From Microthrixaceae bacterium (GTDB lineage: Bacteria > Actinomycetota > Acidimicrobiia > Acidimicrobiales > Acidimicrobilacustridaceae): a stretch of DNA of 42,163 bases. Below, piece after piece: positions 1-42,163 of this stretch. The notes beneath the pieces are model-generated. The model saw only the letters and a program-made list of their open reading frames with translations. It was not told the origin of the DNA and searched no databases. Position 1 is the stretch's first letter; the number at the start of each line of letters is the position of its first letter. The position numbers were made by a program, and so were the translations under genes. Where the stretch lies: contig CANFHM010000016.1 in assembly GCA_947446975.1 (NCBI GenBank), positions 1 through 42,163 of the forward strand, written 5' to 3'.

Positions 1-383
1 ATCTCGAGAGTGTCGGCGGTGCACAGCTCGGGGAACCGGATGCAGGTGAGATCGTGCACCGTGACGACCTCGGCGGCACGGCGACTCGGGGGCACCACGA
101 AGTTGGGTCCGTGCACCACCTCGAACCGTCCGGTCCAGTTCTCGAGCGCGGGGTGATCACTGCGACGCCACGCAGCCCGGAGTGGCCGGGCCGCCATCGG
201 ACGTCGCACCACCTCGACACCGGGGGGCAGCGCTGCGCCGAGCGAGCGAGCGCCGCGGGCCGAGACCGCGAACGCCGTGACCTCCACGTCGGGACGGGGC
301 AGTCGGCGCAGGATCTGATCGGTGCAGACGCCGATCCCGGTGCGGTGACCGAGCAGCGAGGTCGCATCGAAGGCGACGCGCAC
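1..383 (-). CDS. GT-B glycosyltransferase (family 1/4-like), N-terminal fragment
   Basis: The frame opens with GTG at 383 and runs off the left edge, so only about 127 N-terminal residues are seen. They begin VRVAFDATSLLGHRTGIG, the usual first beta strand and glycine loop of GT4-type enzymes that act on nucleotide-sugar donors, and later show VVHGPNF and VTVHDLTCIRFPEL, typical of the acceptor-binding N-terminal Rossmann domain. The donor-binding C-terminal half is outside the window. The start lies 2 nt after the stop of the 72-aa gene at 386-604, with no clear Shine-Dalgarno, so translational coupling is likely. Family assignment is by motif resemblance; the sugar and acceptor are unknown. 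Confidence 0.75.
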   Translation of the reverse strand, partial: MRVAFDATSLLGHRTGIGVCTDQILRRLPRPDVEVTAFAVSARGARSLGAALPPGVEVVRRPMAARPLRAAWRRSDHPALENWTGRFEVVHGPNFVVPPSRRAAEVVTVHDLTCIRFPELCTADTLE

Positions 384-385
384 GA

Positions 386-604
386 TCAGCGGCAGTCGCG
401 GAGGCGGTGCAGCGAGCGACGCAGCAGTTCGGTCGGGACGCCCGGTGCGGTGCCGGCGCCCTCGGACTGCTGTGCGGCGAACGCTCGCTCGATGGAACGA
501 CGCTGCACCTGGACCTTCTGGAAGGTCAGCACGCCGAGTCCGATGGTGATGTGGGCGAGGTCGCGTGACGCCTTGGCGAGGTCGTCGAGGGGGTCTGCAG
601 CCAT
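386..604 (-). CDS. Hypothetical 72-aa protein, co-transcribed with a glycosyltransferase
   Basis: A small acidic-to-basic protein (MAADPLDDLAKASRDLAH...) with a hydrophobic stretch TIGLGVLTFQKVQVQRR followed by a basic, probably helical tail. I do not recognise a named family. It looks real because a TACGCT -10 box ends exactly 6 nt before its ATG, and because the glycosyltransferase at 383 starts 2 nt after its stop, so the two form an operon. The promoter is back-to-back with that of the GT2 gene at 659. Function unknown; it may be a short membrane-associated or coiled-coil accessory protein. Confidence 0.6.
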   Translation of the reverse strand: MAADPLDDLAKASRDLAHITIGLGVLTFQKVQVQRRSIERAFAAQQSEGAGTAPGVPTELLRRSLHRLRDCR

Positions 605-610
605 GCCGAG

Positions 611-616
611 AGCGTA
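611..616 (-). promoter_or_regulatory. -10 box TACGCT, leaderless promoter of the 72-aa gene
   Basis: On the minus strand TACGCT is followed by 6 nt (CTCGGC) and then the ATG at 604. That spacing puts the predicted transcription start at the first base of the start codon. No convincing -35 box is visible. Confidence 0.5.
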
Positions 617-650
617 GACGGGGGTGGCCCTGATCCGTCGGTACGAGGGC

Positions 651-656
651 TAGCCT
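651..656 (+). promoter_or_regulatory. -10 box TAGCCT of the GT2/DUF5719 operon
   Basis: TAGCCT lies 2 nt upstream of GTG 659 and 11 nt upstream of the in-frame GTG at 668. A transcript would start near 662-664, which favours GTG 668 as the translated start. The promoter is divergent from the one at 611-616. Confidence 0.45.
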
Positions 657-658
657 CG

Positions 659-3600
659 GTGACCGTCGTGACTGCTGAGGAACCCGCCATCGAACCCGTC
701 GCCCCCCCGGTCGTGGTGGTCATGGTCACCCATGACCCGGGCTGGTGGTTCGACGAGACCCTCGCCAGCATCGCCGGTCAGGACTATCCCAACCTCTCGG
801 TCCTCGTCGTCGACGCCGCCAGTCCGGAACCGGCGGAACTGCGTGATCGTCTCGCCGCGGTGCTGCCGGAGGCCCATCTGCGCCGGCTCGACACCAATCC
901 GGGGTTCGCCACGGCGGCCAACGAGGCGCTGCAGGCCGTGCAGGGAGCCTCGTTCCTGCTGCTGTGCCATGACGATGTCCGCCTCGAACCGTCGGTCGTC
1001 CGGGTGCTCGTCGAGGAGGCCTACCGATCGAATGCCGGCGTCGTCGGACCGAAGGTCGTCGACTGGGCCGATCCCACCCGACTCCTCTCGGTCGGGATGG
1101 GCGCCGACCGCTACGGCCAGCCGGCGCCCTATGTGGAGCGCGGCGATCTCGATCAGGAGCAGTTCGACTCCGTCCGGGATGTCTTCTACGTGCAGGGTGC
1201 GGTCACGCTCGTGCGGGCCGATCTCTTCGAGGCGCTCGGTGGGTACGACCCGGAGATCACCTTCCACGGTGAGGACCTGGATCTCGGCTGGCGGGCGCAT
1301 GTCGCCGGCGCCCGGGTCATCGCCGCACCCGAAGCACGGGTGGCCCATCTCGAGGCGCTCGGCGAGCGCCGGCCGGTCGACGATCGGCGGCGTCTGCAGG
1401 CCCGCCATCGGCTCCGGGTCCGCACGGTGGCCTCCTCGCTGCCCACGCGGCTGCGCACCACCCCGATGGCGGCCGTCTATGCGCTGCTCGAGGTGCTGCA
1501 GTCGCTGCTGTTCGGCCGGTTCCGCCATGCCCGCGACATCACCTCCGCATGGATGTGGAACATCTCCCATGCCGCCAGCGCCCGTCGTCTCCGGGCGCGG
1601 ATGCGCAGTGTCCGACAGGTCGACGACGGCGAGGTCCGGGCCTTCCAGCGTCGCGGCAATCTCCGCCTCGCGGCGTTCCTGCGAGCCCAGTTCGGACGCT
1701 CCGACGGCGACGACGCCCAATGGGATTTCGTGTCGAACCTCCGGGCCAGCCGCGGATCACTCACGCTCACCGCCTGGATCCTCATCGTGCTCTACCTGCT
1801 CATCGGCAGCCGCGAGCTGCTGTTCGGCACGATCCCCGCCATCGGCGACATGCCGAGGATGCTCGGTGTGGGCGACATGTTCTCGCGTTGGGTCAGCGGC
1901 TATCAGAGCATCGGTGTGGGTTCGACCGCTCCGGCGTCCACCGGGTTCGGGCTCTTCGCCCTGCTCGGAACCGTGATGTTCGGTGCCGTGGGTCAGTTGC
2001 GTCATGTCCTGATCCTCGGGATGCTGCCGCTGGGGGTCGTCACCATGTGGCGGCTCACCCATCCGATCGGGTCCCGTCGTGGCCGGGTCGTCGCCACCGT
2101 GGCCTATCTGATGATCCCCATCGCCGGGTCCTCGCTGGCCCGCGGCGACTGGCCCGGGCTCGTGGCCTACGCCGCCATGCCGATCGTGCTGTCGCAGCTT
2201 TTCGGGGCCTCGGGCCTCGCCCCGTTCGGCACGGTGGATGGTCCGGCCGGCCCCGGGGTGCATCGACGGCCCCTCACGCACCGCATCGCCGCGATCGCCC
2301 TGGTGTCCGCACTCAGCGCCACCATCGCCCCGGCGTTCCTCGTCGTGGTCGCCGCGTGCTCGGTCGTGCTCGTGCTCGGCGGACTGCTCGCCGGCCAGTT
2401 CCGCAGTGCATGGCGCGTCCTGCTCACCGGCTTCGGCGCCGCCATCCTCGCCTTCGCCATGCAGCTCCCGTGGAGCCTCTCGGCGATCACCGATCTCCGT
2501 TCCCTGCTCGGTTCCGCATCCACGCTGGGCGTCCCGAGCACCGTCTCGACGATCACCCGGTTCGTCATCGGTCCGGGCGGACCTGGGCTCCTCGGCTGGG
2601 CCCTGCTCGTGGCCGGATCGCTCCCGCTGCTCATCGGTCGGTCCTGGCGTCTGGCCTGGGCGGTGCGCTGCTGGGCACTGGTCCTCGCTGGGATGGCCGG
2701 AGCGTGGGCGCTGGGGCAGGGCTGGATCACCGGATCGCTCCCGTCGGTGTCGTTGCTGCTGGTGCCGGCGGCGGTGGGGCTGGCCCTCGCCGTGGGTCTC
2801 GGGGTGGCGGCCTTCGAGGTCGATCTCCCCGATTACCACTTCGGATGGCGCCAGCTCGCCTCCGTGGCGGCTGCGTTCGCGTTCGTGCTGGCGGGGCTGC
2901 CGGCGCTGGGCGCAGGCTTCTCCGGCCGATGGCATATGCCGCGCGGGGATTTCACCCAGAGTCTCTCGTTCCTCGACGATCAGGCGGCGCAGAGCTCCTT
3001 CCGGGTGCTGTGGTTGGGCGATGCCGGGGTGCTTCCGCTCGCCGGCTGGAACCTGTCGCTCCCCGGGGTCGACGATCTCGGACCCGGACGGTCGCTCAGC
3101 TTCGCCACCTCCTCCGACGGGATGCCGTCGGTGGCCGAGCAGTGGGCCGGTCCGGCCGACGCCGGGCTCCGTTCCCTCGCCTCGTCCCTCGAGGTCGCCG
3201 GCACCGGGGGCACCGCCCGCCTCGGCGCACTCGTCGCCCCCATGGCCGTCCGGTACATCGTGGTCCCGCTGGCCACGGCGCCCGAGCCCTATGCCCTGAA
3301 CACGACCTATGCCCCCGCTGCACTGCTGGCCATGCTCGATGCCCAGCTGGATCTGGATTCGGTCACGGTGAACCCCGGGCTGCGGGTGTATCGCAACGCC
3401 GCATGGGGTCCGGAACGGGCCCTGCTTCCTGCTGATGTCCGCATCCCCGATGGCGGGGACCAGATCGCCGACCGTCTCCTCCCGCAGGTGTCCGGTGCTC
3501 CTGAGGTCCTCCCCACACCCGATGGGTTCAGCGGTTGGAGCGGATCCGTCGACGCCGATGGATCCACGATCTTCCTGTCCCAGTCGGGTGGTGCCGCCTG

Positions 3601-3829
3601 GACGCTGCGTCAGAACGGCAGCTCGCTCGAACGGTCCGATGCCCTCGGCTGGGCGAGCAGCTTCCGCAGCACGAACTCAGGCGAGGCCACCCTCAGCTTC
3701 GACACGCCGATCACCCGCTGGTTGATGCTGCTCGGGCAGGTGCTCGTGTGGGCGCTGGTCATCGCCCACCTGCTGCGGGTGCGGGTCCGGGTCGATGAAG
3801 CCGCCACGCTGACGGGGGAGGAGCGATGA
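659..3829 (+). CDS. Large GT2 glycosyltransferase fused to a multi-pass membrane domain
   Basis: A protein of 1056 aa. Residues about 18-230 are a GT2 (GT-A fold) catalytic domain: VVMVTHDPGWWFDETLASI, the metal-binding CHDDVR with DD at 105-106, and HGEDLDLGWR with the ED pair near 205-206. A basic linker follows, then roughly eleven hydrophobic segments from about residue 370 to 740, an extracytoplasmic domain of about 250 aa and a final membrane helix before the C-terminus. This suggests a polymerising or transfer enzyme that builds envelope glycan at the membrane. Donor and acceptor are not readable. Its stop overlaps the ATG of the next gene (ATGA at 3826-3829). The start may instead be GTG 668, because the TAGCCT box would place transcription start inside the first codons. 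Confidence 0.85.
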   Translation: MTVVTAEEPAIEPVAPPVVVVMVTHDPGWWFDETLASIAGQDYPNLSVLVVDAASPEPAELRDRLAAVLPEAHLRRLDTNPGFATAANEALQAVQGASFLLLCHDDVRLEPSVVRVLVEEAYRSNAGVVGPKVVDWADPTRLLSVGMGADRYGQPAPYVERGDLDQEQFDSVRDVFYVQGAVTLVRADLFEALGGYDPEITFHGEDLDLGWRAHVAGARVIAAPEARVAHLEALGERRPVDDRRRLQARHRLRVRTVASSLPTRLRTTPMAAVYALLEVLQSLLFGRFRHARDITSAWMWNISHAASARRLRARMRSVRQVDDGEVRAFQRRGNLRLAAFLRAQFGRSDGDDAQWDFVSNLRASRGSLTLTAWILIVLYLLIGSRELLFGTIPAIGDMPRMLGVGDMFSRWVSGYQSIGVGSTAPASTGFGLFALLGTVMFGAVGQLRHVLILGMLPLGVVTMWRLTHPIGSRRGRVVATVAYLMIPIAGSSLARGDWPGLVAYAAMPIVLSQLFGASGLAPFGTVDGPAGPGVHRRPLTHRIAAIALVSALSATIAPAFLVVVAACSVVLVLGGLLAGQFRSAWRVLLTGFGAAILAFAMQLPWSLSAITDLRSLLGSASTLGVPSTVSTITRFVIGPGGPGLLGWALLVAGSLPLLIGRSWRLAWAVRCWALVLAGMAGAWALGQGWITGSLPSVSLLLVPAAVGLALAVGLGVAAFEVDLPDYHFGWRQLASVAAAFAFVLAGLPALGAGFSGRWHMPRGDFTQSLSFLDDQAAQSSFRVLWLGDAGVLPLAGWNLSLPGVDDLGPGRSLSFATSSDGMPSVAEQWAGPADAGLRSLASSLEVAGTGGTARLGALVAPMAVRYIVVPLATAPEPYALNTTYAPAALLAMLDAQLDLDSVTVNPGLRVYRNAAWGPERALLPADVRIPDGGDQIADRLLPQVSGAPEVLPTPDGFSGWSGSVDADGSTIFLSQSGGAAWTLRQNGSSLERSDALGWASSFRSTNSGEATLSFDTPITRWLMLLGQVLVWALVIAHLLRVRVRVDEAATLTGEER

Positions 3830-5445
3830 CCCGCGTCCGTCGGCTCCCGATGATCCTGCTCGTCCTCATCGTGCTCATCGGCGGGGTGGTCCTCGATCGC
3901 ACCCGCGAGCCCTCCTCGACCGCCTCGGTCCGGCCCGACACGCTCCTGCCCACCGCCCAACCGGCCGGTTCGGCCGGTTCCACCTGGTACTGCGCCGCTG
4001 GTTCGGCCACCGGCGACGCCAACGGTTTCGCCGAGCAGACCGTCTCCATCGCCAACAGTTCCGATGAGGAGATCACCGGTCAGCTCACGGCCTTCCCCGA
4101 CCGGGGCGACACCGCGACCACCCGCATCCGCGTCGCTGCCCATTCGCGCCAGTCCATCCGCATGAGTGATGTCGTGAAGGCGCTGTGGGCCTCGGCGCTG
4201 GTGGAGCTCACCGGTGGCGAGGTCACTGTGGGGCAGCTCCTCCAGGGTCCGGGCGGTCGGTCCGCCGGGGCGTGCGCGTCGTCGCCGGGGCAGGACTGGT
4301 ACTTCCCATCGGGTTCCACGCGCAACGGTGCCCGCAACATCCTCGCCCTGTTCAACCCGTTCCCGGGTGAGGCGACCGTCGACATCACCTTCGACACCGA
4401 GGACGGCTCCCGCACCCCCCAGCAGTTCCAGGGGCTCGTGCTGCCCGGTGGTCGGGTCACCGCCGTGGATGTCGGCGCCGTGGTCACGCTGCGTGAGCAT
4501 GTCGCCACCTCGGTGCATGCCCGGGCCGGTCGCGTGGTCGTGCAGCAGATCCAGACCGCCGATGGTCGGGAGGGAGCCGAGCAGGGGCTCGCGGTCACCC
4601 TCGGGGCCACCGCGGCGGCTGCCGACTGGTTCTTCCCGGTGGCCACACCGGCCGACAGCGCGGCCCATGAGGTGGTCTCGGTGCTCAACCCGGGCATCGT
4701 CGACGCCAGTGTCGAGGTGCAGGTGCAGGTCGACGATGCCGCGTCGGTCGGCAGTGTCGAGCCCTATCGACTCTCGGTGCCCGCCGGACGGTCCGCCACG
4801 GTGGATCTCATGAGCGATGCCCGCATCCCCCGCACCGCCGAGCGCTGGTTGATCGTGCACTCGACCTCCGGCTCCGGGGTCGTGGCCGAACGGTCCATCG
4901 GTGCCGTCCGCACCGCTGATTCGGGAGGGCTCACGCTCACGATGGGGCTGCCGGTGGCGGCCACTGACTGGTTCGCCACATTCGGCAACCCTTCCGGCAT
5001 GACCTCATCGGTCCTGGCCGTGGCCAATCCCCACGCCGGGGGCGATGCCCGGATCACTGTCACGATCCATGGCGCCGGAGCCGCCAAGGACATCCCGACG
5101 CTCATCGATGTGGTCGTGGCCGCCGGCGAGCGCCGACTGATCGACCTCTCGAAGGAACTCGCCTCGCGCACCGAGGCCTCGATCACCGTCTCCGCCGACC
5201 AGCCGGTGGTGGTGGGTCAACTGATGGTGTCTGGTTCCCCGATCGACCTGCTCACACCCACAGACATCCCGCTCATCACCTCGATCGCCCTGGTCACCGA
5301 TCCGGCACCGCCGCAGGTCGCATCGCTCGACAACACCCTGCTGCCACCGGATGTCACGACCTCCTCCGAACCGGCTCCGACCACCACGGCGAGCACGAGC
5401 ACCACTGCCGCGGCGGGTGCGGCCACCACCACCACCATCCGCTGA
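3826..5445 (+). CDS. DUF5719-like secreted/anchored envelope protein
   Basis: A 539-aa protein. A signal-anchor (MTRVRRLPMILLVLIVLIGG) is followed by a Thr/Ser-rich linker and then repeated units of about 110 aa. Each unit carries a W(Y/F)F or DWF motif (DWYFPSG, DWFFPVA, DWFATFG), a VLNPG- or LFNPF-type turn and a GR-rich segment, which together suggest tandem beta-sandwich domains. The C-terminus is a low-complexity T/A/S tail. Architecture and position after a large GT2 gene match the actinobacterial DUF5719 family, a partner of unknown function in envelope glycan loci; that name is from memory of the family. The ATG overlaps the GT2 stop by 4 nt, so translation is coupled. Confidence 0.75.
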   Translation: MTRVRRLPMILLVLIVLIGGVVLDRTREPSSTASVRPDTLLPTAQPAGSAGSTWYCAAGSATGDANGFAEQTVSIANSSDEEITGQLTAFPDRGDTATTRIRVAAHSRQSIRMSDVVKALWASALVELTGGEVTVGQLLQGPGGRSAGACASSPGQDWYFPSGSTRNGARNILALFNPFPGEATVDITFDTEDGSRTPQQFQGLVLPGGRVTAVDVGAVVTLREHVATSVHARAGRVVVQQIQTADGREGAEQGLAVTLGATAAAADWFFPVATPADSAAHEVVSVLNPGIVDASVEVQVQVDDAASVGSVEPYRLSVPAGRSATVDLMSDARIPRTAERWLIVHSTSGSGVVAERSIGAVRTADSGGLTLTMGLPVAATDWFATFGNPSGMTSSVLAVANPHAGGDARITVTIHGAGAAKDIPTLIDVVVAAGERRLIDLSKELASRTEASITVSADQPVVVGQLMVSGSPIDLLTPTDIPLITSIALVTDPAPPQVASLDNTLLPPDVTTSSEPAPTTTASTSTTAAAGAATTTTIR

Positions 5446-5459
5446 GCGCGAAGGACCCC

Positions 5460-5909
5460 ATGGAACGACTCATCATCGCCGCCGTGCTCATCGTGATCGC
5501 CGTGGGGGTGGCGATCCTGCTCCAGCGCCGACGCCCGTCCCCGCCGACGGGAACGGAATGGAACATCCCGGCCCAGCTCGATCGACGCGACTTCCGGTCC
5601 CCGGAGGCTCCCTGGCTGGTCGCCGTGTTCACCTCGGCCACCTGTGACGCCTGCTCGGATGTGGCCATGAAGGCCGATGCACTGCGCAGTGCCGTGGTCG
5701 AGGTCCAGGAGTTGGAGGTGTCAGCCGATGCCGACCTGCACCGTCGCTACGGGATCGACGCCGTGCCGCTCGTGCTCATCGCCGGTGCCGACGGTGTCGT
5801 CGCCCGACACTTCCTCGGTCCGGTGACCGCCACGGACCTGTGGGCCGCGGTGGCCGAGGCCCGTGATCCCGGCTCCACACCGGAGTCCTGTCACGACCAC
5901 CACGACTGA
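5460..5909 (+). CDS. Membrane-anchored thioredoxin-fold protein
   Basis: A 149-aa protein. Residues 1-21 form one membrane helix followed by QRRRPSPP, then a thioredoxin-like domain. The redox motif is CDAC (C62, C65) in TSATCDACSDV. The cis-proline loop AVPLVLIAG (P103) follows at the expected distance. The C-terminus is His/Asp-rich (SCHDHHD), which may bind metal. It probably exchanges disulfides at the membrane, on either face. GAAGGA about 5 nt before the ATG is a fair Shine-Dalgarno, and the 14-nt gap to the upstream gene makes it the third gene of that operon. CDAC is not the classical CGPC, so the substrate cannot be assigned. Confidence 0.8.
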   Translation: MERLIIAAVLIVIAVGVAILLQRRRPSPPTGTEWNIPAQLDRRDFRSPEAPWLVAVFTSATCDACSDVAMKADALRSAVVEVQELEVSADADLHRRYGIDAVPLVLIAGADGVVARHFLGPVTATDLWAAVAEARDPGSTPESCHDHHD

Positions 5910-5945
5910 GGGCACAGCCCCGGCGGTGTGATCAGCTCGGCGGGA

Positions 5946-7904
5946 TCAGAGTTCGGTGTGATCGGTATGGGGCAGGGAACCGACGTCGATCGGCTCGCCG
6001 AGTGAGGGAGCGCTGGTGGCCGCCGCACGGTTGGGGTTGGCCGAGGTGGAACCGGGCTGGGCGAGCTCCAGCAGACGGGTGACCTCGCCGCCGTCGATGG
6101 TCTCGTGCTCGAGCAGCGCCCGTGCCACGAGATCGAGGCCGTTGCGGTTCTCGGTGAGCAGTTCGCGGCAGCGATCCTGGGCCTCGCGCAGGATGCGCTC
6201 GACCTCCTCGTCGATCACCCGGGCGGTGTCGTCGGAGTAGTCGCGGGAGTGCATGAGATCCTCGCCGAGGAACACCTGACCCTGCTGACCCCACGCCATG
6301 GGTCCGACCCGGTTGCTCATGCCCCATTCACGCACCATCTTGCGGGCGAGCTCGGTGGCGCCGACGAGGTCGTTGTTGGCCCCGGTGGACACCACGTCGA
6401 ACACGAGTGATTCGGCGATGCGTCCGCCCATGCGCACGACCAGGGAGTCCTCGATGTAGTCCTGCCGGTAGATGTGGCGCTCCTCGGTGGGCAGCTGCAT
6501 CGTGACGCCGAGCGCCATGCCGGACGGGATGATCGTGACCTTGTGGAGGGGATCGGCGGTGGGCAGCACCGCTGCACACACGGCGTGCCCGGCCTCGTGG
6601 TAGGCGATCGCCTCCTTCTCGAGATCGGACAGCGCCATCGACTCACGACGCTGACCCATGAGGATGCGGTCGCGGGCCTCCTCGAAGTTCCGACGGTGGA
6701 TCTCGCTCTCGCCGCTGCGCACGGCGAACAGAGCCGCCTCGTTCACGAGGTTGGAGAGGTCGGCGCCGCTCATGCCCGGCGTGCCGCGGGCCACGAGATC
6801 GAGGTCGACATCGGGGGCGATCCGCTTGTGCTTCACATGGACCTCGAGGATCCTGCGGCGATCATCGAGCTCGGGGAGCGGCACCACGACCTGGCGGTCG
6901 AAGCGTCCGGGACGCAGCAGCGCCGGATCGAGGATGTCGGGGCGGTTCGTGGCGGCGATCATCACGATGCCGGTGCTGACCTCGAAACCGTCCATCTCGG
7001 AGAGCATCTGGTTGAGGGTCTGCTCGCGCTCATCGTGCCCGCCGCCGAGGCCGGCGCCGCGCTTGCGGCCGATGGAGTCGATCTCGTCGATGAAGATGAT
7101 GGCGCGGCCGAGTTTCCGGGCGTTCTGGAAGAGATCGCGCACCCGGCTGGCGCCGACGCCCACGAACATCTCCATGAAGTCCGAGCCGGTGACCGACAGG
7201 AACGGCACGCCGGCCTCACCGGCCACCGCACGGGCGATGAGGGTCTTCCCGGTGCCCGGGGGACCGACCAGCAGCACACCCTTCGGGATGCGGGCGCCGA
7301 TCTCGCTGAACTTCTCGGGGTGCTTGAGGAAGTCGACGACCTCCGTGACGTCGGTCTTGACCCCCTCGTACCCGGCGACATCGTCGAAGGTGGTGGCGGG
7401 GCGTTCGGCGTCATAGGTCTTGGCGCGACTGCGGCCGATCGACATGATGTTGCCCATCCCGCCTGAGGCCCGCTTCTGCATCCACATGAAGAAGCCGATG
7501 AGCAGCAGCACGGGGAGCAGCAACGGGATGAGGGTCCCCCAGATGCTCTGGCTCGGGGTGTCGTAGGTGACGCCCTTGTCGATGAACAGGCTCTGGTCGG
7601 CATCGGAGAGCTGCAGGGGACCGGTGGTGGTGAAGCTCGAGCCGTCGTCGAGCTTGCCGGAGATATGGCCGTTGGAGTTGTCGAAGGTGGCCTCGGCGAC
7701 CTGATCGCCGCTCAGCTTCGAGATGAAGTCGCCGTAGTTGATCGAGGTGCTCGTCGACGACGAGGCGATGAACTGCAGCAGGACGGCCCCGCCGACCACG
7801 GCGAGCAGCACGAAGATGGTCCATCGGGGCCAACCGCCATCGCCACCGAGCCGGGATCTGCTCCCGTTCTCGCCGGATGGGGGGGTTGCGTTCTCGGGAC
7901 TCAT
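5946..7904 (-). CDS. ftsH: ATP-dependent zinc metalloprotease FtsH
   Basis: A 652-aa AAA+ membrane protease that degrades misfolded membrane and regulatory proteins as a hexamer. Two membrane helices (about 28-47 and 122-142) flank a short extracytoplasmic domain. The AAA module has Walker A GPPGTGKT (214-221), Walker B IIFIDE (269-274), the pore motif [10 protein letters not shown] and the second region of homology (RPGRF near 331-335). The M41 protease has HEAGH (436-440) and a third zinc ligand D512 in ANNDLVGAT. The length is normal. A TAGGCT box ends 7 nt before the ATG, so the gene can be transcribed on its own as well as from the DUF3499 gene 36 nt upstream. It converges with the thioredoxin gene across 36 bp. 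Confidence 0.97.
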
Positions 7905-7911
7905 GGCGGGC

Positions 7912-7917
7912 AGCCTA
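7912..7917 (-). promoter_or_regulatory. -10 box TAGGCT of ftsH
   Basis: On the minus strand TAGGCT is followed by 7 nt (GCCCGCC) and the ftsH ATG at 7904, giving a leaderless or near-leaderless transcript start between the DUF3499 gene and ftsH. Confidence 0.5.
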
Positions 7918-7940
7918 CGCGCCCGACACGAAAATCCCCA

Positions 7941-8171
7941 TCAAGGAGCGGTCAGGAATCCGGCGATCGAGGAACGGGCACGACGCTGGTCGATGATCTG
8001 CCATCCCTTGGGCACGCTCAGCGAATCGGCGTGGCGGCGGCAGACGTCGTAACTGGCCGGATGGGCCTCCTCGGCCAGTGGGTCCAGGAAGACGGTGCGC
8101 TCGGCGTAGTCGTATCCGAAGGTCGCAGTGGCGGGGTCTCCGCAGCCGGGTCGGGCACAGGAACGAGTCAT
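7941..8171 (-). CDS. DUF3499 family protein (putative zinc-ribbon)
   Basis: A 76-aa protein. MTRSCARPGC and YDVCRRHAD supply C5, C10, C44 and H47, a plausible zinc-binding set, separated by the strand-rich TATFGYDYAERTVFLDPL. This pattern and length fit DUF3499, an actinobacterial family usually encoded next to phosphomannomutase and WhiB-type genes; the function is unknown. Here it precedes ftsH and is divergent from a CPBP protease, with manB 3.5 kb away. A TACCGT box ends 7 nt before the ATG. Confidence 0.85.
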   Translation of the reverse strand: MTRSCARPGCGDPATATFGYDYAERTVFLDPLAEEAHPASYDVCRRHADSLSVPKGWQIIDQRRARSSIAGFLTAP

Positions 8172-8178
8172 GGCTCCG

Positions 8179-8184
8179 ACGGTA
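8179..8184 (-). promoter_or_regulatory. -10 box TACCGT of the DUF3499 gene
   Basis: On the minus strand TACCGT is followed by CGGAGCC (7 nt) and ATG at 8171. It lies back-to-back with the CPBP promoter at 8222-8227, inside a 62-bp divergent intergenic region. Confidence 0.5.
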
Positions 8185-8221
8185 CCGCTGCGGCCTGTCC
8201 TCGGCGCGGACCTCCGACCGG

Positions 8222-8227
8222 TAGCCT
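8222..8227 (+). promoter_or_regulatory. -10 box TAGCCT of the CPBP protease gene
   Basis: TAGCCT, then CGCTGC (6 nt), then GTG 8234. The spacing predicts transcription starting on the G of the start codon, and this box supports the GTG as the true start. Confidence 0.55.
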
Positions 8228-8233
8228 CGCTGC

Positions 8234-9124
8234 GTGAGCACCGAGAAGCGAGTTTCGGGACGAGTGACCCAGTCCAAGAAGCAGGCGGCGATGGCGGCGA
8301 AACCCGCTCCGGCCGTCGTCTCCGGCGACGACGCCACCGATGTCGTCGATCCCGATCGGCCGAAGTACGGCGCCGGTGCGCTGATCCTGACCTTCCTCGG
8401 CGCCCAGCTGCTCTCGTCGGTGGCCTATGTCATCGCCACCTCCAGCACCTCCTACGACTTCGTGGTGCCCGCCGGGGTGGGCGCCGCTGTCGGGCAGGCC
8501 GCAGCCCAGTTCTCGCTCCAGCAGCCGCTCCATGTCGCCGTTCCGCCGCCGCTGTGGCTCACCGCCCTGATGCAGCTCCCGCTCTGGTTCGGGCTCGGTG
8601 CCATCCCGATCTGGTTCGCCGTGAAGCGCGGCAGGGGTGTGGTCGCCGATCTCGGCCTGCGGTTCCGGGCCATCGACCTCCCGATCGGCCTCGCCGTGGG
8701 TGTGGCCTGTCAGCTGCTGCTCGTGCCGCTGATCTACACCGTGCTCTCGAGGATCATCGGCGTGAAGGATGTCTCGGCGGCGGCCCGGGAGCTCACTGAT
8801 CGGGCCTCGTCGCCGATCTCGATCATCCTGCTGTTCCTCATCGTCGGCATCGGTGCCCCGATCGCCGAGGAGATCTATTTCCGGGGCATGGCCCAGACCA
8901 TCTTCGGTCGCCGCCTCCGGCCGCAGTGGGCGATCCTCGCCGCAGCCGCGTTCTTCGCCGCCACGCACCTCCAGCCGCTGCAGTTCCCGGCCCTGCTCGC
9001 CTTCGGTGCCGTGCTCGGTGTGATGCGCTGGCGGTTCGGCCGGCTCGGTCCCTCCATCTGGGCCCATCTGGGCTTCAACGTGGTCGCCGCCGCCTCACTC
9101 GTGTTCAACCTCGGGCTCGGCTGA
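8234..9124 (+). CDS. CPBP family intramembrane glutamic/metalloprotease
   Basis: A 296-aa multi-pass membrane protein of the CPBP (Abi/CAAX protease Rce1-like) family. The N-terminal 40 residues are polar and probably cytoplasmic. Motif 1 is EEIYFRGM, with E212, E213 and R217; motif 2 is FAATHLQP with H245; motif 3 is IWAHLGFNVV with H278 and N282. All proposed catalytic residues of the family are present. Bacterial members act in prenyl-protein processing, bacteriocin immunity or unknown proteolysis; no target is visible here. The start is GTG, fixed by the -10 box 6 nt upstream. The next gene begins 47 nt downstream in the same direction. Confidence 0.92.
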   Translation: MSTEKRVSGRVTQSKKQAAMAAKPAPAVVSGDDATDVVDPDRPKYGAGALILTFLGAQLLSSVAYVIATSSTSYDFVVPAGVGAAVGQAAAQFSLQQPLHVAVPPPLWLTALMQLPLWFGLGAIPIWFAVKRGRGVVADLGLRFRAIDLPIGLAVGVACQLLLVPLIYTVLSRIIGVKDVSAAARELTDRASSPISIILLFLIVGIGAPIAEEIYFRGMAQTIFGRRLRPQWAILAAAAFFAATHLQPLQFPALLAFGAVLGVMRWRFGRLGPSIWAHLGFNVVAAASLVFNLGLG

Positions 9125-9171
9125 TCGGTGCACCCCGTCGCCGGCCCGACTGGTGCAACGATGGGACGATC

Positions 9172-12100
9172 ATGAGCGAGGAACGAGCGGTCCCGTCGAT
9201 GCGGTCGGATCAACCGACGGCAGGTCCTGACGACGACGCCGTGATGGCGGGCCTCGCCGCCGCCATCGACCCCCCGGGTCGGGTGGGATCCGCGGTCCGA
9301 CGTGCGGGGCGGCGTCTGCTCGGGGGTCTCGAGCGACAGGCCGATCGCGGCGTCGAGTCCTGGGTCACTGCGATCATCGTCGGCTTCTGCGTGGTGTTCG
9401 TGTTCCTGCAGCTCGGCCCGGCCAACATCTTCTCGTCGAGCACCCCGGCCGGCGGCGACATGGGCGCACATGTGTGGGGTCCGGCCTACATGCGCGACCA
9501 CCTGCTGCCGTCGTTCCGGCTCACCGGCTGGGCACCGGACTGGTTCGCCGGGTTCCCCGCCTACCAGTACTACATGGTCCTGCCGTCGCTCACGATCGCG
9601 CTGCTGAGTCTCGTGATCCCGTACGGCATCGCGTTCAAGCTCGTGGCCATCTCCGGTGTGCTCTCGCTGCCGGTGGCCTGCTGGGCGTTCGCCCGACTCG
9701 TGCGACTCCCGTTCCCGGCGCCACCGCTGTTCGCCATCGGCGCCACGTTGTTCCTCTTCGACCGGTCGTTCTCGATCTACGGCGGCAACATCGCCTCCAC
9801 CATGGCCGGCGAGTTCTCCTGCTCGATCTCGCTGACCTTCGCCATCCTCTTCCTCGGCGTCGTCGGGCGCGGACTCGAGACCGGACGCCACCGTGTGCTC
9901 GCGGCGGTCCTGCTGGCCATCACCGGCCTGTGCCATGTGCTGCCGTTCCTGTTCGCCGTGGTGGGCGCTGCGGTGTGGCTGCTCGTCTCGCTCGGCTATC
10001 GCACCGGCTGGTTCCGCCGGATGTGGTGGTTGGTGGCGAGCGGCGTGGTGGGCGTGGCGCTGATGTCCTGGTGGATCCTCCCGTTCGCGCTGCGCACCTC
10101 GTCGATGAACGACATGGGGTGGGAGAAGAAGACCAACTACCTCAACATGCTCCTGCAGCGCGAGCACCTCGATCCGCAGTTGGTGAACTCGCCGCCCATC
10201 GGGGTCATCGCCCTGCTCGCCCTGCTCGGGCTCTTCATGTCGATCGTGTGGCGGCGGCGGGGCGGCATCTACCTCGCCTGCATGGCGGCGGTCTCGGCAG
10301 CGGCGTTCGTGCTCATGCCCCAGGGGCGGATCTGGAACGCCCGGATCCTGCCCTTCTGGTACCTGTCGCTCTACCTGCTCGCCGCGGTCGGAGTGGCCGA
10401 ACTCGGTCGGGCACTGGCCACGGTGCTCGCCCGCGACCCCGAGCAGCCCCGGCGTTCCGTCACCGTCATCACCGCCATCGGTGCCTCGCTCGTGGCCCTT
10501 GTGGCGCTGGCGATGCCGCTGCGCGCCATGCCCGAACGGATCTCGATCGGACCGATCGACATCTCGTTGGGCGGCCCCGGTTCCGACGGCGCCTACCACT
10601 GGCTGTTCCTCTCGACCACCGACTCCAGCTTCGTGCCGGGATGGGCCCGGTGGAACTTCACCGGGTACGAGGGCAAGCCCGCGTACCCCGAGTACCACGA
10701 CATCGTCTCCACCATGTCCGATCTCGGGCGGACGAACGGCTGCGGCCGGGCCATGTGGGAGTACGAGGAGCAGCACGATCGCTACGGAACCCCGATGGCA
10801 CTCATGCTGCTGCCGTTCTGGACCGACGGCTGCATCGGTTCGATGGAGGGGCTCTACTTCGAGTCCTCGGCCACGGCGCCGTACCACTGGCTCGACGCCG
10901 ATGAGCTGTCCGCCGCACCGTCGAATCCCCAGCGGGGTCTGCCCTACGTGCCCGGCGCACCCACCCGCTCCGAGTTCGACCTCGGGGTCCAGCATCTGCA
11001 GCTGCTCGGGGTCCGGTACTACATGGCGATCTCCACCTCGATGATCGACTTCGCCCGCAGCAACCGTTCGCTCACCGAGGTCGCGAGCTCGGGTCCCTGG
11101 GTGGTGTTCGAGGTGGCCGACAGCGAACTGGTCACGCCGCTGCAGAACGAGCCCGCGGTGCTCACCGGCGTGTCGAGTCCCACGGCATGGCTCGATGCCG
11201 TGCTGCCCTGGTACGAGGCACCGCTGCAGTGGAAGGTCCCGCTGGCGGCCGGCGGGCCGGCGTCATGGCAGCGGATCGCGCCGGGTGAGCAGCCCGACGC
11301 CGTTCCCGTCGAACCCGTCGGCATCACCGACATCTCCACCGACACCGATCGGATCTCGTTCTCGGTGAGTCGGGTCGGCGTGCCGGTGTACGTGAAGGCC
11401 TCGTACTTCCCGAACTGGAGCGCCAGCGGAGCCGACGGGCCGTGGAGGGTTGCACCGAACCTCATGGTCGTGGTCCCCACATCGGAGCACGTGACCCTCC
11501 ATTACGGCGAGACCTCCGTCGAGTATCTCAGCTGGATCATCACGCTGCTCGGCCTCGTGGGGCTCGTCCTGCTGTGGCGGGCCGGTCCGCTCGCCTTCCC
11601 GGACCCCCGCCCGTGGTTCCCCGGGCGAAGGGGCCCCCGGAGCGGTCCACTAGGGTCAGGCCCCATGTCAGCCCCCGATATGACAGCCCTCGACGCCATC
11701 TTCAAGGCCTACGACATCCGAGGAACCGTCCCCGACCAGCTCGACGCCGAACTCGTCGAACGGATCGGTGCGGCGTTCGCCCGATTCGTCGCCGACACCT
11801 CCGGTGCCACCGAGATCCTCATCGCCCACGACATGCGTCCATCCGGTCCCGCCTTCGCCGACGCCTTCGCCGCAGGAGCTGTCGCCCAGGGTGTCGATGT
11901 CGTCCATCTCGGGCTGGCCTCGACCGATCTGCTGTTCTTCGCCGCCGGACACTTCGATCGACCCGGCGCCATGATCACGGCCTCGCACAACCCGGCCCAG
12001 TACAACGGTCTGAAACTGTGCCTCTCCGGCGCCCGTCCCATCGGCGAGGAGACCGGTCTGCGGGAGATCAAGGCGGCCACCGCCTCCGGTCTCGACCCGG

Positions 12101-13071
12101 CTCCGTCCACCGGCTCGATCACCCGACGCGACGACGCGCTCGCCGCGTTCGTCAATCACGTGCATTCCTTCGTCGATCTCGGTGCGCTGCGCCCGCTGCG
12201 CGTCGTCGCCGACACCGCCAACGGCATGGGGGGCCTCACCGCTCCCGCCGTGTTCTCCGGGCTGCCGTTCGAACTCGACGTCCTCTACGGCGAACTGGAC
12301 GGCACCTTCCCGAACCATCCCGCTGATCCCATCCAGCCGGAGAACCTCGTCGATCTGCAGGCCCGTGTCCGCGCCACCGGCGCCGATGTCGGTCTCGCAT
12401 TCGACGGCGACGCCGATCGGGTGTTCCTCGTCGACGACAAGGGGCAGCTCGTGTCGGGCTCGTTGACCACGGCGATCGTCGCCGACGTCATGCTCAAGAA
12501 GAACCCCGGCCAGATCGTGCTGCACAACCTGATCTGTTCGCGGGCGGTGCCCGAGGTCATCATCGAGGCGGGCGGCACCCCGGTGCGCACCCGTGTGGGC
12601 CACTCGTTCATCAAGCAGGTCATGGCCGACACCGGCGCCTGTTTCGGCGGTGAGCATTCCGGTCACTACTACTTCCGCGACAACTTCCGGGCCGACAGCG
12701 GGATCATCGCGGCGATGGTCGTGCTCGAACTCGTCTCGGTGTCCGGCCGCCCGCTCTCCGAGCTTCGCGTGCCCTATGAGCGCTACAGCGATTCCGGCGA
12801 GATCAACACCAAGGTCCCCGATCCGCTCGGCGTGATCGAGCGATTCGGCGCGCTGTTCGCCCACGCCCGCCTCGACCATCTCGATGGCCTCACCGTCGAT
12901 CTCACCGAGGGCGACGCCGCTGATCCCGCCGATCCGTGGTGGTTCAACCTCCGTCCCTCGAACACCGAGCCGCTGCTGCGCCTGAATCTCGAAGCGGCCA
13001 CTCCCGAGCTCTGCTCGAAGCATGTGGACGAGATCCGTGCGCTGATCGCCGAGATCGCTGCGTCGCAGTGA
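9172..13071 (+). CDS. GT-C-like membrane protein reading in frame into phosphomannomutase (1299 aa)
   Basis: One continuous frame. Residues 1-831 form a multi-pass membrane protein with a helix near 62-82. The loop that follows contains GGDMGAHVW, RLTGWAPDWFAGFPAYQYY and further helices to about 430. An extracytoplasmic domain of about 370 aa and a last helix near 785-805 come next. The Asp/His-bearing first loop and PDW(F)xGFPxY pattern resemble GT-C-fold proteins called 6-pyruvoyl-tetrahydropterin-synthase-related membrane proteins. After the linker WFPGRRGPRSGPLGSGP the frame continues from residue 832 as a complete phosphomannomutase. Such genes normally lie side by side. Either this is a true fusion, or a one-base error in the GGGGCCCCC run at 11630-11638 hides the TAG at 11651. 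ManB is probably also made from its own start. Confidence 0.7.
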   Translation: MSEERAVPSMRSDQPTAGPDDDAVMAGLAAAIDPPGRVGSAVRRAGRRLLGGLERQADRGVESWVTAIIVGFCVVFVFLQLGPANIFSSSTPAGGDMGAHVWGPAYMRDHLLPSFRLTGWAPDWFAGFPAYQYYMVLPSLTIALLSLVIPYGIAFKLVAISGVLSLPVACWAFARLVRLPFPAPPLFAIGATLFLFDRSFSIYGGNIASTMAGEFSCSISLTFAILFLGVVGRGLETGRHRVLAAVLLAITGLCHVLPFLFAVVGAAVWLLVSLGYRTGWFRRMWWLVASGVVGVALMSWWILPFALRTSSMNDMGWEKKTNYLNMLLQREHLDPQLVNSPPIGVIALLALLGLFMSIVWRRRGGIYLACMAAVSAAAFVLMPQGRIWNARILPFWYLSLYLLAAVGVAELGRALATVLARDPEQPRRSVTVITAIGASLVALVALAMPLRAMPERISIGPIDISLGGPGSDGAYHWLFLSTTDSSFVPGWARWNFTGYEGKPAYPEYHDIVSTMSDLGRTNGCGRAMWEYEEQHDRYGTPMALMLLPFWTDGCIGSMEGLYFESSATAPYHWLDADELSAAPSNPQRGLPYVPGAPTRSEFDLGVQHLQLLGVRYYMAISTSMIDFARSNRSLTEVASSGPWVVFEVADSELVTPLQNEPAVLTGVSSPTAWLDAVLPWYEAPLQWKVPLAAGGPASWQRIAPGEQPDAVPVEPVGITDISTDTDRISFSVSRVGVPVYVKASYFPNWSASGADGPWRVAPNLMVVVPTSEHVTLHYGETSVEYLSWIITLLGLVGLVLLWRAGPLAFPDPRPWFPGRRGPRSGPLGSGPMSAPDMTALDAIFKAYDIRGTVPDQLDAELVERIGAAFARFVADTSGATEILIAHDMRPSGPAFADAFAAGAVAQGVDVVHLGLASTDLLFFAAGHFDRPGAMITASHNPAQYNGLKLCLSGARPIGEETGLREIKAATASGLDPAPSTGSITRRDDALAAFVNHVHSFVDLGALRPLRVVADTANGMGGLTAPAVFSGLPFELDVLYGELDGTFPNHPADPIQPENLVDLQARVRATGADVGLAFDGDADRVFLVDDKGQLVSGSLTTAIVADVMLKKNPGQIVLHNLICSRAVPEVIIEAGGTPVRTRVGHSFIKQVMADTGACFGGEHSGHYYFRDNFRADSGIIAAMVVLELVSVSGRPLSELRVPYERYSDSGEINTKVPDPLGVIERFGALFAHARLDHLDGLTVDLTEGDAADPADPWWFNLRPSNTEPLLRLNLEAATPELCSKHVDEIRALIAEIAASQ
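11651..11656 (+). promoter_or_regulatory. -10 box TAGGGT for an independent manB transcript
   Basis: TAGGGT is followed by 8 nt and ATG 11665. The box also contains an out-of-frame TAG (11651-11653). It would be the natural stop of the upstream membrane protein if the frame shifted by one base. Confidence 0.45.
11665..13071 (+). CDS. manB: Phosphomannomutase/phosphoglucomutase (internal start within the long frame)
   Basis: From ATG 11665 the 468-aa product is a full-length alpha-D-phosphohexomutase, interconverting mannose-6-phosphate and mannose-1-phosphate for GDP-mannose supply. The phosphoserine loop is TASHNP (S107), the metal loop DGDADR (247-252), the sugar-specificity loop GEHSGH (E330) and the phosphate-binding loop RPSNTEP (from about 430). 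The GEHSGH loop fits dual mannose/glucose phosphate use. This ATG is favoured by a TAGGGT box 8 nt upstream and by homology starting at FKAYDIRG. It forms a tight run with the Trm112-like (20 nt later) and SIS genes, the arrangement known around mycobacterial manB. The same frame is open upstream, so a longer fused product is also possible. Confidence 0.92.
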   Translation: MSAPDMTALDAIFKAYDIRGTVPDQLDAELVERIGAAFARFVADTSGATEILIAHDMRPSGPAFADAFAAGAVAQGVDVVHLGLASTDLLFFAAGHFDRPGAMITASHNPAQYNGLKLCLSGARPIGEETGLREIKAATASGLDPAPSTGSITRRDDALAAFVNHVHSFVDLGALRPLRVVADTANGMGGLTAPAVFSGLPFELDVLYGELDGTFPNHPADPIQPENLVDLQARVRATGADVGLAFDGDADRVFLVDDKGQLVSGSLTTAIVADVMLKKNPGQIVLHNLICSRAVPEVIIEAGGTPVRTRVGHSFIKQVMADTGACFGGEHSGHYYFRDNFRADSGIIAAMVVLELVSVSGRPLSELRVPYERYSDSGEINTKVPDPLGVIERFGALFAHARLDHLDGLTVDLTEGDAADPADPWWFNLRPSNTEPLLRLNLEAATPELCSKHVDEIRALIAEIAASQ

Positions 13072-13091
13072 TCCGCAACTGAAGGAGAACC

Positions 13092-13328
13092 ATGTCCCTC
13101 GATCCGCAACTCCTCGCGATCCTTGCGTGCCCCGTCGACAAGGGTCCGCTCCACTATGTGGCCGATGAGGACCTCCTCTACAACCCCCGCCTGAAGCGCC
13201 GCTACGACGTCCGTGCCGACATCCCGATCATGCTGCCCGATGAGGCCACGATCGTCGACGACGCCGAACACGACCGGCTGATGGCCAGGATCGCCGACGA
13301 GGGCATCGCGCCGACCTTCGAGGCCTGA
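13092..13328 (+). CDS. Trm112-like protein
   Basis: A 78-aa protein. DPQLLAILACPVDKGPLHY matches the N-terminus of the Trm112/UPF0434 family, small zinc-ribbon partners of methyltransferases. RRYDVRADIPIMLPDEA matches the conserved C-terminal strand that ends in a (I/V)P(I/V)ML motif. Only one cysteine (C13) remains, so it probably does not bind zinc. AAGGAGA lies 6 nt before the ATG. It sits between manB and the SIS gene with gaps of 20 and 2 nt, so the three are co-translated. A specific partner cannot be named from sequence. Confidence 0.85.
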   Translation: MSLDPQLLAILACPVDKGPLHYVADEDLLYNPRLKRRYDVRADIPIMLPDEATIVDDAEHDRLMARIADEGIAPTFEA

Positions 13329-13330
13329 CC

Positions 13331-14368
13331 ATGATCCTCGACACCGTCGGCATGTTCGATGCCGTGGCGGCGTTCCCGGAACAGCTCGAGGTGGCCGCCG
13401 CCGCAGCCGGTGCGGCCATCGACTCGGCACCACTGCCCGCAGGCCCCGGGGTCAGTGATGTCGTGGTGCTCGCCAGCGGCACCGGCGCGCAGGCCGGTTC
13501 GATCCTGCGAGAGATCGGTCGGCCCATCATGGCCGTCCCGATCCTGACCCACGAGGGCTACGGGGCACCGAACGCCATCTCCGCCCCCACGCTCGTGCTG
13601 GCGATCTCGGCGAGCGGCGATGACGAGGAGACTCTCGATGCCACGGCAGCGGCGCTCGCACTCGGCGCTGCGCCGATCTGCATCAGCGGAGGAGGAGCCC
13701 TCTCCCGGTTCGCCGTCGACCACGGACTCATCCATCTGCCGGCCGTGCCCGAGGCCCCGGTCCAGCGAGCCGCGCTGGGGTCGCTGCTGGTGCCGGCGCT
13801 GCTCACCCTCGGGGCGACGGAGCTCCTCCCCGGCGCCGACCAGCTCCTGCACAGCTCGATCGAGCAGGTCTCCCGACGTCGGGATTCGCTGATCACCGAG
13901 CACAACGAGGCCCGACGCATGGCCCGCCGTCTCGGTCGAGCCTTCCCGATCATCTACGGCGGTGACGGTCCTGGCGGCACCGCGGCCCAGCGGTGGAAGA
14001 CCCAGTTCAACCACAACGCGAAGGTGGCTGCGTTCGCCAACCAGGTGCCAGGGCTGACCCACGACGAGGTGTGCGGCTGGGGGCAGGATGGCGATGTCAC
14101 CCGACAGGTCTTCCAGCTGTTCCTGCTCCGTCACGACTTCGAGCATCCGCAGACCTCGCGTCGTCTCGATGTCATCGACGACATCCTCGATGAGGTGGTC
14201 GGTGCCATCCACGGGGTGCAGGCCCGGGGCGACGGCATGCTCGCCCAGCTCCTCGACCTCATCCTCATCGGCGATTTCGTGTCCCTCCATGCCTCAGCCG
14301 AGCAGGGTCTCGATCCCGGACCGGTGCCCATCCTCGACGAGCTCGAGGCACGCGTCCGTTCCGTCTGA
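13331..14368 (+). CDS. SIS-domain protein, phosphoglucose/phosphomannose isomerase-like, probably degenerate
   Basis: A 345-aa protein with two SIS subdomains. VVVLASGTGAQAGSIL (44-59) and LAISASGDDEET (90-101) are the phosphosugar-binding loops, and the second half carries the PGI/PMI C-terminal domain. In crenarchaeal bifunctional enzymes of this family the catalytic base lies in an N-E-N motif 16 residues before a conserved His. Here the motif is FNHNAK (H228 in place of Glu) and the second site is LTHDEV (H244 retained). The usual catalytic glutamate therefore appears lost, so it may be a regulatory or altered-specificity homologue. Its place directly after manB supports a role in mannose-phosphate metabolism. 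The assignment of the missing residue is from memory of the family. Confidence 0.82.
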   Translation: MILDTVGMFDAVAAFPEQLEVAAAAAGAAIDSAPLPAGPGVSDVVVLASGTGAQAGSILREIGRPIMAVPILTHEGYGAPNAISAPTLVLAISASGDDEETLDATAAALALGAAPICISGGGALSRFAVDHGLIHLPAVPEAPVQRAALGSLLVPALLTLGATELLPGADQLLHSSIEQVSRRRDSLITEHNEARRMARRLGRAFPIIYGGDGPGGTAAQRWKTQFNHNAKVAAFANQVPGLTHDEVCGWGQDGDVTRQVFQLFLLRHDFEHPQTSRRLDVIDDILDEVVGAIHGVQARGDGMLAQLLDLILIGDFVSLHASAEQGLDPGPVPILDELEARVRSV

Positions 14369-14374
14369 CCCGTC

Positions 14375-14380
14375 TACACT
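14375..14380 (+). promoter_or_regulatory. Possible -10 box TACACT for ahcY
   Basis: TACACT lies just past the SIS stop codon and would start a transcript near 14387, leaving a leader of about 93 nt before the ahcY ATG. This is unlike the leaderless genes around it. Confidence 0.4.
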
Positions 14381-14428
14381 CGGCGGCGGCTGTTCGATCG
14401 GGTCAGAGGGCCCCAGCCCCGCTCCACC

Positions 14429-14453
14429 AGCGTCTCCGCACCCGCGGAGCGCT
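14429..14453 (+). promoter_or_regulatory. Hairpin in the ahcY leader
   Basis: CTCCGC (14434-14439) pairs with GCGGAG (14444-14449) across an ACCC loop. AGCG (14429-14432) pairs with CGCT (14450-14453) with T14433 bulged, giving a 10-bp stem about 26 nt before the ahcY start. It has no U-tract, so it is not a typical terminator. It could be part of a regulatory leader, but I could not match it to a known riboswitch class. Confidence 0.4.
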
Positions 14454-14479
14454 TCCCCTCGTATGCACAGGACCCTCCA

Positions 14480-15943
14480 ATGACGCTGACCCCCACGCTC
14501 TCCGACACCGGTATCGACTTCCGTGTCGCCGATCTCGAACTCGCCTCGTTCGGGCGCAAGGAGATCCAACTCGCCGAGCACGAGATGCCCGGTCTGATGG
14601 CGCTGCGCGCCGAGTTCTTCGATTCCCAGCCCCTCGCCGGCGCCCGCATCACCGGCTCGCTCCACATGACCATCCAGACCGCCGTGCTGATCGAGACGCT
14701 CGTCATCCTCGGCGCCGAGGTCCGCTGGGCCAGCTGCAACATCTTCTCCACCCAGGATCACGCCGCCGCCGCAGTGGTGGTCGGCCCCGAGGGGACCCTC
14801 GACCGACCGAAGGGTGTGCCGGTGTACGCGTGGAAGGGCGAGACCCTCGAGGAGTACTGGTGGTGCACCGAGCAGGTGCTGCGCTGGCCCGACGGCGGTG
14901 GACCCAACATGATCCTCGACGACGGTGGCGACGCCACGATGCTCGTGCACAAGGGTGTCGAGTTCGAGCGCACCGGCATCGTGCCCGACTCCACCGAGGA
15001 CGACTCCGAGGAATGGGGTGTGGTGCTCGAGGTGCTGCGTCGCACCGTGGCGGCCGAACCGCAGCTGTGGCACGGCATCTCCTCCGGCATCACCGGTGTC
15101 ACCGAGGAGACCACCACCGGCGTGCACCGCCTCTACCAGATGCAGGAGGCCGGCAGTCTCATGTTCCCGGCCATCAACGTGAACGACTCGGTCACCAAGT
15201 CCAAGTTCGACAACCTCTACGGCTGCCGGCACAGCCTCATCGACGGTCTCAACCGCGCCACCGACGTGATGATCGGCGGCAAGGTGGCCCTCGTGTGCGG
15301 CTATGGCGATGTCGGCAAGGGCTGCGCGGCCTCGCTGCGTGGCCAGGGTGCTCGTGTCATCGTCACGGAGATCGACCCCATCTGCGCCCTCCAGGCGGCG
15401 ATGGAGGGCTACCAGGTGGCCCGCATCGAGGATGTCCTCGATCAGGTCGACATCTACGTCACCGCCACCGGCAACTTCAACGTCATCACCGCCGAGCACA
15501 TGGCCCGCATGAAGCATCAGGCCATCGTGAGCAACATCGGGCATTTCGACAACGAGATCGACATGGCCGGACTCAAGAAGATGAGTGATGTGCAGAAGGT
15601 CAACATCAAGCCGCAGGTCGACGAGTACGTCTTCCCCGATGGTCATTCGGTGATCGTGCTGGCCGAGGGACGTCTCATGAACCTCGGCTGCGCCACGGGG
15701 CATCCCAGCTTCGTGATGTCGAACAGCTTCTCGAACCAGGTCATCGCCCAGATCGAACTGTTCACCCATCGCGACTTCTACGAGAACCGGGTGTACACGC
15801 TCCCGAAGCATCTCGACGAGAAGGTCGCCTCGCTCCATCTCGATGCGCTCGGCGTCCGCCTCACCCGTCTCACCGAGGATCAGGCGTCCTATCTCGGTCT
15901 GCCCGCCACCGGGCCGTTCAAGTCCGACCACTACCGGTACTGA
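14480..15943 (+). CDS. ahcY: Adenosylhomocysteinase (S-adenosyl-L-homocysteine hydrolase)
   Basis: A 487-aa NAD-dependent enzyme that splits S-adenosylhomocysteine to adenosine and homocysteine, closing the activated methyl cycle. Substrate-domain residues include [12 protein letters not shown] (H62), ILDDGGD (D148), GVTEETTTG (E210) and the TKSKFDN lysine/aspartate pair (K240, D244). The NAD-binding loop is CGYGDVGKG (273-281). The C-terminus KSDHYRY is the conserved lysine/tyrosine tail that reaches the neighbouring subunit. The length agrees with actinobacterial homologues. It follows the manB/SIS genes after a 111-nt gap holding a structured leader, and is followed closely by an SDR gene. 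Confidence 0.97.
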
Positions 15944-15983
15944 CACCACACCCCCGAACGGGGACCACGACAAGGAGTCCATG

Positions 15984-16799
15984 ATGGAGAACCTCGACGG
16001 TCGCGTCGCAGTCATCACCGGTGCCGCCAGCGGCATCGGCCTCGCCATGGCGCATCGGTTCGCCGCCGAGGGCATGAAGCTCGTGCTCTCCGATGTGGAG
16101 CCCGATGCGCTGGCCGCAGCGGTGGCCGGCCTGCCCGCGGGAACCACTGTCGTGTCCACGCTGTGCGATGTCTCGAAGGGTGAGCAGGTCGAGGCGCTCC
16201 GCGATGTCGCGTTGGAGGCATTCGGCGCCGTGCACCTCGTGTGCAACAACGCCGGGGTCGGCGGGGGCGGCGCCATGACCGAGCTCGACCTCACCGACTG
16301 GGAATGGGTCATCGGCGTGAACCTGTGGGGTGTCATCCACGGGGTGCGGGTCTTCCTGCCGCTGCTCACCGAACAGGGCGAGGGTCATATCGTCAACACC
16401 GCCTCGGTGGCCGGCCTCTTCGCCGCACCGTTCATGGGTGCCTACAACGTGTCCAAGTACGGCGTGGTGGCGCTCTCGGAGACCCTCTTCAACGAGCTCG
16501 CCATGGCCCATCCCGGTGTCCATGTCTCGGTGCTGTGCCCCTCGTGGGTGAAGACCAACATCGCCAACTCGGCCCGCAACCATCCTGGCGGCCCGCCCGA
16601 GGACGCGTCAGCGATCGCCGAGGTCATCGAGACCTTCATCTCCAAGGGGATCGATCCCGCCGATGTCGCCGACAAGGTGGCCGAGGCCGTGAAGGTGAAC
16701 CGGTTCTGGATCATCACCCATGAGGACACGCCGGCCGCCGTCACCCAGCGCATGCGCTCGATCCTCGATGACGGCACACCCCCGATGCTGATGCACTAG
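15984..16799 (+). CDS. Short-chain dehydrogenase/reductase
   Basis: A 271-aa classical SDR. The cofactor motif is TGAASGIG (12-19), the NNAG motif is at 88-91, and the catalytic set is S141 with Y154 and K158 (YNVSK). D38 after the second strand (VLSDVEP) suggests NAD(H) preference. The substrate is unknown; the HxxxP-rich region near 190-215 is the variable substrate loop. AAGGAG sits 6 nt before ATG 15984 and only 3 nt before ATG 15981, so 15984 is preferred. It lies 40 nt after ahcY and probably shares its transcript, though no functional link to the methyl cycle is evident. Confidence 0.9.
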   Translation: MENLDGRVAVITGAASGIGLAMAHRFAAEGMKLVLSDVEPDALAAAVAGLPAGTTVVSTLCDVSKGEQVEALRDVALEAFGAVHLVCNNAGVGGGGAMTELDLTDWEWVIGVNLWGVIHGVRVFLPLLTEQGEGHIVNTASVAGLFAAPFMGAYNVSKYGVVALSETLFNELAMAHPGVHVSVLCPSWVKTNIANSARNHPGGPPEDASAIAEVIETFISKGIDPADVADKVAEAVKVNRFWIITHEDTPAAVTQRMRSILDDGTPPMLMH

Positions 16800-16836
16800 G
16801 TCCTGATCGCCCTGTCGTCGGGCCGGGGGTGGTCCC

Positions 16837-16842
16837 TACCCT
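16837..16842 (+). promoter_or_regulatory. -10 box TACCCT of the comF-like gene
   Basis: TACCCT, then CGGCCG (6 nt), then GTG 16849, the leaderless spacing seen at several genes in this window. Confidence 0.55.
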
Positions 16843-16848
16843 CGGCCG

Positions 16849-17514
16849 GTGCGACTGCTCGATCTCCTGCTGCCCGTCCCCTGCGCCCGGTGCGGGCAAC
16901 CCCCGGTGTCGCCATGCCGGAACTGCCTCGCCACCCTTTCCGAGAGTCCCGAGCTCCCCGTCCCCGCCGGACTCCGCAGCCTCACGGCGCTCACCAGCTA
17001 CGACGAGCGCTCCTCGAGATTCATCACCGAGGCCAAGTACCACAACGCTCGGACCGGTCTGGTGGAACTGGCGCGCTGGGCGGCGCGCATGGTGCCGGCT
17101 GGAGTGCACGGGGACCTCGGGCTCGTGACCTGGGCCCCCACCACCGAAAAGCGACGCCGGGAGCGGGGGTTCGACCAGGGGAGGGTCATCGCCGGGGTGG
17201 TGGGGCGCACGCTCGGCCTCCCCACCCGGAACCTGCTGCGTCGGGGACGCGGCCCCGCCCAGACGGGCCGGTCGAGGAGTGAACGCCTCCGCGGGCCGGA
17301 GATGATCGCCAGGCGCAGGGTCGATGCATCGGGCGCAGCAGCGGTGGATCGGCCCGGTGGCGTGCTCATCGTCGACGATGTCTGCACCACGGGGGCCACA
17401 CTCTCGGCTGCAGCCGCCGCGCTCGCAGATGCCGGTCACGAGGTCCTGCATGGTCTCGTGATCGCCCGGACCCCGGATCCCGGCGGTGGGATCGATCCGG
17501 GGGCATGGCGCTGA
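16849..17514 (+). CDS. ComF family phosphoribosyltransferase-like protein
   Basis: A 221-aa ComF homologue. The N-terminus holds C12, C15, C23 and C26 (PCARCGQ...PCRNC), a four-cysteine zinc site. The C-terminal half has a type I phosphoribosyltransferase fold with the PRPP loop VLIVDDVCTTGATL (172-185). ComF proteins take part in DNA uptake or recombination-linked processes, but many non-competent bacteria carry one and the biochemical activity is unsettled. GTG is chosen as start because of the -10 box 6 nt upstream. It lies directly before secA. In many actinobacteria a ribosome hibernation factor gene separates the two; none is present here. Confidence 0.9.
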   Translation: MRLLDLLLPVPCARCGQPPVSPCRNCLATLSESPELPVPAGLRSLTALTSYDERSSRFITEAKYHNARTGLVELARWAARMVPAGVHGDLGLVTWAPTTEKRRRERGFDQGRVIAGVVGRTLGLPTRNLLRRGRGPAQTGRSRSERLRGPEMIARRRVDASGAAAVDRPGGVLIVDDVCTTGATLSAAAAALADAGHEVLHGLVIARTPDPGGGIDPGAWR

Positions 17515-17536
17515 ACCCCACATGGGGCGCCATCGG

Positions 17537-17542
17537 TAGACT
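17537..17542 (+). promoter_or_regulatory. -10 box TAGACT of secA
   Basis: TAGACT is followed by 9 nt and ATG 17552, giving a very short or absent leader. No SD-like sequence lies between the box and the ATG. Confidence 0.5.
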
Positions 17543-17551
17543 CGTGTCCTT

Positions 17552-20266
<2,715 letters not shown>

Positions 20267-20276
20267 ATCGAGACCG

Positions 20277-21395
20277 ATGAGAGATTTCTCCGACGACATC
20301 AACGCGCTCCGGCGCCGGGTCTCCGAAGCGGCGGTGTACCTGCGGATCGAGGAGCTGCGCGCCTCCCGGCCCCAGATCGAGACCGAGGCCAGCCGTCCCG
20401 ATCTCTGGGACGATCCCGATCGTGCCCGGAAGGTCAACGGTGAACTCTCGGCACTCGTCGAGGACATCGAGGTCTTCGAACGCCTCGAGTCACGTGTGGA
20501 CGATGTCGAGACACTCCATGATCTCGCCCGCGAGGAGGGCGACGACTCCTTCGAGACCGAGATCAGCGAATCCCTCGCCGCGCTCGACGCCGATCTCGGC
20601 GAACTCGAACTGCGGGCGCTGTTCACCGGCGAGTACGACGACAACGGCGCCATCTGCGAGATCCAGTCCGGCGAGGGCGGGGCTGACGCACAGGACTGGG
20701 CCAACATGATCCTGCGCATGTTCCTGCGCTGGGCCGAGAAGCGCGGGTTCGAGGTGGAACTGGATGAGGTGTCGCCCGGCAACGAGGCGGGTATCTCGTC
20801 GGCCACCTTCCTCGTCAACGGCCGCCACGCCTACGGACGCCTCCGATCCGAGCATGGTGTGCACCGACTGGTGCGCATGTCGCCGTTCAACGCCCAGGGC
20901 AAGCGACAGACCGCCTTCGCCGCACTCAAGGTCACCCCGTTCCTCGAGGATGTGCCCGATGTCGAGATCGACGAGAAGGACCTGCGGATCGACACCTACC
21001 GGTCCTCGGGTGCCGGTGGTCAGCACGTCAACGTGACCGACTCGGCGGTGCGCATCACCCATCTTCCCACCGGTGTGGTCACCTCCTGCCAGAACGAGCG
21101 CAGCCAGCACCAGAACAAGGATCGGGCGATGCAGATCCTGCGGGCCAAGCTCGCCGAACTGCAGCGCGAGCAGCGCGAGGCGGAGCTCTCCACCATCCGC
21201 GGCGAACAGCGCTCGGTCGGGTTCGGCAGTCAGATCCGTTCCTATGTGATGGCGCCGTACCAGATGGTCAAGGATCTCCGCTCCGGCTTCGAGGTCGGCA
21301 ACGTGGAGTCCGTGTTCGACGGTGATCTCGACGGGTTCATGGAGGCCTATCTGCGCTGGGAGCGCAGCGCCGCCGCCCCCGCCGGCGACGACTGA
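20277..21395 (+). CDS. prfB: Peptide chain release factor 2
   Basis: A 372-aa RF2 that ends translation at UGA and UAA. The stop-recognition tripeptide is SPF (202-204), the RF2 type, and the catalytic loop is SGAGGQHVN (GGQ at 247-249). The N-terminal helical domain is complete. No in-frame UGA interrupts the first 30 codons, so the +1 frameshift autoregulation known in many bacteria is absent, as is usual in actinobacteria. The 10-nt gap to secA indicates a secA-prfB transcript. It ends at a pair of hairpins shared with the convergent ABC-F gene. Confidence 0.97.
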   Translation: MRDFSDDINALRRRVSEAAVYLRIEELRASRPQIETEASRPDLWDDPDRARKVNGELSALVEDIEVFERLESRVDDVETLHDLAREEGDDSFETEISESLAALDADLGELELRALFTGEYDDNGAICEIQSGEGGADAQDWANMILRMFLRWAEKRGFEVELDEVSPGNEAGISSATFLVNGRHAYGRLRSEHGVHRLVRMSPFNAQGKRQTAFAALKVTPFLEDVPDVEIDEKDLRIDTYRSSGAGGQHVNVTDSAVRITHLPTGVVTSCQNERSQHQNKDRAMQILRAKLAELQREQREAELSTIRGEQRSVGFGSQIRSYVMAPYQMVKDLRSGFEVGNVESVFDGDLDGFMEAYLRWERSAAAPAGDD

Positions 21396-21412
21396 CCCGG
21401 TCCATTGCGGGG

Positions 21413-21454
21413 CCGACGCACGCGTCGGTGCGGCTGATCCGACGACCGGATCAG
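21413..21454. terminator. Bidirectional double-hairpin region between convergent prfB and ABC-F genes
   Basis: Hairpin 1: CCGACG (21413-21418), loop CACG, CGTCGG (21423-21428). Hairpin 2: CTGATCCG (21434-21441), loop ACGAC, CGGATCAG (21447-21454), which overlaps the ABC-F stop codon. Neither is followed by a clear U-tract, as is common in GC-rich actinobacteria. Confidence 0.55.
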
Positions 21455-23070
21455 GCCAGTGCGACCAGTTCCACCATCTCGGGCGAGAAGTAGTCGAGCT
21501 GACCCTCCGGCATCATGAGCACCCGGTCGGGTCGCAGTGCCTCGACGAACTCGACATCGTGGCTGACGATCACCATGGTGCCGGGCCAGGAGGCCAGTGC
21601 CTCGCCGGTGGCGGTGCGCGACATGGGGTCGAGGTTGTTGGTCGGCTCGTCGAGCAGCAGCACGTTGTGGCGACCGGCGACGAGCTGGGCGAGCGCCAGC
21701 TTCGTCTTCTCGCCACCGGAGAGGGTCGAGGCGTCCTGGAAGGCCTTGTCGCCGCTGAGCCCGAACATGCCCATGAGTGCACGCATCTGCTCGACCCCGA
21801 GCCCGGCCTGCTCGCGCATGTGGTCGAGCAGGCTCCGTCCGGCGGTGATGCCCTCATGTTCCTGGGCGTAGTACCCGACCGACACATGCAGTCCGAACTC
21901 GACGGTGCCCATATCCGGCTCGAGCTCACCGGCCAGCACCTTCAGCAGGGTGGTCTTGCCGGCGCCGTTCAGCCCCATGATGAGGAGTCGCTCGCCGCGT
22001 CCGACATCGAAGGAGACATCGGCGAACACATCGAGGGCGCCGAAGCTCTTCCAGAGTTCGGTGGCGGTGAGCACGGTGCGACCCGACGGCGGAGGGGGAG
22101 GGAAGCGCAGTTCGAGGGTGCGACGGGCTGCCGGCCCCTCGACCCGGTTCTTCTCGATACGGGCCACGCGGTTGTCGAGGTTCTTGGCCACCCGGGCCCG
22201 TTTGGCGGTCTGGCCGCGCATCGAATCGGCGAGGGTGGAGAGTCGGGCGATCTCGGAACGCTGCTGCTCGGCGACCTTCGCCAGACGCTCCTCGTCGAGA
22301 CGACGCGACTTCAGGTACTGGCTGTAGGTGCCCTTGTACTCGACGATCTCGCCGATGGCGTCCTCGGCCTCGCGGTCGAGATGGATCACACGGGTGATGG
22401 CCTCATCGAGCAGATCGAGGTCGTGGCTGATCACGAGGAGCGCACCGCGATAGCCGCGCAGGAACTTCAGCAACCAGTCGCGGGCATCGGCGTCGAGATG
22501 GTTGGTGGGCTCGTCGAGCAGCAGGAGATCGCTGCCGGCGAACAGGATGCGGGCCAGTTCCAGGCGTCGGCGTTCACCACCCGAGAGAGCGCCGAGGTTC
22601 AGTTCGAGGCGATCCGGGCGGAGGCCGAGTCCGTCGACGAGTTTGCGCACCTCCGACTCGGCGGCGTACCCACCGTCGTTCTCGAACTTCTCCTGGGCGT
22701 CGGAGAACCTGACGATGTTGCGCTCGCTGGGATCCTCCTCGATGGCGATCCGGAGCTTCTCGAGATGAATGGCCGCATCGGCAAGGCCCCGCCCGGACAG
22801 CACATGGGCGAGGCAGTTGGTGTCATCCGGGATGGCCTCCTGGCGTGGATCCTGGGAGAGGTACCCGGTTGCGCCCTCGCGTCGGATCGTGCCGGACTTG
22901 GGCGGGTTGGCGCCGCCGAGGGTCTTGAACAGGGTGGTCTTGCCAGCACCGTTGCGACCCACCAGGCCGACCTTGTCGCCGGGACGCACCTGGAACGAGA
23001 CGCCATCGACGATGGTCTTCCCGCCGATCTCGACGATGACATCCCTGACGATCAGCACTGCACCAGTCAA
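21451..23070 (-). CDS. ABC-F family ATPase (translation factor-like)
   Basis: A 539-aa protein with two ATP-binding cassettes and no membrane segment, the ABC-F plan. Cassette 1 has VGRNGAGKTT, LSGGERRR and LLLLDEPTNHLD; cassette 2 has MGLNGAGKTT, LSGGEKTK and LLLDEPTNNLD. Between them lies a charged helical linker of about 80 aa (YLKSRRLDEERLAKVAEQQ and on), the P-site tRNA-interaction motif. ABC-F proteins act on the ribosome in translation elongation, stall rescue or antibiotic protection; which one applies here cannot be told. The frame opens with TTG 23070, but GTG 23058 (VLIVRDV) is an equally good start. It follows a membrane-protein gene by 32 nt. Confidence 0.93.
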   Translation of the reverse strand: MTGAVLIVRDVIVEIGGKTIVDGVSFQVRPGDKVGLVGRNGAGKTTLFKTLGGANPPKSGTIRREGATGYLSQDPRQEAIPDDTNCLAHVLSGRGLADAAIHLEKLRIAIEEDPSERNIVRFSDAQEKFENDGGYAAESEVRKLVDGLGLRPDRLELNLGALSGGERRRLELARILFAGSDLLLLDEPTNHLDADARDWLLKFLRGYRGALLVISHDLDLLDEAITRVIHLDREAEDAIGEIVEYKGTYSQYLKSRRLDEERLAKVAEQQRSEIARLSTLADSMRGQTAKRARVAKNLDNRVARIEKNRVEGPAARRTLELRFPPPPPSGRTVLTATELWKSFGALDVFADVSFDVGRGERLLIMGLNGAGKTTLLKVLAGELEPDMGTVEFGLHVSVGYYAQEHEGITAGRSLLDHMREQAGLGVEQMRALMGMFGLSGDKAFQDASTLSGGEKTKLALAQLVAGRHNVLLLDEPTNNLDPMSRTATGEALASWPGTMVIVSHDVEFVEALRPDRVLMMPEGQLDYFSPEMVELVALA

Positions 23071-23102
23071 CCACCGTTCTGTGCGGTCGCCGACCAGCGT
23101 CG

Positions 23103-24950
23103 TCAGTGATCGATCACCGACAGGAAGATCCCGATGGGATCGCCCCGACGACGGACGGCCTCGACCCGGCGCACGAGTTCCGGGTCCACGCCGTCGAGCC
23201 CGACACTGCCGGTGTCGACGCCACCGCCTCCGTTGGTGAGTGCCGTGGCGAGATCCTCCCGACCGGCGGCCCGCAGCTGCTGCTGGAGGAGGGTCTCGTC
23301 GATGATGTATGCCGCCCGTTGTTCGGGATCGAGGGGATCCCAGATGGCGATGGTGCGGACGTTGGGAAGCTGTTCCCAGAGGCGCACGGCATCGGCGTGC
23401 ACCACCCAGACGACGGCATCGGCGTCCACCCGATCGGCGGATCGCTGCTCGCCGAACTTGAACCCGTAGTGGGGATCCACGACGAGCTCGTCGCCGGCAT
23501 GGGTGATCGCGTAGCGCACCCCATCGGCCATGGTGCCCCAGGTGGAGTTGATGGTCTCGACGCGCACGGCATGCACATCGGGCAATGATCCGAGGGCGCC
23601 GATGAGCGGGGGGAGCAGATCGTGCAGGAGCAGACTGTTCGAGGCCTCCGGGGGAGGAGCGTGGTCAGCGGCACGAGCGGTGGTCCGAGCACTGCGGAAC
23701 GAGATGACCACGCAGGGCACGAGCAGCAGCACCGGCAGGACCCGGGCGAGGCGGGCCGGTGTGCGGGACCACACCAGCGATGAGGAGATCAGCGACCAGG
23801 CGATGGAGAGCCACCACAGACAGGCCAGGACCCACCACCAGCGGATGAGGTACCCGAACATCGGACCGGTGATCCTCGAGGTGGCGATGACACCGCTGAT
23901 GATGGCGATACCGCACAGGATCTGGAACCGGGCAGCGCTGCGTGCCCTCGAGGTGATCGATGCGGCCAGTGCGGCGCCGTAGATGACGATCGGGAGCAGC
24001 AGTGCCGCCAGCGCTCCGCCCTCCACCGCGCCATCGGCTCCCACCTCGGGGAGCGCGCCGAGCCATCCGGCGTCGCGGAGTGGGAGGTTGGCGGCGGCCT
24101 GGGCGATCGCATCGTGGAACCCGGCCGGCCGGTCGTCGCTGGTGAGGAAGTACGACGCGATGGCCGAGAGGTTGCCGGTGCCGAGGAACTGGTCGAGGAG
24201 GACCGGCAGCCAGCAGATGGCGGCGACGAGGGACGTGCTCGCCACGAACCAGCGCCGAGCCCGCTGATCGGTGGGCAGGAGCGGTAGGGAGGCCCGGGAG
24301 CGCACCGCCAGCAGCAGCGCTGTGCCCGCCACACCGGCGATGATGACGGCGTAGCCGATATGGCTCTGCACGATGAAGGATCCGACGGCGATCGCCAGTG
24401 GCCAGCACCAGCGGTCGCCCTCGGCGGCCGACCAGCAGGCCATGACGAACAGCGCCACCGGGAGCACCGTGATGTACGGGTTCCAAGGGTCACGGAGCAG
24501 TTCCGGTCCCATGGTGTGCATGAGGACGCACAGGGCCACAGTGGTGAGTGCGGCGAGTGGGAGTCGGCCGCGTCGCCATGCCAGTGCCACGCTGCCGCCC
24601 GCAGCAGCGGCGTTCAGGAAGGCGGTGGCGGCGAGCATCGAGCGGGCCGACCATCCGAGCAGGTGGTACGGGACGGCGAGCACCCAGTAGAGCAGCGGCC
24701 CCGGATGGTTCCAGCCGAAACGGGAGTACGGACCGAGCAGGGGAGTTGCGTGCCCGACATCCTCGATCCGCATGGCGAGGAGCCCCCAGTCGCCGGAGGG
24801 ATGCCAGTCGAGATGCAGGGCCGACAGACCGCTCGCCACGGCCGGCCAGGCGGCGATGAGGATCAGTGCGACGCCGAGAAGCCTCGCCGGCCAGCGGCTG
24901 GTGGTGATCCGATCGGCGAGTCCGCGGGTCAGGGGGGAGGTCGGTTCCAT
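23103..24950 (-). CDS. Multi-pass membrane protein, GT-C glycosyltransferase-like
   Basis: A 615-aa protein with about 10 hydrophobic helices in the first 440 residues and a soluble extracytoplasmic C-terminal domain of about 160 aa. The first loop carries LDWHPSGDWGLLAMRIEDV and RFGWNHPGPLLYWVLAVPY, resembling the acidic, Pro-rich first loop of GT39/GT87-type enzymes that use polyprenyl-phosphate sugars. RDPWNPYITVLP is a second conserved-looking loop. Exact family and substrate are unknown. A TACGCT box lies 11 nt before the ATG. ABC-F is 32 nt downstream and probably co-transcribed, although I see no functional tie. Confidence 0.75.
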   Translation of the reverse strand: MEPTSPLTRGLADRITTSRWPARLLGVALILIAAWPAVASGLSALHLDWHPSGDWGLLAMRIEDVGHATPLLGPYSRFGWNHPGPLLYWVLAVPYHLLGWSARSMLAATAFLNAAAAGGSVALAWRRGRLPLAALTTVALCVLMHTMGPELLRDPWNPYITVLPVALFVMACWSAAEGDRWCWPLAIAVGSFIVQSHIGYAVIIAGVAGTALLLAVRSRASLPLLPTDQRARRWFVASTSLVAAICWLPVLLDQFLGTGNLSAIASYFLTSDDRPAGFHDAIAQAAANLPLRDAGWLGALPEVGADGAVEGGALAALLLPIVIYGAALAASITSRARSAARFQILCGIAIISGVIATSRITGPMFGYLIRWWWVLACLWWLSIAWSLISSSLVWSRTPARLARVLPVLLLVPCVVISFRSARTTARAADHAPPPEASNSLLLHDLLPPLIGALGSLPDVHAVRVETINSTWGTMADGVRYAITHAGDELVVDPHYGFKFGEQRSADRVDADAVVWVVHADAVRLWEQLPNVRTIAIWDPLDPEQRAAYIIDETLLQQQLRAAGREDLATALTNGGGGVDTGSVGLDGVDPELVRRVEAVRRRGDPIGIFLSVIDH

Positions 24951-24961
24951 CGCTGCGGGCG

Positions 24962-24967
24962 AGCGTA
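24962..24967 (-). promoter_or_regulatory. -10 box TACGCT of the GT-C-like membrane protein gene
   Basis: On the minus strand TACGCT is followed by 11 nt and ATG 24950, leaving a leader of only a few nucleotides. Confidence 0.4.
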
Positions 24968-25002
24968 CCGGAGCCCGGTGTCGACCACCGGGTGGGTCGG
25001 GC

Positions 25003-26319
25003 TCAGCGGGTGGCCCTGATCCCCTCGATCAGGTAGCGCAATGAATCGCTCTGGGCGATCCCGCTGACGGTGACGGGAGCGGACTCCACCAGCACGATCC
25101 GGGTGATCGACACCGACAGCGACTGGGGGTCGATCTCGGGTCGGATGAGACCGGCCTGCTTCGCCTCCTCGAGGAGTCGGGCGATCTCGGGGATGGGCTG
25201 GCGGGCGAAGATCACGGGATCGGGGAGTCGGACTGATCCCGAGAGGATCTGGATGAGGCTCTGCCCCAGGCTCGGGCTGCGCCGGTACTCGGTGACGATG
25301 ATGTCGAGCAGCGTGTCGAGATCGACGAGGGGATCACCGGTGCGTTCGGCGAGCTGCCACTGCTCGTCGGCGTTGGCGGCGAGCAGGGCCATGCCGAGAC
25401 CGATCTTGGAACCGAAGGTCCGCAGGAGTCGGTCGGCGTCGATGCCCACGCCGGCGGCGATCTCGTCGATGTCGAGGGCCTGCCAGCTGCCCTCGGCCAC
25501 CATGCGTCCGGCGGCTCCGACCACGGCACGCAGTGCGTCCTCGCCCAGCGGAATGGTCTGCTGGGCGTCCTCGGCCCGGCGGGAGGAGTTGGCGCGGAAT
25601 CCGGCCGAGGGCCACTGGTTCATCGTGCCGAGGAGGTCGTAGGTGTCGCGATGGTCGTCCAGCGTCCTCGTGGCGAGCATCGTGACGAGCGCGCTCACAA
25701 GACCGAAGGAGTCCTCCGGCATCTGCTCGGGGTCGATGAGATGGCGCAGCACCATCCCGTCGAGCACGGCGCCGAGGATCGACTGGATCCACGCATCGGT
25801 GAACGGCGGGCGTGGTTCGCGCCCCCAGCGGTTGTGGACCTCCTCGTTGAGACGCTGGGTGTCATGCTCGTAGTTCCGGTACAGGCGTCGGAGGCCCTCG
25901 GCCACCTCGGCATCGTCGAGCTTCGACGCGAACCCGTACCGGACCCGCATGGACGGCATGTCGATCGTCTCGAGGAACCGCTGGCGGCAGGTTTCCATGA
26001 AGATGCTCAGCACCCGCCCGTCCTGTTCCCGCACCCGGGAGATCTCCTCGCTCCTGCTGGGGACCGCCCCCCTCGGGCGCTTCGAGTCGAGATGGGCCAG
26101 CAGGGCTCGGAAGTACTCGTCGGTGGTGGGCCAGTAGGCGTAGAAGGTGGCCCGGGTGACACCGGCGGCCTTCGCCACACTGGCCACGCTCAGCCCGCCG
26201 AAGGTCGTGGCGGGATCCTGGGTGACCCACAGGTCGATCCCGGCGTCGAGCATGCGCAGTTCCGCACCACCGCGCCCGGTGCCGCTGCGGGTGTCGTCCT
26301 GCGGCGTTGTGTCGTCCAT
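25003..26319 (-). CDS. Tandem double TetR-family transcriptional regulator
   Basis: At 438 aa it is about twice the normal TetR length, and two TetR units are visible. Unit 1 has its helix-turn-helix at about 43-64 (LSVASVAKAAGVTRATFYAYW) and a ligand-domain-like region to about 235. A linker follows (FRANSSRRAEDAQQ). Unit 2 has a second helix-turn-helix at about 283-303 (LDIDEIAAGVGIDADRLLRTF) and another all-helical domain to the end. The first recognition helix is canonical; the second is more diverged. The fusion may act as a pseudo-dimer in one chain. It is transcribed away from a SARP-like gene and shares a palindrome with it, so autoregulation and control of that neighbour are likely. 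The ligand is unknown. Confidence 0.88.
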   Translation of the reverse strand: MDDTTPQDDTRSGTGRGGAELRMLDAGIDLWVTQDPATTFGGLSVASVAKAAGVTRATFYAYWPTTDEYFRALLAHLDSKRPRGAVPSRSEEISRVREQDGRVLSIFMETCRQRFLETIDMPSMRVRYGFASKLDDAEVAEGLRRLYRNYEHDTQRLNEEVHNRWGREPRPPFTDAWIQSILGAVLDGMVLRHLIDPEQMPEDSFGLVSALVTMLATRTLDDHRDTYDLLGTMNQWPSAGFRANSSRRAEDAQQTIPLGEDALRAVVGAAGRMVAEGSWQALDIDEIAAGVGIDADRLLRTFGSKIGLGMALLAANADEQWQLAERTGDPLVDLDTLLDIIVTEYRRSPSLGQSLIQILSGSVRLPDPVIFARQPIPEIARLLEEAKQAGLIRPEIDPQSLSVSITRIVLVESAPVTVSGIAQSDSLRYLIEGIRATR

Positions 26320-26416
26320 CTCATGTCCCCCCGGACTCAGCGGATCGGCCAGGGGATCCGGCTGTGGATCCGGCTCGGCACCGGAGGGTGGACCCCATCC
26401 GGCGATCGGCAGACTC

Positions 26417-26445
26417 TACATACGTGTTCACCCTGATTGTCACAA
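26417..26445 (-). promoter_or_regulatory. Promoter of the tandem TetR gene
   Basis: On the minus strand the -35 is TTGTGA (26445-26440), then 17 nt, then -10 TATGTA (26422-26417), directly followed by GAGT. The region is locally AT-rich against a GC-rich background. A leader of roughly 85 nt would precede ATG 26319. Confidence 0.55.
26437..26445. promoter_or_regulatory. Candidate operator: palindrome TTGTCACAA shared by two divergent promoters
   Basis: TTGT-C-ACAA is a perfect odd-length palindrome that contains the -35 boxes of both divergent promoters. A bound regulator would block both at once. Wider flanks include TACGT (26421-26425) and ACGTA (26456-26460) as outer symmetric arms. It is a candidate site for the tandem TetR protein; binding is inferred only from position. 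Confidence 0.4.
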
Positions 26446-26464
26446 CTGATCATTGACGTATAGC
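26437..26464 (+). promoter_or_regulatory. Promoter of the SARP-like gene
   Basis: -35 TTGTCA (26437-26442), a 16-nt spacer, and -10 TATAGC (26459-26464). It is one of the closest matches to the sigma-70 consensus in the window. Its -35 overlaps that of the divergent TetR promoter. Confidence 0.55.
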
Positions 26465-26515
26465 TGGGGACGCGGTTCACTGACCGGACTGGCTCCGCAG
26501 CGGCGGTCCAGCTGC

Positions 26516-27004
26516 ATGGCGCAGCGCAGGCTGACCCCGATCGGATGGCGTGAATCGATGGATGACGACGTGGCGGATCCGCCGGGAATGGGGTGGGAGG
26601 AGCGGCCCGGCGCACTCACGATCCGGCTCCATGGAGTTCCGTCGGCACACCTCGGCGATCGTCCGGTGCGTCTCGCCACGCGACATGCCCAGCTGGCCCT
26701 CTACCTGCTCGCCATCGCCGGATCGGACGGCATCCCGGGTGAACAGCTCATCGACACCCTCTGGCATGGGGTGGCGCCCCACCGGGGCGCATCCAGCATG
26801 CGGACCATGTTGTGGCAGATGCGCCGGGGGCTCGAGCATGAGGCCTGGCGGGTGCGCCGTCATCGCGGCTCGGTCCTGCTCGACGTGGACGGCGCCCAGC
26901 TGGATTTCACCCCCGGGGAGGCCCTGCATCGCGACCGGATCCTCACCGGCTGGTCGTTCCGCATCCCGCCGGCGATCGAGTCGCTGCTGATCGTCGCCGC
27001 CTGA
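26516..27004 (+). CDS. Minimal SARP-type winged-helix DNA-binding protein
   Basis: About 162 aa from ATG 26516 (ATG 26558 is an alternative). The core, about residues 35-130, matches the OmpR/PhoB-like winged helix of SARP regulators: LTIRLHGVPSAHLGDRPVRL, then LATRHAQLALYLLAIAG, GEQLIDTLWHG and the recognition region SSMRTMLWQMRRGLEHE. SARPs normally continue with a bacterial transcriptional activation domain (BTAD) of about 150 aa. Here the protein ends soon after the winged helix, with RIPPAIESLLIVAA. It may therefore be a DNA-binding competitor or need a partner. It is divergent from the tandem TetR gene. Its targets are unknown. Confidence 0.72.
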   Translation: MAQRRLTPIGWRESMDDDVADPPGMGWEERPGALTIRLHGVPSAHLGDRPVRLATRHAQLALYLLAIAGSDGIPGEQLIDTLWHGVAPHRGASSMRTMLWQMRRGLEHEAWRVRRHRGSVLLDVDGAQLDFTPGEALHRDRILTGWSFRIPPAIESLLIVAA

Positions 27005-27034
27005 GGTGGGGCAGCGGCGGCGACGAGCGCGGGA

Positions 27035-27145
27035 TCAGAGGTCGTCGCCCTCGCTGCGCTCGTAGTCGCGCCGACGCTTCATCTGGGCGGCGAACGCCCC
27101 GACGAGGATGAAGGCCAGGATGGCGAAGATGAGAGTGAGCAGCAT
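27035..27145 (-). CDS. Small single-pass membrane protein, 36 aa
   Basis: MLLTLIFAILAFILVGAFAA is one clean hydrophobic helix, followed by a basic patch QMKRRRDYER and an acidic tail SEGDDL. The ATG at 27145 is preceded by GAGG 8 nt upstream (minus strand). It lies 50 nt after the acyl-CoA dehydrogenase stop on the same strand and converges with the SARP-like gene. Topology would be N-out, C-in by the positive-inside rule. No family is recognised. The clean helix, charged tail and Shine-Dalgarno support a real gene, though coding cannot be proven from sequence. Confidence 0.6.
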   Translation of the reverse strand: MLLTLIFAILAFILVGAFAAQMKRRRDYERSEGDDL

Positions 27146-27172
27146 TCCGGAACCTCGTTGCGACGGGTGTGT

Positions 27173-27186
27173 CGTCCGTTCGGACG
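27173..27186 (-). other. Small hairpin between acyl-CoA dehydrogenase and the 36-aa gene
   Basis: CGTCCG (27173-27178) and CGGACG (27181-27186) are perfect inverted repeats around TT, in practice a 5-bp stem with a GTTC tetraloop. It could attenuate read-through into the small gene. Confidence 0.3.
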
Positions 27187-27195
27187 GGGTGGAGG

Positions 27196-28350
27196 CTAGT
27201 TCCCGGGCCGCAGCGAGCGACCGATGATCTCCTTCATGATCTCGGTCGTGCCCCCGTAGATGGTCTGGATGCGCACGTCGCAGTACGCCCGGGCGATCGG
27301 GTACTCGAGCATGTAGCCGTAACCGCCGTGCAGCTGCACACACTGGTCGACGACCCGCTTCTGCAGCTCGGTGCACCACCATTTGGCCATGGCGGCCTCC
27401 TCGACCGTGAGCTCCTCGGCGCAGAGCGCATCGACACAGCGATCGAGGAACACCTCGGCGATCTCGAGCTCGGTGGCCATCTCGGCGAGCGCGAACCGTG
27501 AGTTCTGGAACGAGGCGATGGGCTGGCCGAACGCCGTGCGCTCATGGGTGTAGTCGAGGGTCCAGCGCAGGGCCTGACGGGCGGCGGCCACGGCGCCGAC
27601 GGCGATGGAGAGCCGCTCCTGGGCGAGGTTCTCGACGAGGTGCATGAAGCCCATGCCCTCGGTGCCGAGGAGATTGGCCACCGGCACCCGGCAGTCGGTG
27701 AAGAACAGCTCGGCGGTGTCCTGGGAGTGCAGACCGACCTTCTCCAGGTTCCGCCCGCGTTCGAAGCCCTCCATGCCCCGTTCGAGCACCAGCAGGCTCA
27801 TGCCCTTGTGACGCTCGGAGGGATCGGTCTTGACGGCGACGATCACGAGGTCGGCGTTGATGCCGTTGGTGATGAAGGTCTTGGCCCCGTTGACGACATA
27901 GTGGTCGCCGTCGCGGATGGCAGAGGTGGTCATCGATGCGAGGTCGGAGCCGATGGCGGGCTCGGTCATGGCGATGGCGGTGATGAGTTCACCGGAACAG
28001 ATGCCGGGCAGCCAGCGGGCCTTCTGCTCATCAGTGGTGAGCGACAGGTAGTACGGCAGGCACACATCGTTGTGCAGTGTGATGCCGACACCGGGGGAGG
28101 CGAAACCGGAATAGGCGAGCTCCTCGCCGATCACGAGGTTGTAGCGGAAGTCGTCGACGCCACCGCCGCCGTACTCCTCGGGCGCGGCCATGGCGAGGAA
28201 CCCGGCGGCACCGGCGGCGCTGAACAGCGATCGGTCGACGATGCCGGCCTGTTCCCATCGTTCGAAATGGGGAGCGATCTCCCGATCGATGAAGGTCCGG
28301 AACGACGCCCGGAACATCTCGTGCTCTTCGGTGAGGATGGTTCTGCGCAT
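27196..28350 (-). CDS. Acyl-CoA dehydrogenase (LCAD/IVD-type active site)
   Basis: A 384-aa flavoenzyme that introduces a trans-2 double bond into acyl-CoA, passing electrons to ETF. The FAD/substrate motif is MTEPAIGSD (128-136) and the C-terminal signature is VQLHGGYGYMLEYPIARAY (338-356). The position that holds the catalytic Glu in medium-chain enzymes reads IYGGTTE, with Gly instead. E245 in LAQERLSIA occupies the alternative base position used by long-chain and isovaleryl-CoA dehydrogenases, so the enzyme should be active. A TACGCT box ends 6 nt before the ATG. The hydrolase gene upstream on the same strand is separated by a hairpin. Chain-length preference is not readable. Confidence 0.94.
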   Translation of the reverse strand: MRRTILTEEHEMFRASFRTFIDREIAPHFERWEQAGIVDRSLFSAAGAAGFLAMAAPEEYGGGGVDDFRYNLVIGEELAYSGFASPGVGITLHNDVCLPYYLSLTTDEQKARWLPGICSGELITAIAMTEPAIGSDLASMTTSAIRDGDHYVVNGAKTFITNGINADLVIVAVKTDPSERHKGMSLLVLERGMEGFERGRNLEKVGLHSQDTAELFFTDCRVPVANLLGTEGMGFMHLVENLAQERLSIAVGAVAAARQALRWTLDYTHERTAFGQPIASFQNSRFALAEMATELEIAEVFLDRCVDALCAEELTVEEAAMAKWWCTELQKRVVDQCVQLHGGYGYMLEYPIARAYCDVRIQTIYGGTTEIMKEIIGRSLRPGN

Positions 28351-28356
28351 CCCCGG

Positions 28357-28362
28357 AGCGTA
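28357..28362 (-). promoter_or_regulatory. -10 box TACGCT of the acyl-CoA dehydrogenase gene
   Basis: On the minus strand TACGCT is followed by CCGGGG (6 nt) and ATG 28350, the exact leaderless spacing. Confidence 0.55.
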
Positions 28363-28416
28363 GGGGACAGGGGGCGGCCGAGGGCGGGTCGTCGCCGCAG
28401 CCGGGCCCCGGGGTGT

Positions 28417-28433
28417 CCGAGCGCGCGGCTCGG
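28417..28433 (-). terminator. Hairpin after the dehalogenase-type gene
   Basis: CCGAGC (28417-28422), loop GCGCG, GCTCGG (28428-28433). It sits 25 nt past the hydrolase stop and upstream of the dehydrogenase promoter, as expected for a terminator, but has no U-tract. Confidence 0.4.
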
Positions 28434-28458
28434 TGCCGCGAGCGCCTCGTGGCGGGGC

Positions 28459-29373
28459 TCAGCGGGGGGTTGCGGCCACGAAGTCGATGATGGCGGCGGC
28501 GACCTGCGGACCCTTGTCCTCCTGCACGAAATGGGCGGCGCCCTCGATGACGATCTGCTGGCGGACCGCCTCGGGCACCTTCAGGAACGACCGTTCGCCG
28601 CCGGCGGTCAGGGGATCGCTGTCGCTGAACGCGATGAGGAACGGCTTGTCCCAGGACTCCAGCACCGACCATGCCGCCCGGTTGGCGGCACTGGCGGGGT
28701 TGTCGGGTGTGGTGGGAACGAGCGACGGCATCGTGCGCGGCGCCACGGTGAGGTCATCGGTGGGGAACGGTGCGTCGTACGCGGCGATCTCGGCCTCGGA
28801 GAGACCCCGCAGGACACCGCCGGACACGATCCTGCCGATCGGGAACTCGACTGCGGTGCGGGCGTACTCCTGCCAGGCGAGGAAGGCCTCACCGGCACCC
28901 CGATCGCCGGTGTTGAGTCCGGTGTTCGACACGATCACGCGGGAGAACCGCTCCGGATGCTCGCCCACGAGCCGGAGTCCGATGAGACCGCCCCAGTCCT
29001 GGCCGAAGTAGGTGATGTCGCGCAGATCGAGCCGATCGAACAGGGCCTCGCGCATCCATTCGACATGATTCGCGTAGGTGTGCACCCCGCGCTCGGTGGG
29101 CTTGTCCGAGCGGCCGAATCCCACGAGGTCGGGAGCGATGCAGCGGAATCCGGCCTCGACCAGCGGACCGATCATGTGGCGGTAGAGGTAGCACCAGCTC
29201 GGCTCGCCATGCAGAAGGAGCATGATCGGGCCATCGGCGGGGCCCTCGTCGAGATGGTGGACCCGCAGGCTGGCGCCGGGCTCGGCGGGATCGGCGACCT
29301 CCACATAGTGCGGCTCGAAGTCGTAGTCGGGGAGATCGAGGAATCGTTCGTCGGGCGTGCGCAGATGGGCCAT
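28459..29373 (-). CDS. Haloalkane dehalogenase-type alpha/beta hydrolase
   Basis: A 304-aa protein. HGEPSWCYLYRHM (55-67) is the oxyanion motif typical of haloalkane dehalogenases and their close relatives. The nucleophile elbow is FGQDWGG with D126, and the adjacent W127 would be the first halide-binding residue. D253 (SDSDPLTAG) is a good acid candidate, and H281 (AAHFVQED) completes the triad. The order fits the Asp-His-Asp HLD-I subfamily such as DhlA. Related enzymes can be dehalogenases or act on other esters and epoxides, so activity is not proven. The start at 29373 is set by GGAGGAT 5 nt upstream. An inverted repeat, TGTCA-N7-TGACA, lies over its probable promoter. Confidence 0.88.
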   Translation of the reverse strand: MAHLRTPDERFLDLPDYDFEPHYVEVADPAEPGASLRVHHLDEGPADGPIMLLLHGEPSWCYLYRHMIGPLVEAGFRCIAPDLVGFGRSDKPTERGVHTYANHVEWMREALFDRLDLRDITYFGQDWGGLIGLRLVGEHPERFSRVIVSNTGLNTGDRGAGEAFLAWQEYARTAVEFPIGRIVSGGVLRGLSEAEIAAYDAPFPTDDLTVAPRTMPSLVPTTPDNPASAANRAAWSVLESWDKPFLIAFSDSDPLTAGGERSFLKVPEAVRQQIVIEGAAHFVQEDKGPQVAAAIIDFVAATPR

Positions 29374-29396
29374 GGGATCCTCCGGGTACCGGTTCG

Positions 29397-29413
29397 TGTC
29401 AGTCAGTATGACA
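29397..29413. promoter_or_regulatory. Candidate operator TGTCA-N7-TGACA upstream of the dehalogenase-type gene
   Basis: TGTCA (29397-29401) and TGACA (29409-29413) form a perfect inverted repeat with a 7-nt centre. It overlaps CATACT (29410-29405, minus strand), the best -10 candidate for the hydrolase gene. No regulator gene is adjacent; the nearest TetR gene is 3 kb away. Confidence 0.35.
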
Positions 29414-29447
29414 GAACTCCGGGGTCGGCGTCCGGGGTGATGGTGTG

Positions 29448-29453
29448 TAGTGT
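29448..29453 (+). promoter_or_regulatory. -10 box TAGTGT of the thiamine operon
   Basis: TAGTGT would start a transcript near 29460, immediately before the TPP riboswitch aptamer, so the aptamer would be the 5' end of the mRNA. Confidence 0.5.
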
Positions 29454-29462
29454 TCGGGCACG

Positions 29463-29551
29463 AACGCGGGAGCCCGGGCAGTCGGGCTGAGAGGGAGGAA
29501 CCGCTCCTCCGACCGTCGAACCTGATCCGGGTCATGCCGGCGAAGGAAGTT
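29463..29551 (+). promoter_or_regulatory. TPP riboswitch (THI element)
   Basis: The conserved blocks appear in order: CTGAGA (29487-29492), a variable stem-loop arm, GAACCTGATCCGGGTCATGC (29518-29537) and CCGGCGAAGGAAG ending the aptamer at about 29549. These match the THI-box consensus CUGAGA ... CCUGAUCHGGNUAAUGCC. The AAGGAAG at the 3' end is also the Shine-Dalgarno of the next gene (ATG 29555). TPP binding would therefore hide the ribosome site, which suggests translational control. No separate terminator hairpin is seen before the ATG. Confidence 0.93.
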
Positions 29552-29554
29552 TCC

Positions 29555-30241
29555 ATGGACGCAGCAGCGCAGCAATCGAGCAGGGCCTTCGCCGTGGCGA
29601 TCATCGTCACGGGAGGCGACGCGCCCCGTGATGATTCCCTCACCCGGGTGCCCCTGCCGGACCGTGACCAGCTGCTGGTGATCGGCGCCGACTCGGGGGT
29701 CGAACATGCCCGGGCGCTCGGTCTCGAGGTCGACATCGCGGTCGGGGATTTCGACTCGATCGATCCGGAGGTGCTCGCCTCGCTCCGCAACTGCGAGATC
29801 CGTCGCCATCCGGCCGACAAGGACGCCACCGATCTCGAACTGGCCCTCGACATCGCGCTCGAGTCGGGAGCCCGACGAGGCATCGTCATCGGTGGTCACG
29901 GTGGTCGGCTCGACCATCTGCTCGGCAACGCCTTCGTGATCGCGTCCCATCGCTATGCCGACCTCTCGCCCCGGGCGATCATGGGCGACGCACTCGTCAC
30001 GGTCGTCCATCCCGGAGCGCCGGTCGAGCTCATCGGCGAGCCGGGGGAGCAGCTCACCGTGCTGGCCGTCCACGGACCGGCCACGGGCGTCCACATCGAC
30101 GGGCTGGCCTGGCCACTGCAGGACGCCACGCTCCACCCCGGCTCGACCCTCGGGCTGAGCAACAGATTCCTCACCTCCACCGCCCGGATCCGCGTCGAAT
30201 CCGGGTCCCTCCTCGTCATCTCCCCGGGAGCACACCGATGA
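29555..30241 (+). CDS. Thiamine pyrophosphokinase
   Basis: A 228-aa enzyme transferring pyrophosphate from ATP to thiamine to make TPP. Motifs are GADSGVEHARALGL (44-57), the metal/ATP motif VGDFDSID (63-70), PADKDATDLELAL (86-98) and GGHGGRLDHLLGN (113-125). The C-terminal beta domain (GLAWPLQDATLHPGSTLGLSN) is the thiamine-binding half. The start is set by AAGGAAG at the end of the TPP riboswitch, and its stop overlaps the next ATG (ATGA at 30238-30241). As first gene of a TPP-controlled operon followed by an importer, it fits a salvage route: import thiamine, then pyrophosphorylate it. Confidence 0.94.
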   Translation: MDAAAQQSSRAFAVAIIVTGGDAPRDDSLTRVPLPDRDQLLVIGADSGVEHARALGLEVDIAVGDFDSIDPEVLASLRNCEIRRHPADKDATDLELALDIALESGARRGIVIGGHGGRLDHLLGNAFVIASHRYADLSPRAIMGDALVTVVHPGAPVELIGEPGEQLTVLAVHGPATGVHIDGLAWPLQDATLHPGSTLGLSNRFLTSTARIRVESGSLLVISPGAHR

Positions 30242-31479
30242 GCACCATCCGCACCAGCTGTCCCATCCGCCAGCAGGCCGACAGCGCGGCCGCACCAGCG
30301 ACCGGCCCCACCCAGCGGCCCCGTCGGCGGCGCAGTGCATCCATCCTCGGCACGATGATGGTCGCCGCGCTCCTCGCCGCCGGCTGCTCCGGTGGGTCGA
30401 GTGGTGGATCGGCCTCCGGCACCGACGGGCGGACCAACCCGACTCCATCGATCGCACCGGTGCTGGCCGACGGAGCCCTTCCCCGGTTCCCCGAGGGCAC
30501 GGTGGTCCGACTCGTCGCCCATGATTCCTTCGCCGTCAGCTCGGATGTGCTCGACGAGTTCACCGCACTCACCGGTGCCACCGTCGAGTACCTGCCATCG
30601 GGCGATGCCGGCACGATGGTGAACGCCGCGATCCTCACCAAGGACGACCCACAGGGCGATGTGCTCTTCGGCATCGACGAGAACCTGCTGGCCCGGGCCT
30701 TCGACGAGGGGCTGTTCCAGAGCTACACGGCAGCCGGACTCGACACGGTGCCGATGTCGTACCGGGTCGATGATCAGCACCGGGTCACGCCGATCGACCA
30801 TGGCGACGTCTGTGTGAACTTCGATCGGAGCTGGTTCGCCGATCGTGGACTCGCCGTCCCCGGCGACCTCCGATCACTCACCGATCCGCAGTACCGATCC
30901 ACGCTCGCGGTCGAGGATCCGAGCTCCTCGACGCCGGGCCTGAGCTTCCTGCTGGCCACCATCGCCACGTTCGGCGGCGGCGAGGACACCGGGGCGAACC
31001 CTGCGTGGCTGCAGTACTGGCGCGATCTGAAGGCCAACGATGTCTCGGTCGTGGACTCCTGGGAGACCGCCTACTACAGCTCGTTCTCCGGCTCGAGCGG
31101 TGAGGGGGATCGGCCGCTCGTGGTGAGCTACGCCTCGAGCCCGCCGGCCGAGGTCGTCGACACCACGGTGCCGGCCGATGCATCGCCGACCGGCGTCATC
31201 GCACCGACCTGCTACCGCCAGATCGAGTTCGCGGGCGTCCTGTCGGGGGCGAAGGAGCCCCGGGCGGCGGCGGCGCTCATCGAGTTCATGCTGATGAAGC
31301 ATTTCCAGCAGGACATGCCCGAGCAGATGTACGTGTACCCGGTCGTGGAGGGCGCCACGCTCCCCGAGGCGTTCTCGAAGTACACCACGCCGGTCGCCGA
31401 ACCCCTGACCCTCCCGTTCGACGTCGTCGCCGCCGACCGTGAGCGGTGGGTGGCGCAGTGGGCGTCAGTGTTCCGTTGA
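30238..31479 (+). CDS. thiB: Thiamine-type ABC transporter substrate-binding lipoprotein
   Basis: A 413-aa protein. An unusually long polar, basic N-region (about 36 aa) is followed by a hydrophobic stretch and the lipobox LAAGC with Cys50, so the mature protein is a lipid-anchored receptor. The body (VVRLVAHDSFAVSSDVLDEF, ...GDAGTMVNAAILTK, DVLFGIDENLLARAFDEGLF, PIDHGDVCVNFD) matches the ThiB branch of periplasmic-binding proteins, where the tract after VNFD and SWETAYY line the thiamine pocket. Its ATG overlaps the kinase stop by 4 nt. The riboswitch and neighbouring permease and ATPase make thiamine or its phosphates the expected ligand. Confidence 0.9.
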   Translation: MSTIRTSCPIRQQADSAAAPATGPTQRPRRRRSASILGTMMVAALLAAGCSGGSSGGSASGTDGRTNPTPSIAPVLADGALPRFPEGTVVRLVAHDSFAVSSDVLDEFTALTGATVEYLPSGDAGTMVNAAILTKDDPQGDVLFGIDENLLARAFDEGLFQSYTAAGLDTVPMSYRVDDQHRVTPIDHGDVCVNFDRSWFADRGLAVPGDLRSLTDPQYRSTLAVEDPSSSTPGLSFLLATIATFGGGEDTGANPAWLQYWRDLKANDVSVVDSWETAYYSSFSGSSGEGDRPLVVSYASSPPAEVVDTTVPADASPTGVIAPTCYRQIEFAGVLSGAKEPRAAAALIEFMLMKHFQQDMPEQMYVYPVVEGATLPEAFSKYTTPVAEPLTLPFDVVAADRERWVAQWASVFR

Positions 31480-33155
31480 CCCGACGGATCCCGGGGCGAC
31501 TGCTGCTGGCGATCCCGCCGGTGGTGTTCCTCGCGCTGTTCTTCGTGTGGCCGGTCGTGGCGATCCTCGAGCGGGGTCTGCGACCGGCCGGGCACTGGGA
31601 GCTGCAGCCGATCCTCGGGGTCATGCAGGATCCGGCGATCCTGCGCGTCCTCTGGTTCACGATCTGGGAATCGGTGCTCTCCACCGTGCTCTGCGTCCTG
31701 GTCGGTCTGCCGGGGGCGGCACTGTTCGCCCGGTTCCGGTTCCGCGGGCGGCGGCTGCTGTGGGCCCTGCTGCTGGTTCCCTTCGTGCTCCCGACGGTGG
31801 TTGCGGGCCTCGCCTTCCTCATGCTCATCGGGCCGTCCGGTGTCACCGGCGTGGACCTCGCCGGCTCGATCTGGGCGATCCTGATCGCCCATGTGTTCTT
31901 CAACTACGCCGTGGTCGTCCGCACGGTCGGGTCGGCGTGGGCGTCGCTCGGCGACGACGAGGTCGACGCCGCCCGGACGCTCGGGGCCTCACCGATGCGC
32001 GCCCTTCTGACGGTGACACTGCCGAGACTCCGATCAGCGCTGCTGGCTGCGGCCTCGATCGTCTTCCTGTTCTCGTTCACCTCCTTCGGGATCGTGATGA
32101 TCCTGGGTGGCGTGCGCCAGCGCACTCTCGAGGTGGAGATCTACGACCAGACCGCCCGCTTCCTGCATCTCGACACGGCTGCGGCGCTCGCCATCCTGCA
32201 ACTCGTCGGCGTCGTCGCCGTGCTGTTCCTGTTCGGGAGGGCCCGTAGCAGGGGGTCGTCGCAGGGGGCCGGTGGCACATCGGGTGGCAACGCACGAAAG
32301 GCCCGGACACCGGGGGAGCGCGTGTTCGTGGTGGTGAACGTGGGGTTCATGGCGCTGTTCCTCGGAGGGCCGATCGCCGTGCTGGTCCTGCGCTCGTTGT
32401 GGACCTCGAAGGGGTGGGGGATGGGTGCCTATGCGGCGCTCGGTTCGTCCCGACGGGGCTCCACCTCGTTCGTCGCACCACTCGACGCAGTCGGCAACTC
32501 GGTGCGGTTCGCCCTGGCCACGATGGTCATCTCGGTGCTCCTCGGCTGCTGCGCCGCCTGGGCGCTCGGTCGCCGTGGACATGGCGGTCGAGGAGGCGCG
32601 GCGAGCTCGCACCGGCGGCGGGCCGGCCGTGTCCTCGACTCGCTCACCGAGGGGTTCCTGATGATCCCGCTCGGCACCTCGGCGGTCACCGTCGGCTTCG
32701 GCTGTCTCATCGCCCTCGCCGATCCACCGCTCGAGCTGCGGTCCTCGACGTGGATGCTCCCGATCGCGCACAGCGTCATCGCCCTCCCGTTCGTGGTGAG
32801 GCTGCTGGTGCCGGCCGTCCGCTCGATCGATCCCGAGCTGCGCGAGGTGGCCTCGCTGCTCGGAGCGAGTCGCACTCGGGTCTGGACGACCGTGGACCTC
32901 CCGTTGCTCCGACGGCAGATCGCGGTGGCGGCCGGATTCGCGTTCGCCGTGTCGCTCGGTGAGTTCGGGGCCACGAGCTTCCTCGTGCGGGCGCATGACG
33001 TGACCGTGCCGATCGCCATCTACCGGGCGCTGGGCCGACCCGGTGGCGACAACCTCTCGCAGGCGATGGCGCTCGCCGTCATCCTCATGGTGGTCATCGC
33101 TGCCGTCGTCGTCGTCATCGATCGGCTCCGCCCGCAGACGAGCGCTGAGTTCTGA
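31446..33155 (+). CDS. thiP: Thiamine-type ABC transporter permease (two fused permease units)
   Basis: A 569-aa protein with about 12 membrane helices and two copies of the MetI-like permease unit. Both EAA loops, which dock the ATPase, are visible: DAARTLGASPMRALLTVTLP and REVASLLGASRTRVWTTVDL. This matches ThiP, where one chain replaces a permease dimer. The GTG at 31446 overlaps the binding-protein gene by 34 nt; GTG 31458 is an alternative, also overlapping. A Gly/Ser/Arg-rich cytoplasmic linker (ARSRGSSQGAGGTSGGNARK) separates the halves. It ends 1 nt before the ATPase ATG. Confidence 0.92.
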   Translation: MGGAVGVSVPLTRRIPGRLLLAIPPVVFLALFFVWPVVAILERGLRPAGHWELQPILGVMQDPAILRVLWFTIWESVLSTVLCVLVGLPGAALFARFRFRGRRLLWALLLVPFVLPTVVAGLAFLMLIGPSGVTGVDLAGSIWAILIAHVFFNYAVVVRTVGSAWASLGDDEVDAARTLGASPMRALLTVTLPRLRSALLAAASIVFLFSFTSFGIVMILGGVRQRTLEVEIYDQTARFLHLDTAAALAILQLVGVVAVLFLFGRARSRGSSQGAGGTSGGNARKARTPGERVFVVVNVGFMALFLGGPIAVLVLRSLWTSKGWGMGAYAALGSSRRGSTSFVAPLDAVGNSVRFALATMVISVLLGCCAAWALGRRGHGGRGGAASSHRRRAGRVLDSLTEGFLMIPLGTSAVTVGFGCLIALADPPLELRSSTWMLPIAHSVIALPFVVRLLVPAVRSIDPELREVASLLGASRTRVWTTVDLPLLRRQIAVAAGFAFAVSLGEFGATSFLVRAHDVTVPIAIYRALGRPGGDNLSQAMALAVILMVVIAAVVVVIDRLRPQTSAEF

Positions 33156-33156
33156 C

Positions 33157-34221
33157 ATGACCGTGCCGAGACTCGACGTGCGCTCGCTGACGGTGCAGCT
33201 GGATCCACATGGTCCGCCCACGCTCGATGCCATCTCCTTCGAGGTCGGCGTCGGAGAGATCGTGGCGGTCCTCGGCCCATCGGGTGGAGGGAAGTCGACG
33301 CTGCTGCGATCGGTCGCCGGACTCGAACGGGTGTCGGCAGGATCGGTGTGTCTCGACGGACGGGACATCACCGACGTCCCACCCCACCGTCGGGATCTGG
33401 CGCTGATGTTCCAGCAGTACGCACTGTTCCCGCATCTCGATGTGGCGGCCAACGTGGCCTACGGGTTGCGCATGCGATCGGTGGGTCGTGCCGAACGCGG
33501 TTCCAGGGTGGCGGAACTGCTGGATCTCGTGCGGCTCGGCGGGTTCGGCCACCGCTCGATCGACAGCCTCTCCGGTGGGGAGCGCCAGCGCGTCGCCCTC
33601 GCCCGGGCTCTCGCCACGGAACCGGCGGTGCTGATGCTCGACGAACCGCTCAGCGCGCTCGATCGTTCTCTGCGGCGTTCCCTGCTCGCCGAGCTCGAGG
33701 CGCTCTTCCGTCAGCGCGGGCTCTCGGTGGTCCATGTCACCCACGATCAGGACGAGGCGTTCGCCATCGCCGACCGGATCGTCATCCTGCGCGACGGGCG
33801 GATCGAGCGCAGCGGCACCGCCGACGATCTCTGGACCCGACCGGGTTCCGAATCGGTCGCGAGATTCCTCGGACATCGCAGCCTCGTCCCCCGCTCGGCG
33901 ATCGCCGGACTCATCGAGGGTGCGGGTCCCGTTCCACAGGAGGAGACGCACGGGGCGGGGCGGGTCGCGGGCAGTGGTCCGGCGATGGTGCTGGTGCACG
34001 ACTCGGCGATCGACATCCGACCGGCGACCGATGCCCCGGGCGACGCAGTCATCGAGTCGTCCCGGTTCGTCGGCGGTCGCTTCGAACTCGGGTGCCGACT
34101 CCTCGGGTCCGACGTCGGCCTCCACCTCACCGTCAGCCGGGAACTCGCTGCGACGCTGGTGCCCGGCGCCGCAGCCCGGATCCGCATCGACGCAACTGGC
34201 GTCCACGACCTCGGCGACTGA
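33157..34221 (+). CDS. Thiamine-type ABC transporter ATP-binding protein
   Basis: A 354-aa cytoplasmic ATPase. Walker A is GPSGGGKST (40-48), the Q-loop is FQQYALFPHL, the signature is LSGGERQR (138-145), Walker B is VLMLDEPLSALD (158-169) and the H-loop is VTHDQDEA. A C-terminal domain of about 110 aa (SRFVGGRFELGCRL and on) resembles the TOBE-type regulatory domain of sugar/ion importers; classical ThiQ proteins lack this and are about 230 aa. So this is a longer, Pot/Fbp-style ATPase serving a ThiB/ThiP-type system. ATG 33157 is placed 1 nt after the permease stop. It ends the operon. Confidence 0.92.
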   Translation: MTVPRLDVRSLTVQLDPHGPPTLDAISFEVGVGEIVAVLGPSGGGKSTLLRSVAGLERVSAGSVCLDGRDITDVPPHRRDLALMFQQYALFPHLDVAANVAYGLRMRSVGRAERGSRVAELLDLVRLGGFGHRSIDSLSGGERQRVALARALATEPAVLMLDEPLSALDRSLRRSLLAELEALFRQRGLSVVHVTHDQDEAFAIADRIVILRDGRIERSGTADDLWTRPGSESVARFLGHRSLVPRSAIAGLIEGAGPVPQEETHGAGRVAGSGPAMVLVHDSAIDIRPATDAPGDAVIESSRFVGGRFELGCRLLGSDVGLHLTVSRELAATLVPGAAARIRIDATGVHDLGD

Positions 34222-34228
34222 GGGTCAG

Positions 34229-34247
34229 GGCGACCGTCGCCGTCGCC
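34229..34247 (+). terminator. Possible hairpin ending the thiamine operon
   Basis: GGCGAC (34229-34234) and GTCGCC (34242-34247) pair across a 7-nt loop just after the ATPase stop. The GTCGCC unit is repeated, so alternative pairings exist, and no U-tract follows. Confidence 0.3.
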
Positions 34248-34277
34248 GTCGACACAGTCGCTGACGCCTGCAGCGGG

Positions 34278-34283
34278 CAGACT
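34278..34283 (+). promoter_or_regulatory. -10 box variant CAGACT of the SRPBCC gene
   Basis: CAGACT, then GAGGAT (6 nt), then GTG 34290. The spacing equals the leaderless pattern although the first base departs from TANNNT. GAGG only 2 nt from the GTG is too close to serve as a normal Shine-Dalgarno. Confidence 0.35.
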
Positions 34284-34289
34284 GAGGAT

Positions 34290-34730
34290 GTGGATATCTC
34301 GGCCTCTGTCGAACTCGATGCGTCACCGGAACGGGTCCGACCACTGGTCGACTCCCTCGACCGGTATCCACAGTGGCTCTCGATCGTGGCGAGGGCGAAC
34401 CCGATCGATGGGCCCGATCCCGCATGGGAGGTCGAACTGCGGGCCAAGGTCGGTCCGCTTGCCCGCTCGAAGCGTCTGCGGATGGTCCGGACCATCGACA
34501 CCGAGCACCATCTCCGGTTCGAGCGGGCGGAGCTCGATGGCCGTGTCCATGCGGACTGGACCCTCGACGTGGAACTCCGACCCCTCGCGGAGCGGACCGA
34601 GCTCATCATGGGTCTTCACTACGGCGGAGGTTTCGGCGGCGGCGTCGTCGAACGGCTGCTGGCCTCGGAGATCGAGGCGTCCCGTCGTCGGCTTCGGTCG
34701 CTGTTGGACCATGACCCCGCTGCTCCGTAG
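34290..34730 (+). CDS. SRPBCC-fold (polyketide cyclase/START-like) protein
   Basis: A 146-aa protein, VDISASVELDASPERVRPLV followed by DRYPQWLSIV. This is the usual start of SRPBCC small-molecule-binding proteins: a first strand, then two short helices. Alternating strands (WEVELRAKVG, LRMVRTID, ADWTLDVELRPLAERTELIM) and a long C-terminal helix (VVERLLASEIEASRRRLRSL) complete the fold. The ligand is unknown; such proteins bind lipids, polyketides or act as membrane-stress factors. The GTG start fits a -10-like box 6 nt upstream. Its TAG stop provides the first three bases of the next gene's -10 box. Confidence 0.75.
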   Translation: MDISASVELDASPERVRPLVDSLDRYPQWLSIVARANPIDGPDPAWEVELRAKVGPLARSKRLRMVRTIDTEHHLRFERAELDGRVHADWTLDVELRPLAERTELIMGLHYGGGFGGGVVERLLASEIEASRRRLRSLLDHDPAAP

Positions 34731-34733
34731 CCT
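34728..34733 (+). promoter_or_regulatory. -10 box TAGCCT of the oligoendopeptidase gene
   Basis: TAGCCT, then GCGGCC (6 nt), then ATG 34740. The TAG at 34728-34730 is also the stop codon of the preceding gene. Confidence 0.55.
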
Positions 34734-34739
34734 GCGGCC

Positions 34740-36554
34740 ATGACGACGACCGAACCCGTTCCGTCCGCTGCTGATGATCTGCTCGCCTCGGGCGTGGCAT
34801 GGGATCTCGAACCGCTGGTCGATGGTCGGGGTTCCGACGGTGTGGCGGCGCTGATCCGGGAGGCGGAGGCGCTGGTCGAGGAACTCGAGGAACAGCGGGG
34901 GATGATCGCCGAGCTCGATGCTTCGCAGCTGGCCCGGGTGATGGAACAGCTCGGTGAGATGAACGATCGACTCGGTCGGGCCGGTTCCTATGTGAGCCTG
35001 CGGTTCTCGGTCGACACCTCCGATCCCGAGGCCGGTGCGGCGATGCAGCGGTTCCAGGAGCAGGCCACGGCCCTGTCCACCCGGGTGATCTTCCTCGAGC
35101 TGGAATGGGCCGAGGTCGACGAGGCCCGGGCCTCCCGACTGCTGCGCGAACCGGTGCTGGCCTTCTGTCGCCACTACCTCGAATCGGCCCGCCGCTACCG
35201 ATCCCATCTGCTCACCGAGGCCGAGGAGAAGGTGCTCGCCGAGAAGAGCGTCACCGGTTCCTCCGCATGGTCGCGACTCTTCGACGAGCTCACCTCCGCG
35301 ATCGTCGTCGATCTCCCCGACGGCCCGGTGAGTCTCGAACAGGGACTCTCGCGGCTCGGGTCACCCTCCGGCGAGGAGCGTCGGGCCACCGCCGCTGCCG
35401 TCACCGCAGCGCTCGAGCCGGGGCTGCGCACGCGAGCGTTCGTCTTCAACACCCTGATGGCCGACAAGACCACCGATGACCGTCTCCGGAACTACGACTC
35501 GTGGGTGGCCAGCCGCAACCTCTCGAACCAGGCGAGCGATGCGTCGGTGCAGGCGCTCGTCGACGCCGTCGTCGACCGCTACGACATCCCCCAGCGCTGG
35601 TACCGGCTGAAGTCGCAGCTCCTCGGTGTCGACCGACTCGCCGACTTCGACCGGAACGCATCGATCGCCGATGTCGAGGAGGAGTTCCCGTGGTCACAGG
35701 CCACCGAGATCGTCCTCGACGCCTACGGCTCGTTCTCGCCCGAACTCGCCGATGTCGTGCGTCTGTTCCTCGACGAGAACTGGATCGACGCTCCGGTGCG
35801 TCCCGGGAAGCGACCCGGTGCGTTCTGCGCCTACACCGTGCCCGGTGCGCATCCGTTCCTGCTGCTGAACTGGACGAGTCGACGGCGCGATGTGCTCACC
35901 CTGGCCCATGAGCTGGGTCACGGGTTGCACGCATATCTCGCCCGGGAGCAGGGGATCTTCCACCAGACCACGCCACTCACACTCGCGGAGACCGCCTCGG
36001 TGTTCGGCGAGACCGTCACCTTCGGTCGGCTGCTCGAGGCCACCACCGATCCCGCAGCACGTCTCTCGCTCATCGCCGAGAGTCTCGAGGGGCAGATCGC
36101 CACCGTCTTCCGGCAGGTGGCGATGAACCGCTTCGAGAACGCCGTGCACACCCATCGTCGCAACATCGGTGAACTCTCCATCGAGGACTTCGGCGACGCA
36201 TGGGAGGCCACCCAGCGGGCCATGCTCGGTGATGCCGTGGAGATCACCCCCGGCTATCGGTCCTGGTGGAGCTACATCCCGCATTTCATCGGGTCGCCCG
36301 GGTACGTGTACGCCTACGCGTACGGTCAGCTCCTCGCGCTCGCGGTCTACGCCGCCTACGAGCAGCGAGGCAGTGCGTTCGTCCCGGCGTATCTCGATCT
36401 CCTCCGAGCGGGCGGCTCCCGGGCACCCGAGGAGCTCGGCCGGATCGTCGGTGTCGACCTGGCCGATCCCGGCTTCTGGGACGGTGGACTCTCGATCATC
36501 GATCGGCAGCTGGCCGAGGCGGAGCAGGCCGCCCGGGACGCCGGGCGGCTCTGA
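34740..36554 (+). CDS. pepF: M3 family oligoendopeptidase F
   Basis: A 604-aa zinc metallopeptidase that cleaves short peptides in the cytoplasm. The zinc site is HELGHGLH (HExxH at 390-394) in VLTLAHELGHGLHAYLAREQ, with the downstream glutamate ligand in ETASVFGET. The family's substrate-clamp region YRSWWSYIPHFIGSPGYVYAYA is intact near residue 505-530. No signal peptide is seen, and the length is normal for PepF. The promoter box is 6 nt from the ATG. It is followed by 126 bp leading to a tRNA gene, so it is the last gene of its transcript. Confidence 0.95.
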   Translation: MTTTEPVPSAADDLLASGVAWDLEPLVDGRGSDGVAALIREAEALVEELEEQRGMIAELDASQLARVMEQLGEMNDRLGRAGSYVSLRFSVDTSDPEAGAAMQRFQEQATALSTRVIFLELEWAEVDEARASRLLREPVLAFCRHYLESARRYRSHLLTEAEEKVLAEKSVTGSSAWSRLFDELTSAIVVDLPDGPVSLEQGLSRLGSPSGEERRATAAAVTAALEPGLRTRAFVFNTLMADKTTDDRLRNYDSWVASRNLSNQASDASVQALVDAVVDRYDIPQRWYRLKSQLLGVDRLADFDRNASIADVEEEFPWSQATEIVLDAYGSFSPELADVVRLFLDENWIDAPVRPGKRPGAFCAYTVPGAHPFLLLNWTSRRRDVLTLAHELGHGLHAYLAREQGIFHQTTPLTLAETASVFGETVTFGRLLEATTDPAARLSLIAESLEGQIATVFRQVAMNRFENAVHTHRRNIGELSIEDFGDAWEATQRAMLGDAVEITPGYRSWWSYIPHFIGSPGYVYAYAYGQLLALAVYAAYEQRGSAFVPAYLDLLRAGGSRAPEELGRIVGVDLADPGFWDGGLSIIDRQLAEAEQAARDAGRL

Positions 36555-36633
36555 GGGCCGCTGGTGTCGAGGGGGTCCGCCCGCTCGGCGGTGGTCGTGC
36601 GGAACGGGTTGGCGATGAGGCCCCCGCACTGAG

Positions 36634-36639
36634 TACATT
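36634..36639 (+). promoter_or_regulatory. -10 box TACATT of the tRNA-Leu gene
   Basis: TACATT lies 41 nt before the mature tRNA 5' end. A weak -35, TTGGCG (36609-36614), lies 19 nt upstream of it. The rest of the 126-bp gap after pepF shows nothing else. Confidence 0.45.
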
Positions 36640-36680
36640 CAGGCTCCGCAGTCACCGGCCCGCAGGTCGGCGATGGCCAC

Positions 36681-36767
36681 GTCGGAGTGGCGGAATAGGC
36701 AGACGCGCCAGCCTAAGGAGCTGGTGCCCGCAAGGGCGTGGGGGTTCAAGTCCCCCCTCCGACACCA
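36681..36767 (+). tRNA. tRNA-Leu, apparent anticodon AAG
   Basis: The gene is 87 nt with encoded CCA. The acceptor stem GTCGGAG (36681-36687) pairs perfectly with CTCCGAC (36757-36763), then A and CCA. The long variable arm GCCCGCAAGGGC and the TTCAAGT T-loop are leucine-like class II features. The anticodon stem CCAGC/GCTGG encloses the loop CTAAGGA, so T33 is followed by A34 A35 G36 and G37. That reads AAG, not one of the usual bacterial Leu anticodons (GAG, CAG, TAG, CAA, TAA). A34 would have to be changed to inosine by a TadA-type deaminase to read CUU, CUC and CUA. CTC leucine codons are very frequent in this window. Confidence 0.95.
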
Positions 36768-36776
36768 TCGAATGTG

Positions 36777-36799
36777 AGCGCCGCCCGTGGGGCGGCGCT
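36777..36799 (+). terminator. Intrinsic terminator of the tRNA-Leu gene
   Basis: AGCGCCGCCC (36777-36786) pairs perfectly with GGGCGGCGCT (36790-36799) over a GTG loop, a 10-bp GC stem, followed by TCGTCGTT. It is the strongest terminator in the window. Confidence 0.8.
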
Positions 36800-36846
36800 T
36801 CGTCGTTCCAACCGGAAGCGCTCGCCGACTCCGGGGTGTCACTCAC

Positions 36847-36852
36847 TACGAT
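36847..36852 (+). promoter_or_regulatory. -10 box TACGAT of the esterase gene
   Basis: TACGAT, then CACGAG (6 nt), then GTG 36859. It fixes the start codon and places the twin-arginine motif at the very N-terminus. Confidence 0.55.
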
Positions 36853-36858
36853 CACGAG

Positions 36859-37770
36859 GTGACGATCGATCGGCGGAGATTCCTTCTCGGCGGCGCTGCG
36901 GTGTTCGGGGTGGGGACGATCGGAATGCTCGGTGGCGTCGCAGCGATCGAGGCCGGTCTGCTTCCCGGGCGGTCGGCGCTCGATGAGGCATTGGGTCGTT
37001 GCGGGGCGATGCTCGATGCGCCCGACCTCGAGCCGGGTCCGGTCATCTCTGGGAGCTTCGCCTCGCCGGCGCGCCGAGGCATCGAGGTCGGTTGGTCAGT
37101 TGTCCATCCGCCGGGCTCGTCTCCGGGTGACCGCCTCCCCGTCTGTCTCTTCCTCCATGGTCGGGGAGGGTCGAATCTCGACCTGAGCCGGAACATGACG
37201 ATCCCCCGATTCCTCGCTGCAGCTGTGACAGAGGAGGGTGTCGCACCGTTTGCGATCGCATCCGTCGACGGAGGTGACGCGACCAACTGGCACCGTCGCG
37301 CGGATGGCGATGACCCCCCTCGGATGCTGGCCACGGAGTTCCTCCCCCTGCTGGGCTCGATGGGACTCGACGTCACCCGGGTCGGGCTCTGGGGCATCTC
37401 TCTCGGCGGTACGGGTGCCCTGTACCTGGCCACACTCGATGACTTCGACCCCGTCGGAGTCGTCGCATCGAGTCCGGCGCTCTGGCGGGACGAAGGGGAG
37501 TGGCAGTCACGCGCCTACGACGATGCCGCCGACTTCTCGGCGAGCAATCTCTGGGACCGCCGGGACCGCCTCAGCGATCTGGATCTCCGCATCGACTGTG
37601 GCGAGTCCGACCCGTTCGCCGATCGGGTCAGGCAGTTCAGGGACAGCCTCGATCCGATCCCGGCCGGCGGCATCGAGCCCGGATGTCATGACGAACGGTT
37701 CTGGAGCCGGCAGACTCCGGCCCAGCTCGCCTTCCTGGGAGAGTCGATGGGCGCTGCGACCGGCCGTTGA
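36859..37770 (+). CDS. Tat-exported esterase, alpha/beta hydrolase fold
   Basis: A 303-aa protein from GTG 36859. The N-terminus MTIDRRRFLLGGAAVFGVG is a Tat signal, so it is exported folded. The mature part resembles the Ag85/S-formylglutathione-hydrolase-like esterase group: LPVCLFLHGRGGSN is the oxyanion strand and GLWGISLGGTGALYLA is the nucleophile elbow with Ser in GISLG. LRIDCGESDPF supplies the acid Asp and GCHDERFW the His. The substrate could be a mycolate- or lipid-like ester or a peptide ester; sequence does not decide. An open frame extends upstream to 36787, but those codons overlap the tRNA terminator and lack a start signal. It stands alone, 112 bp before the next gene. Confidence 0.88.
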   Translation: MTIDRRRFLLGGAAVFGVGTIGMLGGVAAIEAGLLPGRSALDEALGRCGAMLDAPDLEPGPVISGSFASPARRGIEVGWSVVHPPGSSPGDRLPVCLFLHGRGGSNLDLSRNMTIPRFLAAAVTEEGVAPFAIASVDGGDATNWHRRADGDDPPRMLATEFLPLLGSMGLDVTRVGLWGISLGGTGALYLATLDDFDPVGVVASSPALWRDEGEWQSRAYDDAADFSASNLWDRRDRLSDLDLRIDCGESDPFADRVRQFRDSLDPIPAGGIEPGCHDERFWSRQTPAQLAFLGESMGAATGR

Positions 37771-37882
37771 TCACGGGCCGCGTTCTTGCGCCGTCGGTTC
37801 CGATGCGGGAGAGTCGGCCTCGCGTCGTGCCCGCGGCGTTCGTCACGTCAGGCCCGAGATGCGCCGGCGAGGAGACCCGGAC

Positions 37883-38767
37883 ATGGAACCGCTGCACACC
37901 TTCGCCTCCGATATCCATTCGCAGTTCGGCGAGGACGGCATCATCGGTGAGGTGCTCGACAGGATCGGCACGGTGGTCGAGCCCTCGCGCTGGTGTGTCG
38001 AGTTCGGTGCCGCCGACGGCGTGTGGCTCTCCAACACCTGTGACCTGATCCGCAGTCGGTCGTATCGTGCGGTGCTCATCGAGGCCGATGCGCAGCGGGC
38101 GGCGGCGTTGGCGAAGAACCATCCCGGCAGCGAGGTCATCAAGCTCAGTCGGCGGGTGGGGCTCGACGGCGCCGACCGCCTCGATGCGATCCTCTCGAGC
38201 AGCGGTGTCCCGGTGGATCTCGATGTGCTCTCCATCGATATCGACGGCTGCGACTACTGGATCCTGGAGTCGCTCGAGGTCCATCGACCCCGGGTCATCG
38301 TCATCGAGTTCAACCCGACCATCCCGAACAGTGTCGAGTTCGTCCAACCCCGTGACTTCTCCGTCCAGCAGGGGTCGAGCCCGCTCTCCATCACCCGGCT
38401 CGCCGAGGTCAAGGGGTACGTGCTGGTCGCGGTCACCTTCGTCAACCTCATCCTCGTGCGCGCCGATCTCATCGACGCCGTGCTCGGAGCCGGCGCCGCG
38501 CCGCCGTCGCTCTCGGATCTCCGTGATGATGCCGACTGCATCACCCATGTCTTCGCCGGCTACGACGGCACCCTGCTGTTCAGCGGAGCCCAGGTCCGCC
38601 TTCCATGGCACCAGCTGGAGATCGATCCCGGGCGACTCCAGCCTGTTCCCCGCGTCTGGCGGTCCTATCCGGGGGACTGGCCGAGGACAGGAGTGCGCTC
38701 ACTGGCCTGGCGTCTCCATCGGCGAGTTCGGGTCGGTCTGCGCTGGGGGCGATGGCACCGGATCTGA
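37883..38767 (+). CDS. FkbM-like SAM-dependent methyltransferase
   Basis: A 294-aa protein. SDIHSQFGEDGIIGEVLDRI is the typical opening of FkbM-type proteins, followed by SAM motif I CVEFGAADG (38-46) and NTCDLI, the acidic ribose-binding residue E67 in VLIEAD, and the active-site strand SIDIDGCDYWILESLEV (117-133). The C-terminal part is specific (YDGTLLFSGAQVRLPWHQLE and a basic tail). FkbM relatives O-methylate sugars and natural products. The start is set by GAGGAG 9 nt before ATG 37883. It stands 165 bp before the collagen-like gene on the same strand, so a link to glycan decoration is possible but unproven. Confidence 0.82.
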   Translation: MEPLHTFASDIHSQFGEDGIIGEVLDRIGTVVEPSRWCVEFGAADGVWLSNTCDLIRSRSYRAVLIEADAQRAAALAKNHPGSEVIKLSRRVGLDGADRLDAILSSSGVPVDLDVLSIDIDGCDYWILESLEVHRPRVIVIEFNPTIPNSVEFVQPRDFSVQQGSSPLSITRLAEVKGYVLVAVTFVNLILVRADLIDAVLGAGAAPPSLSDLRDDADCITHVFAGYDGTLLFSGAQVRLPWHQLEIDPGRLQPVPRVWRSYPGDWPRTGVRSLAWRLHRRVRVGLRWGRWHRI

Positions 38768-38874
38768 GCACATCCCGTCCGGCGTCCTGTCCGGCGCGGA
38801 TGTCACTCTCGGGCGCAACCGGAATGCTCCCTGATCTGGTCCACCGGGGCGATGCCCGTCCCAGGGTGGGTTCC

Positions 38875-38880
38875 TAGGTT
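38875..38880 (+). promoter_or_regulatory. -10 box TAGGTT of the collagen-like operon
   Basis: TAGGTT would start a transcript near 38887, giving a leader of about 46 nt with GGAGGAGAA just before ATG 38933. So this operon uses a classical Shine-Dalgarno. The remainder of the 165-bp gap after the methyltransferase shows only an 8-bp direct repeat (GTCCGGCG at 38777 and 38789). Confidence 0.4.
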
Positions 38881-38932
38881 CTCGGTGCGGGCCCTGTGCG
38901 GGTCCGACCAACCATCCGCATGGAGGAGAATC

Positions 38933-40534
38933 ATGAGCCCGAGTCCCGAACTGCGTCCCCGTTCCGAGGTCGAACCACCGTCCCAGCATCATGTCCCAGC
39001 CGGTCGGCGCGTCGGCCGTCCGATCGAGGGGCGGGGTCGACGGCGGGCGGCGCATTTCGGAGCTGCCACCGCCGTCGCCGTCTCGCTCGCCGGCCCGATC
39101 AGTCCGCTGCTCATGACCGAGCAGGCGGGTGCTGTCGTCATCAGCGCTGAGGACGGTCCCGTGGCGACCGCGTCGGCGTTCGTCACCGTCGCGCCCATGC
39201 GACTGCTCGACTCCCGGCCCGGTTCGGGGATCGACAACGGCGGCGTGGCCACTGGCCCCTACGCCCCGGCCACCACGACGATGGTGCCGATCACGGGCCG
39301 TGCCGACATCCCCGATGATGGCTCGGTGGCCGCAGTGGCGATCAGCATCACCGCCACCGCCACGGTGCCCGGGTACCTCACGACCTGGTCGGGCGACGGT
39401 GAGCGCCCGTTCACCTCGAGTCTCAACGTGGACGCCAGTGGTCCGGCCACCTCGGGTGTGATCGTCCCCGTCGGTGAACTCGGTGACATCGCCGTCTACA
39501 ACCAGAACACGACCAACGTCGTGATCGACGTGATCGGGTACTTCTCCACCACTGCGGCCATGGGCCCGACCGGGGCCACGGGTGCCACTGGAGCCACCGG
39601 CGCCACCGGGGCGACCGGCGCCCCGATCCGGTTCCTCGGCGCGTGGAGCGGCGTGACCACCTACGGCGTGGGCGACGCCGTCGAGGTGGAGGGCACGTCC
39701 TACATCTCGTTGGTCCCGTCCAACACGAACAACGACCCGACGGATCCCGAGAACTCGGCGATCTGGGCGGTGCTCGCCGCCGCCGGTGTCGACGGTGCCT
39801 CGGGGGCCACTGGTGCCACCGGTGCAGTCGGTGCGACCGGCGCCACCGGCCCGATGGGCGCGACCGGGCCGCAGGGTCCCACCGGTCCGGCCGGCGCGAC
39901 CGGACCGACCGGTGCGACAGGTGATGTCGGAGCCACCGGGGCGATGGGGCCGACCGGGATCGCCGGTCCCACCGGGCCAACCGGAGCCACCGGCGCAACA
40001 GGCGCTGTCGGTTCCACCGGCTCGACCGGTGCGGTCGGCATCCAGGGCCCGATCGGTGCCACCGGTGCCACGGGTGCGACGGGTGCGACCGGTCCCGCAG
40101 GGTTCACGTTCGGGGACTTCACCAACTCGCTCACCACGCCGGTCACGATCTCGGGCACGACGAACGTGCTCAACGTCGGGGCGCCGAACGGGCCGGTGTA
40201 CGCCACCGGCACGCTGTCGATCCTGAGCACCCGTCCCGCCGGGTCCGGGCTCTGGGTCGGCTACGCGGAGTGCTCGTGGTCGGGATCGGGTGTGCTCGGC
40301 AACACCGCACGGACACCGATCATCTTCAACGCCGCCGATCCGATGATGCCCGGTTCGGAACTGGTCGTGATGGCCACCATCCCGAACGCCGGGACCGCAG
40401 CGGTCAACTGCACGGTGACGGCGGTCAGTGGATCCGGTGATCCCTTGATCCAGGTCGTGGTCACGGGCGCCTCCGGGCTCTCGGTGAACCAGCTGGCGAA
40501 CGGCTACACGACCTTCGCCGGGCCCATCTCATGA
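38933..40534 (+). CDS. Secreted collagen-like protein with RLLDSR-type beta domain and CBM5/12-like module
   Basis: A 533-aa protein. A long charged N-region leads to a hydrophobic signal (about 41-68). Residues about 80-205 match an actinobacterial surface domain beginning [10 protein letters not shown] and ending [11 protein letters not shown] short collagen block of 7 Gly-X-Y triplets (211-231) precedes a CBM5/12-like module (about 232-285) with W238, [19 protein letters not shown] and W278. A second block of 34 triplets (288-389) follows, then a beta-rich C-terminal domain of about 140 aa with C447 and C493, which may trimerise. By my count 27 of 41 triplets end in Thr, good O-glycosylation sites. 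GGAGGAGAA precedes ATG 38933. The stop overlaps the TPR gene start (ATGA). Confidence 0.88.
39563..39625 (+). repeat. Collagen-like Gly-X-Y block 1 (7 triplets)
   Basis: GPT, five GAT and GAP. Synonymous codons for Gly, Ala and Thr vary from unit to unit, so the repeat is kept at the protein level rather than being a fresh DNA tandem repeat. Confidence 0.85.
39794..40099 (+). repeat. Collagen-like Gly-X-Y block 2 (34 triplets)
   Basis: An unbroken run of 34 triplets dominated by GAT, with [15 protein letters not shown] and others. Thr occupies the third position in 21 of them. Proline is scarce in the Y position, as usual for bacterial collagens, which lack hydroxyproline. Confidence 0.85.
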
Positions 40535-41139
40535 GCCAGGCCACCCTCGGGGTCCCGTCGTCGGTGACGACGGGACCCACCACCTCCCCACGGCGCAGGC
40601 TCCTCGCTCTCGTCGTGGTCCTCGCCATCGTGCTCGTCGCTGGATCGTTCCTCATCGGACGGTCCAGCGGCGGGTCGTCGCGCGGGGGAGCAGCGACAGC
40701 GACCGCCGGGACCCCCGATGAACTGCTGGCGCTCGGGCTCCAGCTGCATCTCAACGGTCAGGTCGATCAGGCCAGGGAGGTGTATCTGCGAGTGCTGACG
40801 ATCGATCCGAACAACGCATTCGCGAACTACAACCTCGGTGAGATCAGCCAGGTGAGCGGCGACACCGCGACAGCGCTCACGTACTACGACACTGCGCTGG
40901 CCGCGGATCCGACGCTGCTGTCGGCCGTATACAACCGGGCGCTCGTCCTGCGGGACGTGGGTCGGGTCGAGGAGGCGGCCGCGGAGCTTCGTCGGGTGGT
41001 CGCCGCCGATCCGAACAACGCCGGCGCCGCCTACAACCTCGGTGTGCTGCTCATCGCCGGGGGGAACGTGAAGGAGGGCACCGAGCTCGTGAATCGTTCG
41101 ATCGAGCTGGACCCGTCGATCCGGCGACCGGGCGGATGA
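40531..41139 (+). CDS. Membrane-anchored TPR protein
   Basis: A 202-aa protein. A polar N-terminus ends at RRR, then one helix [20 protein letters not shown] anchors it, followed by a Gly/Ser/Thr-rich spacer. Three tetratricopeptide units follow (about 65-96, 97-130, 131-170, plus a partial fourth), each with the A/G-Y/F-N-L pattern ([33 protein letters not shown]) and a DP turn. The TPR face is probably extracytoplasmic. Its ATG overlaps the collagen stop by 4 nt and its stop overlaps the glycosyltransferase ATG by 4 nt, so all three are translationally coupled. It may scaffold or export-couple the collagen-like protein; that is inference. Confidence 0.86.
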
Positions 41140-42163
41140 CACCGCAGTCGCGCAGCGACCTCCCGAGGATCGTCCTCACGATGATCGTGAAGGACGAGGC
41201 CCATGTGATCGAGCGCTGTCTTTCGTCGGTGCGGCCCCTCATCGATGCGTTCTGCATCGTCGACACGGGCAGCAGCGACGGCACACAGGAGTTGATCAGA
41301 CGAGTCCTCGATGGTCTCCCCGGGGTGGTGATCGATCGCCCCTGGGTCGACTTCGCCACGAACCGGACCGAGGCGATCGAGGCGGCGCGGGGATTCGGTG
41401 AGTACTCACTGATGATCGACGCCGACGTCGAGTGCCGGGTGGACGCAGACCTCGACGTCGATGCCCTGAGACGTTCGCTGAATGCTGAACTGTACAGGGT
41501 CGAGCTGCGTGACGGGATCAGGTACCAACGACCACTGCTGACCTCCACCCGTGTGCCGTTCAGCTACCGCGGTGTGCTCCACGAGTTCCTCGAGATCCCC
41601 CAGACGGCCACCGACGGCGGGATCATCCCGGGGTTCCACTACGAGTCGAGCTTCGACGGTGCTCGATCGCGCAACCCGTCCAAGTTCATCGATGACGCGC
41701 TCGTGCTGGCCGACACGATGGCGTCGGGCCGCGAGGCCGATCTCGACGCCCGCCACACCTTCTACCTCGCCCAGAGTCTCCGGGACGCCGGCAACGATGC
41801 CGGCGCCGAGATGGTGTATCGGGCCCGGGCCGACATGGGTGGCTGGCCCGAGGAGGTCTACATCTCCCTGCTGTGGCGGGCCCGGCTGCTGCGGTCGATG
41901 GGTCGGCCCCTCGGCGACTCGCTCGAGGTGCTGGCCCGTGCCCAGGAGGTCCTGCCCACCCGGGCCGAGGCCTGGTGCGAGGGAGCGGCGCAGGCGCGTG
42001 CGATGGGTCTCATGCAGCTGGCGCATGCCCTCGCCCGGCGGGCCAGTTCGATCACCGAACCGGTGGACGGCCTCTTCATCGAATCGCAGTGCTACCGCTG
42101 GCGTTCGCTCTACGAGTACGCGATCTCGGCGTTCTACGCCGGGGATCTCGGTGGTGGCGCCCG
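41136..42163 (+). CDS. GT2 glycosyltransferase with helical C-terminal repeats, truncated by window end
   Basis: 342 residues are visible and the frame is open to the right edge. RIVLTMIVKDEAHVIERCL and FCIVDTGSSDGTQELI (39-54) are GT2 donor-site motifs, and the metal motif is MIDADVEC with DAD at 95-97. From about residue 200 the protein is all helical (DARHTFYLAQSLRDAGNDAG, YISLLWRARLLRSMG, AWCEGAAQARAMG), resembling TPR-like units, as in cytoplasmic protein-glycosylating enzymes such as SunS-like proteins. ATG 41136 overlaps the TPR stop by 4 nt. Coupling to the Thr-rich collagen protein suggests that protein as a substrate. The C-terminus is not seen. Confidence 0.85.
   Translation, partial: MTPQSRSDLPRIVLTMIVKDEAHVIERCLSSVRPLIDAFCIVDTGSSDGTQELIRRVLDGLPGVVIDRPWVDFATNRTEAIEAARGFGEYSLMIDADVECRVDADLDVDALRRSLNAELYRVELRDGIRYQRPLLTSTRVPFSYRGVLHEFLEIPQTATDGGIIPGFHYESSFDGARSRNPSKFIDDALVLADTMASGREADLDARHTFYLAQSLRDAGNDAGAEMVYRARADMGGWPEEVYISLLWRARLLRSMGRPLGDSLEVLARAQEVLPTRAEAWCEGAAQARAMGLMQLAHALARRASSITEPVDGLFIESQCYRWRSLYEYAISAFYAGDLGGGA

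Follow-up and report, generated by a model that had tools for sequence, protein, structure and literature searches.

Layout of the Locus

The end of the window, the 42,163-nucleotide stretch of DNA analyzed here, raises the question of whether a glycosyltransferase (GT) encoded close to a collagen-like protein is dedicated to glycosylating that protein. Three genes lie in series on the forward strand in an operon-like run with overlapping start and stop codons. The first encodes a 533-residue collagen-like protein that is probably secreted (38933..40534, +; Pfam Collagen E = 3e-18), the second a membrane-anchored TPR protein of 202 residues (40531..41139, +), and the third a GT2-TPR glycosyltransferase of which 342 residues fall in the window (41136..42163, +). 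The initial annotation had described this tandem arrangement and a 4-nt overlap at each junction, and both descriptions are confirmed by the ATGA sequences shared by the collagen and TPR genes (40531-40534, +) and by the TPR and GT2 genes (41136-41139, +). The GT2 gene is truncated at the window edge, which is also the end of the contig. A second contig of the same assembly, C2, begins with an exact 149-nt overlap to the window end and completes the enzyme at 377 residues, the join between C16 and C2 being made from sequence overlap alone. An open reading frame (ORF) on the opposite strand follows the GT2 gene on C2, so the unit appears to end at that point. Reading from the sequence, we estimate a probability of roughly 80% that the product of the locus is a surface collagen bearing glycans, in which the coupled GT2-TPR enzyme would modify Thr at the Y position of Gly-X-Y triplets (Y-Thr) and the chain would then be exported and trimerize.

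A gene for an FkbM-type (Methyltransf_21) methyltransferase of 294 residues precedes the run (37883..38767, +), as had been noted. It passes PF05050 at 25.3 bits (cut-off, 22.7), with a match that covers part of the model, and it falls below the cut-off of TIGR01444; it is a weak member of its family. FkbM matches were found in 3 of the 37 family genomes (G000, G204, and G212), in every case at or near the GT locus: in G204 the gene lies ∼4 kb past the collagen gene, and in G212 it lies just before a GT fragment where the contig stops. Given this count, we have demoted the methyltransferase from a core part of the locus to an optional accessory.

The Collagen-like Protein and the Membrane TPR Protein

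The longest ORF for the collagen-like protein spans 38852-40534; the best start is the ATG at 38933 behind GGAGGAGA, picked from the GGAGGA upstream. The encoded protein is ordered as a hydrophobic leader, an N-terminal domain, a first triplet block, a CBM5/12-like domain, a second triplet block, and a C-terminal domain, so that, by sequence, the Gly-X-Y region has N- and C-terminal domains on either side as in BclA-type proteins. The putative signal sequence has its hydrophobic core at 39071..39115 (+), the top 15-residue hydropathy segment of the N-terminal 110 residues, and is modest (1.76, residues 47-61). The N-terminal domain (39167..39556, +; approximately residues 79-208) gave no Pfam match up to 0.1; similar stretches occur in other ORFs of the family genomes, often in tandem, and many of these matches cover residues ∼79-210. 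Block 1 (39563..39625, +) holds seven triplets (one GPT, five GAT, and one GAP). The CBM5/12-like domain that follows (39641..39766, +) is sub-threshold at 16.2 bits against the PF02839 cut-off of 26.2 and is kept at 80% and 76% identity in loci L068 and L069, which together with L071 contain relatives of the collagen-like protein. Block 2 (39785..40108, +), with 36 triplets, is the proposed O-glycosylation acceptor. The C-terminal domain (40109..40531, +) has relatives in L101 (91% identity) and L102 (40%); a model built from three sequences is beta-rich, with a pLDDT of 59 that is too poor to interpret. BclA-type exosporium collagens end in a TNF/C1q-like trimer domain, and the C-terminal domain here is a possible trimerization domain.

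The Gly-X-Y array that had been reported stands, with corrected figures: a recount gives 43 triplets in two runs (7 + 36), 28 of them with Thr in Y, in place of 41 with 27 ending in Thr. Thr occupies X in 0 of the 43. When the protein was shuffled 2000 times, the longest run obtained was 8, compared with 36 here.

The membrane TPR gene between the collagen and GT2 genes is borne out by a TPR_2 match (3e-22) and by one strong hydrophobic segment at residues 24-42, which is followed by the TPR repeats. Matches to this protein (E < 1e-30) occur in 6 of the 37 family genomes (G000, G204, G206, G207, G214, and G224), and in all six they lie within 2 kb of the GT gene.

A Glycosyltransferase with a TPR-like Arm

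The description of the third gene as a GT2 gene with TPR-like helices also held, on the strength of a PF00535 match (1.5e-9), the predicted structure, and matches to TPR chains. The model and a 48-row alignment place a GT-A catalytic domain at 41136..41660 (+), with a DAD motif at residues 95-97 and His-Glu at 149-150; alignment, model, and TPR chain matches together place a TPR-like C-terminal domain at 41682..42161 (+). TPR chains match residues ∼200-342 structurally, and seven residues of the C-terminal domain (R206, F209, Y210, Q213, D217, R276, and E278) are invariant in the alignment. No part of the enzyme is strongly hydrophobic, the highest 19-residue hydropathy being 1.27. Its predicted fold matches the peptide glycosyltransferases SunS and ThuS over residues 1-294 at 18% identity, and these likewise combine a GT-A domain with a helical C-terminal domain. 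SunS and ThuS S-glycosylate Cys in bacteriocins. The score against the SunS family model (TIGR04195) was 30.9 bits, below the cut-off of 350. A sequence match in the PDB is GmaR, a glycosyltransferase that also acts as an antirepressor (PMC9638930), and this would fit a protein whose TPR arm gives it mainly a chaperone or regulatory function, with little catalysis. We regard that role as highly improbable, as neither DAD nor His-Glu varies across the 48 diverse rows of the alignment and both are kept in the Priestia megaterium relative described below.

Conservation of the Trio among Relatives

Inspection of the neighborhood in relatives showed that the trio is kept with its start/stop overlaps. 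GT matches (E < 1e-20) were found in 20 of the 37 family genomes. In L068 (G204) and L069 (G207), the collagen, TPR, and GT genes are consecutive with overlaps of 1 or 4 nt; in L071 (G214) and L074 (G224) they are spread over ∼8.5 kb with other genes between them, and in L092 they are dispersed. In L070 (G206), which is cut by a contig end, a sub-threshold PMT-like gene separates TPR and GT. The presence of the GT also tracks that of collagen: within the genus, Pfam collagen over the cut-off was found in 13 of 15 GT-positive against 0 of 6 GT-negative genomes (p = 5e-4), and within the family in 17 of 20 against 5 of 17 (p = 8e-4). Counting against the pairing is a same-genus paralogue group, whose fetched members (L084, L097, and L098) are unlinked to collagen; seven further members of the group lie outside the linkage count.

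Pairing of GT and Collagen across Bacteria and Phages

To count linkage, we defined a collagen-like ORF as a six-frame ORF of 10 or more triplets in which R, W, C, H, or G make up no more than 20% of the X/Y positions; this composition filter lowered the number of genome-contig loci with an ORF of at least 10 triplets from 49 to 46 of 80. From the order and family, 34 loci were fetched, several of them from the same genomes, and 30 carried a GT at E < 1e-20. A collagen-like ORF lay within 5 kb in 16 of these 30, compared with 0 of 20 loci around weaker GT2 hits of the same order (Fisher 3e-5); for six of these controls one flank is shorter than 2.2 kb, and several others fall slightly short of 5 kb. 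Contig ends curtail the flanks in nine of the 14 misses (L047, L070, L072, L075, L076, L078, L079, L082, and L085); L084, L086, L091, and L098 are free of such a limit, and in L097 one flank measures 3.2 kb. In L086, a Thr-poor collagen lies 7.6 kb from the GT.

The pairing extends well beyond the order. Among the best 80 of at least 563 confirmed GT relatives on genome contigs, a collagen-like ORF was present in 46, within 5 kb in 43 and within 2 kb in 34; the 37 loci with no such ORF within 5 kb are only in part on short contigs. Of the 34 loci with complete flanks, 16 have their nearest collagen within 2 kb, 3 have it 2-4 kb away, and 2 have it 6-8 kb away; the other 13 have none. For the best 80 of at least 543 GT relatives on viral contigs, the ORF lies within 5 kb in 46 and within 2 kb in 42, and again only some of the 34 loci with none within 5 kb are on short contigs. 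Fifteen plasmid and phage regions, chosen for spread from 44 matching records, contained a triplet ORF in 13 cases, including Priestia, Peribacillus, and Paenibacillus (Bacillota). In a 101-row GT tree, the 56 linked rows are widely scattered, lie to either side of the midpoint root, and come from Actinomycetota, Pseudomonadota, Myxococcota, Planctomycetota, and Acidobacteriota; clades with no linked member comprise five Rhodanobacteraceae-type rows and seven Methylobacterium rows. The loci include close relatives, and the pairing counts are therefore not independent. With so many unlinked GT loci, we reject the rule that every such GT adjoins a collagen. When the collagen is not nearby, a collagen match was nevertheless found elsewhere in 30 of 32 genomes, over the cut-off in 27, against a background of 88 of 191 order genomes that is not taxon-matched to the 32. 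The 32 genomes were reached from 33 of the 34 collagen-less loci, L158 being omitted since it shares a record with L153; one of them, G348 (L166), is, going by its record name, the assembly in which the linked locus L102 lies. With this overlap and the unmatched background, the p-value of the comparison is rough.

Such proximity could be incidental if the GT simply sat in a variable cell-surface island and acted on another protein, a wall polymer, or a lipid carrier. Some loci do contain another GT2 gene, sub-threshold PMT-like and GT87-like genes, or, as we read the sequences, secretion genes, and the nearest collagen and GT are on opposite strands in 21 of the 43 linked loci. The 20 weaker GT2 hits of the order, none of which lies by a collagen, speak against this explanation, as does the observation that besides the GT no gene cluster recurs in more than 9 of the 80 neighborhoods (repetitive collagens being mostly unclustered). 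The predicted fold, that of peptide glycosyltransferases, also points away from it, and so does the placement of Thr described next. We consider the island explanation unlikely.

Threonine at the Y Position

Y-Thr was measured on the main triplet ORF of each locus. Its median fraction is 0.52 in linked collagens of the order (n = 16) and 0.10 in unlinked ones (n = 29; Mann-Whitney 1e-7). For the 43 linked loci among the 80 genome-contig loci, the median is 0.67 against the same 0.10 (Mann-Whitney 6e-12). Here "unlinked" (L004-L033) denotes the best Pfam collagen match per genome for 30 genomes of the order, taken where the ∼3-kb locus contains no GT match; 29 of the 30 gave usable counts, and some of them are not collagens but simple repeats. 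The enrichment sits in Y: each linked set has an X-Thr of ∼0.02, and Y-Thr exceeds X-Thr in 16 of 16 and 43 of 43 linked collagens, compared with 18 of 29 unlinked ones. Collagens that are not adjacent to the GT in GT-positive genomes have a median Y-Thr of 0.27 (24 usable of 25, p = 0.025), which weakly supports the GT traveling with a Thr-rich collagen in these cases and is partly against a strict rule. Also counting against a Thr rule, several phage collagens beside a GT are Thr-poor, and some Thr-rich collagens occur in genomes that have no strong GT match, such as L004 in G081.

The GT could instead modify the collagen at Ser or Thr in the flanking N- or C-terminal domains, as the protein in the window has 43 Thr outside its triplets. 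The linked proteins include exosporium-type and autotransporter-type proteins and large phage ORFs, and what most of them share, while otherwise differing in kind and size, is Gly-X-Thr; we therefore think modification of the flanking domains very unlikely and favor Thr in the triplets as the acceptor.

Relation to Known Systems

The closest precedent is SgtA of Clostridioides difficile, a 358-residue protein with a GT domain followed by TPRs that is encoded directly upstream of bclA3 and that, in vitro, attaches beta-O-GlcNAc to Thr in collagen peptides of BclA3 (PMC7157674). Both systems have a GT with C-terminal TPRs (377 vs 358 residues), a collagen gene nearby, and Thr in the triplets as acceptor or candidate. 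In the window the TPR gene lies between the GT and collagen genes. The systems differ in that SgtA-BclA3 belongs to the Bacillota spore surface and has demonstrated activity, whereas the present system is known from sequence; neither a membrane TPR gene nor an FkbM gene is described in that portion of the paper (PMC7157674). The Bacillota reference for our GT comparison was the GT of P. megaterium plasmid pBM500, not SgtA. P. megaterium BclA1 is an exosporium protein of 954 residues with 220 GXT repeats (PMC4674009, in the text available), and a coding sequence on pBM500 (QM B1551) was taken as BclA1 because its length and triplet number are equal to these. This Gly-X-Thr collagen, like the one in the window, adjoins a GT, with methyltransferases (two) nearby; the locus differs in having an exosporium protein and two GTs. 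The adjoining 366-residue GT is related to the GT of the window (phmmer 6e-13, with few sequences compared; tblastn identity ∼25%) and keeps 21 of 26 key positions, including DAD and His-Glu. The accessible text of PMC4674009 names no glycosyltransferase, and its main text is without any word starting "transferase". BclA of the Bacillus cereus group is also a collagen-like surface glycoprotein, but of the exosporium (PMC8968730, in part). Mimivirus L230 likewise provides nonanimal glycosylation of a collagen-like protein; unlike the GT here, it is a relative of human GLT25D1 with hydroxylysine as its acceptor (from the available text of PMC9614988).

These comparisons bear on two claims of the initial annotation. 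That of a lineage-specific, unprecedented system fails, and we reject a lineage-specific invention, given that the GT-collagen pairing spans several phyla and phages and that SgtA is a precedent. With the mechanism shown in one case, SgtA-BclA3, what appears to be new is the membrane-TPR trio in this lineage and the breadth of the collagen-linked GT2-TPR family; among the papers listed in searches of the open-licence literature, no title or abstract opening reports the trio or the cross-phylum GT2-TPR/collagen pairing. The claim of a dedicated enzyme coupled to the collagen is supported by the retained trio, the pairing across phyla and phages, and the Thr signature, while glycosylation itself is what we infer.

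Proposed Mechanism and Implications

In the reading that we prefer, the collagen chain would be made in the cytoplasm. There the GT2-TPR enzyme, probably a product of one coupled message with the collagen, would grip the repeat with its TPR-like arm and use a nucleotide sugar to glycosylate the Y-Thr hydroxyl of Gly-Ala-Thr and Gly-Pro-Thr triplets. By analogy with SgtA, the donor would be UDP-GlcNAc, and the sugar is most likely placed on Y-Thr before export, much as SgtA modifies BclA3. The glycosylated chain would then be exported and trimerize. The membrane TPR protein may help in the assembly or retention of the collagen, and in loci that encode it the FkbM enzyme may add methyl groups to the glycan. 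Worm cuticle collagen carries a Thr-linked sugar with a stabilizing effect; a Thr-linked sugar could similarly stabilize this Pro-poor triple helix in place of hydroxyproline.

We tentatively extend this proposal, judging the extension slightly less probable than its negation, to the GT2-TPR family as a general collagen glycosyltransferase of bacteria and phages, with a Y-Thr code, sugar replacing hydroxyproline, and most Gly-X-Thr collagens (at least six phyla) being glycoproteins. A review states, in the part available, that bacterial collagens are mostly not glycosylated and that Thr is the predominant Y residue, at 31.6% over all bacteria (PMC8968730); our results suggest that glycosylated collagens are commoner in bacteria than has been supposed. 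If true, a family-wide link between Gly-X-Thr and the GT would help to explain the predominance of Y-Thr, would make collagen glycosylation predictable from genome sequence, and would open the Thr-linked sugar as a stand-in for hydroxyproline to direct testing. The GT2-TPR family also offers candidate soluble enzymes for glycosylated collagen materials. For phage glycosyltransferases, O-antigen or DNA modification has been proposed (PMC7029224 and PMC10202952, in the portions available); the phage loci described above suggest that some of these enzymes may decorate the phage's own fibers.

Glycosyltransferase relatives on plasmids and viral contigs

On an E. coli plasmid record (L314:1597-6215), an autotransporter gene is followed by a gene of the GT2-TPR glycosyltransferase (GT) family, and the autotransporter ORF carries 41 Gly-X-Thr-type triplets. 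The GT-family gene of a second locus (L319:1939-6215) likewise lies 3' of an autotransporter, in which the triplet stretch is reduced to a few. Taken together, these two loci suggest that autotransporters also have collagen-like glycosylated stalks. A YadA-type protein is encoded immediately ahead of the GT-family gene on an Acinetobacter plasmid (L325:205-2709), and because this neighbor is devoid of Gly-X-Y repeats, some members of the GT family may act on substrates other than collagen. In many of the viral contigs, represented by the best 80 of 543 GT relatives (L201-L280), the triplets of a large ORF, often about 1100 aa, lie a near-constant 1.3-1.4 kb after the GT; some examples are Thr-poor. 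The target decorated by the viral-contig GT may be the phage's own fibre.

Possible export and glycan-extension genes

The GT flanks of four loci (L105, L113, L122, and L140) share gene clusters that, judged by sequence, putatively encode an ABC transporter resembling those of type I secretion and HlyD-like proteins, possibly a dedicated export route. At L070:587-2194 and L092:5925-7517, PMT-like and GT87-like proteins, with matches below threshold, are encoded between or beside the TPR and GT genes, hinting at extension of the glycan outside the membrane.

Paralogue and N-terminal domain

A GT paralogue is common in the genus (G214:C5, G203:C144, G201:C126, and seven other sites within it), encoded in ORFs of mostly 691-705 aa, and no collagen-like ORF lies near it in the three loci examined (L084, L097, and L098). 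Some part of the window's collagen-like protein is matched in 31 of the 37 family genomes. Its N-terminal domain (window 39167-39556) has no match in Pfam; similar stretches are repeated, often in tandem, in other ORFs of the family's genomes, as at G000:C51:6963-8108 of the source assembly. The window also carries a tRNA-Leu gene (anticodon AAG; 36681-36767, + strand), which lies between genes for an M3 peptidase and an esterase.
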